Shown here in pieces: positions 1 to 64,000 of a stretch of 64,000 nt of DNA (its first letter is position 1; each line of letters starts with the position of its first letter). Source of the DNA: Salinadaptatus halalkaliphilus (GTDB lineage Archaea; Halobacteriota; Halobacteria; Halobacteriales; Natrialbaceae); NCBI RefSeq assembly GCF_006543045.1, contig NZ_RBZW01000021.1:124001-188000 (forward strand). The letters run 5' to 3'. The notes under the pieces are model-generated. The model made no database searches. It was not told the origin of the DNA and saw nothing but the letters and a program-made list of their open reading frames with translations. Position numbers and translations under genes: made by a program.

Positions 1-1841
1 GTCGACAGCGAGAGGGCACGCCACAGTGCACGCGCGTCACGACTCGAGGGATCGGCGTCGAACCGTTCGTACGCCACCCGGAGTTCGTCGGCGTCTAGAT
101 AGCGTGCCAGCGGCCCGGGGTCGGCGACAAGGTCCTGCAATCGGTCGTCTTCGAGTGCCAGCGCGTTCCAAAAGGCTTCGTCCATCATCGTTTTCCAGGG
201 GCGCGTTCGAATCGGCTCGGGTAACAGATCCTCGAGCGAGCGTCGAACGATCGCCCGCGTCCAGCCGTCGGCGAACTGCTGGGTTGGCGCCATCGCGAGC
301 GAAAACTCGAGCAGTCGCTTGTCCGCGAACGGAGACCGCGGTTCGATACCGACCGCACCGTAACGCAGATCGATCGTCTCGAAGTTCGCGGCGTGGCGCC
401 CCGAGGAAAGGGAGTAATACTGGCGCAGCCGATCGGTGCTCGAGACCCGAACCGAATCGGGCCCGGACAGCCGTTTGTATCGCGATCGAAGATCGATCCG
501 GTCGACGAAGTCGGGATCGAGCGTCGGATTTGCGTTGGCTTCCAGTATCGGACGGCCACGCCGGTTGCGGTAGTGGCGACGGACCGATTCGGGAACCAAC
601 GGTAAGAGGGCGTGACGGACGAACAGGTGGTGTGGCGGCGTTTGGAACACCTCCCCCATCGCACGGAGTTCCAGCCACATGTGTCGCCAGCGCCCAGTTC
701 GAAACAGTTGCGGGATCACGCCCAACCCGTAGTTCGACGCACTGTCACCGAAGACGCCGTTGAGCACGACGTCGACGCCGGCCTCGGCCGCACGGTTCGA
801 CTGTTCCCACACCGAAAAGTGCAGCGTGTTGTGTGGCGGTTTGTCGTAGTAGGACAGATACGTCGACGCGTCGGCCAGCGAGCCACGGCGATCCAGGGTG
901 ACGTAGTGGGGGACGATGCCGTCTCGTTGGGTCACCAACTGGATGTACTCACGCTCGTCGCTCGAGGGGGCGTCGTCGTAGACGTTCGAGAACGTCTGTA
1001 GCGGTTGCTCTGCGGGCAACAGCTCCCGTGCGAGTACCGTCACCGCCGACGAATCGAGACCGCCGCTGAGTTCGGCCCCGACCTCGCCGGCGGTGCGGAG
1101 CCGACACCGAACCGCCTGCTCGAGCAGGTCGCGAAACCGTCGCTCGTAGGCCCCATCCGACGCGAGCGTGATCGTCCGTGAGGGGTCGAGTGACCAGTAC
1201 TGCCACTGCTCGACGCCATCGGCATCGACGGTCATGGCGTGGGCCGGCGGAAGTCGGGTAATCGATTCGTAGAACGAAAGCCGCTCGTCCTCGAGTCGCC
1301 CCGTCAAAAAGTCGCCGACCTTCCGTTCGTCGAGCGTGTCGTCGACGGTCGGCAGCGCCAACAGTCCTTTGAGCTCCGTACTGAACGCAAACGTCGTGGC
1401 GCTTCGGTGATAGTAGATGGGCTTGACGCCGACGTGGTCGCGGGCACAGAACAGCTGTCGACGGTCGGCATCCCAGATAGCGAACGCGAACGCGCCGACC
1501 AGCCGGTCGACACATTGGGGTCCCCACCGGCGGTACGCCGAACACAGCAGCTTACAGTCGGGAACCTGCGACGATGCGTTCGTAATTGACAGCGTCTCGA
1601 CCAACTCGGAGCGGTTGTCGAGACGAACGTCTGCAGTGACGATCAGGCCGTCGTCGTCGTACGGTTGTGTCGTCGCCTGCGGTGTCGCTGCCAACAACTG
1701 GTGACCGAATCCGACGCGCTCGTCACACCACTGCCCGCTCCCATCCGGCCCACGGTGTGCGAGCGACTCGAGCATCGATTCGACATCGACGGGGCCGACG
1801 GCCCCACCCGCCCGGTCGAAGACGCCGACGATACCGCTCAT
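1..1841 (-). CDS. Asparagine-synthetase-like lasso peptide cyclase, C-terminus cut by window edge
   Basis: About 613 residues are visible and the frame stays open to base 1. The N-terminal half is a class II glutaminase-like fold; the C-terminal half is an ATP-pyrophosphatase domain with the SGGLDSS loop at about residues 259-265. The protein begins MSGIVGV where true glutamine-dependent asparagine synthetases begin MCG, so the nucleophilic Cys2 is Ser and ammonia release from glutamine is not expected. This pattern and the neighbours (B2 peptidase and PqqD-like protein upstream in the same operon) fit the ATP-dependent macrolactam cyclase of lasso peptide synthesis. The ATG overlaps the upstream stop by four bases (ATGA), implying coupled translation. 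Alternative: an AsnB-type enzyme acting on another peptide or glycan. Confidence 0.82.
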   Translation of the reverse strand, partial: MSGIVGVFDRAGGAVGPVDVESMLESLAHRGPDGSGQWCDERVGFGHQLLAATPQATTQPYDDDGLIVTADVRLDNRSELVETLSITNASSQVPDCKLLCSAYRRWGPQCVDRLVGAFAFAIWDADRRQLFCARDHVGVKPIYYHRSATTFAFSTELKGLLALPTVDDTLDERKVGDFLTGRLEDERLSFYESITRLPPAHAMTVDADGVEQWQYWSLDPSRTITLASDGAYERRFRDLLEQAVRCRLRTAGEVGAELSGGLDSSAVTVLARELLPAEQPLQTFSNVYDDAPSSDEREYIQLVTQRDGIVPHYVTLDRRGSLADASTYLSYYDKPPHNTLHFSVWEQSNRAAEAGVDVVLNGVFGDSASNYGLGVIPQLFRTGRWRHMWLELRAMGEVFQTPPHHLFVRHALLPLVPESVRRHYRNRRGRPILEANANPTLDPDFVDRIDLRSRYKRLSGPDSVRVSSTDRLRQYYSLSSGRHAANFETIDLRYGAVGIEPRSPFADKRLLEFSLAMAPTQQFADGWTRAIVRRSLEDLLPEPIRTRPWKTMMDEAFWNALALEDDRLQDLVADPGPLARYLDADELRVAYERFDADPSSRDARALWRALSLS

Positions 1842-2308
1842 GGCCCGCCAATTTCGTCAAGCGGTGGCAGCGGTTCGAACCGCGAAAGGTCCTCGAGGTG
1901 TCCGATAAGAACCGACCCATCGTACTCGATCCAGCTGTGGGCTTGGAAACAGCCGCTCCCAGCTGCTGTGTCGTTTCCGTCGCTGGCCGTGTCGACGCCG
2001 ATTCGATGAACGACCGCGTGATCGTACAGTCGGTGCATCGTCTCCGCTGTCAGCGACCGCATCAGACAGGTTCGATGGCCGGGGCAGTTTCGATCGGCGG
2101 CATCGACGGTCCACGCAATGCGAACGGGAGCAGGCGAGCCGGGAACGATCCGGGCGAGCGTCGTCGCCGGGGCCAACAACAATCGTCGAAACGTCGAAAA
2201 CGGCACGACGAAGACGCCGATGCGGACGACGACCAGCAACGTCGCTGCGAGCACGAGCCGTAGCTTGTCCCCGGCCGGAACCGACAGAAATCCGGATATG
2301 CGACCCAT
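1838..2308 (-). CDS. Lasso peptide biosynthesis B2-type leader peptidase
   Basis: 156 residues, the normal size for stand-alone B2 proteins (transglutaminase-like cysteine protease fold). A hydrophobic stretch lies at residues 14-38. The catalytic pattern is visible: Cys81 in TCLMRSL and His124 in QAHSWIEYDG, followed by an acidic residue near the end. In the family this protein removes the leader peptide before cyclisation. The ATG at 2308 was chosen because it gives the family length and lies just after the upstream PqqD-like stop (2319); an upstream start at 2380 would add a non-family N-terminus overlapping that gene. It overlaps the cyclase gene by 4 bp. Confidence 0.85.
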   Translation of the reverse strand: MGRISGFLSVPAGDKLRLVLAATLLVVVRIGVFVVPFSTFRRLLLAPATTLARIVPGSPAPVRIAWTVDAADRNCPGHRTCLMRSLTAETMHRLYDHAVVHRIGVDTASDGNDTAAGSGCFQAHSWIEYDGSVLIGHLEDLSRFEPLPPLDEIGGP

Positions 2309-2318
2309 CGGTCGTCCG

Positions 2319-2636
2319 TTAGTCGCCCCCCTGAGTGTCAGGGTCGGTCTCGACAAGATCGGCTGTTGCCATCTCGGCAACCGTCGACTCGACGTCCTGA
2401 CGGCACTGGTCGGGAGAGACGTCGTACTCCGCCAGTATCGTCTCGGTGATCTCCCCGACTGTTCGTGGCTCCTGAAGCAACTCCCAGATTCTGGAAGCGA
2501 CCTCGTTGAACCCGTAGTAGGTCCCCGATTCGACCTGAAGCGTTACCGCCTCGCCATCGATCGTCGTCGACAGCTGATCGTCGGTCGCAACGACTGTCGT
2601 CGACGCCGAAATCCAACCCTCACCACGTTCGGACAT
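2319..2636 (-). CDS. PqqD-family peptide recognition protein (lasso B1-type)
   Basis: 105 residues. The core has the PqqD/RRE pattern: an N-terminal beta region (residues 20-40, with YYGFNEVASRIWELL typical of the family) and a C-terminal helical part where the acidic DQCRQDVESTVAEM segment leads to a final strand. PqqD-like RRE proteins bind the leader peptide and present it to the maturation enzymes. It is the first gene of the three-gene operon and appears leaderless, with a TATA-like box at 2661-2667 about 27 bp upstream. No precursor peptide gene lies between it and the divergent gene at 2766. Confidence 0.85.
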   Translation of the reverse strand: MSERGEGWISASTTVVATDDQLSTTIDGEAVTLQVESGTYYGFNEVASRIWELLQEPRTVGEITETILAEYDVSPDQCRQDVESTVAEMATADLVETDPDTQGGD

Positions 2637-2765
2637 CGGCCATTAATTACGCTTCAAACAATATAAATCTAGCCCTATAAATTAACGAACTATTCGGGCA
2701 GTAGACGGAGGACGGATACTGTCTCGAGCATCCGAACGACATATATCTACCTCCGGCCGTTGTGA
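2637..2765. promoter_or_regulatory. Divergent promoter region between PqqD operon and membrane gene
   Basis: A 129-bp AT-rich spacer. On the minus strand TTTATAT (2661-2667) lies about 27 bp before the PqqD start. On the plus strand CATATATC (2740-2747) lies about 23 bp before the ATG at 2766. Both fit haloarchaeal TATA boxes for leaderless mRNAs. No reading frame long enough for a lasso precursor is present on either strand. Confidence 0.55.
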
Positions 2766-3188
2766 ATGGAAATGGCACGGCCAATCGGTGCGTATTCGAG
2801 AGCACTCACACTCGCCCTTGGGACGGTGACACTCGCTAGTCTACCGATCTGGTACGGCTCGGGCGTGCCCGGTCTGGCCGAGTTAGCCGTCGATCGGCCA
2901 CCGACGTGGTCGACGGCTATCCTCGATGGAATCGTCCCCCTGGCCGAGCGGACGGCGTCACGCGAGCGGTGGGAACTGTACTATATGTACGGTGTGTCGG
3001 TGACCGGCGTGGTCTGGACGGTCGGTCGCGTTTTCCAGGGGTGGCGGTTCGACCGCGAACAGCTCACGTTCGTCCCGCGGACGCGCCACCGGACGGTACG
3101 TGCGGTGTGGCAAGACGCGAGGGCACCATCGGCATCCGAGCGCGAGTCCGACCGGGAGCGCTACGTCGATAGAACGGACGATGGCTGA
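2766..3188 (+). CDS. Small membrane protein of unknown function
   Basis: 140 residues; I do not recognise the family. A hydrophobic N-terminal segment (about residues 10-32) is followed by a second near residues 72-92, then an Arg/Glu-rich cytoplasmic-type tail. The gene starts leaderless after a TATA box and its end overlaps the next gene by 8 bp, so the two are probably co-transcribed. An ATG at 2772 is an equally good start. The divergent position next to the lasso operon makes a role in export or immunity possible, but nothing in the sequence shows this. Confidence 0.6.
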   Translation: MEMARPIGAYSRALTLALGTVTLASLPIWYGSGVPGLAELAVDRPPTWSTAILDGIVPLAERTASRERWELYYMYGVSVTGVVWTVGRVFQGWRFDREQLTFVPRTRHRTVRAVWQDARAPSASERESDRERYVDRTDDG

Positions 3189-3705
3189 CGTACTGACACA
3201 CGTGTTGGCAGGGTACATCATCGGGTCGGTGCTAGCGCTATCGGTCGATCGAATCAAGACCGCCCACGTGACGGTCGTGATGGTCGGTGCCGTCGTGCCG
3301 GATCTCGCGAAGATCGATCTCGTGCTCTCGGAGACGACAGTCGCGGCGACACTCGGGATCCCCTGGAACTGGACCGCACTACACACTCTCGGCGGGTCGA
3401 TCGTGATGGCAGGACTCTGTGCGCTGGTCGTTGATCGCCGACACCGACTGCTCGTGTTCGGCCTGTTTCTGGTCGGCGCCCTCTCCCATCACGTCCTCGA
3501 TCTGCTGTTGCTAACGTGGGACGGACGAGCCTACCCCGTTCTCTGGCCGCTGACGGGGTATCGACCACCATCCGGGGGGCTCTATATGAGCAGCGATCGC
3601 TGGCCGTTGCTCCTCGCGACAACGATCGGGACAATCCTGTGGCTGTGTCGCCGACGGTTCGACGCGTCGATGTCGACCGATCCGATCGACCGTCGCGACA
3701 ACTAA
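3181..3705 (+). CDS. Membrane-bound metal-dependent hydrolase (YdjM-like family)
   Basis: 174 residues with four to five hydrophobic segments. The N-terminus MADVLTHVLAGY and the GAVVPDLAKID segment match the PF04307-type membrane 'metal-dependent hydrolase' family, and the second conserved His pair is seen in GALSHHVLDLLL. The substrate is unknown for the whole family. It overlaps the preceding gene by 8 bp. Its TAA stop (3703-3705) is exactly the left target duplication of the palindromic element at 3706-3784, so that element follows the last codon with no spacer. Confidence 0.75.
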   Translation: MADVLTHVLAGYIIGSVLALSVDRIKTAHVTVVMVGAVVPDLAKIDLVLSETTVAATLGIPWNWTALHTLGGSIVMAGLCALVVDRRHRLLVFGLFLVGALSHHVLDLLLLTWDGRAYPVLWPLTGYRPPSGGLYMSSDRWPLLLATTIGTILWLCRRRFDASMSTDPIDRRDN

Positions 3706-3784
3706 TACGGATTGCTGTAACGATTTACCGGCGAAACCGCAGACGGGTCGCGGTTTCGGCGGTAACGACTTACAGTAAACCGTA
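3706..3784 (+). mobile_element. Palindromic MITE-like element, copy 1
   Basis: 79 bp starting TACGG and ending CCGTA, flanked by a TAA duplication (3703-3705 and 3785-3787). The two arms pair over about 30 of 36 positions; the inner stem is GGCG-AAA-CCGC paired with its complement across a 9-nt loop AGACGGGTC. The left TAA is the stop codon of the preceding gene. It differs from copy 8 at a single base. It stands between converging genes. Confidence 0.9.
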
Positions 3785-3787
3785 TAA

Positions 3788-4095
3788 GGGGATCTTCACG
3801 CTTCAACAGCCCGGGTTGTCTTCTCTGAGCGCCTTTCTGAGGGAACGAGCGGGAAGAAGCGCGTCGTTCAGCTTTCCCATGAACAACGTCTGCATGAAGA
3901 CGTTCATCTCGACCGGTGAGCGGAAAGCCGATAGGTCATACCCGGATGTGTTGCACTGGTCTCTATCGGGCTCGTGCTCTCGGCAACGAATCTCATGGGC
4001 CGCGTCGCGGTGCCCGGAATCGGACGGGTCGAGGATCGCCAGCAGGGGACGGCCGAGTAGTGTCGCCGCCCGCGGACCGCCGGGTTCGCTCGCGG
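3788..4095. other. Gap without a confident gene; possible gene relic
   Basis: About 310 bp between two convergent genes. The only protein-like stretch is on the minus strand at 3803-3907: 34 codons from an ATG, beginning MNVFMQTLFMGKLNDALLPA and ending NPGC. The frame is open upstream of that ATG, so it could be the tail of a decayed gene. I do not recognise it and see no promoter. Confidence 0.3.
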
Positions 4096-4815
4096 TCAGT
4101 TCGTCGTCGATTTCGAGGTGTCGTCGGGTTCCGGCGGTGGCTCGACGCCTTCGATCGCTTCGGCGGCGTCGGTATCCTTCTCGACGCCGACGTGCCAGCG
4201 GTCGATCTCGTCGTCGTATTCGGCGAGGCGGTCCGAGACATCCTCTTTGAGCACGTCATCGTTGACGTTGACCTCGAAGACGAACTGTTCGCCGTTCCCG
4301 TTGCGCGCCGACTGCTGGATGTTCGCGCTGACCAGTTCGTTGTCGAAATAGTAGGGTGCGAGTTGGGTCATCACGTTCTGATAGACCGTGTCCTCGACCC
4401 GACGGATCGCCTTGCGACTTGCGGAATCGGCTGCTCGAGTGACGTAATCGATCGACTCCTTCCAGTTGTCGACGGCCGCTTCTGGGTCGTCTTCCTCGAG
4501 TTGTTCGTACGATTCCGAGAGCTTCTCGCCGGCGGTCTTGATGTCTTCGTCGGGCTCCTTGCCGGCCTGCTCGCCCTTTCCCTCCTCGACGCTGGCCTGG
4601 TCGGCAGTCTTCTCGCTGACGTCGGAGTCGAGGGTCTCGTGGGCTTTCGGTCGCCACTCGTCCCACTCCTCGAAGGCGCGGGTGAACCGGGCGTCGGCGG
4701 ATCCGTCGGGGTCGTGGACGCCGGCGTCCCGAAGCGCGCGCGTAATGCGTTCGCCGTGTTCGACGACCTCACTCCAGTCGCCGCGGACCTTGAATCCCGA
4801 GATACTCTCTTCCAT
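4096..4815 (-). CDS. DUF5828 family protein (haloarchaeal)
   Basis: 239 residues, soluble and very acidic. The opening MEESISGFKVRGDWSEVVEH and the overall length are those of the haloarchaeal DUF5828 family, for which no function is known to me. A central low-complexity acidic part (residues about 65-95, rich in Glu/Lys/Asp) joins two helical regions, and the last 25 residues are a Glu/Pro/Thr tail. It stands alone between a convergent gene and the threonine synthase homologue, whose start lies further along the same strand. Confidence 0.75.
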   Translation of the reverse strand: MEESISGFKVRGDWSEVVEHGERITRALRDAGVHDPDGSADARFTRAFEEWDEWRPKAHETLDSDVSEKTADQASVEEGKGEQAGKEPDEDIKTAGEKLSESYEQLEEDDPEAAVDNWKESIDYVTRAADSASRKAIRRVEDTVYQNVMTQLAPYYFDNELVSANIQQSARNGNGEQFVFEVNVNDDVLKEDVSDRLAEYDDEIDRWHVGVEKDTDAAEAIEGVEPPPEPDDTSKSTTN

Positions 4816-4969
4816 TCGGCTGACGCGGTCATAGGAGACGGACCGCCATAAACTTCGTTACTGCACACGTCAGTGAATCGACCAATTCGGCAGTATCATA
4901 CCGATACGTTCTACAGGATCCTCGAGCAGATCCGTGGGATCGGTCAGCAAACGTCGGACATACGGTCGA

Positions 4970-6163
4970 TCAGATACCTTGACTCATCAAGTGGCTGCGT
5001 AATACGTCGGCCTCCTTGGTTCCGGCACCCGTATTGCAGATGACGACCGTCTCGTCGCCGTCGAACGCGCCGCGCTCGGCGAGTTCCCACGCGCCACCTG
5101 CGGCGGCGGCGGCGCTCGGGGTCATCTCAAGGCCTTCGTGCATAGCAACCTGGACGCCGGCCTCGAGGATGTCGGGATCCGCGGTCGCCACTGCACCGCC
5201 GCCGGTCTCGCGAATGGCCTCGAGCACGCGCTCGCCAGCGGGCGGGTCGGAAATCTCGAGCCCGCCACAGATGGTGTCGGGCGTCTCGACCGGCCCGTGG
5301 GCGTCGGCGCCCGATTCGTAAGCCTCGACGATCGGCGCACAACCGGCCGCTTGCGCGGCGTACAACTCCGGTAACTCGTCGATCAGGCCGAGCCGTTCGA
5401 AATCGGTCACAGCGTCGTAGAGGCCGACCAGTCCAAGTCCGGTCCCGGTCGGATAGCAGATCGCGTCCGGCACCGTCCACTCGAGCTGTTCGAGGAGTTC
5501 GTACCCAAGCGTCTTCATCCCCTCGAGACGGTAGGGCGTCGCGAACGGCTGCAGCGAGTACCAGTCGTCGTGTTCGGCCAGTCCCTCCGCGGCGGCGCCG
5601 ACGGCGTCGTCGATCCGGCCGCCGACGACGTTCATGTCGCCGCCGTGGACGTTCACCATTGCCTTGGTCGAAAAGCTCGAGCGCGAGGGGAGATAGACGT
5701 GGGACTCGAGGCCCGCCCGTCCGGCGTATGCGGCGGCAGACTGGCCACCGTCACCCGTCGAGGCCAGTGCGATGTCGGTTGCGTCGTGGCCGGTCGCGGC
5801 CGTCACCGCGACCGAATTGCCTCGATCGGCGACGGAACCGGTCGGATTCTGGCTCTCGTCTTTGATGTAGACGCGTTCGACGCCGAGTTTGTCGGCCAAC
5901 CCGGGACAGTCGACCAGCGGTGTCGCCCCTTCGCCCATCGTCGTCGCCCCCTCGCGAGCGAACGGCAACAACTCCGCGTACCGCCACTGCGAGTCGAACG
6001 AGCGTGCAGCGAGCGTCTCGCGATCGAGATCGATCGCACCGTCGTCGTAGCTCGCCTCGAGCAGTCCGTCACAGTCGGGACACCGGTGTGTCGCCGCGTC
6101 AGCGTCGACCGTCGCCTCGCAGTCGGCACACTCGAGGCCCAGAAAAGCGTCAGTCGTCTCCAT
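4970..6163 (-). CDS. Threonine synthase homologue lacking the PLP lysine
   Basis: 397 residues, fold-type II PLP family. An N-terminal zinc ribbon (LECADC...HRCPDC, residues 8-30) and the family order of motifs are present: DESQNPTGS, the Gly-rich STGDGGQSAAAY loop, and CNTGAGTKE near the end. Authentic threonine synthases read NPTGSFKDR, the Lys forming the Schiff base; here it reads NPTGSVADR, with Val111 and Ala112 encoded by GTC GCC. The expected aldimine lysine is therefore absent and normal catalysis is unlikely unless another Lys takes over. The ATG at 6163 was chosen because it begins exactly at the zinc ribbon. It may be a PLP-less paralogue with a changed role; thrC proper would then lie elsewhere. 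Confidence 0.8.
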   Translation of the reverse strand: METTDAFLGLECADCEATVDADAATHRCPDCDGLLEASYDDGAIDLDRETLAARSFDSQWRYAELLPFAREGATTMGEGATPLVDCPGLADKLGVERVYIKDESQNPTGSVADRGNSVAVTAATGHDATDIALASTGDGGQSAAAYAGRAGLESHVYLPSRSSFSTKAMVNVHGGDMNVVGGRIDDAVGAAAEGLAEHDDWYSLQPFATPYRLEGMKTLGYELLEQLEWTVPDAICYPTGTGLGLVGLYDAVTDFERLGLIDELPELYAAQAAGCAPIVEAYESGADAHGPVETPDTICGGLEISDPPAGERVLEAIRETGGGAVATADPDILEAGVQVAMHEGLEMTPSAAAAAGGAWELAERGAFDGDETVVICNTGAGTKEADVLRSHLMSQGI

Positions 6164-6215
6164 ACCCGAGTATTCGTGGCTCGGGACAAATGGCTGTCCA
6201 TCGGCCGACGGACGC

Positions 6216-6914
6216 TCAAACGGCCGGCCGTTCGTCGACGGCGTCGTCGGGGACATCCTCGATCGAGACGGGGTGGAGGTCCGCCCAGGTGCGGCCGATG
6301 ACGTAGTAGGCAGATACCAGCGCGTAGAACGACAGGATCGCGCCGAGGACGGCACCGACGAACGGGATCGCCGCGAGAATGCCGGCGACGAACGAGCCGA
6401 CAAAGAGGATGCCAAGCGCAAGCAGCCAGCCGGCCGCATACGTGCCAGTGCCGAGCACTGGACGGATCGCCTCGAAGTCGACGCCGTCGCTGAGACGGCG
6501 TTCGCCGGCGAAGTTAGCGAGTGCTGCCGGGACGGCGTAGAGCGCGACGAGGCCCGCGAGGACGGTGAGAAGGCCGGCGAGGACGAGCATCGCCGCGCCG
6601 ACCGAGCCGGGAGAGCCGCCAGTCGCGAGCAAGACGCCACCGACGAGAACGGTGCCGACGACGAGCACCACGAGCGAGTACGCAAACAGGATCACGGACG
6701 CTTTCGCACCGTCGATCGCCAGGGTTCCCCAGTCGTCGAAGGCAGGTGCATCCTCGTCGCCGTGGGCGGTTCGGTCTAGGACCCGAACGACGTAGCCCCA
6801 GACGAGAAAGAGCGGAATGAGCAGGAAGCTAAACAGTAGGAACAGTCCGCCGAGGATGCTCGTCTTCCAGACATCGTCACTGTGTTTCAGGTACGTAATT
6901 GCGTCGGATAGCAT
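6216..6914 (-). CDS. DUF4013 family integral membrane protein
   Basis: 232 residues. The start MLSDAITYLKHSDDVWKTS and the following very hydrophobic segments (about residues 20-45, 75-105, 120-150, 165-210) match the DUF4013 family common in haloarchaea and methanogens. Function is unknown in the family. The C-terminus is a charged cytoplasmic tail. It has its own promoter (TATA-like box at 6994-7003 on the minus strand). Confidence 0.8.
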   Translation of the reverse strand: MLSDAITYLKHSDDVWKTSILGGLFLLFSFLLIPLFLVWGYVVRVLDRTAHGDEDAPAFDDWGTLAIDGAKASVILFAYSLVVLVVGTVLVGGVLLATGGSPGSVGAAMLVLAGLLTVLAGLVALYAVPAALANFAGERRLSDGVDFEAIRPVLGTGTYAAGWLLALGILFVGSFVAGILAAIPFVGAVLGAILSFYALVSAYYVIGRTWADLHPVSIEDVPDDAVDERPAV

Positions 6915-6993
6915 GGTAGTTCTGTGACCGGGTGCCGCCGCCGGCAGGGCTGCCGTTGCTCACGGCGTGGTCACCGTATAGTATGGCTGTCAA

Positions 6994-7003
6994 CTATATA
7001 AAC
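6994..7003 (-). promoter_or_regulatory. TATA-like box for the DUF4013 gene
   Basis: Reading the minus strand, TTTATATAGT lies about 80 bp before the ATG at 6914, in the only AT-rich part of the spacer. This predicts a leader of roughly 55 nt, unlike most promoters in the window. Confidence 0.4.
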
Positions 7004-7213
7004 CTTCCATACACAGGAAATTCGACACGCGTGGCTATCGAGGCCGGGACTCTCCAATAATATGTCTACTCGAAGAGGGGTCGGACACGGCGATCGTTCG
7101 CCGAGCGATCGGCACTCGAGGGAACTCGATCGGTCCACGGATCGCAGTCGCTACTCGTGCGTCGTCGATCGCGCGGTAAGAAACGAGACGACGAATTCGG
7201 TCGAGAGAAACGG

Positions 7214-7390
7214 TTAGTTGTCGCCGGCTTTCGACTGCCACTCGTAGTCGCGGCGTTTGGCGGATTTGCCAAAGCCACACGAGGAGCAGACTTTCTTCTT
7301 CGTGTGATAGGACTTCTCACCGCAGCGACGACACTTCGTGTGCGTCGTCGTGTTCTTCTTTCCTTGGCTCGGGGTTCCTGCACCAGTCAT
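7214..7390 (-). CDS. rpl37e: 50S ribosomal protein L37e
   Basis: 58 residues, Lys/Arg-rich. The zinc ribbon CRRC...CSSCG and the N-terminal [17 protein letters not shown] are diagnostic of archaeal L37e of the large ribosomal subunit. Its ATG overlaps the stop of the LSM gene by 4 bp (ATGA), the usual lsm-rpl37e pairing in archaea, so the two are co-translated. Confidence 0.97.
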
Positions 7391-7614
7391 GGAGTGATCG
7401 AAACGACGTTATCGCCGCGTATAATGGTTGTGTCTTGGATCGGCTCCCCCTCTGTCGGTGCGTCATCGGCCGGATCTTCGGCGTCTTCGAGCACGAGATT
7501 CATGTGCTGGTCGTAGCCGGCGAGATCGCCGACGTACTCCTCGCCACTCTTGAGTCGTACCGCGACGCGTTCGCCGAGCGACGCCTCGAGGACGTCCAGC
7601 GGTCGTCCACTCAT
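7387..7614 (-). CDS. lsm: LSM (Sm-like) RNA-binding protein
   Basis: 75 residues, normal for archaeal Sm-like proteins that form heptameric rings on U-rich RNA. Sm1 ([22 protein letters not shown]) and Sm2 ([12 protein letters not shown]) are both present. The short acidic insert [12 protein letters not shown] between them is a haloarchaeal feature. First gene of a two-gene operon with L37e; the ATG at 7614 gives the family N-terminus [10 protein letters not shown]. Confidence 0.95.
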
Positions 7615-7751
7615 ACGAAAGAGCGCAGGTGACGGACACTTAATCGTACCGGTCCTGTGGCCCGATAGGCGCCCCGTACCACCGTGGGATCCCGACACAC
7701 TGGCGGCGAATCGACCAAACCGCTAAGTGGTCGGTCGTCGACCGTACACGT

Positions 7752-8069
7752 ATGAGCGACAGAAAGTTCACATTCATCGAGTTGCACCTCGAGGGCGACC
7801 ACCAGTTCGGCCCGCGAACGATCGACGACGCGCTTCCCTTCGGCGAGAAATACGAGACGGCCGAGACCGAGGCCGCCGACCCAGCGGCCGAAACCGCCGA
7901 TGCCGATGCCGAGGAGGCGGCGGAAGGGTCGAGTTCGAAGGGCGCGATCGGCGCGCTCGTCGCTCTGGCCGTCCTCGTCGCCCTCGGCGTCGCGGCCAAA
8001 AAGTACCGCGGCGACGACGAAGACGAGGCCCTCGAGGCCGACGAAGAGCCCGACGTTATCGTCAACTGA
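7752..8069 (+). CDS. Single-pass membrane protein, unknown
   Basis: 105 residues. Residues 1-35 are a folded-looking N-terminus (MSDRKFTFIELHLEGDHQFG), then an acidic Ala/Glu-rich linker, one transmembrane helix (about residues 70-88) and a short acidic tail. Many haloarchaea have such small tail-anchored proteins; I can assign no function. It reads into the metalloprotease gene with 91 bp between. Confidence 0.65.
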   Translation: MSDRKFTFIELHLEGDHQFGPRTIDDALPFGEKYETAETEAADPAAETADADAEEAAEGSSSKGAIGALVALAVLVALGVAAKKYRGDDEDEALEADEEPDVIVN

Positions 8070-8160
8070 CCCGCCTTGGTACCCGGTGTGGCGCAGTGAT
8101 GGCTCGACGAGTACGCGACTCGACCGAACGCTTTTGCGCCTGCTCGCCCTACCGACGTTC

Positions 8161-9117
8161 GTGAACCTCTATCGTAGCGCCCGGACCGTCGCCGGGGCCT
8201 CGGGCACCGACGCGATCGATTGGGCGTCAGCAGCCGAGGCCGCCAAAGCGGCGACCGAGCCCGGCTCGCTCGCGCTCGAGTCCGGCGAGCAGGCGGCCTA
8301 CGCGCAGGACGTGCGAGCGGCGCGGACGGCGGTGCGGTCGGTCTCGGGCGTCGAATTCGACGTCCCCGAGACCGTCGAGATCCAGAACCGCCACCACTGG
8401 ATCGACGCCAACGTGGCGACGTTCGAGCGAGTGATGGGCGCCTTAGAGCCCCACACCGACACCTTCCCGGGTATCGCGCGGACGATCAACACCGGGACGA
8501 TGACCGTCTTGCTCGCCTTTCTCGGCCGGAACGTCCTCGGCCAGTACGACCCCCTCTTGCTCGCGGAGGCCCCCGAAGGCGATCACGCCCTCTACTTCGT
8601 CCGCCCCAACATCCTCGAGGCAGCCCAGACCCTCGAGGTCGATCCCGAGCGGTTCCGCCGCTGGATCGCCTTCCACGAAGTGACCCACGCCGCCGAGTTC
8701 GGCGCCGCGCCGTGGCTCTCGGACCACCTCGAGGACCGCATGGAACACGGCATCTCGAACCTCTCAGCGGGACGCTTCGACAGAGAGGCGTTCCGAGAAC
8801 TCGACGCCGCGATGACCGTCGTCGAGGGGTACGCCGAACTGTTGATGGACCACGCCTTCGACGACGAGTACGCCGACCTCCGGCGGAAGCTCGACGAGCG
8901 CCGACAGGGACGGGGGCCGCTCCAGCAACTGTTCCGGCGACTGCTCGGACTCGGGCTCAAACAGCGCCAGTACGAACGCGGCAAGAACTTCTTCGAGCAC
9001 GTCGTCGAGGCCCACGACCTCGAGACGGCGAGTTTGGTCTGGGAGAGCCCCGAGTATCTCCCGAGCCACGACGAACTCGATCGGCCGGGGCTGTGGCTCC
9101 GGCGGGTCGATCGCTGA
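8161..9117 (+). CDS. Zincin-like metallopeptidase of the F420-associated family (PF10103)
   Basis: 318 residues from a GTG start. The zinc site HEVTHAAEF (about residues 176-184) sits after a FHE-type strand, followed by the long PWLSDHLEDRMEHG segment, matching the DUF2342/'coenzyme F420 biosynthesis-associated' zincin family of actinobacteria and haloarchaea. The family is predicted to be metal-dependent, but no substrate is known. GTG at 8161 was chosen because an upstream extension would overlap the previous gene and be low-complexity Arg-rich. Confidence 0.82.
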   Translation: MNLYRSARTVAGASGTDAIDWASAAEAAKAATEPGSLALESGEQAAYAQDVRAARTAVRSVSGVEFDVPETVEIQNRHHWIDANVATFERVMGALEPHTDTFPGIARTINTGTMTVLLAFLGRNVLGQYDPLLLAEAPEGDHALYFVRPNILEAAQTLEVDPERFRRWIAFHEVTHAAEFGAAPWLSDHLEDRMEHGISNLSAGRFDREAFRELDAAMTVVEGYAELLMDHAFDDEYADLRRKLDERRQGRGPLQQLFRRLLGLGLKQRQYERGKNFFEHVVEAHDLETASLVWESPEYLPSHDELDRPGLWLRRVDR

Positions 9118-9135
9118 ACGTCGCCGTCCGTCCCG

Positions 9136-9588
9136 TCAGGTCGACCCAGCTGTACTAACGTGCATCAGGGCGAATCGCCACTCGGGTCGGGCGCCGTCGT
9201 TACTGTCTGCGGGAACGAGCGTCCCGCTCCAGCGCGTCTCGAACTCGTACTCGTCGTTGCGATCGGTACTTCGCCAGGCCATCGTCACCTCGTCGGCGAA
9301 CGTGGCGGCCGTCGCGTGCGGTTCGTCCGGGGTCGTCCCGTCGGTCGCGTCCGTATCGACCGCCGGCTCGTGGGTCGCGACCTCGAGTGCGTGGCTCTCG
9401 ACGGTCCAGTCGGTAGTCGTAGCAGTCTGTTCTCTCAGGGCGTCGGCGACCGCGTCGTAGCCATACAGCGTCTCGCTGATACCGAACTTGACGGTCGAGT
9501 CGGCCTCGAGGAAGGAGGGCTCGAGTGGCTCACCCTGTCGGAGCGCGTCGTAGTAGTCGCGGACGACGGCCTCGGGGTCGGTGTCCAT
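9136..9588 (-). CDS. NTF2/SnoaL-like domain protein
   Basis: 150 residues. The opening DTDPEAVVRDYYDALRQGE, the mid YGYDAVADAL and the final EWRFALMHVS match the cone-shaped SnoaL/NTF2-like fold (ligand pocket, no conserved catalytic residues). An acidic Thr/Asp-rich insert at residues 75-92 is a haloarchaeal addition. Convergent with the metallopeptidase gene, 18 bp apart. Confidence 0.65.
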   Translation of the reverse strand: MDTDPEAVVRDYYDALRQGEPLEPSFLEADSTVKFGISETLYGYDAVADALREQTATTTDWTVESHALEVATHEPAVDTDATDGTTPDEPHATAATFADEVTMAWRSTDRNDEYEFETRWSGTLVPADSNDGARPEWRFALMHVSTAGST

Positions 9589-9670
9589 ACGGGTCGCTAA
9601 CGAGAGACAGTGCCAAAGGATCAGGGGGCGAGCACGCAGGGCGGCGGTGAGTCGTGCCGACTCGAGATGC

Positions 9671-10222
9671 CTACATGAAGCCGCGATCGACTTCGTCGGT
9701 CTCGATCAGGTCGTCGAGTTCCGCGGAGAGCAACTCGTCGGCCTCTTCGAAGTGATCCGAGAGTTCCTCGAGGTCGTCGGGACGGTCGTACTGGTCGTAA
9801 TCCATCGGCCCGAACGCGGGGCTCTCGATGGCCTCCATGACATCGTCGAACAGCGCGTCGGGACTGGTCGGCGCGTCGGCGTGGGTTTCCAGCACCGTCT
9901 CCAGACGACTCGAGAGCGTCTCGGCGTGGTCCTCGTCCTCGGGCGGTGACTGGACCGCGAAGCGCCCGCCCGCGTCCTCCTGGGGGAGGAAAGCGCCGAT
10001 GTCGTCGTCGACCTTGCGGGCGACCTGCGTCCCGACGCCCCGCACTTCGAAGGGGTTCTTGGCGTAGGTCTTCAGGAAGAAGATGCCGGCGCGGGGATGT
10101 GCGAGGTACATGTCTTCGCCGACGCCGCCAGCGCGGTCGCCGGCCACTGCTCGCCAGTCGTCGGGGTCGACGTCACGGTCGGTGACGTCCTCGAGGATGT
10201 CCTGCCACTCGCGAATCCGCAT
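9671..10222 (-). CDS. Conserved haloarchaeal protein, unknown
   Basis: 183 residues, soluble and acidic. MRIREWQDILEDV, an aromatic YLAHPRAGIFFLKTYAKNPFEV core and the C-terminal DEVDRGFM look conserved, and I recall similar proteins only in haloarchaea. No catalytic motif is evident. The 238 bp upstream hold no gene. Confidence 0.55.
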   Translation of the reverse strand: MRIREWQDILEDVTDRDVDPDDWRAVAGDRAGGVGEDMYLAHPRAGIFFLKTYAKNPFEVRGVGTQVARKVDDDIGAFLPQEDAGGRFAVQSPPEDEDHAETLSSRLETVLETHADAPTSPDALFDDVMEAIESPAFGPMDYDQYDRPDDLEELSDHFEEADELLSAELDDLIETDEVDRGFM

Positions 10223-10460
10223 ACCCGGCCCTTACGAGCGCGACAGAATGAACGTATCGGTTGTGAGCATTCGGTTCGGGGATACGTCACTTGGCAACTA
10301 TCGAAACCGACCTTCGTCAGCAACGACGAGAGACACGAATGGTGATAGTCCCAACGAATCGGAGTTAGTATCCTCTTTGTATTCTCTCACGGACAGACGA
10401 TGGGCGAATCAAAAGGAATACGTGGGATGGGTCGACAGCAATAGTAACCGACCCTTTCAG

Positions 10461-10742
10461 ATGGCAATCGCATCCTTCCGTTCGCTTTTCGAACTGTTTC
10501 GGGCCGCGCCGGCAAAGAGCGTCCTGCTTGCCGGCGGGCCGCTCGTGCTGGCCTGTGGACAACTGCTGAACAGTTACGTCAACGGTCTCTCACCGCTGGT
10601 CGCGATCGGGTTCGCGGCAGGGATGGTGGCCTTCGCCGTCGTCGCCACGCGCCACCACGCTGCGGAACTGCGACTCGAGGCGCTCGAGGCCGACCTCGAG
10701 GGGACTTCGCAGTCGGGGGCGTACGCGGACTCGAGCGATTAG
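10461..10742 (+). CDS. Small membrane protein with two transmembrane helices
   Basis: 93 residues: a short amphipathic N-terminus, two hydrophobic helices (about residues 18-38 and 44-63) forming a hairpin, and an acidic tail. The ATG at 10461 is the start giving a sensible membrane topology; the frame is open further upstream, but that part is Arg-rich and unlike protein. No family recognised. Confidence 0.55.
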   Translation: MAIASFRSLFELFRAAPAKSVLLAGGPLVLACGQLLNSYVNGLSPLVAIGFAAGMVAFAVVATRHHAAELRLEALEADLEGTSQSGAYADSSD

Positions 10743-10768
10743 GGCTTTCGGACGGACGAACCCGGCTG

Positions 10769-11350
10769 CTACGCCGTCTCGGTCGCGACCGTCTGTGTCT
10801 CGCGGGCCTCGTAAGCGTTGTACCCGGCGAGCCCGGCGATCAGGAAGCCGGCGGCGATCGTGCTCCAGAAGAGCATCTCGAGCATACCGAACAGCGCCGC
10901 GGAGACGATGAGCCAGATGCCGAGGACGGCGACGAGCGTGGCGACACCGATGCTCATGGGGACATCGTTCGAGAGCCGATAGCCGTTGTAGCCCGCGGCC
11001 AGGAAGATGACGATCCCGACGAAGAGGTTGTTCCACAGCGCCGTCTCGCCGGCGTCGAAGACCACCACCGACGCAGCGACCCAGACGCCCAGTGCGGCGA
11101 CGATCCCGCTGATGACCGATGTCTTGCGCCGGCGCTCCTCGTTGGCGATCTGTGTCGAGGCGTCGCGCGGATCGGGTTCGTCGGCCGGACGGTCACCGGC
11201 ACCCGTTCCCGAGTCGACGGTGTCGGCGGACTGATGGATCGGCTCGTCGGCCGGTCGTCCGTCCGTTCCGGCGTTGGACTGGGAGTCGCCGGATCCGGCC
11301 GCCGGTGAGGCGTCGTCGGTCGGGGACTCGTCTGCTGGAGGATCACTCAT
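10769..11350 (-). CDS. SPW-repeat family membrane protein
   Basis: 193 residues. The first 75 are a disordered acidic Pro/Asp-rich region. It is followed by two related membrane units, each shaped GxWxxxSxxxF...W...GxxIxxxAxYN (about residues 86-120 and 140-178), which is the SPW repeat pattern. Function unknown. It converges with the preceding small membrane gene and diverges from the Dna2-like gene. Confidence 0.7.
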   Translation of the reverse strand: MSDPPADESPTDDASPAAGSGDSQSNAGTDGRPADEPIHQSADTVDSGTGAGDRPADEPDPRDASTQIANEERRRKTSVISGIVAALGVWVAASVVVFDAGETALWNNLFVGIVIFLAAGYNGYRLSNDVPMSIGVATLVAVLGIWLIVSAALFGMLEMLFWSTIAAGFLIAGLAGYNAYEARETQTVATETA

Positions 11351-11525
11351 ACGTCGTTCGGGTTCCGGTGAGCGGCCTAAATCGCTCGCGACTGTTTCGA
11401 TCCAGACACCGCTGTCGCCGTCGGTAAGCCGTGGTTACGGACTACCACCGATCGAGAAACGACGACCACGGAGAGCCAGTCACCGACCGATAGCGTTTTT
11501 GACCGTTCGGCCCGTGACCGATACC

Positions 11526-14456
11526 GTGAACGTACGCGGGATCGTCGCGGGCGAGATCGAGGAACGAACGGTGTCGACGCAGTACGGCGAGAGCGATCTC
11601 GCCGAGGTACCGCTTCGACTCGCTCGAGACGACCTCGAGGGGGAGACGCGGGGAGAGCGCCTCGCGGACTGGACCGACGGCGCGGACGAATCGGAGAGCG
11701 ATCGAGCCAGCGACGGCACCGACGCGAGCGACGAGCGACGATCCAACGACGACCCACACCCCGATGGCGGCCTCACGCGCGAGCGGGTCGCCGACGGCCA
11801 GGAGACGACGACGGTGACGCTGTGGAACAAGTGGACCGAGTCCGCGGAGTACCTCGAGCCGGGGATGGAACTGCTGGTTACCGAGGCAAAGACCGAACAG
11901 TACCAGGGCGACACCCAGTACGCGACGACGGGTGACTCCTACGTCGTCGTCGAGCCGAGCTTTCTGGTCAACGTGACGGCCATCCGCAACTGGGTGGAGT
12001 GTCCGCGGCTGTACTACCTGAACAAGCTCTCGGGCGTCCCGCTGAACTACCCCGTCGTCAAGGGGACGCTCGTCCACGAGGTCTTTGGCGACCTGCTGCG
12101 CGGGCGCGACATCGAGGAGTCGATCGACGCCCGCGTCGAGGAACGCGGACTCCAACTCGGTCTCCTCGGTGAGACGCCCGAGGCCGTCGCCGAAGACGTC
12201 CGCGAGAACGCGAAAGCGATCGAGGGCTGGCTCGAGCAGGGTCGCCTCACGGAGGAAGATAGCTGGCGCTCGGAACAGCTCTTGATCAGCGAGACCTTCG
12301 GCATCCGCGGGCGAGCCGACGCCATCCGCCGGGGTGGGCCGGTCGAGCTCAAGACGGGCAAAAACCTCAAGAAAGAACCCCGGTTCAAGGACAAGATCCA
12401 GGCGGCCTGCTACGCGCTCGTCCTCGAGGAACACGGCGGCGATGTCGACACGGGGACCCTGCTGTATACGAAGAACTCCGCGCTCGATCGCAACGAGGAG
12501 ACCGGCGATCTGACGCCGGCCAAGGACTTCTCGATGGGGCAGGGTCTGCTCAAATTCGTCGTCCGCAAGCGCAACGAGATCGCAGCGATGGAGGTCCGCG
12601 GCGAGGTGCCGACGGGCTACGAGGGCGACGCCAAGTGCGAGTACTGCTTCGAGCAGGACACCTGCATGGTCGTCTCCGGCCGCCTCGATCAGGCGTCCAA
12701 AGCCGGCCAGATCGGCCAGGCACTTCCCGCCGAGGAACGGGAGTACTTCCAGCGGCTCTACCGAGCTATCGAAGAAGAACGACGCGAAGTCCACCACGAG
12801 TACGCAAAGCTCTGGGAACAGGACGCCCAGGAGCGGGCCGACGACGACCGCGCGCTGATCGACCTCGAGTTCCTCGAGAAACGCGAACTCGAGGAGGGCC
12901 GCTGGGAGCTGCGAGCGCGCCGGACGAGCGCCGCGAACTCGAAGATCCGCGAGGGAGACTTCGTGCTCGCGAGCGACGGACACCCGGTGCGTGGCAACGC
13001 GGAACTCGCGACGATCGAACGGCTGGGCAGCGCGAAGCGTGACTCCGCGGACAGTCCGAGCGGACCGCGTCCACAAGGCGACGAGGTCGTGCTGACCGCG
13101 GACGAGCCGGTCGAGGTGACCCGACTCGACGTCTATCCCTCCGAGCTGACGACCGATCGGCTGCTGGTCGCGGTCCACGACTTCCTGCTGAAGGGCGAGG
13201 AACGCCGGAAAGATGTCCTGTTCGGCCGAGAGGATCCGACCTTCGATCGGCCCGAGGAGACGTTCGTCGACAACAACGACGCCCAGAACGAGGCGGTCCG
13301 GCTGGCGGTCGGCGCGGACGATTTCGCGCTGATCCACGGCCCGCCCGGCACCGGCAAGACCTACACCATCGCCCAGGCGATCCGCGCGATGGTCGAGCGC
13401 GGCGAGCGGGTCCTGCTGTCGGCCTTTACCAACCGCGCCGTCGACAACGCCTTGGAGGCCGTCCTCGAGCACGGCGGTGACGTTCTCGGGGCCGACGGAG
13501 CGTCGGAAACACGACCTGGGGTGGCCGGTGACACCCACGGCGTCGTCCGCGTCGGCTCCGAGAGCGGCGTTCGCGAGGACATGGAACCGTATCGCCTCGA
13601 GCGGGCCGGCGATCCCGCCGAGCGCGTGGCGGAACTCGAGGACGCACAGGTCGTCGCGGCGACGACGGCGACCTGCGGCTCGCGGGTGATGAAAGAGCAG
13701 GGCTTCGACGTCGCGCTGGTCGACGAGGCCGCACAGCTGACCGAGCCGGGAACCTACGCCGCGGCCAATCTGGCCGAGCGGTTCGTTCTCGTCGGCGATC
13801 ACGAGCAGTTGCCGCCGGTCGTCCGCGCCGAAAACGACCTGACGGAGTCGCTGTTCGAGCGCCTTGTCGAGCAGTATCCCGACGCCGGCGTCATGCTCGA
13901 CCGCCAGTACCGGATGAACCAGCGTATCCAGTTTTTCGCCTCCCAGGAGTTCTACGACGGGATGCTCCGGCCCGCCGAACCCGCGGTGGCCGGGCGCACG
14001 CTCGACGACCTCGAGGGAGTCTCTCGGGACCGACTTCCGGAATCGCTTCGGGATCCGGTCTCGTTCGTCGACGTGGCGGGAGACGACGGGCAGTACACCG
14101 ATAGCGAGGAGGCCGCCCGCATCACCGAGTTGATCGACCGCTACGTCGACGCCGGCCTCTCACACGACGATATCGGCGTCATCGCCCCCTTCCGCGCGCA
14201 GGTGTCCGAAATTACGGGCCACGTCCCCGACGCCGTGACCGTCGACACCGTCGATCGGTTCCAGGGCTCGAGCCAGGAACTGATCATCGTCTCCTTTACG
14301 GCGACCGGCTCGCTCGAGGGACCGATCTTCGAGGACTACCGGCGGATCAACGTCGCGCTTACCCGGCCAAAGCGTGCGCTCGTTCTGGTTGGCGACTCGC
14401 AGGCACTCGCATCCGATCCGGTCTACGAACGGTTACTCGAGTGGGCGGGTCGCTGA
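11526..14456 (+). CDS. Dna2-like nuclease-helicase (Cas4-type nuclease plus SF1 helicase)
   Basis: 976 residues from GTG. An OB-like N-terminus is followed by a PD-(D/E)XK nuclease with four Fe-S cysteines: Cys159 in VECPRLYYL and C371, C374, C380 in CEYCFEQDTC; the nuclease core VHEVFGDLL...VELKTGK lies between. The C-terminal half is an SF1 helicase: Walker A GPPGTGKT (605-612), DEAAQ, LVGDHEQLPP, QYRMN, and the final DTVDRFQGSSQE and ALTRPKRAL. This is the layout of Dna2, which trims flaps and DNA ends in replication and repair. An acidic insert at residues 45-85 is a haloarchaeal feature. It stands alone. Confidence 0.88.
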   Translation: MNVRGIVAGEIEERTVSTQYGESDLAEVPLRLARDDLEGETRGERLADWTDGADESESDRASDGTDASDERRSNDDPHPDGGLTRERVADGQETTTVTLWNKWTESAEYLEPGMELLVTEAKTEQYQGDTQYATTGDSYVVVEPSFLVNVTAIRNWVECPRLYYLNKLSGVPLNYPVVKGTLVHEVFGDLLRGRDIEESIDARVEERGLQLGLLGETPEAVAEDVRENAKAIEGWLEQGRLTEEDSWRSEQLLISETFGIRGRADAIRRGGPVELKTGKNLKKEPRFKDKIQAACYALVLEEHGGDVDTGTLLYTKNSALDRNEETGDLTPAKDFSMGQGLLKFVVRKRNEIAAMEVRGEVPTGYEGDAKCEYCFEQDTCMVVSGRLDQASKAGQIGQALPAEEREYFQRLYRAIEEERREVHHEYAKLWEQDAQERADDDRALIDLEFLEKRELEEGRWELRARRTSAANSKIREGDFVLASDGHPVRGNAELATIERLGSAKRDSADSPSGPRPQGDEVVLTADEPVEVTRLDVYPSELTTDRLLVAVHDFLLKGEERRKDVLFGREDPTFDRPEETFVDNNDAQNEAVRLAVGADDFALIHGPPGTGKTYTIAQAIRAMVERGERVLLSAFTNRAVDNALEAVLEHGGDVLGADGASETRPGVAGDTHGVVRVGSESGVREDMEPYRLERAGDPAERVAELEDAQVVAATTATCGSRVMKEQGFDVALVDEAAQLTEPGTYAAANLAERFVLVGDHEQLPPVVRAENDLTESLFERLVEQYPDAGVMLDRQYRMNQRIQFFASQEFYDGMLRPAEPAVAGRTLDDLEGVSRDRLPESLRDPVSFVDVAGDDGQYTDSEEAARITELIDRYVDAGLSHDDIGVIAPFRAQVSEITGHVPDAVTVDTVDRFQGSSQELIIVSFTATGSLEGPIFEDYRRINVALTRPKRALVLVGDSQALASDPVYERLLEWAGR

Positions 14457-14459
14457 TCC

Positions 14460-14864
14460 CTACGTGTCGCCCGGTGTGAGGTCTGCGACGTCGTTTTCGA
14501 GGTATTCGAGACACCAGCCGATGTCGTCTATCTCCGTCGAGCCGTTCCGATCGATCGAGACGAGGACGCCGGACTTTCGCTCGAACGAATCCGGGCAGGA
14601 AACGACCCATGCGTCCTCGAACACTTTGAGGACGGCTGTGAGCGAGCCGGCTTCGACGGCGTCTTCGTGGCGTTTGTATCGCAACTGATCGACGATCGTG
14701 TGGTCGACGACCGTTCGACCGTCTCGGACGGTGTATCGATCCTCGATATCGTCACGGACTGCCGAGTCCGATTCGACCGGGCCATAGCAGACGACGGCAC
14801 GCAAATCGTCGTCGACGCGGTCGGCGACGGCATCCCATATCGATTGCAAACGACAACTTGTCAT
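14460..14864 (-). CDS. Conserved haloarchaeal protein, unknown
   Basis: 134 residues, soluble. The pattern (helical N-terminus, DDLRAVVCYGPVES strand, central HTIVDQLRYKRHE helix, then AWVVSCPDSFERKSGVLVSID strands) resembles small haloarchaeal sensor-like domains, but I cannot name it firmly. The gene ends 3 bp from the end of the convergent Dna2-like gene. Confidence 0.5.
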   Translation of the reverse strand: MTSCRLQSIWDAVADRVDDDLRAVVCYGPVESDSAVRDDIEDRYTVRDGRTVVDHTIVDQLRYKRHEDAVEAGSLTAVLKVFEDAWVVSCPDSFERKSGVLVSIDRNGSTEIDDIGWCLEYLENDVADLTPGDT

Positions 14865-14979
14865 CAATGACCTTGAACAGTAATGCAAATTGGCGTTAAA
14901 AATAGTTGTTGGTAGCTCCGTTCGGGGACGAGCCGGCGGGAATCTGTCGAGATCGCTCGACCGAGTCGGTCCGTCCGAA

Positions 14980-15939
14980 CTACTCCCAGAAGGGGTACAG
15001 GTCGTCTCGAGTCGGCTCGCGGATCGACTCCCCATCGAGTACGAGTGCGGGAGCGCCCGACTGAACCGTACCGATCGCGGCGGCTTCGATACCGCGACGC
15101 TCGAGCGCCTCGAGGGCGTCAGGACACGCGGAGTCGGGGACGGTCGCGAGCAACGCACCGGAGCCGAAGATGCGGAGCGGATCGACATCGGCGGCCTCAC
15201 AGAGCGCCGCCGTTTCGGGCCGGATCGGAACCGCGTCGCGGTCGACCTCGAGGCGAACGCCCGAGGCGCGTGCGAGTTCGACCAGTCCGGCCGTGACGCC
15301 GCCTTCCGTCGGGTCGTGCATCGCCGTCGCGTACTCGCGGAGGGCCCGAGCGTCGGCCACGACGCTTACTTCCTCGAGGAACGTCTCGGCACGGGTGCGA
15401 GTCTCGGCGTCGACGTCGAGGTCGTCGCCGAAGTCGGCCGCGAGAATGGCCGTCCCCTCGATACCGGCGCCCTTCGTCAGGACGATTCGATCGCCGGGCT
15501 CGGCGCCGCCGGTCGGCACGAACCGATCGGTCGTTCCCATCGCCGTCAGCGTCACCAGCGGGCGCTCGAGGGCGTCGACGTACTCCGAGTGGCCGCCGAC
15601 GATGGTCGCCCCGACCTCGCGGGCGGCTGCATCTAGATCGGCCGTGATCGTCTCGAGCGAGGCTTCCTCGTCGGGGAGCATGACGACGACCGTCAGCCAG
15701 CGCGGATCGGCCCCCGAAGCTGCAACGTCGTTACAGGCGACGTAGACGCCGAGTTGGCCGACCGCCGAAGCCGCGAGCGAGATCGGATCGGTACTGACGA
15801 CCAGTCGGCCATCCGGCGGATCGATCGCGGCGGCGTCTTCTCCCTCGGCCGGCCCCTGCAACACGGTCTCGTCGGCGGCTGCGCCCGTTCGATCGAAGAC
15901 GTACTCGAGCAGGTCCTCGGGCGGTACCTTCCCTGGCAT
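14980..15939 (-). CDS. AIR synthase-related protein, HypE-like
   Basis: 319 residues. It has the PurM/HypE fold: an N-terminal ATP-binding half (STDPISLAAS, GVYVACNDVAASGADP, VGGHSEY) and a C-terminal half with HDPTEGGVTAGL and FGSGALLATVP. HypE makes thiocyanate for NiFe hydrogenase ligands, but no hyp or hydrogenase genes are in view, and the C-terminus ends in YPFWE without the terminal Cys required in true HypE (PRxC). The real substrate is therefore open. Confidence 0.8.
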   Translation of the reverse strand: MPGKVPPEDLLEYVFDRTGAAADETVLQGPAEGEDAAAIDPPDGRLVVSTDPISLAASAVGQLGVYVACNDVAASGADPRWLTVVVMLPDEEASLETITADLDAAAREVGATIVGGHSEYVDALERPLVTLTAMGTTDRFVPTGGAEPGDRIVLTKGAGIEGTAILAADFGDDLDVDAETRTRAETFLEEVSVVADARALREYATAMHDPTEGGVTAGLVELARASGVRLEVDRDAVPIRPETAALCEAADVDPLRIFGSGALLATVPDSACPDALEALERRGIEAAAIGTVQSGAPALVLDGESIREPTRDDLYPFWE

Positions 15940-16144
15940 ACCACGAATTGGAACGATTGGCGGCTTGTAGCTGTCGGCGTCGCCGGTCCCGACACCAGCG
16001 ACTCGCGTCTCGGGTCGGTCCGAGGCTGGTCGGACTGGCCCCCGAGTCGACCCGGGACTCTCGAGTCCGCATCCGGGCCGCTGGGAACGTCAGCCGAGGA
16101 TCTGCTGGCTAGCGTTCTTTGGGGCCGGTCGAAGTCGACGACCT

Positions 16145-16291
16145 ATGGCCAGTGAGGACGATCACGCGGAGAGCCCACTCGAGCAGGTGGATCAGGAGAT
16201 CGGCGCGGAAATCGCAGACGACCCTGATACGGATTGCTGTAACGATTTACCGGCGCAACCGCCGCCCGGGTCGCAGTTGCGCCGGCAATGA
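16145..16291 (+). pseudogene. DUF2270 gene, N-terminal fragment cut off by palindromic element
   Basis: From ATG 16145 the frame reads MASEDDHAESPLEQVDQE and continues to residue 27 in the N-terminal style of haloarchaeal DUF2270 proteins. It then runs into element copy 2 at 16228 and stops at TGA 16289-16291 inside it. Deleting bases 16228-16310 (element plus one TGA duplication, 83 bp) joins this fragment in frame with the following one at CCT GAG, so the two were one gene. The fragment's stop overlaps the restart ATG of the next frame (ATGA). Confidence 0.8.
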
Positions 16292-16307
16292 CTTACAGTA
16301 AACCGTA
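16228..16307 (+). mobile_element. Palindromic MITE-like element, copy 2 (inside DUF2270 gene)
   Basis: 80 bp, TACGG to CCGTA, TGA duplication at 16225-16227 and 16308-16310. Inner stem GGCG-CAA-CCGC with one mismatch against its partner; loop CGCCCGGGTC. It is the only copy seen inside a coding region, and the length (80 plus 3) shifts the frame by two. Confidence 0.92.
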
Positions 16308-16932
16308 TGAGACGTTGTTAGCCTCTCTTCCACACTACTATCGCGGCGAAGTCGCGCAGGCGACCAGCTCTCAGGATCGGATCGACCAGACGACGAACTG
16401 GGCAATTACGGTCCTCGCCGCGCTCCTTTCGGTCGTCTTCTCGAGTCCGGACATGCCCGCCTATCTGCTCCTGGTCGGCGTCCTCGTCCTCTGTATCTTC
16501 CTCTGGTACGAGGTTCGGCGGTATCGGTTCTACGACATGTATCGGGCACGCGTGCGATTTTTTCAGGAGAACGTCTTCGCAAACGCGCTGGAGCCAGTCG
16601 GCGTCGAACACCCGCGGTGGCGCGAGGAGTTGAGCGACGACCTTCGGTATCCAACGTTCAAGGTGACCTCGTGGGAGGCCCTCTCGAGGCGGCTGCGACG
16701 CATTTACGTGCTCCTGTTTGCCGTCCTCGGCGTCGCCTGGGTGGCCAAAGTGACGCTGTTCACCCAGTGGACGGAAGCCGCGGAGTTGCCCGGCGTTCAC
16801 GGTCTCGTCGTCGCGACGCTGCTGGGGACCTTCTATCTCGGGATCGTACTCGTCGCGATATGGCCTCACAGTCGACGAGCCAAAGGCGAAGTGTACGGCG
16901 AAGAACCGGGTGACTGGAAAGAAGAGGAGTAG
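16288..16932 (+). CDS. DUF2270 membrane protein, C-terminal part restarted within the element
   Basis: 214 residues from an ATG supplied by the element (MTYSKPY is element-encoded), then LASLPHYYRGEVAQATSSQDR and on through the normal DUF2270 body: four transmembrane helices (about residues 33-50, 53-72, 133-155, 170-192), with the charged loop EVRRYRFYDMYRARVRF after the second. DUF2270 proteins are predicted membrane proteins of unknown role. Because the transmembrane core is intact, a slightly altered product could still be made by stop-restart at ATGA; or the gene may be dead. The native 27-residue acidic N-terminus is lost from this product. Confidence 0.7.
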   Translation: MTYSKPYETLLASLPHYYRGEVAQATSSQDRIDQTTNWAITVLAALLSVVFSSPDMPAYLLLVGVLVLCIFLWYEVRRYRFYDMYRARVRFFQENVFANALEPVGVEHPRWREELSDDLRYPTFKVTSWEALSRRLRRIYVLLFAVLGVAWVAKVTLFTQWTEAAELPGVHGLVVATLLGTFYLGIVLVAIWPHSRRAKGEVYGEEPGDWKEEE

Positions 16933-16962
16933 TCGACGCAAAACGCCCTCAGAGAACGTTCA

Positions 16963-17042
16963 TACGGTCTGCTGTAACGATTTACCGGCACGACTGCAGG
17001 ACGGGACGCGGTCGCGCCGGAAATGACGGACAGCAGTCCGTA
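16963..17042 (+). mobile_element. Palindromic MITE-like element, copy 3
   Basis: 80 bp, TACGG to CCGTA, TCA duplication at 16960-16962 and 17043-17045. The right TCA is the TGA stop codon of the minus-strand gene that follows. Inner stem is the CGA type, with left-arm changes (GGCACGACTGC against GCGGTCGCGCC) leaving two imperfect pairs. It sits between convergent genes. Confidence 0.88.
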
Positions 17043-17570
17043 TCAGTCAGTCGCCAGAACGGCTCGACTCGGCACCCAGCGCGGCCGTGGCGACACCGTC
17101 CAGACGCCCGTCGTCACCAGCCACTCTGCTTCGCGGAGGCGCTCGCGTTCGGCCGCTGCCAGCGACGATAGCGACCCCCAGTCGTCGACCTCGGGGACCA
17201 CCTTGAGCGTGCGCGGGAATCGCCAGCCGACCTCGTCGACCTGCAGCCGTCGAGGTTGGTCGGGCGTCGACCGATACTGGACGACGACCGCGAACCGATC
17301 GTCATCGTCGGTGGGAGCGTTCTGGAGGGTGGTTTCGACGCTCGAGGGTGGATTCTGGCCGAGGAGAGTGGTGGGATCGGCGGGCGCGACCGTGACGAAC
17401 GACTGTGCTTCGTCGGGATCGAGACCGCCGTCGATCGCGTCCTCGGCGCCCGGATGGAGGTTCGAACTGCCGGTGCGGACGCGAAGGTCGGGACGGAAGA
17501 GCGATCGATCGAGCGCGACGCCGACGATCCCGGATCCGACGAGGGCGATCGTCTGTCGACGAGAGACCAT
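17043..17570 (-). CDS. Hypothetical protein with N-terminal signal or anchor segment
   Basis: 175 residues. MVSRRQTIALVGSGIVGVAL looks like a membrane anchor or a Tat-like signal (SRRQT) without an obvious cleavage site. The rest is soluble with DPTTLLGQNPPSS and a Pro/Arg-rich end. No family recognised. Its TGA stop coincides with the target duplication of element copy 3, so the element begins with no 3' spacer. Confidence 0.55.
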   Translation of the reverse strand: MVSRRQTIALVGSGIVGVALDRSLFRPDLRVRTGSSNLHPGAEDAIDGGLDPDEAQSFVTVAPADPTTLLGQNPPSSVETTLQNAPTDDDDRFAVVVQYRSTPDQPRRLQVDEVGWRFPRTLKVVPEVDDWGSLSSLAAAERERLREAEWLVTTGVWTVSPRPRWVPSRAVLATD

Positions 17571-17730
17571 ACGACAACGTAGGCCTCGAACACGTCAACC
17601 TATCGATAATCGATCGGCACTCGAGAGCGCGAGGATAAACCACTGCTCGAGGTGGCTACGGAGAAGCCACCGTTCGAGGGATCAGTCGTCGTTCGAGAGA
17701 TCAGCCGCCCTCGGTGGGACGAGTCGGGCG

Positions 17731-18735
17731 TTACTCGCCGTTCGGAGCCAGCGCTTCCATCGTCGTGCGAACGTCGTCCTCCTCGGCACCGCGCGGGAAA
17801 CTCACCATTACGGCGTCGAGGCCGTCGACCGCCTCGTAGCGTTCGATCGTCTCGCGGGCCGACTCGAGGTCGCCCGCCGCACAGAGGTCGTCGAGGATGT
17901 TCTCGTCGACCAGTTCGAGGGCGCGCTCGCGGTTGCCCTCCTGCCAGGCGTCGTAGATGGCTTCGGCCTCGTCGTAGCCCTGCCGGACGAGGGCGTCGCG
18001 GTAGAAGGTGCCCATCCCGCCGACGTAAAAGGCGGTGTGCTGGCGTGCGAGTCGCCGGGCACGGGCTTCGTCCTCGAGGACACAGCAGTTGACGCCGATG
18101 CAGACCTGTACGTCCTCGGGCTCACGGTCGCCCAGTTCCGCCCCGCGTTCGATATCCTCGAGGCGGTCGCGGACGCCGTCGGGAGTGAGCATGATGCCGT
18201 GCCAGCCGTCGGCGAAACGGCCGGCGAGTTCGACGGCCTTGGGACCCATCCCGGTGACCTCGACCGGCGGTTGTGGCTCGGGCGGTTCACAACGCAGGCG
18301 AAAGCCCGACAGCGAGAAGTCCTCGCCGTCGTACTCGACTTCCTCGCCCGAAAGGACGTTCTGGACGATTTCGACGGTTTCTCTCGTTCGCCGCAGCGGG
18401 TTGCCGTACTCGACGCCGTGCCAGTTCTCGATGACGATGGGGCCGCTCGGACCGACTCCGAGCCGGAAGCGCCCGTCCGAGACCTCCTGCAGCGTCGCTG
18501 CCGTCTGTCCGAGCACCGAGGGCGTTCGGGAGTACGTATTGACGATACTCGGGCCAAGATCGATCGATTCGGTGCGTTCGGCGATCGAGGTTAGGACGGT
18601 GACGGCGTCTCGACCCCAGGTCTCTGGCAGCCAGACGCAGTCGTAGCCGGCGTCTTCGGCGGTCTGTGCGTAGTCGACGATCGAGTCGACCGTCGGCTGT
18701 GCGGCGACGGGCAGGTGGACCTCTCTGTCTGTCAT
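17731..18735 (-). CDS. F420-dependent LLM-class oxidoreductase (TIGR04024-like)
   Basis: 334 residues, TIM-barrel luciferase-like family. MTDREVHLPVAAQPTVDSIV, CVWLPETWGRD, LGVGPSGPIVIENWHG and the GMGPKAVELAGRFADGWHG segment are typical of F420-dependent hydride-transfer enzymes; the haloarchaeal NP1902A group is the best match by memory. Substrate unknown. The ATG at 18735 gives the usual N-terminus. Confidence 0.8.
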   Translation of the reverse strand: MTDREVHLPVAAQPTVDSIVDYAQTAEDAGYDCVWLPETWGRDAVTVLTSIAERTESIDLGPSIVNTYSRTPSVLGQTAATLQEVSDGRFRLGVGPSGPIVIENWHGVEYGNPLRRTRETVEIVQNVLSGEEVEYDGEDFSLSGFRLRCEPPEPQPPVEVTGMGPKAVELAGRFADGWHGIMLTPDGVRDRLEDIERGAELGDREPEDVQVCIGVNCCVLEDEARARRLARQHTAFYVGGMGTFYRDALVRQGYDEAEAIYDAWQEGNRERALELVDENILDDLCAAGDLESARETIERYEAVDGLDAVMVSFPRGAEEDDVRTTMEALAPNGE

Positions 18736-19031
18736 CGTCTCACACCGAGACTCCGGACCCTTTTGGGTGTACTGGAACCGGCCGTGCAGGAACGAGCGTT
18801 CACGACGACCCGGCACAACCGCTATGAAGGTCGTCAGTAGCGAACGCACAATCGAAGTGGCCACAGAGCGCGAGGTGGCGATCCGCGCCGTCGGCGATAA
18901 ACTCGAGACATGATTACGGGAGTTTACTAAGTGCCGCAATCGACGTACAGCCGCCACAACTGTAGACAACTAGCTTAACATTGCTAATTTGTGTCGGTGG
19001 TATTAAGACAGTCCCGACAGACATCACGACC
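18736..19031. promoter_or_regulatory. Upstream region of the beta-oxidation gene
   Basis: About 295 bp between divergent genes. It turns AT-rich at 18966-19010 with TTAACATTGCTAATTT and GGTATTAAGAC, suitable for the promoter of the gene starting at 19032. A 29-codon frame at 18824-18913 (+) (MKVVSSERTIEVATEREVAI) is protein-like but too short to call. Confidence 0.35.
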
Positions 19032-20990
19032 ATGTCACTCGACAGCATCGACCGCGTTGCTGTACTCGGCGCAGGGAACATGGGCCACGGGATCACCGAA
19101 GTCACCGCGATGGCCGGCTTCGACGTCACCATGCGGGACATCAAAGACGAGTTCGTCGAGGACGGCTACGAGCAGATCGCCTGGAGCCTCGAGAAACTCG
19201 AGGAGAAAGACCGCCTCAACGAGTCGGCCGACGAGATCCTGGGTCGGATCGAGACGACGACCGACCTCGAGGCTGCCGTCGAAGACGCCGATCTCGTCGT
19301 CGAGGCCGCCCCCGAGAACCTCGAATTGAAACACGATATCTTCACGGATCTCGAGACGTACTGCGACGAGGATACGCTGCTGGCGACCAACACCTCGAGT
19401 CTGCCGATTTCAGATATCGCGGAGGTCGTCGATACGTCCGAGCGCGTGCTGGGACTGCACTTTTTCAACCCGCCGGTAAAGATGGACTTAGTCGAGGTCA
19501 TCTACGGCGAGGACACCAGCGACGAGGCGGCCGAGGCCGGCTACGAGTGGGTCGAGTCGATCGACAAGACGCCGATCTACGTGCGCAAGGACGTCCGCGG
19601 CTTCGTCGTCAACACCATCGTCGGTCCCTTCGGCGGCGAGGCGGCTTGGATGATCTCCGAGGGCGAATCGACGGTTCGCGAGGCCGACGCTACGATGGCC
19701 CACGAACGGGGCTACCCGATGGGGCCGTTCGAACTGGCCGATCTGACCGGCATCGACGTCGGCTACCACGTCCGCAAGGAGGCCGGCGATCCCGTGCCGC
19801 CGATCACCGAAGAGAAAGTCGAGGCCGAGGAACTCGGTCAGAAGACCGGCAAGGGCTTCTACGACTACGAGGACGGCGACGGCGCGGACTACGGCCCCGA
19901 CGACGCCGGCGACTTCGACTGGCTGCGTATCGAGGCCCGCATGATCAACCGCGCGGCCTTCCTCGTCGGCGACGGCGTCGCTACACCCGAGGAAGTCGAC
20001 ACCGGCGTCCAACTCGGCCTTGGCTTCCCCGAAGGCATCTGCCGGCGGGCCGACAAGATCGGCCTCGACACCGTCCTCGAGAAACTCGAGACGATGCAGG
20101 CGGAGACCGGTGCCGACCGTTTCGGCCCACATCCCTACCTCGTCGAGCTCGTCGAGGAGGGCAAGACCGGGACGGAAGCCGGCGAAGGGTTCTACGAGTA
20201 CGATAGCGACGACGGCGAGCTCGATTCCTATCACGACCTCAACGTCACGCTCGAAGACGAGGTCTTGCAGATCGAACTCGATCGCCCCTCTCGCATGAAC
20301 GCCCTCTCGCAAGGCCTCCTCGAGGAACTCGACGATCTGCTCTCGACGGTCGATACCGACGAGGTCCGCTGTGTCACCATCGAGGGCGCGGGCGACCGCG
20401 CGTTCTCCGCCGGTGCCGACATCACCAGCTTCTCGAGTGCGGAGCCGACCGATCTGATGGACGTCACGCCGGCCTTCGAGACGGTCAACGACTTCGAGCG
20501 ACCTGTCCTCGCGAAGATCGACGGCTTCTGTCTCGGTGGCGGGCTCGAGCTCGCGCTGGCCTGTGATCTACGGATCGCGACCGAACGCTCCTCCTTTGGC
20601 GCGCCAGAGATCGATCTCGGCCTGATCCCCGGCGGCGGCGGCACCCAGCGACTCACCCGCATCCTCGGCGAGACCCGTGCGAAAGAACTGGTCTTCCGGG
20701 GCAACCACATCGACGCCGATCGCGCCCAGGAGTGGGGACTCATCAACCGCGCCGTCGACCGCGACGCGTTCGAGGAGACGATCGACGAGTGGGTCGACGA
20801 CCTCGCTTCCGGGCCGCCGATCGGGCTGAAGGTTGCCAAGAAAGTGATGAACGAGGGCCAAGACGCCAGCATCGACGCCGCCATCGCGATGGAGAGCCAG
20901 GGCTTTGGCCTCCTTTCGAGTACGGACGACGTGATGGAAGGCGCAATGGCTTTTGCGGAGGATCGAGAACCCGAGTTCGAGGGTTCGTAA
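19032..20990 (+). CDS. 3-hydroxyacyl-CoA dehydrogenase / enoyl-CoA hydratase fusion
   Basis: 652 residues. N-terminal half: 3-hydroxyacyl-CoA dehydrogenase with GAGNMGHGI (residues 12-20), LLATNTSSLPI, the catalytic region GLHFFNPP, and the C-terminal helical dimer domain (GFVVNTI...ETGADRFGPHPYLVELV). C-terminal third: enoyl-CoA hydratase/crotonase with GDRAFSAGADI, CLGGGLELALACDLRIA and EIDLGLIPGGGGTQRL. The order is the reverse of bacterial FadB but normal in archaea. It catalyses two successive steps of fatty-acid beta-oxidation or a related acyl-CoA pathway. A thioesterase gene follows 3 bp downstream. Confidence 0.93.
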   Translation: MSLDSIDRVAVLGAGNMGHGITEVTAMAGFDVTMRDIKDEFVEDGYEQIAWSLEKLEEKDRLNESADEILGRIETTTDLEAAVEDADLVVEAAPENLELKHDIFTDLETYCDEDTLLATNTSSLPISDIAEVVDTSERVLGLHFFNPPVKMDLVEVIYGEDTSDEAAEAGYEWVESIDKTPIYVRKDVRGFVVNTIVGPFGGEAAWMISEGESTVREADATMAHERGYPMGPFELADLTGIDVGYHVRKEAGDPVPPITEEKVEAEELGQKTGKGFYDYEDGDGADYGPDDAGDFDWLRIEARMINRAAFLVGDGVATPEEVDTGVQLGLGFPEGICRRADKIGLDTVLEKLETMQAETGADRFGPHPYLVELVEEGKTGTEAGEGFYEYDSDDGELDSYHDLNVTLEDEVLQIELDRPSRMNALSQGLLEELDDLLSTVDTDEVRCVTIEGAGDRAFSAGADITSFSSAEPTDLMDVTPAFETVNDFERPVLAKIDGFCLGGGLELALACDLRIATERSSFGAPEIDLGLIPGGGGTQRLTRILGETRAKELVFRGNHIDADRAQEWGLINRAVDRDAFEETIDEWVDDLASGPPIGLKVAKKVMNEGQDASIDAAIAMESQGFGLLSSTDDVMEGAMAFAEDREPEFEGS

Positions 20991-20993
20991 GGA

Positions 20994-21452
20994 ATGGACG
21001 AGGAGTCGACCGACGGCGACGCGTGGCCAACCTGGGGATCGTTCGTCGAACGCCACGGGTATCTCTCGTGGCTCGGCGTCGAGGCCGAACACCTAGAGCA
21101 CGGCCGCGCCGTTATCACGATCGAGCGCGACGAGGAGTTCGAGAATCCGATCGGCAACGACGGCTACGATCCCATCCACGGCGGGATCGTCGCGACGTTG
21201 ATCGACACCTCGAGTGCCTTCGCGCTCCGGACGACCTTCGACGATCCCGACGCGGTCGGGTTGACGACGACGGATCTCAACGTCTCGTATCTGCGGCCGG
21301 CGATGGGTGATCTCCGGGCCGAGGCGGAAGTGCTTCGCGTCGGCGGGACGACCGGCGTCACCGAGGTGTCGATCGAGGGTGCTGCCGGCGAGGCCGCGGT
21401 CGGTCGAACCACCTACAAACTGTTCCGCCCGGAAACCGATCCGGACGGCTGA
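20994..21452 (+). CDS. PaaI-type hotdog thioesterase
   Basis: 152 residues. The hotdog pattern is clear: PIHGGIVATLIDTSSAFAL (central helix with the conserved HGG) and TTTDLNVSYLRPA, then LRAEAEVLRVG. Such enzymes hydrolyse acyl-CoA. It begins 3 bp after the fused dehydrogenase/hydratase, so the pair is one operon; the job could be releasing stalled acyl-CoA intermediates. This is inference from context. Confidence 0.88.
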   Translation: MDEESTDGDAWPTWGSFVERHGYLSWLGVEAEHLEHGRAVITIERDEEFENPIGNDGYDPIHGGIVATLIDTSSAFALRTTFDDPDAVGLTTTDLNVSYLRPAMGDLRAEAEVLRVGGTTGVTEVSIEGAAGEAAVGRTTYKLFRPETDPDG

Positions 21453-21512
21453 TACGCACGTCTGTCGCCGTAGTAGCGTGGCGGTGAGGGCACTCAGTCG
21501 ATTGCCGTCGTC

Positions 21513-22058
21513 CTAGTCGGTCGTTTCGTCGCGCAAATCCTCGTAGATCTGCGGGTCGGTCTGGAACTTGAGGACGTTGTGGATCGCCGAATTTCGCAGG
21601 TTCGCGATCACGTCGCCGTGTTCCTTGTAGCAGTTGTGGATCCACTGGGAAGCCTGTCGTCGAGATCGAAACATCATCACCGTCTTCCACTGGTATTCTC
21701 CATCGGAGAGGAAGAAAAAGAGGGTGTGTGCGTCCTCCTTGATGAATTCCATCGCGTCTCGCCAGTTGTCGGCGAAGTTCTCGGCGTTGAACTTGAACTC
21801 GAACAGCGAGAAGATGTAGTAGTCCTCGTTCGGGATGATCGCCTCCCGAAACACGCCCTCGTTTCGCATCCGTCGGATCGACTCGCTGACGGTGACGTGC
21901 GAGACATCGATGTCGTAGTTCCGTTTGAGGACGTCGGTGAGTTCCCGCGAGGAGAGCTGTGGATCGCTCGAGAGCTCACAGAGAATCGCGATATCTCTGT
22001 CTTTGAAGTCCCAGTTCGGTTCGTCGTCGTCCAGATGCCAGTATTCGTCGTCGGTCAT
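21513..22058 (-). CDS. Winged-helix transcriptional regulator (Lrp/AsnC-type N-terminus)
   Basis: 181 residues. Residues 20-75 form a winged helix (DFKDRDIAILCELSSDPQLS, then DVSHVTVSESIRRMRNEGVF), followed by a haloarchaeal ligand-type domain with YYIFSLFEFKFN and AHTLFFFLSDGEYQWK. It converges with the acyl-CoA operon, so it might control that operon, but its own targets cannot be read from the sequence. Confidence 0.75.
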   Translation of the reverse strand: MTDDEYWHLDDDEPNWDFKDRDIAILCELSSDPQLSSRELTDVLKRNYDIDVSHVTVSESIRRMRNEGVFREAIIPNEDYYIFSLFEFKFNAENFADNWRDAMEFIKEDAHTLFFFLSDGEYQWKTVMMFRSRRQASQWIHNCYKEHGDVIANLRNSAIHNVLKFQTDPQIYEDLRDETTD

Positions 22059-22451
22059 ACGTTCGTCCGATCCCTCCGCGACCGACCGTTCCGTATCGTC
22101 ATTGCAGATGTCGACACACCGTGTGACATCCCGTCCGTTCGCGCTGCCGGTATCACCGAGCAGCCCACGTCAGTACCACTCGCTTGCAGTCCCTTGCCAA
22201 CCATACCCATCCATTCGCTTCCAACAGTAAGTGGGTTTGGGATCGTGTTCTACCGATGTTAACTCGTCTCGAGGGGTCGCTGGCGGGATTCATCGGGCTT
22301 CCCGTCGGCGTGCATCGTTTCCCGGTGACCAACCGAGAGACAGTGCCACAAACAGGATTCGAAACCGTCGGTTGCCGACGATAATTCGTCTCAGTTTCCG
22401 TGCCACCCAAACGGAGACGACGGCAGCGCTACCCAGTTACGGCGGTTCAGC
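22059..22451. other. Spacer without a recognised gene
   Basis: About 390 bp upstream of the winged-helix gene. No convincing coding frame, RNA gene or strong promoter was seen; the right end is defined by element copy 4. Confidence 0.4.
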
Positions 22452-22454
22452 TCA

Positions 22455-22534
22455 TACGGATTATTGTAACGATGTACCGGCGCACCCGCCGCCCGGGTCG
22501 CGGGTGCGCCGGAACTGACTGACAGTAAACCCCA
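22455..22534 (+). mobile_element. Palindromic MITE-like element, copy 4
   Basis: 80 bp with the right terminus changed from CCGTA to CCCCA. TCA duplications at 22452-22454 and 22535-22537; the right one is the stop codon (TGA) of the helicase gene. Inner stem GGCG-CAC-CCGC pairs perfectly over 11 bp; loop CGCCCGGGTC. Confidence 0.88.
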
Positions 22535-25420
22535 TCATTCCTCGAGCGGACGTGGCGACCCCGATGGGCCGTCGATCGATTCGAGGACGTGCTCGTGAAA
22601 CGCCTGCAATGCGGCGCTTTCGTCCTCGGCCAGCACGACGTCGCTGGCCGACAGTGTCGCCAGGCCGAACGCACGCGGTGTCGGCGACTCGAGACGGTGG
22701 CGTTCGACGCGGATCTCGCCGTCGCCGAGTCGGTCGACGATCGTCTCGAGTGCGTCGACGGCGAGTTTGTCCTCGAGCAACTCGCGGTAGGTCTCCTCGA
22801 TGACGGCGAAGTTCTCGAGATCCTCGGCGAAGCCGAGTAGCATCTCGCTGGAGACCTGCTGTTCGCTCGCGGATTTCTCGTAGCCCTTGTAGCGTTTGAG
22901 GATGAGCAGCGAGCGGGTCGCGTTGATCCGGAAGTATCGCTGGAGGAGGTCGGTCCCAGCGAGGGCTGCCCGAAGGTCGGATCGGACCCGATCGGGATCG
23001 AGGTCCGCGAGGATGCCCTCGAGGTCGATCTTTCGGTTCAGCGGCATCGAGAGCACGAAGCCGTTGTCGGCGACGGCGACGGTGACGTTGGCGGTCGCGG
23101 CCTGGGCACAGTGGTAGGCAAGCAGCCGCGAGAAGCCGTCGTTGAACCGCCGACCGTAGTTCGAGTGGACGTAGTAGTGGCGTTTGTACTCCTCGCGGTC
23201 GCGGACGATTTCGATCGCGAGGCGGTCGTCGGTGCTGAGACTCCCGGCGCCGGCGTAGCGACACTGGTGGTCGTACAGCCGCGCGATGGCCCGCACGCTG
23301 TCGTCGTCGAGGGGAAACTCCCGGAGCCACGCACGGACTCGCGGCGGGCCACCGGTTTCGTAGTGTGCGAGCAGGTCGCGCTGGAAGGCGAGGATCTCAC
23401 GGCCCAGATCGTCGGAGAGGGGGAGCCGTTCGGAGTACCAGGAGGGTACCGTCGGCTGGGCGCTCGTGCGGTCGACGTAGAGCTTCGAGCCGCGGCGATA
23501 CTGGTACTCGAGGTGATCGCCCCCGAGGACGAAGACGTCGCCTTTCTCGAGCGTATCGAGGTAGTCCTCGTCGAGTTGGCCGACCCACTCGTCGCTCGCG
23601 CGGGTGTAGACGTCGCAGGTGAACGAGTCGGGAATGGTCCCGATGTTGGTCATGTAGATCACCCGCGCCAGCCGGCCGCGCTTGCCGATCAGCGGCTTGC
23701 CGACGGGATACTCCTCGTAGTGATGCTGGCCGCTTGGAGGATCGTTCTCGTCACACCAGATCTTCGCGTAGACGTTTTTCTCCTCTAAGCCGGCGTATTC
23801 GGCGGTGAGATAGCGTCGAAGCGACGCCCAGTGACCCTCGTCGTAGTCGCGGTAGGGATACGCCCGCCGCAGAATATCTACCACGGTCGACTCCGGGCGA
23901 ATCTCGGCGATCGCCATCCCGTAGACGTGCTGGGCGGCGACGTCCTGTGCGTTCTCGGGAATCGAGACGGAATCGACGAACCCCTCCTCGGCCTTCTGCA
24001 ACATGACCGCACACTCGAGCAGTTCGTCGCGGTCCAGCGCGATTACCCGGCCCGTGACGGTCTGGCCAACGCGGTGGCCCGCCCGGCCGATCCGCTGGAG
24101 CAGGGCCGCGACGGATTTGGGCGAGCCCACCTGGACGACGAGATCGACGTGGGGCATGTCGATCCCCAACTCGAGGCTCGTCGAGGTGGTGACGACCTCG
24201 AGACTGCCGTCCTTGAGCCGTCCTTCGACGTCCTGGCGAACCTCCTTCGAGAGGCTGCCGTGGTGACACGCGGCGTTGTCTTCGTCGTAGGCGTCGAAGC
24301 GATCTCGAAGGTTGTGGAGGACGCGTTCGGCCCCCGAACGGGTGTTCGTAAAGACGAGCGTGTTGGTGTGGGCCTGTACGTGGTCGTGTAACTGCTGATA
24401 AAAGCGGTCCTGGACGACGTCGCGGGGCGTGTTGATCAGGTCGTCGGTCGGACACTCGAGTTCGACGTCGAATTCGCGGGCGAAGCGAGCGTCGACGATA
24501 TCGTACTCGCGGGCCTGTCCGCCCGGCGCGTCGCGACCGACCAGAAACTCCGCGACCTCCGAAAGCGGCTCGATCGTCGCCGAACAGCCGATTCTGGTGA
24601 TCTCCTGATCGGCAAGCGCCGCGAGTCGCTCGAGGCTGACCGAGAGATGCGTTCCTCGTTTGCCGGCCGCCAGCGAGTGGATTTCGTCGACGATGACGTA
24701 CTCGACGGTTCGTAGTTTCTCCCGGAACTTCGGCGAGTTGAGGAGGATCGCGAGCGTTTCGGGCGTCGTATTGAGGATGTGGGGCGTCTCCTCGAGCATC
24801 CGCTGGCGCTCGCTCGAGGGGGTGTCGCCGTGGCGAATGGCGTGACGGATCTCGCCCATCTCCCGGTCGTCTTCGCTTACGGCGTCCCCGCTCGCGCCAT
24901 CCGCGGCCCGTAGCGCCGCGCCATCCGCGGCCCGTAGCGCCGCGCCATCCGCGGCCCGTAGCGCCGCGCCATCCGCGGCCCGTAGCGCCGCGCCATCCTC
25001 GACGATCGACTCGATCCCCTCGAGTGGCACCTCGAGGTTGCGGTGGATGTCGTTGGCCAGGGACTTCAGCGGTGAGACGTACAGACAGTAGACGGAATTT
25101 TCGAGGCCGTCGGGGTCGTCGCGGCTGCGCCGGTAGAGTTCGTTGATGATCGAACAGAAACTGGCCAGCGTCTTTCCCGACCCCGTCGGCGCAGCGATCA
25201 GCGTGTTCGTCCTCTCGTGGACGTTCGGGATCGCACCTCGCTGTGGCGGCGTGAAGAACCCGTCGTTTTCGGGCACGAACTCGCCGAATTCCTCGAGCCA
25301 CCACGCCTGGACTGCGGGCTCGAGCAACTCGAAGACGTCGCCGTCCTCGATCGTCACGTCCGCAGGATCGAACGGCACCGACTCGGCGACCGACGACTCG
25401 AGGACCTCGCGCCCGTCCAT
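22535..25420 (-). CDS. Lhr-type large DEAD/DEAH helicase
   Basis: 961 residues. RecA domain 1: APTGSGKT (Walker A), YVSPLKSLANDI, DEIHSLAAGKRG and GCSATIEPL. RecA domain 2: LVFTNTRSGAERV, TSTSLELGIDMP and QRIGRAGHRVG. The winged-helix and Lhr-core regions follow, with an elongated C-terminus. Lhr proteins unwind DNA and RNA-DNA hybrids in repair. Between motifs Ia and Ib lies a four-fold repeat of AALRAADG made by a 24-bp tandem repeat. ATG at 25420 (MDGREVLESS) was chosen; the frame is open further to an ATG inside element copy 5, but that would add a non-family N-terminus. Its stop is the target duplication of copy 4. Confidence 0.88.
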   Translation of the reverse strand: MDGREVLESSVAESVPFDPADVTIEDGDVFELLEPAVQAWWLEEFGEFVPENDGFFTPPQRGAIPNVHERTNTLIAAPTGSGKTLASFCSIINELYRRSRDDPDGLENSVYCLYVSPLKSLANDIHRNLEVPLEGIESIVEDGAALRAADGAALRAADGAALRAADGAALRAADGASGDAVSEDDREMGEIRHAIRHGDTPSSERQRMLEETPHILNTTPETLAILLNSPKFREKLRTVEYVIVDEIHSLAAGKRGTHLSVSLERLAALADQEITRIGCSATIEPLSEVAEFLVGRDAPGGQAREYDIVDARFAREFDVELECPTDDLINTPRDVVQDRFYQQLHDHVQAHTNTLVFTNTRSGAERVLHNLRDRFDAYDEDNAACHHGSLSKEVRQDVEGRLKDGSLEVVTTSTSLELGIDMPHVDLVVQVGSPKSVAALLQRIGRAGHRVGQTVTGRVIALDRDELLECAVMLQKAEEGFVDSVSIPENAQDVAAQHVYGMAIAEIRPESTVVDILRRAYPYRDYDEGHWASLRRYLTAEYAGLEEKNVYAKIWCDENDPPSGQHHYEEYPVGKPLIGKRGRLARVIYMTNIGTIPDSFTCDVYTRASDEWVGQLDEDYLDTLEKGDVFVLGGDHLEYQYRRGSKLYVDRTSAQPTVPSWYSERLPLSDDLGREILAFQRDLLAHYETGGPPRVRAWLREFPLDDDSVRAIARLYDHQCRYAGAGSLSTDDRLAIEIVRDREEYKRHYYVHSNYGRRFNDGFSRLLAYHCAQAATANVTVAVADNGFVLSMPLNRKIDLEGILADLDPDRVRSDLRAALAGTDLLQRYFRINATRSLLILKRYKGYEKSASEQQVSSEMLLGFAEDLENFAVIEETYRELLEDKLAVDALETIVDRLGDGEIRVERHRLESPTPRAFGLATLSASDVVLAEDESAALQAFHEHVLESIDGPSGSPRPLEE
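24903..24998. repeat. Four identical 24-bp tandem repeats in the helicase gene
   Basis: Unit GCGGCCCGTAGCGCCGCGCC plus ATCC, exactly repeated at 24903, 24927, 24951 and 24975. Each unit encodes eight residues (AALRAADG in cyclic order), so copy-number change keeps the frame. A partial unit precedes it. It lies in a surface loop position between helicase motifs. Confidence 0.97.
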
Positions 25421-25511
25421 GTCCACGTCTGGGCGACTGGTGCCTAAGAGGGTTTGGACGCCACGGTGAAAGTGAAACGTGCCACCGAACGCTCGCGCCG
25501 TCGTCGAGTTA

Positions 25512-25606
25512 TACGGTTTACTGTCATACGGTTTACTGTAAGTCATTTCCGGCGCACCCGCGACCCGGGCGGCGGTTGCGTCGGTACATCGTTACAGTAA
25601 TCCGTA
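25512..25606 (-). mobile_element. Palindromic MITE-like element, copy 5, with terminal duplication
   Basis: 95 bp in the reverse orientation. TTA duplications at 25509-25511 and 25607-25609 enclose the whole 95 bp. The first 15 bp (TACGGTTTACTGTCA) are an extra partial copy of the terminus that begins again at 25527. The right TTA is the TAA stop codon of the histidine kinase. Inner stem is mixed: CAA on one arm, CAC on the other. Confidence 0.85.
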
Positions 25607-27127
25607 TTAGTCGTCTGGGAATTCGACGCCCGTGATCTCGAATCGCGCACCGCCGTCGCTGCTCTCCGTGATCGTGAGCTCCCAGCCGTGGGCGTCGGCG
25701 ATTTCGTCGACGATCGCCAGTCCGAGTCCGGTCCCGGTCGGATTGCTCGTCACTCCGGGCTCGAGGATGTCTTCGCGTTTGTCCTCGGGGATGCCCGGCC
25801 CGTCGTCTTCGATCGCGAAGCCGTTCTCGAGGTCGGTGGCGCGGACGGTAACGTCTTTGCCACCGTGATCGATCGCGTTGCCGAGGAAGTTCTCGAGGAC
25901 GTGTTGCAGGCAGTTGCGATCGGCCGCGATGGTGCAGTCGGTATCGACCTCGAGCGTCGCCGCCGTCGGTGCCACCGTCGCCCAGGCGCGTTCGACGGCC
26001 GCCTCGAGTTTGATTGGGGTCTCCGATCTGCGCATGTCACCACCGCGTGCCCACGTCGAGAGTTGGTCGATGATCGTCTCGATCCGGTCGTGGGCGTCTC
26101 GGACATGCTCGAGTTCGGTGAGTTCGTCGTCGATGGTTTCGTCGACGAGTTCGAGATAGCCGGTCGCCGTCGTCAAAGGCGTATGGAGGTCGTGCGTGAC
26201 GAATCGGACGAAGTTGTCGAGTCGCTCGTTCTGGCGTTCGAGTGCCTGTCGGCGTTTGATTCGCTCGATCGCGGTGAGCATCGTGGTCCCGAGTAACTCG
26301 ACGCGATTGCGATCGGTTTCGTCGAACTGGTCGCACTCGGTTGCGACGGCCTGAAAGATGCCCCACTCACCGATGGGAACGGTAAGAGCCGATCTGATCG
26401 TCTCCTTGGCCGGTTTCCCGCGATCGGACTGCCTGGCATCGTCGGTGATCTCCGGGTCTTTCGTCTGAAAGACGTGGCCGGCGACGCCTTCGTCGGTACC
26501 GAACGGGCGGTCGCCGACCTCGACCGGTCCGTGCTCCGAGATGGCGACGATTTCGAAGACATCGTCGTCGCTGGCCGGTGCAGCAAGCGTACACCAGTCG
26601 AATCCGAGGATGGTGACCGCAGTGTCGATCGTGATCTGATAACATTCCTCGATCGAGTGGGCACTGTAGAGGTCGTTCGCCGCGTCGTGGAGTCGCTCGA
26701 GGTCGTGCTCTCGACTCTTGTGTGCGGTGATCTCTCGGATCGTGATCACGTGGGTCTCGGACGAGCTGTCGGGTGTGTCGACACCGGCAGCCTCGAGCCA
26801 CACCGATTCGTCATCGCGGCGTCGAAACTCGATGCGCCGAGAGGCCGCGTCCGGACCGGTGACGAGCGCATCGAACGATCGTCTCACTCGGTCGCGGTCG
26901 ATCGCTGCGACGTACTCGAAGGCTGTGTTCCCGACGAGGTCGGCCGGCGCGACGTCGAGATGCCGTTCGACCGCACCAGTGGCGTACTGGATACGCCCCT
27001 GGTCGTCGAGAACGAGCACGGCATCGGGCAGTCGCTCGAGCAGGCTCGACAGCGCTACCGATGTCTCGGCGTCACTTGCGGGCACCGAGCTGTCCGTGGA
27101 TTTCGAGTGATCGATAGCTGAAGTCAC
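25607..27127 (-). CDS. PAS-GAF sensor histidine kinase
   Basis: 506 residues from the GTG at 27127. PAS domain (about 25-135, LERLPDAVLVLDDQGRIQYA), GAF domain (about 155-300, TVPIGEWGIFQAVA), then HisKA with the phospho-accepting His in FVRFVTHDLHTPLT (about 320) and a HATPase with NAIDHGGKDV, EDDGPGIPED and GTGLGLAIVDEIADAHGW. Soluble, no membrane segments, so it senses an internal signal. No response regulator is adjacent. A TTG at 27193 and a GTG at 27085 are other possible starts. Its stop is the target duplication of element copy 5. Confidence 0.88.
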   Translation of the reverse strand: MTSAIDHSKSTDSSVPASDAETSVALSSLLERLPDAVLVLDDQGRIQYATGAVERHLDVAPADLVGNTAFEYVAAIDRDRVRRSFDALVTGPDAASRRIEFRRRDDESVWLEAAGVDTPDSSSETHVITIREITAHKSREHDLERLHDAANDLYSAHSIEECYQITIDTAVTILGFDWCTLAAPASDDDVFEIVAISEHGPVEVGDRPFGTDEGVAGHVFQTKDPEITDDARQSDRGKPAKETIRSALTVPIGEWGIFQAVATECDQFDETDRNRVELLGTTMLTAIERIKRRQALERQNERLDNFVRFVTHDLHTPLTTATGYLELVDETIDDELTELEHVRDAHDRIETIIDQLSTWARGGDMRRSETPIKLEAAVERAWATVAPTAATLEVDTDCTIAADRNCLQHVLENFLGNAIDHGGKDVTVRATDLENGFAIEDDGPGIPEDKREDILEPGVTSNPTGTGLGLAIVDEIADAHGWELTITESSDGGARFEITGVEFPDD

Positions 27128-27210
27128 CAGAGTGTCACTATTAGAGTTATTGGCCAATCGTTCGGCCGCACTCGCGGGAACGCCCCGACGCAATCACCTC
27201 TCGATCGTCG

Positions 27211-27945
27211 TTAGCCGAGTCGCTCGAGGACGTCGCGACCCTCGAGGTAGACGAAATCGTGGCGAGTGGCATACGCGCGGGCGTCGGTCGGGGTCAGCGC
27301 TTTCCCAGTATCGTCGTCTAACATCTCACAGACGACGGCTGCCGGCGGCAGGTTTGCGGCCGCCGCGAGCGCGACGCCGAGTTCGGTGTGGCCCTCGCGC
27401 TGTGCGAGCAGATCGGGGGCGGCTTTCAACACGTGGACGTGACCGGGGGTTCGAAACTCCGTCGCAAAGTCGACGGCGTCGGGAGCGCCGGCAGCCTTGC
27501 CGAGCGCTTGGATGGTCCGCGATCGGTCCGCGTCGGTGATCCCGGTGTAGGTATCCCGATGGTTGACCGTCAGCGAGAACGACGACCGTTCGTCGTAGCC
27601 AAGGTCGTGGTCATCCGCAGCGGGGTGGTCCACCGTTTCCGAGTAGAACGGGAGGTCGAACGCCTCGGCGATGTCGTAGCCGAGTGCAGCACAGATGAGC
27701 CCACCGGCATCGTTTCGCATCCGAGCGACGGCATCGGCCGTGACCGCATCCGCGTGATAGATCAGATCCGTCTCACCTTCCCGGTCGGCCGCGTCGTGAA
27801 CCAGGATCGGCTCGCCGGCTCGCAACGCCTCGAGTGCGTCGTCGACGCTGTCGCCGGCGGTCGAGCCGTCGACATCCGTTCGAGCCGTCGTACTCGCTCT
27901 CTCGGTGTCGTGACCGGCCTGGGTCCGGGTGTGGTTGCCGGTCAT
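27211..27945 (-). CDS. ribB: 3,4-dihydroxy-2-butanone-4-phosphate synthase
   Basis: 244 residues. Converts ribulose 5-phosphate to the four-carbon unit of riboflavin. Family motifs: [13 protein letters not shown] (acidic metal-binding loop), [36 protein letters not shown] and the His of [13 protein letters not shown], with [11 protein letters not shown] and AAVVCEML near the end. The first 35 residues are a Thr/Asp-rich extension. Its ATG overlaps the stop of rbkR by 4 bp, so it is translated with the regulator. Confidence 0.95.
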
Positions 27946-28649
27946 TCGCGATCACCCACCGACACCGTGACGTGATCGTCGTCCTCGAGACCGAGTTCGT
28001 CGCGCAGTTTGACCGGCGCGATAACCTCGAGCTGGTCGTCGTCGTGGTGAGTTCGTTCGGGTGCGATCGTGTGGGCGTTCTCGTAGCTCCGACCGTCGGC
28101 CGTCTCGATCGTCGCGGCGTAACAGACCGCCGGACCGTAGGTTCGGTCCTCGTCTTCCCAGCCGTCGATCGGTACCGGCTCGAGCGCGGAGATCGCACCC
28201 CGACGGCGCACGCTGTCCTCGCGAAGTTCGACGTTCAGCGTGCCGGGAAACGGCTCGTAGCCGAGACGATCCTCGAACTGGCATTTGTACCCCGGCAAGG
28301 AGATGTAGTGGCGACCCTCGCCCATCCCGCTGGTGACGATTCCCTCGAGGTCGACCTCGGCGTCGGTCTCGAAGATGCGACGGTAGTCCTCGTACTCGGC
28401 GTGGAGGGCGTGTTCGCCGTCGTCGGTGATCGCGACCCACTGGCCATCACTGACGGTGTCGCGCTCGAGCAAGGCTGCGCTCTCGAGCCGTTGGAGGCGA
28501 CGCGAGGCGGTCTGATTCGAGGCGTCGAGTCGATCCGCGAGGTGAGAACAGGAGATTTTGACGTCGCCCTCGAGCCCGCCCTCGAGTGCGAGCAGCTTGA
28601 GCACGGCGAGTTCGTCGTAGCCGATGGCGGCGTCCGCTGTCGCTGACAT
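27942..28649 (-). CDS. rbkR: CTP-dependent riboflavin kinase / transcriptional regulator
   Basis: 235 residues. The N-terminal winged helix (residues about 10-80, [24 protein letters not shown]) is fused to a DUF120 kinase (residues 100-235: [34 protein letters not shown], then [19 protein letters not shown]). Archaeal RbkR proteins of this layout phosphorylate riboflavin to FMN with CTP and repress riboflavin genes. The 4-bp overlap with ribB fits self-regulation of the pathway. ATG 28649 gives the standard N-terminus. Confidence 0.93.
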
Positions 28650-28787
28650 ACCAACGTGTATTGTGGGCTCCCTCAAAAGCGTATCGAATATGGCATGCGT
28701 AACGAGAATGTGATGCTGGCGTCGAGCGCGCGTTCGATACTCGGTCGTTGGGAGCCCGAAAGAAAAACCCTCCGAACGCGGAATGCA

Positions 28788-29600
28788 TCACAGTGTTGTG
28801 ACGATCCGGTCTTCGATCGCGTCGACACAGTCCGGATCGAAGGTAAAGAACCCATCCCAGATGCGGGGCTCGGTTTCGAGACAGACGAGCGCGCCGGCGT
28901 CGGTCGTCTCGATACCGGCAGGTGGATTGTAGACGACGAACCAGGAATTTCGGTACGTCCGGCTCGAGCCCGCATGAACCGTCATCTCGAGATCGGGAAC
29001 GGATCCGTCGTCGATACCGTAGACGTGGACGTCGAGATCCGTCTCCTCGAGTTGCTCGTACACCCGTCTGGTCCCGATCTCGTCGTCGATGCGAGAGAGG
29101 TGCTGAAACGCGGACCGTACCGTTCCGGTTCCGTGCTCCCACGCCAACTGTTCGATGTATCGCGACAGCAAAATCAACAGCAGTTTCTCCTTGTGTGCGA
29201 GCGGATACCCACGGAGCCGGAGTCTCGTACCCTCGAGACCGGCGAGTACGTCGGGGAGCGAGGTGTCGCCGAGCCTACGGGCCCCGGTGACGAACAGATC
29301 GGAGTTGATCGCGAGCAACGAGTCGTACAGCGCCGCCATCGACGAAGCTGCTACGGGTTGGCCGTCCTCGAGCAGGACGGCAAGATCCTCCTCGACGGCA
29401 GCCTCAGGATCAACGGCGTCCTCGAGAGTGGGTGGGAGATCGGTCGCAGTGAGGTCGGCGTCGACGGCGGTCTCGATGTCGGGGACGCCGTCGAACGCCT
29501 CCTCGAGCAGCCCCGCGACCGGGCCCGGGGCGTCGTCGGCAACGACCGCGACGGTGTGGTCGGGACCCTCGACCGACTCGAGGAGTGAACGCAAACTCAC
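28788..29600 (-). CDS. DICT sensory domain protein
   Basis: 270 residues from GTG. MSLRSLLESVEGPDHTVAVV and the following alpha/beta pattern (SMAALYDSLLAINSDLFVTG, HKEKLLLILLSRYIEQLAWEH) match the DICT sensory domain found in haloarchaeal signalling proteins; the C-terminal part (GSSRTYRNSWFVVYNPP, WDGFFTFDPD) is the usual second half. No kinase or DNA-binding domain is attached, so it would act as a stand-alone sensor or adaptor. Confidence 0.78.
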   Translation of the reverse strand: MSLRSLLESVEGPDHTVAVVADDAPGPVAGLLEEAFDGVPDIETAVDADLTATDLPPTLEDAVDPEAAVEEDLAVLLEDGQPVAASSMAALYDSLLAINSDLFVTGARRLGDTSLPDVLAGLEGTRLRLRGYPLAHKEKLLLILLSRYIEQLAWEHGTGTVRSAFQHLSRIDDEIGTRRVYEQLEETDLDVHVYGIDDGSVPDLEMTVHAGSSRTYRNSWFVVYNPPAGIETTDAGALVCLETEPRIWDGFFTFDPDCVDAIEDRIVTTL

Positions 29601-29654
29601 GCTGGAGATGTAGTCGGCTACAGTCCTTAAACGTTCTCGCCGACGGGCGGATTA

Positions 29655-29734
29655 TACGGACTGCTGTACCGATTGACCGGCCCACCGCCAGCCCGAGTCG
29701 CAGCCGTGCTGGTGCCGACGTACAGCGGTCCGTA
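29655..29734 (+). mobile_element. Palindromic MITE-like element, copy 6 (diverged)
   Basis: 80 bp, TACGG to CCGTA. Flanks are TTA (29652-29654) and TCA (29735-29737), one base different. The right TCA is the TGA stop of the TYW1 gene. The inner stem has lost much of its pairing, so this is an older copy. Confidence 0.8.
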
Positions 29735-30715
29735 TCAGTCGCCGGCCACCGAATCTTGCGCCCAGAACTCGCTGTCTTTCTTCAGTTTGGGGACCCAGGT
29801 ATCGCGAGTCTTCGAGAGCAACGCGACGCGGGAGGCCGGGACATCCTTACACTCCGTAAAGTCGGGCATGTACTCGGCGATCGATTCGGCGAAATCGACG
29901 ACCTCATCGTGGTCGGGCATCGAGGAGCGGTCGAGTCGCCCTCGAGAGTGCCCGACGTGCATGTAGGCCTTCAACTCGACGAAGTCGGGATCGGCCTGCT
30001 GGTAGAAGCCGGCGTACCAGTCGGGGTGGTGCATGTTCTCGCCTTTGACGAGCGTCGTCCGCAGGACCGTGCGGGTCTCGTCTTTCTCGGCGAGGATGTC
30101 CATCGTCTCGAGGAGGTTGTCCCAGGCGTCGTCTTCCATCGCTTTGACGACCTGATCGAAGGTGTGGCGCTCGGGAGCGTCGACGCTGACGTAGAGCTGG
30201 GTCGGATCGCAGTCGGCGAGCATCTCCGGACGCGTGCCGTTCGAGACGAGGAAGGTTGTGATGTTGCGGTCGTGGAAAGCATCGATCAGTTCGGGTAGAT
30301 AGGGATAAAGCGTCGGTTCGCCGTCTAAGGAGATTGCGACATGGCGCGGTTCCATCGCCTCGTCGAATGCCTCGCGGGGGACCTTCTCGTTGCCGCCGAA
30401 ACCGGAGAGCAGTTTCTTCTGTAACTCGATCGAGGCGTCGACGACGGCCTCTGGGTTGTCCCATTCGACATCGTCCATCTCGTAGGCGTGACCCTGATGA
30501 TCGCGCCAGCAAAAGACACAGCGCTCGTTACAGCGTACGACCGGCGTCATCTGGATGCAGCGATGGGATTCGATCCCATAGTAGATGTTCTTGTAACACT
30601 TGCCCTCGCCGCGCAAGGCGTTGGCCGTCCAGCCGCAGGTCTGGGCCGCCGTATGATTCTCGCTGTGGTAGTCCGGCGAGCCGACCTGTTGTGGGCTCTC
30701 CTCGGAATCACTCAT
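29735..30715 (-). CDS. twy1: 4-demethylwyosine synthase (TYW1/Taw1), radical SAM
   Basis: 326 residues. Radical SAM enzyme that forms the tricyclic wyosine base at position 37 of tRNA-Phe. The cluster motif is CNERCVFCW (three Cys), and a second Cys set lies at TCGWTANALRGEGKCYKNIY for the extra Fe-S cluster. SLDGEPTLYPYLPELI and FVELKAYMHVGHSRGRL are typical of archaeal TYW1. Its TGA stop is the target duplication of element copy 6. Confidence 0.95.
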   Translation of the reverse strand: MSDSEESPQQVGSPDYHSENHTAAQTCGWTANALRGEGKCYKNIYYGIESHRCIQMTPVVRCNERCVFCWRDHQGHAYEMDDVEWDNPEAVVDASIELQKKLLSGFGGNEKVPREAFDEAMEPRHVAISLDGEPTLYPYLPELIDAFHDRNITTFLVSNGTRPEMLADCDPTQLYVSVDAPERHTFDQVVKAMEDDAWDNLLETMDILAEKDETRTVLRTTLVKGENMHHPDWYAGFYQQADPDFVELKAYMHVGHSRGRLDRSSMPDHDEVVDFAESIAEYMPDFTECKDVPASRVALLSKTRDTWVPKLKKDSEFWAQDSVAGD

Positions 30716-30808
30716 TAGCTAGTGGAGGGGGCTTCGACGACAAAAACGTCCGGTTCGACGCCGCCCGCGAGGATCGCGAGTCCAGTTGACCTGTCGCGAC
30801 AACTCGAG

Positions 30809-31102
30809 TTACTCCCGATGAGGAAGCGTCCCGGGTTCGGCATCCTCGTCGTCCTCTCTGGCGATTTCGCGTTCGAACCCGTAGAGGACGAGCCCGGTAT
30901 TCGCGGTCATGATGACGCCCGTGGTCGGCACCTCAGCGAACAGATAGAGCCCGATGCCGACGCCGAAGGCCCCGGCCGCGACCGCCGCCCACAACATCGG
31001 CCTCGAGACATCGACTCGAGTCGCGTCCCAGTAGATCCCGCCGAAGATGGCGACCGTCGTCGCGACGCCGAGAACCCCGATCACGGTTGCCAGGTCGACC
31101 AT
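30809..31102 (-). CDS. Small three-helix membrane protein, unknown
   Basis: 97 residues: helices at about 5-23, 36-56 and 62-78, then an acidic tail. No family recognised. It stands alone in the string of minus-strand genes between TYW1 and the thioesterase. Confidence 0.55.
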   Translation of the reverse strand: MVDLATVIGVLGVATTVAIFGGIYWDATRVDVSRPMLWAAVAAGAFGVGIGLYLFAEVPTTGVIMTANTGLVLYGFEREIAREDDEDAEPGTLPHRE

Positions 31103-31195
31103 ACCGATGGTGGGTAGAGCAAGGCCAAAAGCGTTCTGCGACGGCGTAGTGGGTACTGTCGTCGAGTACGGACCAACCCACGACGGGCTGGGAGC

Positions 31196-31615
31196 CTACA
31201 GGCCCTCCCACTCGGTGATCGCCGTTCGCCACGCCTCGGGAATTGGGGCCGACTCCCCGGTCTCGGGATCCGTATTGATCTGTACCGTCTCGGCGGTGGC
31301 TGCGACCGTCGGCTCGGCCTCGTCGGGATCGGCCGCGCGAACCTCGTACTCCATCGGAACGCTCGAGGTGCCGAGTTCGGGGACCCGAACCGCGACGGTG
31401 ACGGTCTGATCGCGGGTGATCTCGTTTCGGTACTCCACGTGTAAGTCCGCGATAACCGTATCGAGCGTCTCGAAGGGAACGCCGACGACCTCGTCGTAGT
31501 AGCTCCCACGGGCTTCCTCGAGATACCTGACGTAGGGCACGTTGTTCACGTGGCCCAGCGTGTCGAGGTCACCGAACCGGACGTCGATGGTCGTCTCGAA
31601 GTCGAATTCGCTCAT
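31196..31615 (-). CDS. 4HBT-family acyl-CoA thioesterase
   Basis: 139 residues, hotdog fold. RFGDLDTLGHVNNVPYVRYLEEAR holds the conserved catalytic Asp and the HVNN turn of the YbgC/FadM-like group. The family hydrolyses short to medium acyl-CoAs; the haloarchaeal substrate is not known. ATG 31615 gives the full N-terminus. Confidence 0.9.
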   Translation of the reverse strand: MSEFDFETTIDVRFGDLDTLGHVNNVPYVRYLEEARGSYYDEVVGVPFETLDTVIADLHVEYRNEITRDQTVTVAVRVPELGTSSVPMEYEVRAADPDEAEPTVAATAETVQINTDPETGESAPIPEAWRTAITEWEGL

Positions 31616-31692
31616 GGACTGTCGTTCGACGAGCGCGGTTGTAAGTGGTGTGGACGGCTCGATCGGGAGCCAGCAGCGCCACCGCCGACGGG

Positions 31693-32376
31693 TCACGCGG
31701 TCCCGCGAACGCGCTCGAGCGCGGCGAGCGTGCCGTCGGCGTGGGCGTCTGCGAGCACCTCGTCGGCCGCGTTTTTCGCCGACGTGTCCGCGTTTGCGAC
31801 CGCGAAGCTTCGGCCAACGGTCTCGAACGTCGAAACGTCGTTGACCGAGTCGCCGACCGCGACGCAGTCGGCGGGATCGAAGCCGACGTGCTCGGCGATC
31901 GTCTCGAGGGCGTCGCCTTTGTTCGGCGTCGTATCCTTCACGTGATAGGCGTAGCCGGTATCGACGACCTCGAGGCCGTGGTCGGCGGCGATTTCTCGAA
32001 GCGGTTCGATCGGCTGCTCGAGATCGACGGCGATCTCGGTCTCGCGCCAGCGGTTGACGGTGTCTTCCTCGCCCCAGCCCAGCGAGTAGCCGGCTTCGCG
32101 GTAGGCCTCGGCGACGGCCTGGGCGGCGGCGCGGTCGGCGGTGTAGTAGACGTCGTCGCCCGTGTAGACGACGCCGCCGTTTTCGGCGACGACGAGTTCC
32201 GGAATACCAGCGAAGTGACAGAGCGCGACGGGATAGGGAAAGGCCTTCCCGGTGGCGATCACGACGGGGGCCTCCCACGCGCGGATCGGATCGAAGATTC
32301 GCGGGTCGATCCCCCACGCGTCGGGGCGGGTCAACGTGCCGTCGATGTCGAGCACGAGCGGCGGATCGGCGGTCAT
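31693..32376 (-). CDS. Phosphoglycolate phosphatase, archaeal HAD type
   Basis: 227 residues. HAD motif I DIDGTLTRPDAWG (the nucleophile is the first Asp), motif II IATGKAFPYP, motif III-type Lys in NKGDALETIA, motif IV GDSVNDVSTFE. The Cof-like cap and length match archaeal PGP (TIGR01487), which removes phosphoglycolate formed by oxygen damage or side reactions. A general sugar-phosphate phosphatase role is possible. Confidence 0.88.
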   Translation of the reverse strand: MTADPPLVLDIDGTLTRPDAWGIDPRIFDPIRAWEAPVVIATGKAFPYPVALCHFAGIPELVVAENGGVVYTGDDVYYTADRAAAQAVAEAYREAGYSLGWGEEDTVNRWRETEIAVDLEQPIEPLREIAADHGLEVVDTGYAYHVKDTTPNKGDALETIAEHVGFDPADCVAVGDSVNDVSTFETVGRSFAVANADTSAKNAADEVLADAHADGTLAALERVRGTA

Positions 32377-32463
32377 ATCGAGAGACCACTGTGGCCGACG
32401 GTAAAACTCGTCTGGTCCCAGCTACCGAGCGAGAAGCGCCATTAACGAAACGCGTGGGTCCGA

Positions 32464-33558
32464 TCAGAGCGTCGGGACCCACGAGGCGTCCGGAAAGATC
32501 CCCGCGAAGTACATGACTGCGACGAGGAAGGTTCCGAAAACGATCGCGGCTGCGGGCGGGTCGACGTGGGTGTCCCCGTGGGCGTAGAAGACCCGCTGGA
32601 ACAGCTCACCAAACAGTGCACAGAGCACGCCGAAGACGAGCGCGACGATCAACGCGCCGGACTCGCCGAGACCGGCGATGACGGCGTCGCCCTCTGCCAT
32701 CACGGCCAGGGCCGCCGTTCCCGCGGGAAGCGTGATGTGGTGGGTTACCGGCACCCTCTCGACGCCGAGATTCAGGAAGAGCAGCGACGCGGCGCTGATA
32801 CCGAAGCCGAGAAACGCGCTCCCGGTCGCGATCGCGATCCAGCCGCCGAGAATCCCCACGAACGCGCCCAGCGTGGCCACGTTGGCCCACGTGTACTGGT
32901 GGGGAAGCCACGGTTCGACGGCGAGTCGACCCCCTGGCGCGACAGCCCTCTCGGAATCGGGTCGGATGACCTCGCCGCCGTCGGCTCGAGCCCTCGAGTG
33001 ACCGCCGTCGGTGGCCGTTCGACGCTCCTCGCGCTCGAACGGCGACATATCGAGGACGTTGCTCCCCCGGATCGTCCCGATGATGCTGTAACCCAGGATG
33101 AGCCGGTGGAAGATCGCCGAGAGCACGACGCCCATCGCGATGGGGTCGTACGGCAGCGCGAGCGTGTCGAAGGCGACCTGCAGCCACCAGCCAAGCAGGC
33201 CGAAGGCCGCGCCGACGGCGAGCACGTCGGGTTTCGTCCCCAGCGCCTGCGCGATATTCTTAGCCTGGTGGTAGTCGTACTCGAACCCGTCCATGTACCC
33301 CCTTCGGGCGGCGTAGGCGGTCGCAGCCACGCCGCCGGCGAAGCTCACCGCCGGGGAAAAGGCCGGGCCGAACGCGATTCCGTTCGTAATCTGGGCGTAC
33401 TCCTCGCCGCCGACAAGCACCGCGGCCTCCCCGGCGATCACCATGAACCCGGTGAAGACGAACGCGGGTAGTGGGCCGAGCGCCGCTCCGAACGCGCCAC
33501 CGCCGAGCGCGGCGATGATCTCCGGGAGACTCGAGAGCGCGTCGACCAGCGCGTTCAT
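32464..33558 (-). CDS. Glycerol-locus multispan membrane protein (HVO_1542 glpX-like)
   Basis: 364 residues with about eight to ten hydrophobic segments and a central charged loop (residues 165-205, Arg/Glu-rich). Its ATG overlaps the glpK stop by 4 bp, so it is co-translated with glycerol kinase. A membrane gene at this position is known in Haloferax glycerol loci and has been suggested to be a glycerol permease; the sequence shows no MIP/aquaporin NPA motif, so any transporter would be of another type. Function is inference from position. Confidence 0.7.
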   Translation of the reverse strand: MNALVDALSSLPEIIAALGGGAFGAALGPLPAFVFTGFMVIAGEAAVLVGGEEYAQITNGIAFGPAFSPAVSFAGGVAATAYAARRGYMDGFEYDYHQAKNIAQALGTKPDVLAVGAAFGLLGWWLQVAFDTLALPYDPIAMGVVLSAIFHRLILGYSIIGTIRGSNVLDMSPFEREERRTATDGGHSRARADGGEVIRPDSERAVAPGGRLAVEPWLPHQYTWANVATLGAFVGILGGWIAIATGSAFLGFGISAASLLFLNLGVERVPVTHHITLPAGTAALAVMAEGDAVIAGLGESGALIVALVFGVLCALFGELFQRVFYAHGDTHVDPPAAAIVFGTFLVAVMYFAGIFPDASWVPTL

Positions 33559-35102
33559 TCGCCGTCTCCCCCGTCGGTGGCCCACCCCAGTGAACACTCG
33601 ACGGCGTCGGTCCAGCGCTCGTAGCGGGCGTCGGCGCGCTCGCTGTCCATCTCGGGCTCGAACTCACGGTCGACCTGCCAGTTGTCACGTAGTTCCGCGA
33701 GATCGTTCCAGTAACCGACGGCCAGGCCAGCGGCGTAGGCCGAGCCAAGTGCCGTCGTCTCGTCGACGACCGGGCGGACGATATCCGAGCCGATGATATC
33801 GGACTGCAACTGACAGAGGTAGTTGTTCTTGACCGCGCCGCCGTCGACCTTGAGCGAGCGCATGTCGATTCCCGCGTCGGCTTCCATCGCCTCGGCGACG
33901 TCTCGGGTCTGGTAGGCGATCGATTCCAGCGTGGCCCGAACCAAATGTTCCTTGCGGGTGCCACGGGTCATCCCGACGATGGTTCCGCGGGCGCGTTGAT
34001 CCCAGTGGGGCGCACCCAGTCCGGTGAAGGCGGGAACGACGTAGACGCCGTCGGTCGAGTCGACGCTGCGAGCGAGGTCGGCCGTCTCGGCCGGATCGTC
34101 GATCAGATCGACATCCTCTAACCACTCGATAGCCGCCCCGGTGACGAAGATCGAGCCCTCCAGTGCATACTGTACCGGTTCGCCCGAGCGCTGAAAGCCG
34201 ATGGTCGTCAGGAGACCGTGGTCGCTCGCAACGGCCTCGTTGCCGGTGTTCATCAAAAAGAACGAGCCGGTGCCGTAGGTGTTCTTGGCGTCGCCGGCGT
34301 CGAAACAGGTCTGGCCGAACAGCGCGGCCTGCTGGTCGCCCAACGCCCCGGCGACGGGAACTTCGGCCTCGAGAAAGCCCTCCGGATCGGTCGTCCCGTA
34401 GGTTTCCTCGTCGCTCGAGGGTCTGACCTCGGGCAACATCGCACGCGGGATCGAGAACTCTTCGAGGAGGTCGTCGTCCCACGCCAGCTCGTGGATGTTG
34501 TATAGCATTGTCCGCGAGGCGTTGGTGACCTCGGTGACGTGCTCGCCGGTGAGGTTGTAGATCAGCCAGCTATCGATGGTCCCGAAGAGGACGTCGCCGC
34601 GCTCGGCCCGATCGCGCACGTCGTCGGGTCGCGACCGTTCCATCTTGATTGGATCCCCTTCCTCTAAGAGCCACTCGGCTTTCGTCGCCGAGAAGTAGGC
34701 GTCGGCCTCGAGGCCGGTCTTCTCGCGGATCTCCTCGACCTTGTCCTCGGCCTCGAGTGCCTCGATGCGTTCGGTGGTCCGTCGATCCTGCCAGACGATG
34801 GCGTCGTGAATCGGCCGACCGGAGTCGACGTCCCACAGCACCGTCGTCTCGCGCTGGTTGGTCACGCCGATGGCCTCGAGCTGGTCGGGAGCGATCCCGG
34901 CCTGGCCGAGTGCCTGCGTGATGACGGCTTTCGTGTTCTCCCAGATCTCCATCGGGTCGTGCTCGACCCAGCCGGGCTCCGGGTAGTACTGTTCGTGCTT
35001 CTCGTAGGCGTTTGCGACGACCTGGCCACCGTGGTCGAACACGATGAATCGCGTCCCGGTGGTTCCCTGGTCGACGGCGCCGACGTACGTGGTATCTGTC
35101 AC
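33555..35102 (-). CDS. glpK: Glycerol kinase
   Basis: 515 residues from GTG. FGGY kinase family: AVDQGTTGTRFIVFD (phosphate loop), VTNQRETTVLWD, AIVWQDRRT, then YGTGSFFLMNTG and LKVDGGAVKNNYLCQLQSDI (second ATP loop). Phosphorylates glycerol to glycerol 3-phosphate, the entry of the main carbon source in many haloarchaea (glycerol from Dunaliella). Divergent from glpABC across a 367-bp shared regulatory region and translationally coupled to the membrane protein. Confidence 0.97.
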   Translation of the reverse strand: MTDTTYVGAVDQGTTGTRFIVFDHGGQVVANAYEKHEQYYPEPGWVEHDPMEIWENTKAVITQALGQAGIAPDQLEAIGVTNQRETTVLWDVDSGRPIHDAIVWQDRRTTERIEALEAEDKVEEIREKTGLEADAYFSATKAEWLLEEGDPIKMERSRPDDVRDRAERGDVLFGTIDSWLIYNLTGEHVTEVTNASRTMLYNIHELAWDDDLLEEFSIPRAMLPEVRPSSDEETYGTTDPEGFLEAEVPVAGALGDQQAALFGQTCFDAGDAKNTYGTGSFFLMNTGNEAVASDHGLLTTIGFQRSGEPVQYALEGSIFVTGAAIEWLEDVDLIDDPAETADLARSVDSTDGVYVVPAFTGLGAPHWDQRARGTIVGMTRGTRKEHLVRATLESIAYQTRDVAEAMEADAGIDMRSLKVDGGAVKNNYLCQLQSDIIGSDIVRPVVDETTALGSAYAAGLAVGYWNDLAELRDNWQVDREFEPEMDSERADARYERWTDAVECSLGWATDGGDGE

Positions 35103-35469
35103 TGGTCACACCCCGTCTATCACGCAACTCTTTATCGTCGATTGCGTGGTACTGGTAAACAACTATTACTATCATTATAAATGTTTCCTAGTGAACGAGT
35201 AATAGATACGGAAATTCGACTGTAACTGAACCGCTTCACGTCGGGCGCGTAGCGGAGACGGCTCTTATCGCCGCCGTGCGGCCGCTACCGGTCATGGTCG
35301 ATCCTGGGTTGGCGGCGATGGCCATCCTCGAGGCGTCGGCCGAGGACCGCGTCCGTGGCCGGATCGATCGCTAATGGCCGACTGCGGGTGGACCGTCCGT
35401 GATTTCTTATGGGTGTTGCTCCGCCGGCGATAAAATAAAGGATGGTGGGACCGAGGTACCGGTAACGGG
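35103..35469. promoter_or_regulatory. Divergent glpK / glpABC regulatory region
   Basis: 367 bp. Toward glpK an AT-rich block at 35160-35190 holds CATTTATAATG on the minus strand, giving a leader of about 55 nt. Toward glpA GATAAAATAAAGG (35429-35441) lies about 30 bp before the ATG. Between them 35294-35374 could encode 26 residues (MVDPGLAAMAILEASAEDRV) but I do not regard it as a gene. No regulator gene such as glpR lies nearby. Confidence 0.5.
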
Positions 35470-37146
35470 ATGGCAACGGACACCGAGGTCCTCGTACTCG
35501 GCGGCGGCTCGACCGGCTGTGGCATCGCCCGCGATCTGGCGATGCGCGGTCTCGAGGTGACGCTCGTCGAACGGGGCAATCTGACCGACGGGACGACCGG
35601 CCGCATGCACGGCCTCCTCCACAGCGGCGGGCGCTACGCCGTCTCCGATCAGGCGAGTGCGACGGAGTGTATCGAGGAAAACGAGATTCTCCGGGACATC
35701 GCGGGCCACTGCGTCGAAGAGACCGGCGGCCTGTTCGTCCAGCTACCCGACGATTCGGACGACTACTTCCGAGAAAAACTCGAGGGCTGTCGCGACTGTA
35801 ACATTCCGGCCCGGGTGCTCTCCGGACGGGAGGCCCGCGAGATCGAACCCTATCTCACACCGGATATCGAGCGCGCGATCGAGGTCCCCGACGGTGCGGT
35901 CGACCCCTTCCGACTCTGTGTGGCCAACGCCGTCGACGCCGAGGCCCACGGCGCGCGCATCGAGACCCACGCCGAGGTGATCGACCTCCTGCGTGACGGC
36001 GCGGATGTCTACGGCGTCGACGTACGTCACGACTCCGGACCGGGCAAACGCCGACACGCAGCGCCCGGTTCGACCGAGGAGATCACCGCAGAGTACGTCG
36101 TCAACGCGACGGGCGCGTGGGCCGGCCAGATCGCGGCGATGGCCGACCTTGAGGTCGCGGTGCGGCCCTCCAAGGGCGTGATGACGATCATGAACGTCCG
36201 GCAGGTCGACACCGTGATCAATCGCTGTCGGCCGAAAGGCGACGCCGACATCGTCGTCCCCCACGAGACGACCGCCATCCTCGGCACCACGGACGAGGAA
36301 GTCTCGGATCCCGACGACTACCCCGAGGCGCAGTGGGAGGTCGATCAGGTGATCGACACCCTCGCGGACCTCGTTCCGATTCTCGAGGAGGCCCGAACGA
36401 TCCGCTCGTTCTGGGGCGTCCGCCCGCTGTACGAACCGCCGGGGACCGCCACGCAGGATCCCACCGATATCACGCGGGACTTCTTCTTGCTCGATCACGC
36501 CGAGCGCGACGGCGTCTCGGGGCTGTCGAGTATCGTCGGCGGGAAGTTCACCACCTACCGCGCGATGGCCGAGGAGATCAGCGACCACGTCTGTGGGAAA
36601 CTCGGCGTCGACGCGACCTGTGCGACCGCCGAGGAACCCCTGCCCGGCAGCGAGAACCTCGCCGTCCTCGAGGACGGTATGGACGAGTTCGGGCTGCGCT
36701 CGCCGGTCGCCCGCCGGAGCAAACAGCGACTGGGGAGCCGGGCGAGCGACGTCCTCGAGACCGACGACGCGAACCCCGTGCTCTGTGCCTGCGAGGGCGT
36801 CACCCGCGCCGAAGTGCGGGACGCCATCCAGCAGTCGGGCACCGACTTAAACGCCGTCCGCATCCGCACGCGGGCCTCGATGGGCAACTGTCAGGGCGGC
36901 TTTTGCTCGCAACTGCTGGCGACCGAACTCCACCCCGAGTACGACGAGGCGACGGCGCGGTCGGCGCTCGACGAACTGTTTCAGGAGCGCTGGAAGGGCC
37001 AGCGCCACGCCCTCTGGGGCGAGCAACTCTCCCAGGCGATGGTCACCTACGCGTTGCACGCGACGACCATGAATCGGGACCGCGACCCCGCGGCGAGCGA
37101 TGGGTCGCTCGAGTACGGAGCCTTCGACGACGGGGAGGTGCGCTGA
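35470..37146 (+). CDS. glpA: Glycerol-3-phosphate dehydrogenase, subunit A
   Basis: 558 residues. FAD-binding N-terminus [17 protein letters not shown], then the DAO-type core, [14 protein letters not shown], and a C-terminal BFD-like [2Fe-2S] domain ([11 protein letters not shown] ... CQGGFC, residues about 438-480). Oxidises glycerol 3-phosphate to dihydroxyacetone phosphate. First gene of glpABC. Confidence 0.96.
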
Positions 37147-37147
37147 G

Positions 37148-38500
37148 GTGGCGATTTCCGACGACGTGCTTGTGATCGGCGGCGGCCTCGCGGGGGCGAT
37201 GGCAGCCCTCGCCGCGGCCGAGCGCGACGTTCGGGTTCGACTCGTCACGTACAAACAGTCGACGCTGCGCCAGGCCAGCGGGCTGATCGACGTGCTCGGG
37301 TACGCGCCCGACGGCGACGGTCCGCTCGTCGACCCCTTCGAGGCGCTCGAGGGGCTTCCGACGGGCCACCCCTACGAGCGCGTCGGCAGCGAGGCCGTTC
37401 GGGAGGCCCTCGCGTTCTTCGACGAGGTGGCTGGCGACGCCTACGTCGGCGATCACACCGATGCCAACGCGCTCGTCCCGACCCACGGCGGCACGGTCAA
37501 ACCGACCGCACGCTACCCGACCGCGACGGCCGCGGGGCTGGCCAGTGACAACCGAGACGCCCTGCTCGTGGGCTTCGAGACGCTGCCCGACTTCGACGGC
37601 CCACTGGCCGCGAGCCATCTCGCAGCCGCCGGCGTCCCCTTCGACGCACGCGGTGTTACCCTCTCGTTCCCCGGAATCGAGCGCGACGACGCGAAGGTAA
37701 CCCGCTACGCCCACCTGCTCGAGCGCGACGAAGCCGTCTCGGTCGACGACAGCGCGGCGACGGTGGGGGCCCGCGACGCACTCGCCGAGAGCGTCGACGA
37801 GCACCTCGAGGGCGAACCCCGCGTCGGCTTCCCCGCGATCCTGGGCGACGAGCGAGCCGACGAGGTCCGCACTGCGCTCGGCGAGGGTCTCGGCGTCGAC
37901 GTCTTCGAGGTCCCGATGGGCCCGCCGAGCCTGCCCGGGATGCGCCTCTCGGACCTGCTGTACGACGCTCTCGAGGATGCGGGTGTCCGAGTCACGTCGG
38001 GGGTGCCGGTGGTCGACTACGAGGTCGATCCTCGAGGGTCAAGCGACACGCCAGCCGACCCTTCGGCGGCAAAAACGAGCGACGACCCAGCGCGCGGGCG
38101 CATCGACCACGTCGTCGTCGACCGCAACGGCGCCGAGGTTCCCCACCGCGCCGACCAGTACGTCCTCGCGACGGGCGGCCTGGTCGGCAAGGGCGTCCGC
38201 TCGGACCGCGAGGGGGTTCGCGAACCGATCTTCGACTGTCACGTCCCCCACCCCGAGGATCGATACGACTGGTTCGTCGACGGCGTCTTCGGCGACCAGC
38301 CCTACGCCCGCTTCGGGCTGGACGTCGACCGCGAGCTTCGACCGCTCGAGACCGACTCGAGGCCGACGTTTTCGAACCTGCGGGCGGCGGGAGCGGTGCT
38401 TGGCGGCTACGATTTTGCAGCTGAAAAGTCCGGATCGGGCGTCTCGCTCGCGACGGGCTACGTCGCGGGTCGGCGTGCGAGCACGGCGGTGATTCGATGA
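37148..38500 (+). CDS. glpB: Glycerol-3-phosphate dehydrogenase, subunit B
   Basis: 450 residues from GTG, 1 bp after glpA. FAD/NAD-type GGGLAGAMAALAAAERD at the N-terminus, then the GlpB pattern SGLIDVLGYAPDG and GPPSLPGMRLSDLL, and the ATGGLVGKG loop. The C-terminus LATGYVAGRRA lies next to the glpC start (4-bp overlap). GlpB links GlpA to the membrane subunit. Confidence 0.95.
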   Translation: MAISDDVLVIGGGLAGAMAALAAAERDVRVRLVTYKQSTLRQASGLIDVLGYAPDGDGPLVDPFEALEGLPTGHPYERVGSEAVREALAFFDEVAGDAYVGDHTDANALVPTHGGTVKPTARYPTATAAGLASDNRDALLVGFETLPDFDGPLAASHLAAAGVPFDARGVTLSFPGIERDDAKVTRYAHLLERDEAVSVDDSAATVGARDALAESVDEHLEGEPRVGFPAILGDERADEVRTALGEGLGVDVFEVPMGPPSLPGMRLSDLLYDALEDAGVRVTSGVPVVDYEVDPRGSSDTPADPSAAKTSDDPARGRIDHVVVDRNGAEVPHRADQYVLATGGLVGKGVRSDREGVREPIFDCHVPHPEDRYDWFVDGVFGDQPYARFGLDVDRELRPLETDSRPTFSNLRAAGAVLGGYDFAAEKSGSGVSLATGYVAGRRASTAVIR

Positions 38501-39834
38501 GCGAGACAGACCACCCACCAGACGACGGCGCGACCGAGGACCGCTCGAGCGACGAGTTCGAACCGATTCAGGTATTCCCAGAGGCCGAAGCGATGGACCT
38601 CCGGCCGGGCGCGGACAACTGTTACAAGTGCTCGACCTGCGACACGAACTGTCCCGTCGCCGAGGTCGACGACGAGTTTCCCGGGCCGAAGTTCCAGGGC
38701 CCCGAGCAGTGGCGTCTGAAGCGTCAGGACGACCACGATGTCGACGAGTCGGTGATGAAGTGCTCGAACTGTATGCGCTGTGATAGCGCTTGTCCCTCCG
38801 AGGTCCCGCTCTCGCAGATGCACAACACGGCTCGCGGGGAGTACATCGAAGAGCGCATGAGCAGATTCTCGAGGGAGTACCTCCGCAACCGGCTGCTCGC
38901 GAACTATCGACGGCTCGCCCCGCTCGCGGCGACGTTCCCCCGGACGGCCAACTTCGTGATGGGACTGTCGGTCACGCAGTGGCTCGGCGAGAAGACCCTC
39001 GGTATCACGAGCGAGCGGGAGTTACCCGACTTCGCGACGGAGACCTTTCGGGAGTGGTGGACAGAGCGAGGTGGGCCAGCAGTAGAGAGCGAGGCGAAGC
39101 AAATTGCGTACTTCCACGGCTGCTACGCCAACTACAACACGCCCGAGGTCGCGAAAGCACTCGTGCGCGTCTACGAGCACTTCGGCTACGAGATCATGAT
39201 CCCCGAGCAGGACTGTTCGGGGACGCCGATGTTCGCAAACGGCATGCTCGAGGACGCCCGTCGAGCGGCCGAGACCAACGTCGCCGAACTCGCCGCCGCG
39301 CTCGAAGATGGCGCCGATATCGTCGCCTCCTGTAGCTCCTGTTCGATGTCGATCCGTCAGGAGTACCCCGAACTGTTCGACTTCGAGGGCACCGCCGAGG
39401 TCGCCGCCAACACCTGGGACGCCCTCGAGTACCTACGGGTCCACGAAGATCTCGAGGCCGAACTCGCGGACGCCTCACTCGAGGGCGACGAGTACGACGA
39501 GTTTGCCTATCACGCGCCCTGCCACGCCCGTAACCAGGGACTGGACGGCCAGACGGTCGACGTGCTCGAGGCGATCGACGGCGTCGAGGCCGAGGATGTC
39601 GGCGACTCCTGTTCGGGCATTTCCGGCACCTACGGCTGGAAGGCCGAGAATTACGAAACATCGATGAAGATCGGGGCAGCAATGTTCGAACACATGGAGG
39701 GAGCCGAGGCCGAGCAGGGGCTGACCGAGTGTCCGACCTGCTCGATGCAGATGGGACACGGAACCGGCTACGAGATCACCCATACCCTCGAGATACTCGA
39801 GGCCGCGCTCGTCGGTGACGCCGGAGCGGCATGA
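38497..39834 (+). CDS. glpC: Glycerol-3-phosphate dehydrogenase, subunit C
   Basis: 445 residues. Two 4Fe-4S sets (CYKCSTCDTNCPVAE and CSNCMRCDSACPSE) in the first 115 residues, then two CCG-type domains (HGCYANYNTPEV, CSGTPMFANG, APCHARNQG, CSGISGTYG). Peripheral membrane Fe-S subunit carrying electrons to quinone. Its TGA overlaps the next ATG by 4 bp, so the Orc-like protein is made from the same message. Confidence 0.96.
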   Translation: MSETDHPPDDGATEDRSSDEFEPIQVFPEAEAMDLRPGADNCYKCSTCDTNCPVAEVDDEFPGPKFQGPEQWRLKRQDDHDVDESVMKCSNCMRCDSACPSEVPLSQMHNTARGEYIEERMSRFSREYLRNRLLANYRRLAPLAATFPRTANFVMGLSVTQWLGEKTLGITSERELPDFATETFREWWTERGGPAVESEAKQIAYFHGCYANYNTPEVAKALVRVYEHFGYEIMIPEQDCSGTPMFANGMLEDARRAAETNVAELAAALEDGADIVASCSSCSMSIRQEYPELFDFEGTAEVAANTWDALEYLRVHEDLEAELADASLEGDEYDEFAYHAPCHARNQGLDGQTVDVLEAIDGVEAEDVGDSCSGISGTYGWKAENYETSMKIGAAMFEHMEGAEAEQGLTECPTCSMQMGHGTGYEITHTLEILEAALVGDAGAA

Positions 39835-40997
39835 ACGTTCGCGATCGAATCGCCAGGCGACAGTCTGCCCATCAACACGGTGGGATCGTCGTCGACCGGG
39901 AGCAGTTGAGTCCGGTCGTCCACCGACAGGACCCGATCGGTCGGGACTCCATCTTCGAGCAGCTACTCGACGCCCTCGAGGCGGTGTTCGACGGCGGGTT
40001 ACCCGAGCCGGTCACCGTCGTCGGGCCGGCAGGGTCGGGGACGTCTGCGATCGTCACGGCGCTGTTCGACGCGTTGAACGATCGGTTTGGCGCGCCGAGT
40101 CGGTCGATCGGCACGACGACGCGAGCGGGTCGAACCGAGCCCGTGACCTGGTTCGTCACGGTCGACGGCCGGCGCGTCGAGAGTGCCTTTGCGTTCTACC
40201 GGGCGGTTCTATCGGTGCTCTCGACGGATCCCGTTCCCGAAAGCGGCATCGGAACCGGCGATCTCGAGACACGACTCGCGAGCCGTCTCGAGCGCCACGG
40301 TCGCCGGGCGGTCGTCGCGATCGACCACCACGACGAACCCGAGACGCTCGGCTACGATCGCGTGTGTGACCTCCTCGAGCCGGTCGGAGACAGCGTTTCG
40401 ACCGTCGCCGTCGGCCGCGGCGAGCCCGACGACTGGAGCGGGACGACGGTTCGAGTACCCGCCTATCGCGAGCACGAACTCGTCGACGTGCTCACGGACC
40501 GCGTCTCGACCGGGCTGGCGGCGGGAACGGTCGAACACGAGACGATTCGGGAACTCGCGATGTGGGCCGAGGGCAACGCCCACGACGCGCTGGCGGCGCT
40601 GTTTACGGCGGCCGTGAGTGCCGACGCCGGGGGTGCCGATCGGATCGACGAGAGCCACGTCGATCAGGCGGTAGCAGCCGTCCCCGACGACGGTGTCCAC
40701 GTCGCTCGCCCCCTTGCACTGCCCGAGACGCGCCAGCAGGTGCTTGGAAAATTAGTCGCGATCGAACGGGCGGATCGGCCGATTCGCGAGGTCGCCGACG
40801 AGATCGCCGACCGGTCGTCGCTGACGACGGGGACGGTTACACGGTTCCTGTACGAGCTTGCCGACCGGGGTATCCTCGAGCGAGTGACGTTACAACAGAC
40901 TGGCAACGGCCGTCGACCGAGCACCGTCGAGGCGCGATTTCCGTCGGTCGTCTTCCGCTCGCTCAGTTCGGCCGTCGACACCGAGCCATCGCCGTAG
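39831..40997 (+). CDS. Orc1/Cdc6-related AAA-type protein with degenerate P-loop
   Basis: 388 residues. It has the layout of haloarchaeal Orc/Cdc6-like proteins: an N-terminal VVDREQLSPVVHRQDPIGRD segment, an AAA core, and a C-terminal winged helix (IREVADEIADRSSLTTGTVT, 320-365). The P-loop reads GPAGSGTS (residues 65-72): the essential Lys is Thr71. The Walker B region is VVAIDHHDE, with His after the Asp. ATP hydrolysis is therefore doubtful, though the fold is kept. The start overlaps glpC by 4 bp, tying its synthesis to glycerol 3-phosphate dehydrogenase. It could be a DNA-binding regulator; this is inference. Confidence 0.72.
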   Translation: MNVRDRIARRQSAHQHGGIVVDREQLSPVVHRQDPIGRDSIFEQLLDALEAVFDGGLPEPVTVVGPAGSGTSAIVTALFDALNDRFGAPSRSIGTTTRAGRTEPVTWFVTVDGRRVESAFAFYRAVLSVLSTDPVPESGIGTGDLETRLASRLERHGRRAVVAIDHHDEPETLGYDRVCDLLEPVGDSVSTVAVGRGEPDDWSGTTVRVPAYREHELVDVLTDRVSTGLAAGTVEHETIRELAMWAEGNAHDALAALFTAAVSADAGGADRIDESHVDQAVAAVPDDGVHVARPLALPETRQQVLGKLVAIERADRPIREVADEIADRSSLTTGTVTRFLYELADRGILERVTLQQTGNGRRPSTVEARFPSVVFRSLSSAVDTEPSP

Positions 40998-41085
40998 TAC
41001 GCTCTGGACGAGAGAGTCACACGATGAGCCGATACGACCATTTTTGGTGGTACACACGAAACAGAGAGGTAGCCGTCGACGCACC

Positions 41086-43161
41086 ATGACGATCACCCTC
41101 GAGGAGACGAGCGACCCGCCCGGGCTCGAGATTCACGACTCGATCGAGCAACGGCGACTGTGCCTCGAGACCGCAGGCGCTATCAGTGCGGAATCGGCCG
41201 ACACGGAGCCGTTTTGCTTCCCGCTGGATACCGCTTGTCGTTTCGAAACCAGCAAACTCGTCCTCGATCAGTTGTGTTCCGTGACCGTCCACGACGAGAC
41301 GGGACGGACCGAAGCCAGCCTCGATACCGGTGAAACGGCCACACTCGAGGAGCGGCCACAGTTCGTCGGGTTGAGCGGCCCGATCAAACTCTACTGTCGG
41401 ATCGAGACGGCTGGCCAGATCGACGTCGGACTCACCTCGATTCGGCTCTCGTTCGATCGGGCGCCGACGATCGAACTCGGCGCCAGGTCGTTACACGACC
41501 GCCCGGTCGAGACGATCACGACATCGCCGGATCCCGACTCAATGATGGAGGCGATTTCCGCGATTCCCTCGGCGCTGAAAACGACCTCACCCGAGCGAAC
41601 GTGGCCGACGCTGCGTGGCCATCCGCCGCTGATCGAACTCGGCGACCGCCTCGAGATACCCGACTCGATCGCGGGGAGAGAAAGCGAGATCGAACTCGTC
41701 GTCCCGTCCGATCGGCTCTCGGTCTATCAGGTGGCACCGCTTGCGTTCTTCCTCGGGGCAACGATCCAACCGGGTGCCGAACCGCGAGTAGAAACCCCCC
41801 ACTTCGAGCAGTCACTGACGACGACGGGCTCACTGGAAGATGATGTCGCTCGACTGCTCCAGCGGTGTTTCTTCCTCGATTGTCTGGTCAGAACCGAGGG
41901 CGTCTTTCAGTACGATATCGCCGAACGGTCGGCGCTCGAGGCCGACCTCCCATTCGATCTCCCAGCGGTCTACGACGCGTCGCTGTCCGAGCGGATCGCG
42001 CAGTATCTCGAGGTACCCTACGAACGTCTCGAGCCGTTTCTTCCGCGGTGGCCCCTGACCGCCCACCTTCCGGCCGATCCAAACAGCGTCGAACTCGTGC
42101 CATACATCGTCAACGAGTTGGGGATCATTCGGGAAGCGCGTGGCTACCGACCGGCGACGGTGTCTCAGCCCGAGAGCACGGAGTCACAACTCGTGCGGTC
42201 AGGGACTGGCGTCCGAACGGCGTCGATAGACCGTTCGGAGACGCCGTTCGTCGTGCCCGCCGTCACCGACGAATCGGTCGAACACGCCTGGTTCGGCGCT
42301 GCCATCCCACAGGAGGCATCGAAAGCAACGATCGAAGCCTACCGCAATCAACTCGACCGCGACGAACGAAGCGAATCGATCGACATCCTGCTGGTCTGTA
42401 ACGATGCCCGGATGATCGACGAACACGACCTGCTAGACGAAGCCTATGGGAATCGAGACGTGCTTCCGTTCGAGATTCACTCGGAGTTTGGCGTCGACAC
42501 CGAGCGCCTCGCGACGCTGCTGACCGAGGGCAGCTACGACTTCGTCCACTACATCGGCCACGCGACCGAAGACGGCATCCGCTGTCCGGACGACGACCTC
42601 GACGTCAGAACGCTCGAGTCGGTCGATGTCGGCGTCTTCTTTCTCAACGCCTGTCGGTCCTACGAACAGGGGTTAGCACTGACCCGCCGTGGGGCGTTCG
42701 GCGGCGTCAGTACCTACGCCGATGTCATCAACGAAGACGCGATCGAAGCCGGCGAGACGATGGCTCGACTGCTCAATCGTGGCTTCCCGCTTCGGGGTGC
42801 CCTCGAGATCGCTCGAGAACAGTCGCCGCTTACCGAGCAGTATCTCATCGTCGGGGACGGCTCCGCGGATATCGCCCAGTCCGATGGGGGTGCACCAATG
42901 GTGGTCGACCTCGAGGAAGGCACCGGCGACGAGTACGGTTTTGGCGTTCGTTCGTACTCGACTAAGGAGTTCAAACTCGGCTCGGTGACCGAATCGACGC
43001 TGGAATCGGTAACTGACAGACACATCACACCCGGCGCGATATCGGCGTCGACCGTCGACGCCGACTCCCTCCAGGAGTATCTGACTTGGACCGAATATCC
43101 GGTGTTACTCGCCGACGAACTCCGCTGGAACGACGGTGTCGGCCCACTGCGACTCGAGTGA
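41086..43161 (+). CDS. CHAT-like caspase-fold protein with long N-terminal region
   Basis: 691 residues. The first 430 residues are not recognised: a beta-rich start, then a DPDSMMEAISAIPSALK helix region. Residues about 435-600 have the pattern of a CHAT/caspase-like protease: ESIDILLVCND, then the catalytic His in FVHYIGHATEDG (His492) and the Cys in VFFLNACRSYEQG (Cys523), both at the spacing and with the strand context of the clan. The GAFGGVSTYADVIN segment and the AGETMARLLNRGFPLRGALE helix follow as in other CHAT proteins. It starts 88 bp after the Orc-like gene, converging with a CPBP protease. Substrate and trigger unknown. Confidence 0.78.
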   Translation: MTITLEETSDPPGLEIHDSIEQRRLCLETAGAISAESADTEPFCFPLDTACRFETSKLVLDQLCSVTVHDETGRTEASLDTGETATLEERPQFVGLSGPIKLYCRIETAGQIDVGLTSIRLSFDRAPTIELGARSLHDRPVETITTSPDPDSMMEAISAIPSALKTTSPERTWPTLRGHPPLIELGDRLEIPDSIAGRESEIELVVPSDRLSVYQVAPLAFFLGATIQPGAEPRVETPHFEQSLTTTGSLEDDVARLLQRCFFLDCLVRTEGVFQYDIAERSALEADLPFDLPAVYDASLSERIAQYLEVPYERLEPFLPRWPLTAHLPADPNSVELVPYIVNELGIIREARGYRPATVSQPESTESQLVRSGTGVRTASIDRSETPFVVPAVTDESVEHAWFGAAIPQEASKATIEAYRNQLDRDERSESIDILLVCNDARMIDEHDLLDEAYGNRDVLPFEIHSEFGVDTERLATLLTEGSYDFVHYIGHATEDGIRCPDDDLDVRTLESVDVGVFFLNACRSYEQGLALTRRGAFGGVSTYADVINEDAIEAGETMARLLNRGFPLRGALEIAREQSPLTEQYLIVGDGSADIAQSDGGAPMVVDLEEGTGDEYGFGVRSYSTKEFKLGSVTESTLESVTDRHITPGAISASTVDADSLQEYLTWTEYPVLLADELRWNDGVGPLRLE

Positions 43162-43172
43162 GCGATCGGACG

Positions 43173-43217
43173 ACAGCAACGACAGCAACAACTGCAACTA
43201 CAACAACTACAACAACT
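43173..43217. repeat. CAACAACTA-type simple repeat between two protease genes
   Basis: A run of CAACAACTA-like nonamers and CAACGACAG units covering the short spacer between the CHAT gene and the CPBP gene, including the last codons of the CPBP gene. Purine-poor on one strand and slippage-prone. Confidence 0.8.
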
Positions 43218-43983
43218 GGAAGCCAAAGAGGACGGCGTTGTAGACCCCGTGGATCAGCATGACCAACACGATGTTTCGGTAGCGTTCGTAGATCGCGCCC
43301 AGAACCAACGAGAGTACGAAGACGACGACAAGCGAGACCAGCGCCGTCGAGATGGGGCCGGTAAGATACGCCAGGATGTGGATGGCGGCGAACAACACCG
43401 ACGTCGTGACGATGGCACCCATCGAGCCGAACGCCGGACGCATGTAGTTCTGTATCAGGCCGCGAAACAGCAACTCTTCGACGGGGCCGATGAGCAGGAT
43501 CGAAATGACCATCAGTGCCAGATAGTACGATGCGGCCGCATCCTCCTCGAAAAGAGTGTGTTCCGACGCCGGTACGCCAGCCGTCTCAGCGATCAGGCTC
43601 AGGCCGCTGGCGACGACCAGCAACACGAGGACGGAGCCGGCACCGACCAGTAGCTGTCGGTGCGTCGGCACGGCGATCCCGACGACTCGCTTTGGAATCC
43701 ATCCAAGCGAGAACGAAATCGCTGCGGCGATGACCGTCCCGACGCCCATCAGCGCCGGCTCGGCCGCAAGCACGACGAGCATTCCCGGGCCGGTCAGAAA
43801 CTCCTCGAGGGCGTCCATCGTCCCCGTCAGCAGGAGGGTCGCTGCGACGGCGATTCCGAGTGTCAGGAACGCGGCGACGAGGAAGACGTAGACGCCGGCG
43901 ATGTAGCCGATCGAGCCGACGACGGCGACGAGCCGTGAGCGTTCGGGCTGGCGTTCTGGAGGATCGACGTTGGGGGACAGCAT
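43207..43983 (-). CDS. CPBP-family intramembrane metalloprotease
   Basis: 258 residues with about seven to eight membrane helices. Family motifs: EELLFRGLIQN (Glu-Glu and Arg), FAAIHILAY (His) and the last LIHGVYNAV (His/Asn). CPBP/Abi proteases cleave within the membrane and in bacteria take part in bacteriocin self-immunity or CAAX processing. The stop lies in the simple-repeat region next to the CHAT gene. ATG 43983 is preferred; an alternative start at 44031 is possible. Confidence 0.87.
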   Translation of the reverse strand: MLSPNVDPPERQPERSRLVAVVGSIGYIAGVYVFLVAAFLTLGIAVAATLLLTGTMDALEEFLTGPGMLVVLAAEPALMGVGTVIAAAISFSLGWIPKRVVGIAVPTHRQLLVGAGSVLVLLVVASGLSLIAETAGVPASEHTLFEEDAAASYYLALMVISILLIGPVEELLFRGLIQNYMRPAFGSMGAIVTTSVLFAAIHILAYLTGPISTALVSLVVVFVLSLVLGAIYERYRNIVLVMLIHGVYNAVLFGFQLL

Positions 43984-44065
43984 ACATTGAAATCGTATGA
44001 CAGGACCAATGAGTCTGGCGGTCTTTCGCAACCCGATACCAGCGGCCGATCGAGGTCGATAGCGC

Positions 44066-45652
44066 TCAGTTCTGACCGTTCAGCGTGATGTAGTCGACGC
44101 CGATGATCCGCCCGTCCTCGTTGAGTTCGGTTTTGGCCGCTTCAGGCACCTGACTGTCGACGTTGTAGACCGTCAGCGCTTCGCCGCCGTGGGCTTCGCG
44201 GGCGTTGAACATCCCGGCGATGTTGACGCCGTGTTTACCCATCACGGAGCCGATGAGGCCGATGACGCCCGGCTCGTCCGTGTTTCGCGTGACGACCATC
44301 TTGCCGTGGGGGATGGCGTCGACGCGGTAGCCGTCGACGCGGACGATCCGTGGATCGTCGCCGGCAAAGAGCGTCCCCTCGACGGTGATCTCGTCGTCGC
44401 CGTTACTGACGGTCACCGAGACGAGACTCTGGAAGTCCTCGGCCTGTCGCGTTTTAGATTCGGTGACTTCGACCCCGCGATCCTCCGCGATCTGTGGCGC
44501 GTTGACGGCGTTGACCTGCCACTCGAGGGGTTCGAAGACGCCCTTCAGTGCGCTGGCGGTGACGAACTCGACATCTTCGTCGACGATGTCGCCTTCGTAG
44601 GTGACCTCGACGCCCCCGATACGGCCCTCGAGGAGTTGTGCGGCGACCTTGCCGGCCGTCTCCGCGATGTCGATGTAGGGCTCGACGCGGGGGAACGCAT
44701 TCTCGTCGATCGAGGGCGCGTTCAGTGCGTTGGCGACGGGTTCGTTGTTGATCGCGGCGACGACCTGTTCGGCGGTCGAGGTCGCGACGTTCTCCTGTGC
44801 CGCTTCGGTCGACGCGCCGAGGTGTGGCGTGACGATGACATCCTCGTGCTCGAGCAGCGGCGAGTCCGACGAGAGCGGTTCCTCGGCGAAGACGTCCAGC
44901 GCCGCACCCGCGAGGGTGCCGTCCTCGACTTTCGTAGCGAGTGCGTCCTCCTGGACGATGCCGCCGCGACCGACGTTGATCAGGTGGCCGCCCTCGAGGA
45001 GGTCGAGTTCCTCGGCCCCGATCATGCCCTCGGTTTCGGGGGTCAGCGGCGTGTGGATCGTCAGGAAGTCCGCGGCCTCGAGACAGGCCTCGAACTCGAC
45101 GAGGTCGGCGCCGAGTCGACTGGCGCGTTCCTCGGAGATGTAGGGGTCGAACGCGACGATATCCATGCCCAGCGAGTCGAGTTTCTTCGCGACCTCCTGG
45201 CCGACGCGGCCCAGTCCGACGACGCCCAGCGTCTTGTCGTCGAGCTCGGCGCCGAGATAGTCGCTTTTGGCCCACTCGCCGTCTTTGAGGCGGATGTGTG
45301 CCTGCGGGATCGAGCGCGCGGTCGCGAACGTCATCGCGACGGTGTGTTCGGCGGCGGCGCGGACGTTGCCTTCCGGTGCGTTGGCGACGATGACGCCGTG
45401 GTCGGTCGCGGCGTCGATATCGATGTTGTCGACGCCGATCCCGGCTCGACCGACGATGACGAGATCTTCGGCAGCGTCGAGTACGTCTTCGGTGACTTCC
45501 GTCCCGGAGCGGACGATCAGCCCGTGGGCGTCCGATACCGCCTCGAGGAGTGCCTCGCCCTCGAGTTCGTAGCCTGTCTCGACCTCGTGGCCGGCGTCTT
45601 CGAGTACGTCCAGACCCGCATCAGCGATCGGATCCGTGACGAGTACCTTCAT
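44066..45652 (-). CDS. serA: D-3-phosphoglycerate dehydrogenase
   Basis: 528 residues, the long (intervening-domain) type. GRAGIGVDNIDID, NAD loop LGVVGLGRVGQEVAK, catalytic Arg in NVGRGGIV, Glu in FAEEPLSSDSPL and His in VTPHLGAST, then the ASB-type domain and a C-terminal ACT domain (NTDEPGVIGLIGSVMGKHGVN) for serine feedback. First step of serine synthesis from 3-phosphoglycerate. Confidence 0.97.
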   Translation of the reverse strand: MKVLVTDPIADAGLDVLEDAGHEVETGYELEGEALLEAVSDAHGLIVRSGTEVTEDVLDAAEDLVIVGRAGIGVDNIDIDAATDHGVIVANAPEGNVRAAAEHTVAMTFATARSIPQAHIRLKDGEWAKSDYLGAELDDKTLGVVGLGRVGQEVAKKLDSLGMDIVAFDPYISEERASRLGADLVEFEACLEAADFLTIHTPLTPETEGMIGAEELDLLEGGHLINVGRGGIVQEDALATKVEDGTLAGAALDVFAEEPLSSDSPLLEHEDVIVTPHLGASTEAAQENVATSTAEQVVAAINNEPVANALNAPSIDENAFPRVEPYIDIAETAGKVAAQLLEGRIGGVEVTYEGDIVDEDVEFVTASALKGVFEPLEWQVNAVNAPQIAEDRGVEVTESKTRQAEDFQSLVSVTVSNGDDEITVEGTLFAGDDPRIVRVDGYRVDAIPHGKMVVTRNTDEPGVIGLIGSVMGKHGVNIAGMFNAREAHGGEALTVYNVDSQVPEAAKTELNEDGRIIGVDYITLNGQN

Positions 45653-45888
45653 GCGCGAGACAATCGGGTCGAGGAGGTAAACCCTTCCGTTGTCGTCTCG
45701 CGGCGGCAAGACTGGCCGGATGTGCCCACTGCACCGGCATCGAACGGTCTCCCGGAGCAGACGAGCGGTCCTCGCCACCCTCGTCGCCGGGACAGCTGGT
45801 CCCGGCTGGTTCCACGATACGACCGAATCCCGAGTGGTGCCGGATGTGAAACGGTGGCTTTACGCGATCACTCACCGACCGACATCGC

Positions 45889-46620
45889 ATGAGCCAGTTC
45901 CCGACGTTCGAGGTGATACCGGCGGTCGATCTGCAGGACGGCGAGGTCGTCCAGCTCGTCCAGGGCGAACGCGGTACCGAGAAGAGCTACGGCGACCCCG
46001 TCGAGGCCGCCCAACGCTGGATCGACGCCGGCGCGGAGTCACTGCATCTGGTGGATTTAGACGGCGCGTTCGAGGGCAATCGCAAGAACGGCGACGCGAT
46101 CGACGCCGTCCTCGAGACCGTCGACGTGCCGACGCAACTTGGCGGCGGTATCCGGACTGCCGAGGACGCCCGTGATCTCCTCGAGCGCGGCGTCGACCGG
46201 GTCATCCTCGGGACGGCCGCGGTCGAGAACCCCGAGATCGTCGCCGAAATCAGCGAGACCCACCCCGACAGCGTCGTGGTCAGCCTCGACGCGAAAGACG
46301 GCGAAGTCGTCGTCGAGGGCTGGACCGAAGGCGCAGGCATCACACCCGTCGAAGCCGCCGAACGCTACGCGGACCTCGGCGCCGCTGCGATCCTCTTTAC
46401 GAACGTCGACGTCGAGGGGAAACTCGAGGGCGTCGCCGCCGAACCAGTCCGCGACCTCGTCGAGGCGACCGATATCCCGGTGATCGCCAGCGGCGGCGTC
46501 GCCACCCTCGAGGATGTCCGTGCGCTCGACGATGCCGGCGCGGCGGCCGTCGTCGTCGGCAGTGCGCTGTACGAAGGACAGTTTACGCTCGCGGCGGCAC
46601 GGGACGCGATCGACGGCTGA
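45889..46620 (+). CDS. hisA: HisA isomerase (ProFAR isomerase)
   Basis: 243 residues, a (beta/alpha)8 barrel with two phosphate-binding repeats: LGGGIRTAEDARDLL and ASGGVATLEDVRALDD. Catalytic Asp is in PAVDLQDGEVV (N-terminus) and the second in FTNVDVEGKLEG. Fourth step of histidine synthesis. Divergent from serA, 236 bp apart, with no other his gene nearby. Confidence 0.96.
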   Translation: MSQFPTFEVIPAVDLQDGEVVQLVQGERGTEKSYGDPVEAAQRWIDAGAESLHLVDLDGAFEGNRKNGDAIDAVLETVDVPTQLGGGIRTAEDARDLLERGVDRVILGTAAVENPEIVAEISETHPDSVVVSLDAKDGEVVVEGWTEGAGITPVEAAERYADLGAAAILFTNVDVEGKLEGVAAEPVRDLVEATDIPVIASGGVATLEDVRALDDAGAAAVVVGSALYEGQFTLAAARDAIDG

Positions 46621-46686
46621 TCGGATTCGGTGGGTCGCTGACGGTCCGGGTTTGGCATCGTGGTCTCGGCTGCTTCTCGGCTCGAG

Positions 46687-47376
46687 TTACGCCGCGGGCG
46701 CGAACCGCGGGGGATACATTCGGCTCGCGTAGATGATGAGCGGAACGCCGAGTACGGTTGGTCCGAGCCATCGAATCAGCGGCGGGACCATCGTCAGGTT
46801 GACCGTAATCGTGGCGGTCACGGTCGCGATGTAGGCCCCACCCATGAAACCGAGGTGCCAGTTGATCCACGGGGTGCGTTCGTCCGGTGGTGACCGAAAC
46901 TCGAGCAGGGAGAACACGGCGAACCCGGCGCCGATCCCGCCGAAGACGGCCAGCGCTGGCGCGAGTCCGGGCGGACCGGTGACCGTTTGCCAGCCGCCGA
47001 AGACGATCATCAGGCCGCCGACGGCGACCATAGATCCGTGACCCGAGTAATCGATCAGTGTCGGTCCGGTCAATCCAGCCCGTCGACGGGCGATGACGCG
47101 GTAGCCGCCGAAGACGAGATAGCCGCTGAAAACGGCGATCGCCAACAGGAACCAGTTTGCGGTCCAGATCGCGAGCGGCACCGCCGTGACGACGACGACG
47201 GCCATCGCTATCGCGTACGCCTTCCCGGCGGCGTTGTGTCGTCGCCCGCCTTTCTTCGTTACCATCGCACCGAGTCCCGCAGCCAGCGCGAGGACTCCCG
47301 CGAAGACGTGTATCCAGAGCGTCGGGTCGGCGACCCACACGTCTGCGCCCGATTCGATCATTCGGTGAACACCCAT
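46687..47376 (-). CDS. DUF2306-like multispan membrane protein
   Basis: 229 residues with about six to seven helices. The start WIHVFAGVLALAAGLGAMVTKKGGRRHNAAGKAYA, with the conserved His-His pattern near the first helices, resembles DUF2306-type membrane proteins. Function unknown. ATG 47376 and 47361 are both possible. Confidence 0.6.
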   Translation of the reverse strand: MGVHRMIESGADVWVADPTLWIHVFAGVLALAAGLGAMVTKKGGRRHNAAGKAYAIAMAVVVVTAVPLAIWTANWFLLAIAVFSGYLVFGGYRVIARRRAGLTGPTLIDYSGHGSMVAVGGLMIVFGGWQTVTGPPGLAPALAVFGGIGAGFAVFSLLEFRSPPDERTPWINWHLGFMGGAYIATVTATITVNLTMVPPLIRWLGPTVLGVPLIIYASRMYPPRFAPAA

Positions 47377-47625
47377 CGCGTCCTCACGTTACTACGAACC
47401 ACCGTCCGTCCGGTTCCGATCGCTCTCGTCCGTTCGACGTTCATGCGTTCGACCTGGGTGAACAATGCCGAATAGGCTTCCCCAACACGTTGGGGCCGCT
47501 CGACTGATGGAACGTTGGGACTGCAGTCGTGAACGGTCCGGACTCAGGTCGTTGGAACCGGTTGCGGCCGCTCGATCGGTTCGGGTCGGCGTCAGACGTA
47601 ATCGGCGTAGAAAAGTGAAACGAAC
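47377..47625. other. Spacer between membrane gene and DUF7503 gene
   Basis: 249 bp with no confident gene or RNA. Confidence 0.35.
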
Positions 47626-47760
47626 TTACGGACCAACCTGCGTCGAACTTCCGGCCACCACCGTGCCGGCCTGACTCAGCAGGAGCAGCAGGGTAAACAG
47701 CGCGCCGATCATTCGTGGGTTCTGTGCGAGGTAATCTTCCATGCTGTCTTTCGCGGACAT
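47626..47760 (-). CDS. DUF7503-like very small haloarchaeal membrane protein
   Basis: 44 residues, too short for routine gene calling. MSAKDSMEDYLAQNPRMIGA, a single hydrophobic helix LFTLLLLLSQAGTVVAG and a short SSTQVGP tail: the pattern (D-Y-L-A-x-N-P-R then helix then S-Q-A-G) is that of the small DUF7503 group I remember from haloarchaea. Function unknown. An AT-rich stretch at 47775-47815 supplies a promoter. Confidence 0.75.
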   Translation of the reverse strand: MSAKDSMEDYLAQNPRMIGALFTLLLLLSQAGTVVAGSSTQVGP

Positions 47761-47881
47761 TGCATTCCATTGGTTGTTTCCGTTGGAAATAAAATTATCT
47801 TATAGTTTCATATGGTTGTAAATATAATTGAATATTGCCGTAATTTGGTTAGAGATCGGGGACAGGAGAGTCAGGGACTGA

Positions 47882-47958
47882 GACGGTCCGTCATAAGTAG
47901 TTCGGCGTGATGACGCCCCGTGGCACGGTCGTGCTGGAAGTCGTTACAGCAACCCGTA
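47882..47958 (-). mobile_element. Decayed copy of the palindromic element (copy 11)
   Basis: 77 bp. The left end GACGG and right end CCGTA remain, as do CTGGAAGTCGTTACAGCAAC and parts of the arms, but the stem pairs poorly. Flanks are TGA (47879-47881) and CGA (47959-47961), one base apart. It shows that the family has been present long enough to decay. Orientation is uncertain. Confidence 0.65.
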
Positions 47959-48040
47959 CGAGGAACGCGTTCGCTGCCAAAATAACGGTCAGTTAGACGA
48001 GAGAACGCACTCGACTACGACAACGGCACCCGCACTGGCG

Positions 48041-48325
48041 TTATTCGATGTGGCCTTCACGCCGAAGCTGGTCGGCGTCCTGGCTGGTGTAGCGCCACTC
48101 GATGGTCGCTTTCTCGTCTTGCCAGTCCCAGGGTTCGGCAACGACGATGTCGTCTTGCTCGATCCAGGTCCGATACTTCATTCGGCCGGGAATTCGACCG
48201 AGACGCTCTTCGCCGTCTGCACAGCGGAGTTGCACGTGGTTGCCACCGAGGTGTTCGGTGACGACGGCGAATACTTCGTCGTTGTTGGGCATACGGAGGT
48301 TCCGTCGCCCGGAGTTTTCTGTCAC
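48041..48325 (-). CDS. eif1A: Translation initiation factor eIF1A
   Basis: 94 residues from [23 protein letters not shown], the OB-fold core [25 protein letters not shown] and [11 protein letters not shown] are diagnostic of aIF1A, which helps the small subunit find the start codon. It stands alone. Confidence 0.97.
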
Positions 48326-48462
48326 AGCTTACCTACGCTCGGGAATGATTTAAATTGTTGGTAAGCCGTGGTAACACACGACACAAAATCCAGTCCTCAC
48401 GAAATCGGCGACAAGCGACGCCAACAGCGACAGTCAGCCGATCGGCAAAGGTGTTTCTCCCG

Positions 48463-48975
48463 CTACAGTTTTCGGTCGGAATCCGGATTCTCGAGGTCCC
48501 AGAGTAATTCCGGCAAGAACGCCTCGAGGTTGTCGATAACGCTGCGTTCGCTCACGTTCAACCCCTCGCAGTGCTCGTGGGCCGAGTCGCGGATGTCGAC
48601 GTGGAGCCCGTCGTCCTCGAGCCAGACGCCGAGTGGAAAGACCGAACACCGCGTCGGCTTCCAGTCTTCCTCGAGATGCAGCGAGCAGAGGCCGTCCTCC
48701 CGGAGGAAGGCACACGCGGAACCGTCCTCGCCGACGTGGTCCTCGCGATCTTTCCCCTCGCGAGTGACGAACTTCTCGCCGCGAAACTCGGTCGTGTTCT
48801 CGGCGAGGTTCGCTCGCTGGGCGAGCTCTACGAGGTCGCGGTCGTACAGCAATACGCCGTGATGACAGCACCAGGTGCAGTCGTCGACGCACTCGAAAGT
48901 GAGGTCGGGGTCGAACTCGACGACGACCTCGCGGTCCGGGTAGACCTCGACGCGGCGCGGCCCTTCGGTACTCAC
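48463..48975 (-). CDS. YkgJ-family Fe-S/zinc cysteine cluster protein
   Basis: 170 residues from GTG (V1 in VSTEGPRRVEV). The CxxxCC pattern DDCTWCCHHG and the paired CSLHLEEDWKPTRCSVFPLG are the YkgJ cluster; in haloarchaea these proteins are common and unexplained. A GTG at 49041 would add 22 residues; the shorter start was preferred because the segment VEVYPDREV is the usual beginning. Confidence 0.8.
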   Translation of the reverse strand: MSTEGPRRVEVYPDREVVVEFDPDLTFECVDDCTWCCHHGVLLYDRDLVELAQRANLAENTTEFRGEKFVTREGKDREDHVGEDGSACAFLREDGLCSLHLEEDWKPTRCSVFPLGVWLEDDGLHVDIRDSAHEHCEGLNVSERSVIDNLEAFLPELLWDLENPDSDRKL

Positions 48976-49234
48976 GTCAGCGGGGAGGGGGCGCGTGCGG
49001 AAGTGTGTTTCTTCCTGTGGCTCGCGCGCGGCGACGACCACGTTCGCTCACGCCGGTGGCCGACGACCCGTTCGCTTCCGAGCGCACCACGCCTCGAGCG
49101 CCGACGGCCAGACGATTCGTCTCGCATAGCAGGTCGGACGGTCGCGACGTAAATAATCCGGCTGCGGGTGTGTAAGAGATGCACAAACGAGAGGGTGGCG
49201 ACGGCCAAGAGACGCCGGCAGGAAATCCGGACGG

Positions 49235-49507
49235 CTACGACGCCGATAGCTCCGTCTCGGGCTCGTCGCCCGCCGCGCTGGCGAGACGGTACCGCTCGAG
49301 ACACGCTCGCATCTCTTCTTCGGTCTCGAACGTGAGCAGTTTCATCGGCGTATCGCAGTAGTAGGTCTCCGCCTGGCGACGCAGCGCCATGTTCAACGAC
49401 CGACCGAGAACCTCGACCTCGACGATGACGCGATTGCCCGCATCGAGTTCGCGAACGATCTCCCTGGAGGTGAGATCCTTTCGATTGATACGAAGTGTCT
49501 CGGTCAT
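49235..49507 (-). CDS. Small conserved haloarchaeal protein, unknown
   Basis: 90 residues, soluble. MTETLRINRKDLTSREIVRE, VIVEVEVLGRSLNMALRRQ and FETEEEMRACLERYRL. I have seen similar proteins only in haloarchaea and give no function. An acidic tail ends the protein. Confidence 0.55.
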   Translation of the reverse strand: MTETLRINRKDLTSREIVRELDAGNRVIVEVEVLGRSLNMALRRQAETYYCDTPMKLLTFETEEEMRACLERYRLASAAGDEPETELSAS

Positions 49508-49571
49508 ACCCGACACGACGGTCCGAGCGCGTAAGAAGGTACCACCACACTGGGACGTGTCGGCATTGCGC

Positions 49572-50297
49572 TCATCGCGCCGTCGGATCGACGACCGTAT
49601 TCCGGAGCGTGCCGATCCCCTCGTAGGTGATCGCAACGTCGTCGCCGGGGTGGACGAGCCCGGGATTCGCGGGACTGCCGAACGCGATTACGTCGCCCGC
49701 CTCGAGGGTGAACCGGCGGGAGAGATACGAGACGACCTCGTAGGGGTCGAACAGCATGAGTTCGGTGGTGGCTTCCTGGCGGCGCTCGCCGGCGATGTCG
49801 GTGTGCATGTCGATCGCTCGCGGATCGAGGTCGGTCTCGAGCCAGGGGCCGAGCGGGCCCGATCCGTCGAAGGCCTTGCGGGCGGTGCGGCCCTGCTGGT
49901 CGAGGGCGTCGAGATCGTTCATGATGGTGTAGCCCCGGACGATGTCGGGGACATCGTCTTGGGCGACGTTTCGACACCGTTCGTCGATGACCGCGGCGAG
50001 TTCGCCGGCGTAGGTCAACTCCGACGTAAAATCGGGGTAGGGAATCGACTCGCCGTGGCCACACAGCGACGCCGGCGGCTTGATGAAGAAGTCGGGTTCC
50101 TCGGGCCGTTCGTACTCCATCTGCTCGAGCGTCTCGGCGTAGTTGCGGCCGACGCAGTACAGCGCACTCGGGGTCGCCGGCGGTAACAGTCGGCCGTCGG
50201 TTCCGACCTCGTACGCGCCGTCCTCGGCGTAGACGACGCCGTCCTCGTATCGTCCCGATACTGGTCCGTCGGTGCTCAACAGTCGTGCCTGGCGCAT
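49572..50297 (-). CDS. Fumarylacetoacetate hydrolase-family enzyme
   Basis: 241 residues. ALYCVGRNYAETLEQMEYER, DFFIKPPASLCGHGESI (metal site begins), LTYAGELAAVIDERC (Glu ligand), VRGYTIMNDLDALDQQGRTA (Asp ligand) and GDVIAFGSPANPGLVHPGD. Divalent-metal-dependent C-C hydrolase or isomerase; the aromatic-pathway or lipid substrate is unknown. Confidence 0.9.
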   Translation of the reverse strand: MRQARLLSTDGPVSGRYEDGVVYAEDGAYEVGTDGRLLPPATPSALYCVGRNYAETLEQMEYERPEEPDFFIKPPASLCGHGESIPYPDFTSELTYAGELAAVIDERCRNVAQDDVPDIVRGYTIMNDLDALDQQGRTARKAFDGSGPLGPWLETDLDPRAIDMHTDIAGERRQEATTELMLFDPYEVVSYLSRRFTLEAGDVIAFGSPANPGLVHPGDDVAITYEGIGTLRNTVVDPTAR

Positions 50298-50412
50298 ACG
50301 ATCGGTCGTAACTCGAGGCTGTTAGCCGTGCCGATCTGAGTTCTGCCACGGCCCGACCGGGCGCTGCAAACGCAAGGCGACCCGTTTACCGCTTCCCGTC
50401 GTTTCCTCCGGT

Positions 50413-50619
50413 ATGGCCACGACTGGTGCCCGCGACCGAACGGAGCTGTTCAAAAACGCCGGCGTCGTCACGACGCTGCTGGACGCCGCCATGGAGTTTG
50501 CGAAGGGACGACGAAAGAGCGCCGCGATGTTGCTCGGTGCTGCGGCCGTCTCCTCGCGGATCCCTGGCTTCGGAACGGCCGCCTCGATTCTGCTGCGGGC
50601 GTACAGACGACTCCGCTGA
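50413..50619 (+). CDS. Small hypothetical protein
   Basis: 68 residues, basic and partly hydrophobic (about residues 18-60). ATG 50413, no family recognised. It lies between two minus-strand genes and has no clear promoter, so it may be spurious, though its reading frame has a normal haloarchaeal composition. Confidence 0.4.
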   Translation: MATTGARDRTELFKNAGVVTTLLDAAMEFAKGRRKSAAMLLGAAAVSSRIPGFGTAASILLRAYRRLR

Positions 50620-50664
50620 CGCCTCTCTCGAACTGTTGCGACGTGTCTTTGTCTCGGACCGGTC

Positions 50665-51774
50665 TCAGCGGACCAGCCCCTCGAAGTTACGATACCGGAT
50701 ATCCGCCCACGCCTCGAGGTCGAGATCGTACTCCTCGAAGATGTCGAAGTGGGGGATCTCCTGCTCGGGAAAGAGATAGTCCGTCCCGAAGACCAGTTGC
50801 TCGTGATGCTCTGTGAGGAACTCCTGGGTAAACTCCTCGTCACGTGAGAGGGCGTTCCAGCCGGCTCCCGCGGAGATGTCGCCGTAGAGGTTGTCGTACT
50901 CGGCGAGGAGCTCCGGGACCCGTCCACCGGGTTCGACCGGTCCCTCGTGGGCGGGTCCCCGATCCATCGTGTCGACGTCGCCCGAGATGTGGATCCACCA
51001 GCCGTGGGCGTGTGCAACGAAGTCGACGTCTGGGAACGACGCCACCACGTCCTCGAGTCCGCGGAGTCCGATCTCGTCGGTCATCGCCGTCTCGTCGGTG
51101 TGAAAGAGGACGGGGAGCTCGTAGTCTGCACACAGTTCGTACAGCGTCGCGGCGTTTTCGTGGTCGATCGGGACCCCGGCTTTGAGTTCGCCGAAACCGG
51201 CCATCCCCTCCTCGAGGTAGCTCTCGAGGACTTCCTCGACAGTGTCGTCCTCGTAGGCCAGCGTTCGCGGATCGATCGTACAGAAGGGCACGAGCCGGTC
51301 GTCGTACTCGGCGGTCTCCTCGAGGATCCACCAGCTCGGTGTCTGTACCGGGTATGCTTCGGGGGACTCGAGTGCCTGAACGGCGGCGTAATCGACGTCG
51401 TTGTCGTCCATCCAGTCGACGAGGTGATCGACCGAGAGCGCGTCGTACCCTCGCGACGGCATGGGCGTGATGTGGACGTGGGCGTCGAACAGGGGGAGGT
51501 CGTCGATGTCGTCGGCCGCGTCGGGATCGGCGTTGGCCACGAGGGGTTCGTCGGAATCCGCCGACTCCGGCGTCGGTTCGTCCTGGATGTCGGAGAAACA
51601 GCCTGCGACGGTGGCCAGCGTGCCTGCACTCGCGGCTCCGAGAAACGTGCGTCGACGCGTCGCCGATCCGCCGACATCGTCGGTCCCAGCGACAGCCGTG
51701 TCGACTGTCGCGGCCGTCGGTCGATCGCTGTCGGCCGCCCCCGGACGACGCGAGACGGGAGGTGGTCGGTACAT
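50665..51774 (-). CDS. Tat-exported lipoprotein, amidohydrolase-type TIM barrel
   Basis: 369 residues. The Tat signal RRRTFLGAASAGTLATVAGC (about residues 40-59) ends in a lipobox Cys, then an acidic Asp/Pro/Glu linker. The catalytic barrel starts at LFDAHVHITPMPSRG (His-x-His metal site), later LFHTDE, FVAHAHGWW and FGTDYLF. These metal-dependent hydrolases (amidohydrolase-2 type) often act on ring-carboxyl compounds. Starts at 51774 or 51789 are both possible. Confidence 0.8.
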   Translation of the reverse strand: MYRPPPVSRRPGAADSDRPTAATVDTAVAGTDDVGGSATRRRTFLGAASAGTLATVAGCFSDIQDEPTPESADSDEPLVANADPDAADDIDDLPLFDAHVHITPMPSRGYDALSVDHLVDWMDDNDVDYAAVQALESPEAYPVQTPSWWILEETAEYDDRLVPFCTIDPRTLAYEDDTVEEVLESYLEEGMAGFGELKAGVPIDHENAATLYELCADYELPVLFHTDETAMTDEIGLRGLEDVVASFPDVDFVAHAHGWWIHISGDVDTMDRGPAHEGPVEPGGRVPELLAEYDNLYGDISAGAGWNALSRDEEFTQEFLTEHHEQLVFGTDYLFPEQEIPHFDIFEEYDLDLEAWADIRYRNFEGLVR

Positions 51775-51968
51775 GCCTTCGAATGACACGGAGGGGCGTA
51801 AAATCCCCGACGACTGTAACGCCAGCCTACGATCGGTCGACGATCACGGTCGCCGTGGTTCGTCTCTCGAATTCCACCGTTGGCCACGGCACGACGTTGC
51901 TCGAGGAGGATTACCGAGAACACGTCCACGCCTCGGGTAACCCGCGATTCGATCGCAGTACGGCGAGA

Positions 51969-52868
51969 TTACTCGCGTCGCGGGACCTCGTGGCGCCCGA
52001 AGCCGTACCGAAGCCGGTTGGCGAGTCGCCGCGAAAATCGGCCGTCGTCGGCCCGCGAGCCGAAGCGCTCGCCCAGCGCGGTGTAGATCAGCGGCAGCGG
52101 GACCTCCTGCTCGAGGCCCTCCTGGACGGTCCAGGTGCCGGTCGAGCCACCTTCGACGCGGTCGGCGACGGTTCCCAGATCCGTCCCCTCCTCGCGGAAG
52201 GCCTCCTCGCAGAGTTCCAGCAGCCACGAGCGGATGACCGCGCCGTTGTTCCAGACCGAGGCGACATCCTCGAGATCGAGGTCGTAACGACCCTCGTGGA
52301 GCAACTCGAAGCCTTCGCCGTAGGCCTGCATCAGCGCGTACTCGACGCCGTTGTGGACCATCTTGACGTAGTGGCCCGAGCCCGCAGGCCCCATGCGTTC
52401 GTGGCCCGCCGGCCCCGTCGCGACCGCGTCGAAGGCCGGCTCGAGTGCCTCGTAGGCCCACTCGGGCCCGCCGACCATCAGCGAGAAGCCCAGTTGCGCG
52501 CCCGCTGGCCCCCCGGAGGTGCCACAGTCGAGGTAGGCCCCCTCGCAGGTCTGGGCGCGTCGAACCGAGTCCTCGTAGTGGGAGTTCCCGCCGTCGACGA
52601 CGACATCGTCGCCGTCGAGGTGGCCCTCGAGTTCGTCCAGGGTCGCGTCGACGGCCTCGCCGGCCGGCACCATCAGCCAGATGCGTTTGTCTTCGCCGAG
52701 TCGCTCGAGGAGATCGAGTATCGAATCGGCCGGTTCGGCGCCGGCGTCGGCCGCCGTCGCGACGGCTTCCGGCTCGAGGTCGAAGGCGACGACGTCGTGA
52801 CCCGCCGCGAGCACGCGGTCGACGACGATCTGTCCCATACGTCCGAGTCCGATTACGCCCAGTTGCAT
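51969..52868 (-). CDS. gnd: 6-phosphogluconate dehydrogenase (short form)
   Basis: 299 residues, the NAD-type short decarboxylating family. GLGRMGQIV (cofactor loop), VVVDGGNSHYED, CGTSGGPAGAQLGF (substrate loop), and GPAGSGHYVKMVHNGVEY with the catalytic Lys, then EGGSTGTWTVQE near the end. Converts 6-phosphogluconate to ribulose 5-phosphate. Confidence 0.95.
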   Translation of the reverse strand: MQLGVIGLGRMGQIVVDRVLAAGHDVVAFDLEPEAVATAADAGAEPADSILDLLERLGEDKRIWLMVPAGEAVDATLDELEGHLDGDDVVVDGGNSHYEDSVRRAQTCEGAYLDCGTSGGPAGAQLGFSLMVGGPEWAYEALEPAFDAVATGPAGHERMGPAGSGHYVKMVHNGVEYALMQAYGEGFELLHEGRYDLDLEDVASVWNNGAVIRSWLLELCEEAFREEGTDLGTVADRVEGGSTGTWTVQEGLEQEVPLPLIYTALGERFGSRADDGRFSRRLANRLRYGFGRHEVPRRE

Positions 52869-52913
52869 ACGACCCCCTCCGCGGGCGCGTGAGGTAGTGG
52901 TTGTGATTCCCCG

Positions 52914-53348
52914 TCAGTACACCGGCTCCTCGAGTCGGGCCCAGCCGATCGCATCGAGAACGACGATGCGATCACCGTACTGGACGTAGACGCCGTTGTA
53001 CTCGCCGTCGTCACCGTCGTAGTAGGGCACCGAGTCGCGGACGGCGTCGACGATCGACCAGGCACCCTCGCGTTCGAGGGTGACGTGTTCCCACTCCTCG
53101 CGGGCGTTGTTCCGAACGGCGCGTGTAACCGCGCGGCGAACGCCCGGAATCTCCGACAGTCCCTGAGACGTTGCGTTTACGACCGTCGCGCCGTCGGGAA
53201 TCTCGTGTCGACCGACGACGCGGGCACCGACGTCCGCCTTCGAGTGCGTGTCGCGGCCGTCCGTCCGACTCGAGCGCAGGACGTAGCCAGCGACTGCGGC
53301 TGCCCCGACCGCGAGCAGCGACACCGCCAGATCGTTCCGCCTGAGCAT
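52914..53348 (-). CDS. Hypothetical protein with N-terminal membrane segment
   Basis: 144 residues. MLRRNDLAVSLLAVGAAAVA is an uncleaved anchor, and the rest is a soluble domain with VVGRHEIPDGATVVNATSQG and YNGVYVQYGDRIVVLDA. Unknown family. ATG 53348 was used; the upstream codons are not initiation codons of good quality. Confidence 0.5.
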   Translation of the reverse strand: MLRRNDLAVSLLAVGAAAVAGYVLRSSRTDGRDTHSKADVGARVVGRHEIPDGATVVNATSQGLSEIPGVRRAVTRAVRNNAREEWEHVTLEREGAWSIVDAVRDSVPYYDGDDGEYNGVYVQYGDRIVVLDAIGWARLEEPVY

Positions 53349-53463
53349 TAGCAAGTACCTTACAGTAACCGACTAAGTATCTTTCGCAAGAACGTCCGAT
53401 TTCGATCGCTTCCCGTTCGAAACGTGCTGCATTTGTGGACTCGTTGACGGGACAATGCCACGA

Positions 53464-53928
53464 TCACAAGCGACCGACGACGTTCGAGGTGATCGCGCCG
53501 GCGACGACGAGCAGTGCGATCGACACCACTGCGGCCACCCGGTACACCCCCAGTGCGTCGTTGGCGGGTTCGCGAAGCTTCTTGCCGTTGAGGCCCGACT
53601 GGAGTCGCTTTGCCCCGATTTCGACGAGTGCGGCCAAGGCCGCCCACAGCGCGAGCATCACGAGCACGAGCTGTCCGTTCGGCGACCCGAACAGGCTGTC
53701 GGCGGTGTATCGCGTCCCCGCGAGGTGGCCCCCGGTGAGAAACAGCACCAGGGCACTGACTCGCGAAATCGTCGTGAGCTTACTCGAGATGGCCTCGAGC
53801 GGTGCCGTCGCGTTGAACTGTCCGTCTCTGGCCAGTGGCAGTACGGCAAAGGCCACGAAACAGACGCTGCCCGCCCAGACGGCGGCAAATATCAGGTGAA
53901 CCGTCTGCGAGAGAAACGAATCGACCAT
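53464..53928 (-). CDS. CopD-like membrane protein
   Basis: 154 residues with four membrane helices (about 8-30, 55-75, 84-104, 130-150). MVDSFLSQTVHLIFAAVWAG and the GGHLAGTRY turn resemble the CopD/DUF2269-type membrane proteins linked to copper or electron transfer. No adjacent cop gene. Confidence in the family is moderate. Confidence 0.6.
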   Translation of the reverse strand: MVDSFLSQTVHLIFAAVWAGSVCFVAFAVLPLARDGQFNATAPLEAISSKLTTISRVSALVLFLTGGHLAGTRYTADSLFGSPNGQLVLVMLALWAALAALVEIGAKRLQSGLNGKKLREPANDALGVYRVAAVVSIALLVVAGAITSNVVGRL

Positions 53929-54035
53929 ACGGATGGCTTGGACAGCGACGGTATCAGCGTTCCGACTTCCACCCGGCAGGTGCAAGCACCGCCTCGAGTG
54001 GTACCACCGGCTGTCGCTCGAGCTAGTTCCGGACG

Positions 54036-54590
54036 CTACTCAAGCCAGTCGGGTACCCACGAGACCATCCGTCGGCGGACGAGCGCGTAGCCGATCGAAA
54101 CGGCAACGCCGACGAGCGCGAGCACCCTGACCCACCCCTCGAAGACCACGAGCGTCGGGATCGATAGCGCGACGGCCAGGGCGGCGTCTTCGGGAGCGCC
54201 GTCGTAACGGATCCATCGACGCGGGCGAATCCAGACGCCGCGCGCGTGGTCGTACACGGCGCGCTCGCTGCGATCGTTCCAGGGGTCCATCTCGGGGCCG
54301 CCACCGATGGCGTCGCTGGCGGCGTGAAGCCAGGCGGCGACCGCGACGGCCGCGACGGCCGCCGTGAGACTCGAGGGCGCGACGATCGCGAGCCCCACGG
54401 CGGGAACGACGATCGCGAGGCCGACCACCGGAAAGTGGAAGCTCCGGCGGTGCTCGAGGACGAGATCGATGTCGGGTGCGAGTCCGCCGAGGATCGCGCC
54501 GACCGCAAGCGGCGTCGCGAGGGTCGGCGCGGTGACGGCGACGGGTACGACGACGGCGAGCGCGGCGAAGACGTGCGTGGTCGCCATCAT
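54036..54590 (-). CDS. Membrane-bound metal-dependent hydrolase, YdjM-like
   Basis: 184 residues with four to five helices. MMATTHVFAALAV and LGGLAPDIDLVLEHRRSF, with the conserved His and Asp of the PF04307 family, then LHAASDAIGGGPE. This is a second member of the family in the window (see 3181-3705). It lies 9 bp upstream of the dUTPase stop. Confidence 0.8.
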   Translation of the reverse strand: MMATTHVFAALAVVVPVAVTAPTLATPLAVGAILGGLAPDIDLVLEHRRSFHFPVVGLAIVVPAVGLAIVAPSSLTAAVAAVAVAAWLHAASDAIGGGPEMDPWNDRSERAVYDHARGVWIRPRRWIRYDGAPEDAALAVALSIPTLVVFEGWVRVLALVGVAVSIGYALVRRRMVSWVPDWLE

Positions 54591-54599
54591 GCGGTTCGC

Positions 54600-55082
54600 T
54601 CACTCGAGGTTTTCGCCCTGATAACTCCCCTCGTAGACGTCGTCGTGGTTCGCCTCGGCGAGGACGAGTTGGGCGATACGTGCGCCGCGTTCGATCTCGA
54701 TGTCGTGGTGGACCTGCAACAACCCCTCGCCGCGGCCCTCGTAACCGGCGTCCCAGACGGCCGTGTTGAGCATACAGGAGTTGCGCATCAGCGAGGAGCG
54801 TGGATAGACGAAGCCGACGTGCCCCTCTGGAATCTCGATGCGTTCGCCGTACCGGGCGACGTAGGCGCCCTGTGGCAGGTAGTAGGTGTCGGGAAACTTC
54901 TGTTCGAGTTCCTCGAGCGGGCGGGCGATCCGTTCGCCGATCTGTTTGCCGTCACGGCCGATACGGCCGGGTTCCAACTGTTCAAAGACGATATCCAGCG
55001 TGAGATCGACGCCGTTTGGCTGAATCTGGTCGTCGGTCGTCGGGGAAACGCACTCGCCGACGAACGCGCCGGAGCGGAACAT
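54600..55082 (-). CDS. dut: dUTPase/dCTP deaminase-family nucleotide hydrolase
   Basis: 160 residues. MFRSGAFVGECVSPTTDDQI, QPNGVDLTLDIVF, then the core FVYPRSSLMRN (substrate motif), NTAVWDAGYEGRGEGL and IAQLVLAEANH. The family makes dUMP from dUTP (or deaminates dCTP); the short haloarchaeal form is usually annotated as dUTPase. ATG 55082 gives the standard N-terminus. Confidence in the family is high; which of the two reactions is uncertain. Confidence 0.88.
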   Translation of the reverse strand: MFRSGAFVGECVSPTTDDQIQPNGVDLTLDIVFEQLEPGRIGRDGKQIGERIARPLEELEQKFPDTYYLPQGAYVARYGERIEIPEGHVGFVYPRSSLMRNSCMLNTAVWDAGYEGRGEGLLQVHHDIEIERGARIAQLVLAEANHDDVYEGSYQGENLE

Positions 55083-55243
55083 ACACTCTCTCGAGATGGC
55101 GTCGGCAAAAGCGTGTTCGTTCACGAACGGCCATTCGGCTGGCAAACGTTGCACGAACATCGCCGAATTGTCGAAATGGCAATGAACAACCCTCACAGAA
55201 ACACGCTGGATTTATCAGGACGGACAGCCGAGATTCGGGTGCT

Positions 55244-57211
55244 ATGGGACAAACTCTCACCGAAAAGATTCTCGACGACCACCTCGTCGAGGGCGAACTC
55301 GAGACCGGCGAGGAAATCGGGATCGAGATCGATCAGGTGCTGACTCAGGACACGACCGGCACGATGGTCTGGCTGCAGTTCGAAGCGATGGGACTGGAGG
55401 AAGTCCAGACCGAGATCGCAGCCCAGTACTGCGACCACCAGACCTACCAGTTCGACTTTAAGAATACTGACGACCACCGCTTCCTGCGTTCTGCAGCCGG
55501 CACCTACGGGGCTCACTTCTCTCGCCCCGGCAACGGTATCTGTCACAACGTCCACCGCGAGAACTTCGCCGCACCCGGCAAAACGCTGCTGGGGTCGGAC
55601 AGCCACACCCCGACGCCCGGCGGGATCGGCGAACTCGCGATCGGCTCCGGCGGGATCGACGTCACCGTCGCGATGGGTGGCGCACCCTACTACATCGAGA
55701 TGCCCGAGATCGTCAGCGTCCGCCTCGAGGGCGAACTCCCCGAGTGGGCCACCGCGAAAGACGTCATTCTCGAGCTCCTGCGACGCCTCAGCGTCAAGGG
55801 CGGCGTCGGCAAGATCCTCGAGTACACCGGCCCCGGCGTCGAGACGCTCACCGCGCCCGAGCGCATGACGATCACGAACATGGGCACGGAACTCGGCGCG
55901 ACCACGTCGATCTTCCCGACCGACCACCAGACCGAGGACTACCTCGAACGGGTCGGCCGCGGCGACGAGTACGTCGAGCTCCAGCCCGACGACGACGCCG
56001 AGTACGACGACGAGATCGTCGTCGACCTCTCGGATCTCGAGCCGCTGATCGCCCAGCCATCGATGCCCGACAAGGTCGTCCCCGTCAGCGAGGTCGCGGG
56101 CGAGTCCGTCGAGCAGGTTATCGTCGGCTCCTGTACGAACGGCGGCTACGAGGACATCCTCCCCGTCGCCAAGATGCTCGAGGGTCGCGAGACCTCGATG
56201 GAGACCGAGACGATCGTCGCGCCCGGCTCCAAGCAGGCCTCCGAGATGCTCGCCCGCGAGGGCTGGGTCGCGGAGATGATGGCCGCCGGCGTCAACTTCT
56301 CTGAAGCGACGTGTGGTGCCTGTATCGGCATCGGCCACGTGCCAGCGTCGGACTCCGTCTCCCTGCGTACCTTCAACCGCAACTTCGAGGGTCGCTCCGG
56401 GATCGAAGACGACAACGTCTACCTCTGTTCGCCGGAGGTCGCCGCCGCCGCCTCGATCAAAGGCGAGATCGTCGACCCACGCGACCTCGAGGACGAAGTC
56501 GACGACCTTGAGGCGCCCGGCGTCGAGCTTCCCGACGAGTACGACGGCTCGAAGACGGACCTCATCAGTCCCGACGAAGCCGTCGATGACGAGCTCATCA
56601 AGGGGCCGAACATCGGCGACGTCCCGATTCGCGACCAGCTCAGCAGCGACGTCGAAGGCGAGGCCTTGCTCAAGATGGAGGACAACATCACGACCGACCA
56701 CATCATCCCTGCAACGCAGGACATCCTGATGTACCGGTCGAACGTCCCCAAACTCTCCGAGTTCACCCTCAGCCGCGTCGACGACACCTTCGCCGAGCGC
56801 GCACTCGAGGCCGACGGCGGCTTCCTCGTCGCCGGCGAGAACTACGGGCAGGGCTCCTCGCGTGAACACGCCGCGCTCTGTCCGATGTATCTGGGCATCG
56901 AGGGCGTCCTCGCACAGAGCTTCGCCCGGATCCACCGCGCGAACCTCTTCAACTTCGGTATCGTCCCGCTGACGATCGACGAGGACACCTACGAGTCGAT
57001 CGATCAGGGCGACGAGATCGAGATCGTCGACGACGTCTACGAGGCCGTCACCAGCGGTCAGGAAGAGTTTACCGTCCGTGTCGGCGGCGACGAGTACACC
57101 GCGACGCTGGACGCCTCCGAACGCGAACGCGACATCCTCGCCGCCGGTGGCAAGCTCGCCTGGACGAAAGAGCAGGCCGAAGACAGCGGTGCTGCAACCG
57201 CAGACGACTAA
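55244..57211 (+). CDS. acn: Aconitate hydratase
   Basis: 655 residues, IRP-like family used in the haloarchaeal TCA cycle. The three 4Fe-4S ligands are in GSCTNGGYED and ATCGACIGIG; the N-terminal LLGSDSHTPTPGGIGELAIG and the C-terminal swivel domain GENYGQGSSREHAALCP, GVLAQSFARIHRANLFNFGI are all present. Catalyses citrate to isocitrate. It has its own promoter upstream and is followed by a hairpin cluster (see 57245-57351). Confidence 0.97.
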   Translation: MGQTLTEKILDDHLVEGELETGEEIGIEIDQVLTQDTTGTMVWLQFEAMGLEEVQTEIAAQYCDHQTYQFDFKNTDDHRFLRSAAGTYGAHFSRPGNGICHNVHRENFAAPGKTLLGSDSHTPTPGGIGELAIGSGGIDVTVAMGGAPYYIEMPEIVSVRLEGELPEWATAKDVILELLRRLSVKGGVGKILEYTGPGVETLTAPERMTITNMGTELGATTSIFPTDHQTEDYLERVGRGDEYVELQPDDDAEYDDEIVVDLSDLEPLIAQPSMPDKVVPVSEVAGESVEQVIVGSCTNGGYEDILPVAKMLEGRETSMETETIVAPGSKQASEMLAREGWVAEMMAAGVNFSEATCGACIGIGHVPASDSVSLRTFNRNFEGRSGIEDDNVYLCSPEVAAAASIKGEIVDPRDLEDEVDDLEAPGVELPDEYDGSKTDLISPDEAVDDELIKGPNIGDVPIRDQLSSDVEGEALLKMEDNITTDHIIPATQDILMYRSNVPKLSEFTLSRVDDTFAERALEADGGFLVAGENYGQGSSREHAALCPMYLGIEGVLAQSFARIHRANLFNFGIVPLTIDEDTYESIDQGDEIEIVDDVYEAVTSGQEEFTVRVGGDEYTATLDASERERDILAAGGKLAWTKEQAEDSGAATADD

Positions 57212-57244
57212 GCACGGTCGTCGATCAGACAATTTCGCTGAATC

Positions 57245-57351
57245 GAGGCGCTAAGCCTCCTTCCTCAGCGAGCGCCGAAGGCGCGAGCAAGAAGAGATAC
57301 AGCGTTCACAAGGGCGAGCTCTTGTGTGCGAACGAGACGCGAAGCGTCTCG
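57245..57351. other. Cluster of four short hairpins after the aconitase gene
   Basis: Stems: GAGGC/GCCTC (57245-57259), GCGCC-GAA-GGCGC (57272-57284), CACAAG.../CTTGTG (57307-57326) and CGAGACGC-GAA-GCGTCTCG (57333-57351). Two share a GAA triloop. The run begins 30 bp after the aconitase stop. It could act as a terminator or RNA 3' end, or be the remnant of a transposon terminus. Confidence 0.55.
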
Positions 57352-57370
57352 TCAACGCCCCATGAGTTTC

Positions 57371-57580
57371 TCACTCGTCCGCTGTCGTATCGATTCCGAA
57401 CAGCCTATTTCCACCGCAGTATCCTATAACGGCGTTTTGTACGAATCCCAGCCCAACAATCCCGGCGATCACTGCAGTCGTTCGTTGCTTCGCCCGGTAC
57501 GCCGAGATAGCGATTGCCACGAGCCAGATTCCGACGATTCCGCGAGCGATTCGTCCAGTTTGATCCAGATTTGTGTGCAT
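57371..57580 (-). CDS. DUF2892-type small membrane protein (YgaP-like)
   Basis: 69 residues. MHTNLDQTGRIARGIVGIWL, the second helix AGIVGLGFVQNAVIGYCGGN and the short tail match DUF2892 two-helix proteins, which in bacteria include the membrane part of the YgaP rhodanese. Divergent from the Bat-like gene. Confidence 0.85.
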   Translation of the reverse strand: MHTNLDQTGRIARGIVGIWLVAIAISAYRAKQRTTAVIAGIVGLGFVQNAVIGYCGGNRLFGIDTTADE

Positions 57581-57696
57581 GGATCGCGGTTCGTTCCGCA
57601 AGGACGAGTCACTGCTGCCGAATACTTCCGTTGGGTTTATATTCGCTGCTGGCCCCCCCATCGGTGCTTTTGTGTTATCACCGAGTTGTCCCAAAT

Positions 57697-58353
57697 ATGA
57701 AGCGGGTTCGAATCACGATATCGCCACCGGACGAGTATTTGCCCCCCGTTTACCGGCTTCTTACTCGAGAAGCGCCATACCTTTCGAACGTGCGGATCGT
57801 CAACTGGAACGTCGCCGACCCGCCTGTCGGATTCTTACTCTGGGTTCGTGGCGAATACCAACGGCTCGGTCGTGCGCTCGAGGAGGCCGTGAACGTCCGC
57901 GACGCTGAGTTGTTCCCGAACGGTGAGGACGAAGCGTACTGCTTTCTGGCCGCTGATCGATCTACCCCTGCCCGACTGTTGTTCGAGAACTTCACTCGCG
58001 ACGATATCCTGACGATACCTCCGATCCAGTGTCACGATGATGGTAGCAGCACGTTCACGTTGATTGGAACGGACGCCGCGATTCAGGCCGCGGTCGAGGG
58101 TGTCCCTGCGGGAGTAGATGTCACGGTCGATGCCGTCGGAACGGGGCCGGTAGCCGATGAGACCGTCATCGGAGCGCTCTCGGCGAGACAGCGTGAGGCC
58201 GTCCGAGCCGCGGTCGCCGTTGGATACTTCGATAGCCCTCGTGGAGCGACTATCGAAGCCGTCGCGAACGAACTGAACTGTGCGACATCGACTGCCTCGG
58301 AACACTTACAGAAAGCCGAATCACGCGTGTTTTCGATGCTCGTTGCGGAGTAA
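57697..58353 (+). CDS. Bacterioopsin-activator-like HTH protein
   Basis: 218 residues. The first 150 residues form the haloarchaeal Bat-type sensor region (ITISPPDEYLPPVYRLLTREA, FNGFTRDDILT-like segment). The C-terminus is the HTH_10 domain SARQREAVRAAVAVGYFDSP and then TSTASEHLQKAES. These proteins regulate transcription in response to light, oxygen or internal signals. Its targets are not visible here. Divergent from the DUF2892 gene. Confidence 0.85.
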   Translation: MKRVRITISPPDEYLPPVYRLLTREAPYLSNVRIVNWNVADPPVGFLLWVRGEYQRLGRALEEAVNVRDAELFPNGEDEAYCFLAADRSTPARLLFENFTRDDILTIPPIQCHDDGSSTFTLIGTDAAIQAAVEGVPAGVDVTVDAVGTGPVADETVIGALSARQREAVRAAVAVGYFDSPRGATIEAVANELNCATSTASEHLQKAESRVFSMLVAE

Positions 58354-58369
58354 GTTGTCCCCTGTGTCA

Positions 58370-58449
58370 TACGGTTTACTGTACGTCATTTCCGGCGTAC
58401 CCGCGACCCGGGCGGCGGGTGCACCGGTACATCAGTACAATAATCCGTC
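58370..58449 (-). mobile_element. Palindromic MITE-like element, copy 7
   Basis: 80 bp in the reverse orientation; the left terminus TACGG is intact, the right one is CCGTC. TCA duplications at 58367-58369 and 58450-58452. Inner stem of the CAC type with two changes; loop GACCCGGGCG. It lies 16 bp after the stop of the Bat-like gene. Confidence 0.9.
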
Positions 58450-58546
58450 TCAGTGCCTTCGTCGGGAATACCAGTTTTGCGGTCCCGTCGTCCACTGGAT
58501 GAACGAACAGCGTCATGTGAGCGGAGCCGATAGCTCGAACAACCGC

Positions 58547-59461
58547 ATGTCCCACGAAAACGCCGGCTACCGTCGACTCTTCGAACCGGATGGGATGACT
58601 TTCGGCGCGAGTTTTCCGCTGACAGGAACCAATCGATCCACACCCGATGTGAGCGACGAACTCCACCTCGCAAAACACGCCGAGGCGGTCGGCTTCGACG
58701 CCCTCTGGGCGCGAGACGTGCCGACGTTCTGGCCGAAATTCGGCGACGCGGGACAGACGTTCGACACCTGGCCGTGGCTCTCCCAGGTCGCCGCCCATAC
58801 CGACGAGATTGCACTCGGCACCTCGAGCGTCGTCCTCCCCCTTCGCCACCCGATTCACGTCGCGAAGTCGGCGGCGACGGTCGACCGCCTGTCGGACGGT
58901 CGGCTCGTGCTGGGCGTCGCGTCGGGGGATCGCGACCCAGAGTATCCCGCCTTCGATATCGACCGGGACGAACGCGGCGCGGCGTTTCGCGACCGATTCG
59001 AGGCTCTGAGAACGCTCTGGACCGAGGAGTTTCCCGAACTCGAGGGCGAGTGGGGAACGCTCGAGGGCGACCTCGACGTGGTTCCGAAACCGACGACCGA
59101 TACCGTCCCACTGTTGCCGACCGGCAACTCGCGTCAGTCCCGCGAGTGGATCGCCGACCACGGCGACGGCTGGCTCTTCTATCACCTCCCCGAGCGCACG
59201 CTCGAGGACTACCTCGCGGACTGGCGCGAACGGGCGGGCGAAAAACCGTTCGTCATCGCGGTTCGGGTCGCGTTCGCCGACGATCCGACGGCCAATCCCG
59301 AGGCGCTTCATCTGGGCTTCGAGGCCGGCGTCGAGTGGTTCCGAACCTACTTCCGACGACTCGAGGAGTTGGGGCTCGATCACGTCATCGTCGGGTTGGT
59401 GGGTGACGATCCGGAACGGGCGCTGTCGGTGTTCGGTGAGGAGATCATCGGCGGGTCGTAA
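58547..59461 (+). CDS. Luciferase-like (LLM) oxidoreductase, BA3436 type
   Basis: 304 residues. FGASFPLTG, FDALWARDVPTFWPKFGDAGQ, LGTSSVVLPLRHPIHVAKSAATVDRLSDGR and LVLGVASGDRDPEYPAF match the TIGR03571 (BA3436) luciferase-type group. The cofactor may be FMN or F420. ATG 58547 was preferred; an ATG at 58499 would add 16 residues. Confidence 0.85.
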   Translation: MSHENAGYRRLFEPDGMTFGASFPLTGTNRSTPDVSDELHLAKHAEAVGFDALWARDVPTFWPKFGDAGQTFDTWPWLSQVAAHTDEIALGTSSVVLPLRHPIHVAKSAATVDRLSDGRLVLGVASGDRDPEYPAFDIDRDERGAAFRDRFEALRTLWTEEFPELEGEWGTLEGDLDVVPKPTTDTVPLLPTGNSRQSREWIADHGDGWLFYHLPERTLEDYLADWRERAGEKPFVIAVRVAFADDPTANPEALHLGFEAGVEWFRTYFRRLEELGLDHVIVGLVGDDPERALSVFGEEIIGGS

Positions 59462-59480
59462 TCGACGCCACACGGACTGA

Positions 59481-59559
59481 TACGGATTGCTGTAACGATT
59501 TACCGGCGAAACCGCAGACGGGTCGCGGTTTCGGCGGTAACGACGTACAGTAAACCGTA
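59481..59559 (+). mobile_element. Palindromic MITE-like element, copy 8
   Basis: 79 bp, TACGG to CCGTA, TGA duplications at 59478-59480 and 59560-59562. Inner stem GGCG-AAA-CCGC with perfect pairing. It is identical to the reverse complement of copy 10 and one base from copy 1. It is the spacer between two convergent genes. Confidence 0.93.
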
Positions 59560-59628
59560 TGAGATGTCGATTCACGCACCTCTGCGTACGTCTTGTGGTT
59601 GGGCCGGTACGGAGATCCACGCCCCGTC

Positions 59629-60756
59629 TCAGAAGCGATCGATAGCGAAGCGGTCGATATCGTGAGCTGTCTCCCCCTCGAGGGTTAGCTCCGCCAGAAT
59701 CTCGCCGATGACGGGTGCGAACTTGAAGCCGTGGCCGGAGAAGCCGGCGCCGACGACGACCTCGGGGTGATCCGGTAGCGTATCGAGGACGAAGTGATCG
59801 TCCGGTGTATTGGTAAAGAGACAGGTCTGGAGCCCCATCGTGGGTCCTGCGCCGCCCGGGAAGTACGTCTCGGCGAATTCCCGGAGCAGGCGCTCGTCGG
59901 CCTGGGTTGGGTCGCGCTCGAACGCGTTTGGGTCGACGGTTTGCTCGCGGTGGTGGTAGCGTCCGAACTTGAACCCGGGAACACCGTGGACGGGAAAGCC
60001 GTAGTACCGACCGTCGGGGACGCGAAGGTTCCAGACTGGGAAGTTTTCCGGGTCGAAGTGGTCAGGCTCGCTCGGCTGGAGCCAGGCGAGCACCTGGCGT
60101 TCCGGGACGGCGACGTCCTCGAGGGTGTCGACGAACTGGGCGGCCCACGCGCCGGCGGTGACGACGAGTTTGTCGGCCTCGTAGGCACCGTAGTCGGTCT
60201 CGACGCGGATCCCGTCGTCGATCGATCGCCAGTCGACGACCCGTTCGCGGGCTCGGATCGTCGCCCCCGCGCGGTGAGCGCGGTCGACGTGGGCGACGAT
60301 GCTCTCCTCGGGGCGGACGAACCCGCCGTCGGGCTGGTAGATCGCCTCGTAGTCCTCGGGCAGCCGGTAGCCGGGGTATCGATCGGTGAGTTCCCCACTC
60401 GAGAGTCGCTCGTACTTGAGGTCGTACTCCTCACAAGAACGCTGGGAGCCCTCGACGAGGTCGCTGCCGGCGGGGCCGGCGTCGATCGAACCGGTTCGGT
60501 ACAGCAGTTGCCGGTCGTGGTCGGCCTCGAGGTTCTGCCACAGCGTGTCGGCACGTTGCAACAGTGGCACGTAGGCAGGGTGTTCGTAGTAGGCAAGCCG
60601 GAAAATACGGGTGTGCCCGTGGGAAGAGCCGTAATCGTGGGGAACATCGTAGCGCTCGAGGCCGAGGACGTCGGCGCCGCGATCGGCGAGGTGGGCCGTC
60701 GTCGCAGCGCCCATCCCACCCACGCCGAGGACGATGACGTCGTATCGGTCGCTCAT
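59629..60756 (-). CDS. solA: N-methyltryptophan oxidase / sarcosine oxidase-like FAD enzyme
   Basis: 375 residues. FAD fold VIVLGVGGMGAATTAHLADRG, GSSHGHTRIFRLAYYEHPAYV (flavin-linking neighbourhood), GFKFGRYHHREQTVDP and GAGFSGHGFKFAPVIGEILAEL. The family oxidises N-methyl amino acids with O2. Flavin-linking Cys is in LQTCLFTNTPDDHFVLD. Lies between identical inverted copies 8 and 10 of the palindromic element. Confidence 0.9.
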   Translation of the reverse strand: MSDRYDVIVLGVGGMGAATTAHLADRGADVLGLERYDVPHDYGSSHGHTRIFRLAYYEHPAYVPLLQRADTLWQNLEADHDRQLLYRTGSIDAGPAGSDLVEGSQRSCEEYDLKYERLSSGELTDRYPGYRLPEDYEAIYQPDGGFVRPEESIVAHVDRAHRAGATIRARERVVDWRSIDDGIRVETDYGAYEADKLVVTAGAWAAQFVDTLEDVAVPERQVLAWLQPSEPDHFDPENFPVWNLRVPDGRYYGFPVHGVPGFKFGRYHHREQTVDPNAFERDPTQADERLLREFAETYFPGGAGPTMGLQTCLFTNTPDDHFVLDTLPDHPEVVVGAGFSGHGFKFAPVIGEILAELTLEGETAHDIDRFAIDRF

Positions 60757-60815
60757 GCCGGCCTCTACGACCGGGCCGTCGAAAAGGTTGTGGAGAACGC
60801 GATACCCGGGTAGCA

Positions 60816-60895
60816 GACGGACTGCTGGATGGCGGTACCGGCGCGACCGCAGGACCGCTCGCGGTCACGCCGGCAAAACGGAACGGCAGACCGTA
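60816..60895 (+). mobile_element. Palindromic MITE-like element, copy 9
   Basis: 80 bp with a changed left end (GACGG). Flanks GCA (60813-60815) and TCA (60896-60898). Inner stem of the CGA type with one mismatch. Next to copy 10, with which it shares the TCA, so one was inserted into the duplication of the other. Confidence 0.85.
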
Positions 60896-60898
60896 TCA

Positions 60899-60977
60899 TA
60901 CGGTTTACTGTACGTCGTTACCGCCGAAACCGCGACCCGTCTGCGGTTTCGCCGGTAAATCGTTACAGCAATCCGTA
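60899..60977 (-). mobile_element. Palindromic MITE-like element, copy 10
   Basis: 79 bp in the reverse orientation, TACGG to CCGTA, TCA at 60896-60898 and 60978-60980; the right TCA is the TGA stop of the Tfx gene. Its reverse complement is identical to copy 8. Confidence 0.93.
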
Positions 60978-61448
60978 TCAATCCTCGTTCTGGTGTCGAA
61001 CACGGACCATCCCGTCGGAAGTGACGCCGACGACGAGCGGCGTCGAAATCTGGCGCCCAGAGACGGCCGAGCCGGCGGCGTCGCTGACGACTTTCATCAG
61101 ATCCGGCGCGGTGTAATCGACCTTGACGCCCTGTTCGTCACAGGCTTCGTAGACGAGTTGTGGTACGTCGTAGAGGTCGGTACCGGCCGGGACGCGAACC
61201 CGGACCGGTGCCCGGAGCGCTTCGGCGAACGCGATCGTTTCGCGGGCCTTTTGGACGTTTTCGCGGCCGCTGGCCTCGATCGAAGAGACGTTCGCCCGCG
61301 AGGTCCCCAGCTCGTCGGCGATCTCTGCCTGTGAGACATCTCGCTCGCGCAGTGCGAGCACCTGTGCTTGCCGGTAGGTCAACACGCTCGTCGACGGATC
61401 GAAGCCGATCTCGCCGAGGAGGTCGTCGACCTCGTCGATCACCGGCAT
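60978..61448 (-). CDS. Tfx family DNA-binding protein
   Basis: 156 residues. The N-terminal HTH (LTYRQAQVLALRERDVSQAE, ADELGTSRANVSSIEASGRE) and the C-terminal VRVPAGTDLYDVPQLVYEACDE region are those of Tfx, first described near molybdenum formylmethanofuran genes in a methanogen. Haloarchaeal members are orphan regulators. ATG 61448 (MPVIDEVDD) was preferred over the further upstream GTG/TTG starts. Confidence 0.88.
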   Translation of the reverse strand: MPVIDEVDDLLGEIGFDPSTSVLTYRQAQVLALRERDVSQAEIADELGTSRANVSSIEASGRENVQKARETIAFAEALRAPVRVRVPAGTDLYDVPQLVYEACDEQGVKVDYTAPDLMKVVSDAAGSAVSGRQISTPLVVGVTSDGMVRVRHQNED

Positions 61449-61623
61449 CCACCTCGATGGCGACTCACTCGCGATCGCAGGATCATACGTCACGATAGTC
61501 ACCGGTAGACCCAAAGCTTCCCCGGTCCGTTCTCGGCGTCGTCACAGCGGATCGGTCGGTGTCGCTCATACTATCGGACAGAACTATTCGAAGACCGATC
61601 GCGAATTCCCGACAGCGTTCACA

Positions 61624-61665
61624 CTGACGTCTGTCTGGAGGTATCTGACGTCTGTTCAGTGGTAT
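61624..61665. repeat. Direct repeat of 21 bp at the end of the HAD gene
   Basis: CTGACGTCTGTCTGGAGGTAT (61624-61644) followed by CTGACGTCTGTTCAGTGGTAT (61645-61665); 16 of 21 bases agree. The TGA stop of the HAD gene lies in the second unit. Confidence 0.6.
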
Positions 61666-62540
61666 CTCTCCTCGAGCCACGCCGGGATGGCGTTGATCGA
61701 CTCGAGGACGGCGGTCGCGTCTTCGGCCTCGTACTTCCGACGGCCCGCCTCACCGGTGAGGCCGCCGGTGAGGACGCCGACACCGTGGTATTCGCGACCG
61801 GGGTCGGCCTCGCTGGCGTTTGTCGCCGTCCGCACGTCATCGAGCGTATCGCCGACGAAGACGACGGTCTCGGCGTCGAACCGATCGGCCAGCGTCGTCA
61901 ACGCTTTCGGGTGGGGTTTGCCCTCCTCCCAGTCGTCCATCGTAAAGCGGTGTATGGGCGGGATTTCGTCCTCGAGACCGACCCGCTCGAGGGCGATTTC
62001 GGCCTCGGCTGCCGGTCGACCCGTGACGACGCCGACATCGTAGCCCGCGAGCAGGGCGTCGCGAGTCTCGGTCTCGAGCAACACCGGCTCGTCGTGGATG
62101 AACCCGCGGGTCTCGAGGTCGGGCTCGTCGCCCTCGAGGCCGCGGTAGAGTTCGGCGCCGAGATACAGTTGTTGAAAGACATCGCGCAGTCGGTCGCGAT
62201 CCCAGCGGTCGGTGACGCGCTGGGTCGCTCGAGCGCCGATGTTCTCGCGAACGACGGTTTCGGCCGCCTCGAGACCGCCGCCGTTGGCCGCGATGCCGTC
62301 GGTGAAGCCGTCGATCGACTCGTCGTAGCCTTCGCCCGCGGCGAGGACGTACAGCGCCGCCGCGTTGGTCAGTTCCCAATCGTTGTTGAACCCGCCCGCG
62401 TCTTTGAACTGCTGGATGTCGTCTTTGCGAATCGTCCGATCGTAGACGCGCTCGATCGACTCGACGATCGCACGGCGGTAGGAGTCGGCGACGTCGACGA
62501 GCACGCCGTCAATATCGAGGACGACGGCATCTACGTTCAT
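61656..62540 (-). CDS. HAD-superfamily hydrolase, TIGR01548 type
   Basis: 294 residues. Motif [21 protein letters not shown] (nucleophile Asp), a long helical cap (residues 30-150), motif [13 protein letters not shown], motif III Lys in [11 protein letters not shown] and motif [14 protein letters not shown]. The family occurs in haloarchaea and is a candidate phosphatase of unknown substrate; it has also been called a histidinol-phosphatase-like group, which cannot be checked here. Confidence 0.85.
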
Positions 62541-62636
62541 AGCCGGACGAACGGCCTGGCGGGAATAAAGACAGTCGATTTCGTCCCCCCGGCTCGAGGG
62601 CCACGTGGTTGGAAGTGACTCGAGAGACACGTCTCG

Positions 62637-63071
62637 TCACTCGGGAACGTCGTCGGTAGTATTACTCTTTCCGTCGATCTCTCGTGCCACGTACAGCGTC
62701 CCCGACCGAATCGTCTGGCGCTCGACTGGAACCGCCGGCTGGTCGCCACCCAGCGTCGTAAACAGGAAGTCGGCGTCGGCCGCGCGGGCGACCTCGAGCG
62801 CGGATCGATGGAGTTCGGGCGGAAGGTTTCGCGCGTAGATCGCGTCGGCGTCGGCGTAGACAGTCGGATCGGGGTCGACGATGTCGTCACGAACGAATCG
62901 AACGGTTTCGGGAACCTCGCGGCGGTGAACGTCGGTCGCGGTGACGGCTACACCGTCGGCGGCGAGGCGTCGAGCGAGGCCAGTTCGGTGGCCGATACCG
63001 ACCTCGACGACGCGGTCGTACCTCCGAAGGGAGTCGAGCAGTTCGTCTCGATGCTGGCGAGAGTCGCACAC
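62637..63071 (-). CDS. UPF0146 family methyltransferase-like protein
   Basis: 144 residues from GTG. YDRVVEVGIGHRTGLARRLA is a SAM-type G-loop, then VAVTATDVHRREVPETV and IYARNLPPELHRSA. The fold is SAM-methyltransferase-like but UPF0146 proteins are short and no activity has been shown to my knowledge. It is divergent from the archaemetzincin gene with a 39-bp spacer. Confidence 0.78.
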   Translation of the reverse strand: MCDSRQHRDELLDSLRRYDRVVEVGIGHRTGLARRLAADGVAVTATDVHRREVPETVRFVRDDIVDPDPTVYADADAIYARNLPPELHRSALEVARAADADFLFTTLGGDQPAVPVERQTIRSGTLYVAREIDGKSNTTDDVPE

Positions 63072-63110
63072 GGCGAGACGTTTATGACACCCGCGGTCAT
63101 AGCCGTTGTC

Positions 63111-63632
63111 ATGCTCGTCGATATCGTGCCGGTCGGCAGCGTCTCTGCGGAAGTCAAGCGGGCGGCCTCCTCGGCGCTGCGGACGGTCTACGACTGCGAT
63201 GTCTCGGTCAACGACTCGCAGTCGATGCCAAACGGCGCATACGACTCCGATCGCAACCAGTACTCCGCCGAGCCGTTCATCCAACTGGCCGAACGGGTCG
63301 GTCGTGGCGACAAAAACATCGCGATCACGCCACACGACCTCTTCTACCGTCGTCGAAACTACGTCTTCGGACTGGCCTATCTCGACGGTAGCGGAAGCGT
63401 CGTTTCGACGTATCGACTCCAGACCTCGAGCGATGGCGGCTTCTCGAATCAGAGCGCGAGCGAAATTTTCGAAGACCGCGTTCGCAAGGAGATCGTCCAC
63501 GAGATCGGCCACACCTACGGCCTCGAACACTGCGACAACAACCGTTGTGTAATGAATTTCTCGCCGACCGTCCGCGAGGTCGACATCAAAGAAGAGACGC
63601 TCTGTGGCTCCTGCCAGCGACTGATTAGCTGA
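63111..63632 (+). CDS. amzA: Archaemetzincin
   Basis: 173 residues. The zinc site HEIGHTYGLEHCDNNRCVM, followed by CGSC near the C-terminus, is the archaemetzincin signature (HExxHxxGxxHCx4CxM). MLVDIVPVGSVSAEVKRAAS begins the fold. It is a metzincin-type peptidase with unknown in vivo substrate. The pair with UPF0146 is a recurrent haloarchaeal neighbourhood by memory. Confidence 0.94.
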   Translation: MLVDIVPVGSVSAEVKRAASSALRTVYDCDVSVNDSQSMPNGAYDSDRNQYSAEPFIQLAERVGRGDKNIAITPHDLFYRRRNYVFGLAYLDGSGSVVSTYRLQTSSDGGFSNQSASEIFEDRVRKEIVHEIGHTYGLEHCDNNRCVMNFSPTVREVDIKEETLCGSCQRLIS

Positions 63633-63682
63633 AGAGTGCTGGTCGACGGTCCGCCGTGGTACTCTTCGCGCGGAGGCAAGCC

Positions 63683-63693
63683 TTTTTATTTAA
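63683..63693 (+). promoter_or_regulatory. TATA box of the methyltransferase gene
   Basis: TTTTTATTTAA, centred about 26 bp before the ATG at 63714, the spacing expected for a leaderless haloarchaeal start. Confidence 0.6.
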
Positions 63694-63713
63694 TTGGCAC
63701 GGAGTTTGGGTCA

Positions 63714-64000
63714 ATGGCACACACTCCCTTCGAAAGCCGAGTCGCGGAGTACGACGAGTGGTTCGACGCCCACCAGGGAGCCTATCGTGCCGAACGGACG
63801 GCCCTCGAGCACGCCGTCCCCGAACGCTTCGACCGGGATCGAGCGCTCGAAATCGGCGTCGGCACCGGTCGCTTCGGGACCCACCTCGGCATCGCACGTG
63901 GCCTCGATCCTGCCCGCATGCCGCTCAAGCGCGCTCGCGAGCGCGGTATCGATCCGATTCGGGGCGTCGCCGAAGCGCTGCCGATCGCCGACGATGCCCT
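63714..64000 (+). CDS. SAM-dependent methyltransferase, C-terminus cut by window edge
   Basis: 95 residues visible. ALEIGVGTGRFGTHLGIARG is motif I, preceded by AHTPFESRVAEYDEWFDAHQ, typical of the UbiE/COQ5-type class I group. The substrate cannot be inferred. A TATA box TTTTTATTTAA at 63683-63693 lies about 26 bp upstream, as for a leaderless message. Confidence 0.88.
   Translation, partial: MAHTPFESRVAEYDEWFDAHQGAYRAERTALEHAVPERFDRDRALEIGVGTGRFGTHLGIARGLDPARMPLKRARERGIDPIRGVAEALPIADDA

Follow-up and report, generated by a model that had tools for sequence, protein, structure and literature searches.

A probable lasso-peptide-type gene cluster of a haloarchaeon pairs two cyclases with precursors of two types, one with a constant Lys-Asp spacing

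Introduction

The closest described systems are gene clusters of the paeninodin/pseudomycoidin type, which combine separate B1 and B2 proteins, an AsnB-like cyclase, an HprK-like kinase with the residues His-Lys-Asp-Asp, a nucleotidyltransferase, an ABC exporter and a YxxP leader (PMC9266682). Similar kinases and nucleotidyltransferases of Bacillota act on lasso precursors by phosphorylation and further modification (PMC9266682). The cluster described here has the same components but is archaeal, contains a second cyclase and three precursors that fall into two types, and differs in precursor sequence: none of its precursors ends in Ser, and two of them, A2 and A3, start with Asn and carry Lys-x5-Asp.

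Archaeal lassopeptide clusters have been given as predictions (PMC12144867; PMC10093198), and in the literature that we searched we found predicted clusters only and no archaeal lasso peptide reported as isolated. The cluster on plasmid pHALXA01 of Halopiger xanaduensis SH-6 has already been named a lasso cluster (PMC10093198). It shares the B1, B2, cyclase order with the present locus, its cyclase being 56% identical to C2, but it has one cyclase and its A2-type precursor is missing from the gene table. That precursor (QVNKEGVASDQWSENTPLLGSIQPAPT core) lies between two annotated genes, at ~13636-13803 of our locus L212 (NC_015658.1 ~25635-25802).

Two other peptide classes share parts of this machinery or chemistry. 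Linear polyphosphorylated peptides of Bacillota resemble the present system in their RRE, HprK-like kinase, nucleotidyltransferase and MsbA-like exporter, sometimes encoded beside lasso genes, but they involve a signal peptidase and no cyclase (PMC13381572), whereas the present cluster has B2 and two cyclases. No signal peptidase was found among the scanned genes. Some graspetides carry Lys-Asp/Glu side-chain amides, the type of linkage proposed below for C2. Graspetides are made by ATP-grasp ligases, whereas the present cluster has lasso-type cyclases, and no ATP-grasp ligase was found among the scanned proteins.

In the passages of reviews that deal with the lasso ring, the N-terminal amine is joined to Asp or Glu across 7–9 residues, and those passages do not describe closure through Lys (PMC8498205). 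Our search of freely available papers likewise found no Lys-closed lasso peptides.

Results

The window, a stretch of 64,000 nucleotides (G000:C28:124001-188000; window base 1 is C28 124001) in a 4.5-Mb haloarchaeal genome of the Natrialbaceae group, begins inside what is very probably a complete lasso-peptide-type gene cluster with three precursors, cut by the window edge. Three adjacent minus-strand genes lie at this edge. B1 (positions 2319..2636; 105 aa) is a PqqD-like leader-recognition protein (RRE) that scores 74.7 bits against PF05402 (PqqD/RRE) in the family scan (cut-off 23.4) and 69.7 bits against NF033536, under the cut-off of 80, and that matches the solved lasso RRE TbiB1 (5V1U/5V1V) with an E of 1e-12. 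B2 (1838..2308, with its ATG at 2308; 156 aa) is a transglutaminase-like leader peptidase (NF033537, 87 bits, cut-off 33) in which Cys81 and His124 are invariant across 31 haloarchaeal B2 proteins. Its end overlaps by 4 bases the start of C2 (1..1841), a lasso-type cyclase whose 3′ end extends 58 bases past the window edge (complete gene at G000:C28:123943-125841). The full-length protein of 632 aa scores 602.6 bits against NF033535 (cut-off 525); Ser2 replaces the glutaminase Cys2, and the ATP motif SGGLDS is retained.

A first-pass annotation of the window had named these genes as PqqD-like, B2 and cyclase, and all three identities stand above the cut-offs of PF05402, NF033537 and NF033535, respectively; it had also numbered the B2 cysteine and histidine correctly and noted the Ser in place of Cys2. 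Its lasso-type reading of the three genes is borne out by the family models, the TbiB1 match and the placement of C2 in the lasso clade of cyclases. Its description of them as a minimal lasso maturation set does not hold, since the locus adds to them a second cyclase, a pair of kinases, a nucleotidyltransferase and an exporter.

The additional genes lie to the left of base 1. From left to right, the plus strand carries the nucleotidyltransferase (C28:116053-117264), the ABC exporter (C28:117261-119087), a second cyclase C1 (C28:119095-120978; 562 bits, cut-off 525), the precursor A1 (C28:121027-121158) and two HprK-like kinases, K1 (C28:121213-122136) and K2 (C28:122234-123154), followed on the minus strand by the precursors A3 (C28:123488-123646) and A2 (C28:123728-123886), C2, B2 and B1, and then by a divergent pair of membrane protein genes. 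The His-Lys-Asp-Asp residues of the kinases are invariant in 35 sequences, and lasso kinases have been described with these same residues (PMC9266682).

The membrane pair consists of a protein without Pfam match, divergent to B1 (2766..3188, plus strand), and a YdjM/DUF457 protein (3181..3705, plus strand; PF04307). In most of the family's clusters the pair adjoins B1 in divergent orientation, and the first protein, a frequent B1 neighbor in relatives, may have a role in the cluster. YdjM homologues, however, occur in 97/125 family genomes, mostly without a cluster, so that the YdjM/DUF457 gene is probably only a neighbor. The earlier suggestion that the membrane genes are the partner of the enzymes is correspondingly weak, and with precursors at hand and YdjM so common there is no need to assume a dedicated partner of this kind.

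Precursors are indeed missing from the window, as the first-pass annotation had stated, but the set itself does not lack them: the absence is an edge effect, and the alternative that the precursor lies beyond base 1 proved correct, with all three in the left flank. Divided at the expected leader cut, A2 reads MSDSTSRSYERPTVTTYGTVESLTQ and NDKIGNSEDTVTEAAADVGVSITGSIV, A3 MSDRTSPRYERPEVTTYGTVESLTQ and NDKVGDSEDTVTEATAAVGTPITGSIV, and A1 MSEYEIPAIVELGAVEELTE and GQHFSRVDGNSGTTGNRGHRRGT. A2 and A3 directly follow C2, 114–512 bases left of base 1 and after spacers of 56 and 81 bases; A1 follows C1, ~2.9 kb left of base 1. A strict leader pattern finds exactly A1, A2 and A3 in 80 kb and nothing in 60 Markov resamples. 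In the whole-genome search with a precursor model that had been advised, the three are the best matches to the lasso-leader model NF033521, A1 alone passing its cut-off (24.3 bits, cut-off 19), with A2 just under it (17.2 bits) and A3 also under. Comparison with homologues gave pS of 0.49–0.69 and pN of 0.05–0.26 over the compared pairs, and by these values all three precursors are under purifying selection.

The leader of A1 has Y(-17), P(-14) and T(-2), followed by Gly1 and, as core acid, Asp8; the spacing found here is that reported for lasso precursors, with Tyr(-17), Pro(-14), hydrophobic(-12) and Thr(-2) (PMC10368454). The cores of A2 and A3 begin with Asn and contain Lys3, Glu8 and Asp9, hence a Lys-x5-Asp motif. 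Among characterized lasso peptides, Asn is unusual as core residue 1. The Gly/Ala-Cys core and the TxxxG-type leader end that had been anticipated fit none of the three. A1 ends in Thr and A2 and A3 end in Val, and the terminal Ser that serves as phosphate acceptor in the paeninodin type is not present. A core of A2 starting at a later Gly (GNSEDTVTE, with a ring to its Glu) was considered and rejected; the spacing of the leader residues places the cut at Asn26, and this Glu is not conserved in relatives. An AT-rich stretch ~25–35 bases before the ATG of A2 (AAATTTTATAC) and of A3 (AAAATTTTATATC) could be a candidate promoter in each case.

B2 was found in 33/392 Halobacteria genomes, and named relatives include Natrarchaeobius, Natronoglomus, Natronobiforma, Halosimplex, Halorientalis, Halapricum, Haloplanus and Halopiger; plasmid searches added few extra cyclases. 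The order nucleotidyltransferase-exporter-K2 // A2-C2-B2-B1 is repeated in other Natrialbaceae. The C1-A1-K1 block is present in the same 3/125 family genomes (G000, G346, G104) whether A1 or C1 is used as the query, and the C1 homologues there have 57–65% identity. C1 is paired with A1, and C2 with precursors of the A2 type.

A further set of clusters from other haloarchaeal families (L051, L054, L060, L061, L063-L072, L075) contains B1, B2, a kinase, a nucleotidyltransferase and mostly an exporter, with no cyclase nearby. Those genomes of this set that were searched have no cyclase above the lasso cut-off, and three of them had no match at all. Their cores are short, for example YETPSVETYGTVEEKTN followed by WWDHDDGYGKWS. 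These clusters may make linear modified peptides, which would parallel the linear polyphosphorylated peptides of Bacillota.

An unexpected pattern emerged in the spacing of Lys and Asp. Of 126 precursors that are linked to a cyclase and carry Thr(-2), 104 have an acid at core position 7–9 and 22 do not, and 20 of these 22 have a Lys and, exactly six residues later, an Asp (+6). Shuffled cores contain a mean of 1.9 such cases and reached 20 in 0/20,000 trials; the next-best Lys-Asp offset is found in 6/22, and none is comparably enriched. A2-type precursors have a fixed leader, and their acceptor Asp lies 9–13 residues past the expected cut with the Lys-to-Asp distance constant at +6. The 29 haloarchaeal C2-type precursors, a set selected for this spacing, have Lys at core 3 to 7 and Asp at 9 to 13, the longer-spaced one of Halosimplex salinum (L088) having Lys7 and Asp13. 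Outside the A1 group, the only haloarchaeal cyclase-linked precursors without it are the second of L058, that of L073 and the one of L192, of which the first two fit neither type. The spacing also occurs in methanogens, Chloroflexi, Acidobacteria and cyanobacteria. Sequences that are related do not count as independent events, but the number of separate groups with the spacing is at least five. A methanogen cluster that came to light later (L185) has three precursors, all with Lys-Asp +6.

The 104 precursors with an acid at 7–9 (L092-L159, cyanobacteria and others) have Gly1 in only eight cases, Ile, Ala and Val being commonest, and Asp9 is by far their commonest acceptor. The shortest-spaced precursors of the Lys-Asp group are those of L093 and L149, whose cores begin with Lys and have Asp7 (KRGRGQD, KVIGFGD), for which ordinary 7-residue closure is also possible.

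Precursor type follows cyclase phylogeny. Haloarchaeal C1 and C2 group with cyclases of lasso clusters from cyanobacteria, Chloroflexi, Gemmatimonadota and others, and ordinary asparagine-synthase-like proteins fall apart from this grouping; the possibility raised earlier that C2 would cluster with non-lasso proteins was not borne out. C1 and C2 form two separate clades, and C2 tracks A2-type precursors. Mapping of precursor type onto the tree takes 6 changes, compared with 23.3 when labels are shuffled, and the cyclases of the Lys-Asp cyanobacteria L134, L149 and L159 fall with same-type Chloroflexi, not with other cyanobacteria. A residue search found no cyclase residue that cleanly separates the two precursor types.

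Discussion

The locus belongs to a known lasso kind, its C2 half representing a Lys-Asp spacing variant, and is not an orphan set. In the scheme that we propose, B1 would bind the YxxPx[V/I] leader and B2 would cut two residues behind the conserved Thr, a single B1 and a single B2 serving all three precursors. C1 would close A1 by the ordinary route, from the Gly1 amine to Asp8, and C2 would activate an acid in A2 and A3, most likely Asp9, at which the ring would be closed; the products would then presumably be threaded. The HprK-like kinases, together with the nucleotidyltransferase, probably modify the peptides with phosphate or further groups; export of the product would fall to the ABC protein.

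For the ring made by C2, we tentatively propose that the amine used by C2-type cyclases is not the N-terminal one but the epsilon-amine of the invariant Lys, which stands six residues ahead of the Asp. This proposal draws on spacing, not chemistry. A ring from the Lys side chain to Asp(+6) has by computation always 26 atoms, as has Gly1-Glu8, and Gly1-Asp8 and Gly1-Asp9 rings have 25 and 28 atoms; with the cut at its normal place, closure from the N-terminal amine would give rings of 28 to 40 atoms. The Lys-Asp side-chain ring could, at a similarly cautious level, characterize a branch comprising 22/22 sampled haloarchaeal C2-clade cyclases and scattered bacterial and methanogen lineages, leaving as many as six N-terminal residues as a free overhang, and with one archaeon carrying both types and a shared peptidase.

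The strongest competing explanation, a genuine possibility though short of probable, is that C2 joins the Asn1 amine of A2 and A3 to Asp9 or Glu8 in a 9- or 8-residue ring and that Lys3 has another role. Lys3, Glu8 and Asp9 are all present in A2 and A3, so that these two precursors fit both readings. Asp9 and Glu8 fall inside the known 7–9 range (PMC8498205), and bacterial relatives with an acid at 8 or 9 begin with many non-Gly residues. However, Glu8 is not conserved, and in relatives with close C2 homologues the Asp lies 10–13 residues past the cut, implying rings of 31–40 atoms, while the Lys-Asp distance is fixed.

An improbable alternative is that the leader of C2-type precursors is cut further on, before [Asn/Asp/Glu]-Lys or before Lys itself, with the N-terminal amine joined to Asp in an 8- or 7-residue ring. 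Conservation of [N/D/E]-K in the 29 haloarchaeal precursors would suit such a cut, as would L093 and L149, where Lys is residue 1 at the normal register. Yet T(-2) and Q/E(-1) are conserved, the second and third residues ahead of Lys vary, and the residue directly before Lys varies outside haloarchaea. Moreover, the only B2 found in each of G346, G080 and G275 faces precursors with differing Thr-Lys distances, at all of which it would have to cut. The invariant Thr(-2), the variable pre-cut residues and this single peptidase together disfavor a shifted cut.

Finally, the DNA on the far side of the nucleotidyltransferase, to the left of the cluster, holds genes for a glycosyltransferase, a flippase and an epimerase, but the idea that C1 and C2 are amidotransferases of these glycan-synthesis genes and the small frames unrelated is extremely improbable and was rejected on model scores and tree position, since both exceed the lasso-cyclase cut-off and fall in one clade with bacterial lasso cyclases, B1 and B2 adjoin, and leader-bearing precursors are present. 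Glycan genes without a small precursor had been named as evidence against a lasso cluster; here both are found. The glycan locus (L004) also encodes two proteins without Pfam match, of 240 and 592 aa (2523-3245 and 3260-5038).

The locus provides three defined precursors together with their enzymes, and its two cyclases with one shared B2 amount to a built-in control. If C2 uses Lys as proposed, the definition of the lasso ring as a bond from the N-terminal amine to an acid would have to be broadened, and such precursors would escape tools that seek an acid at positions 7–9.
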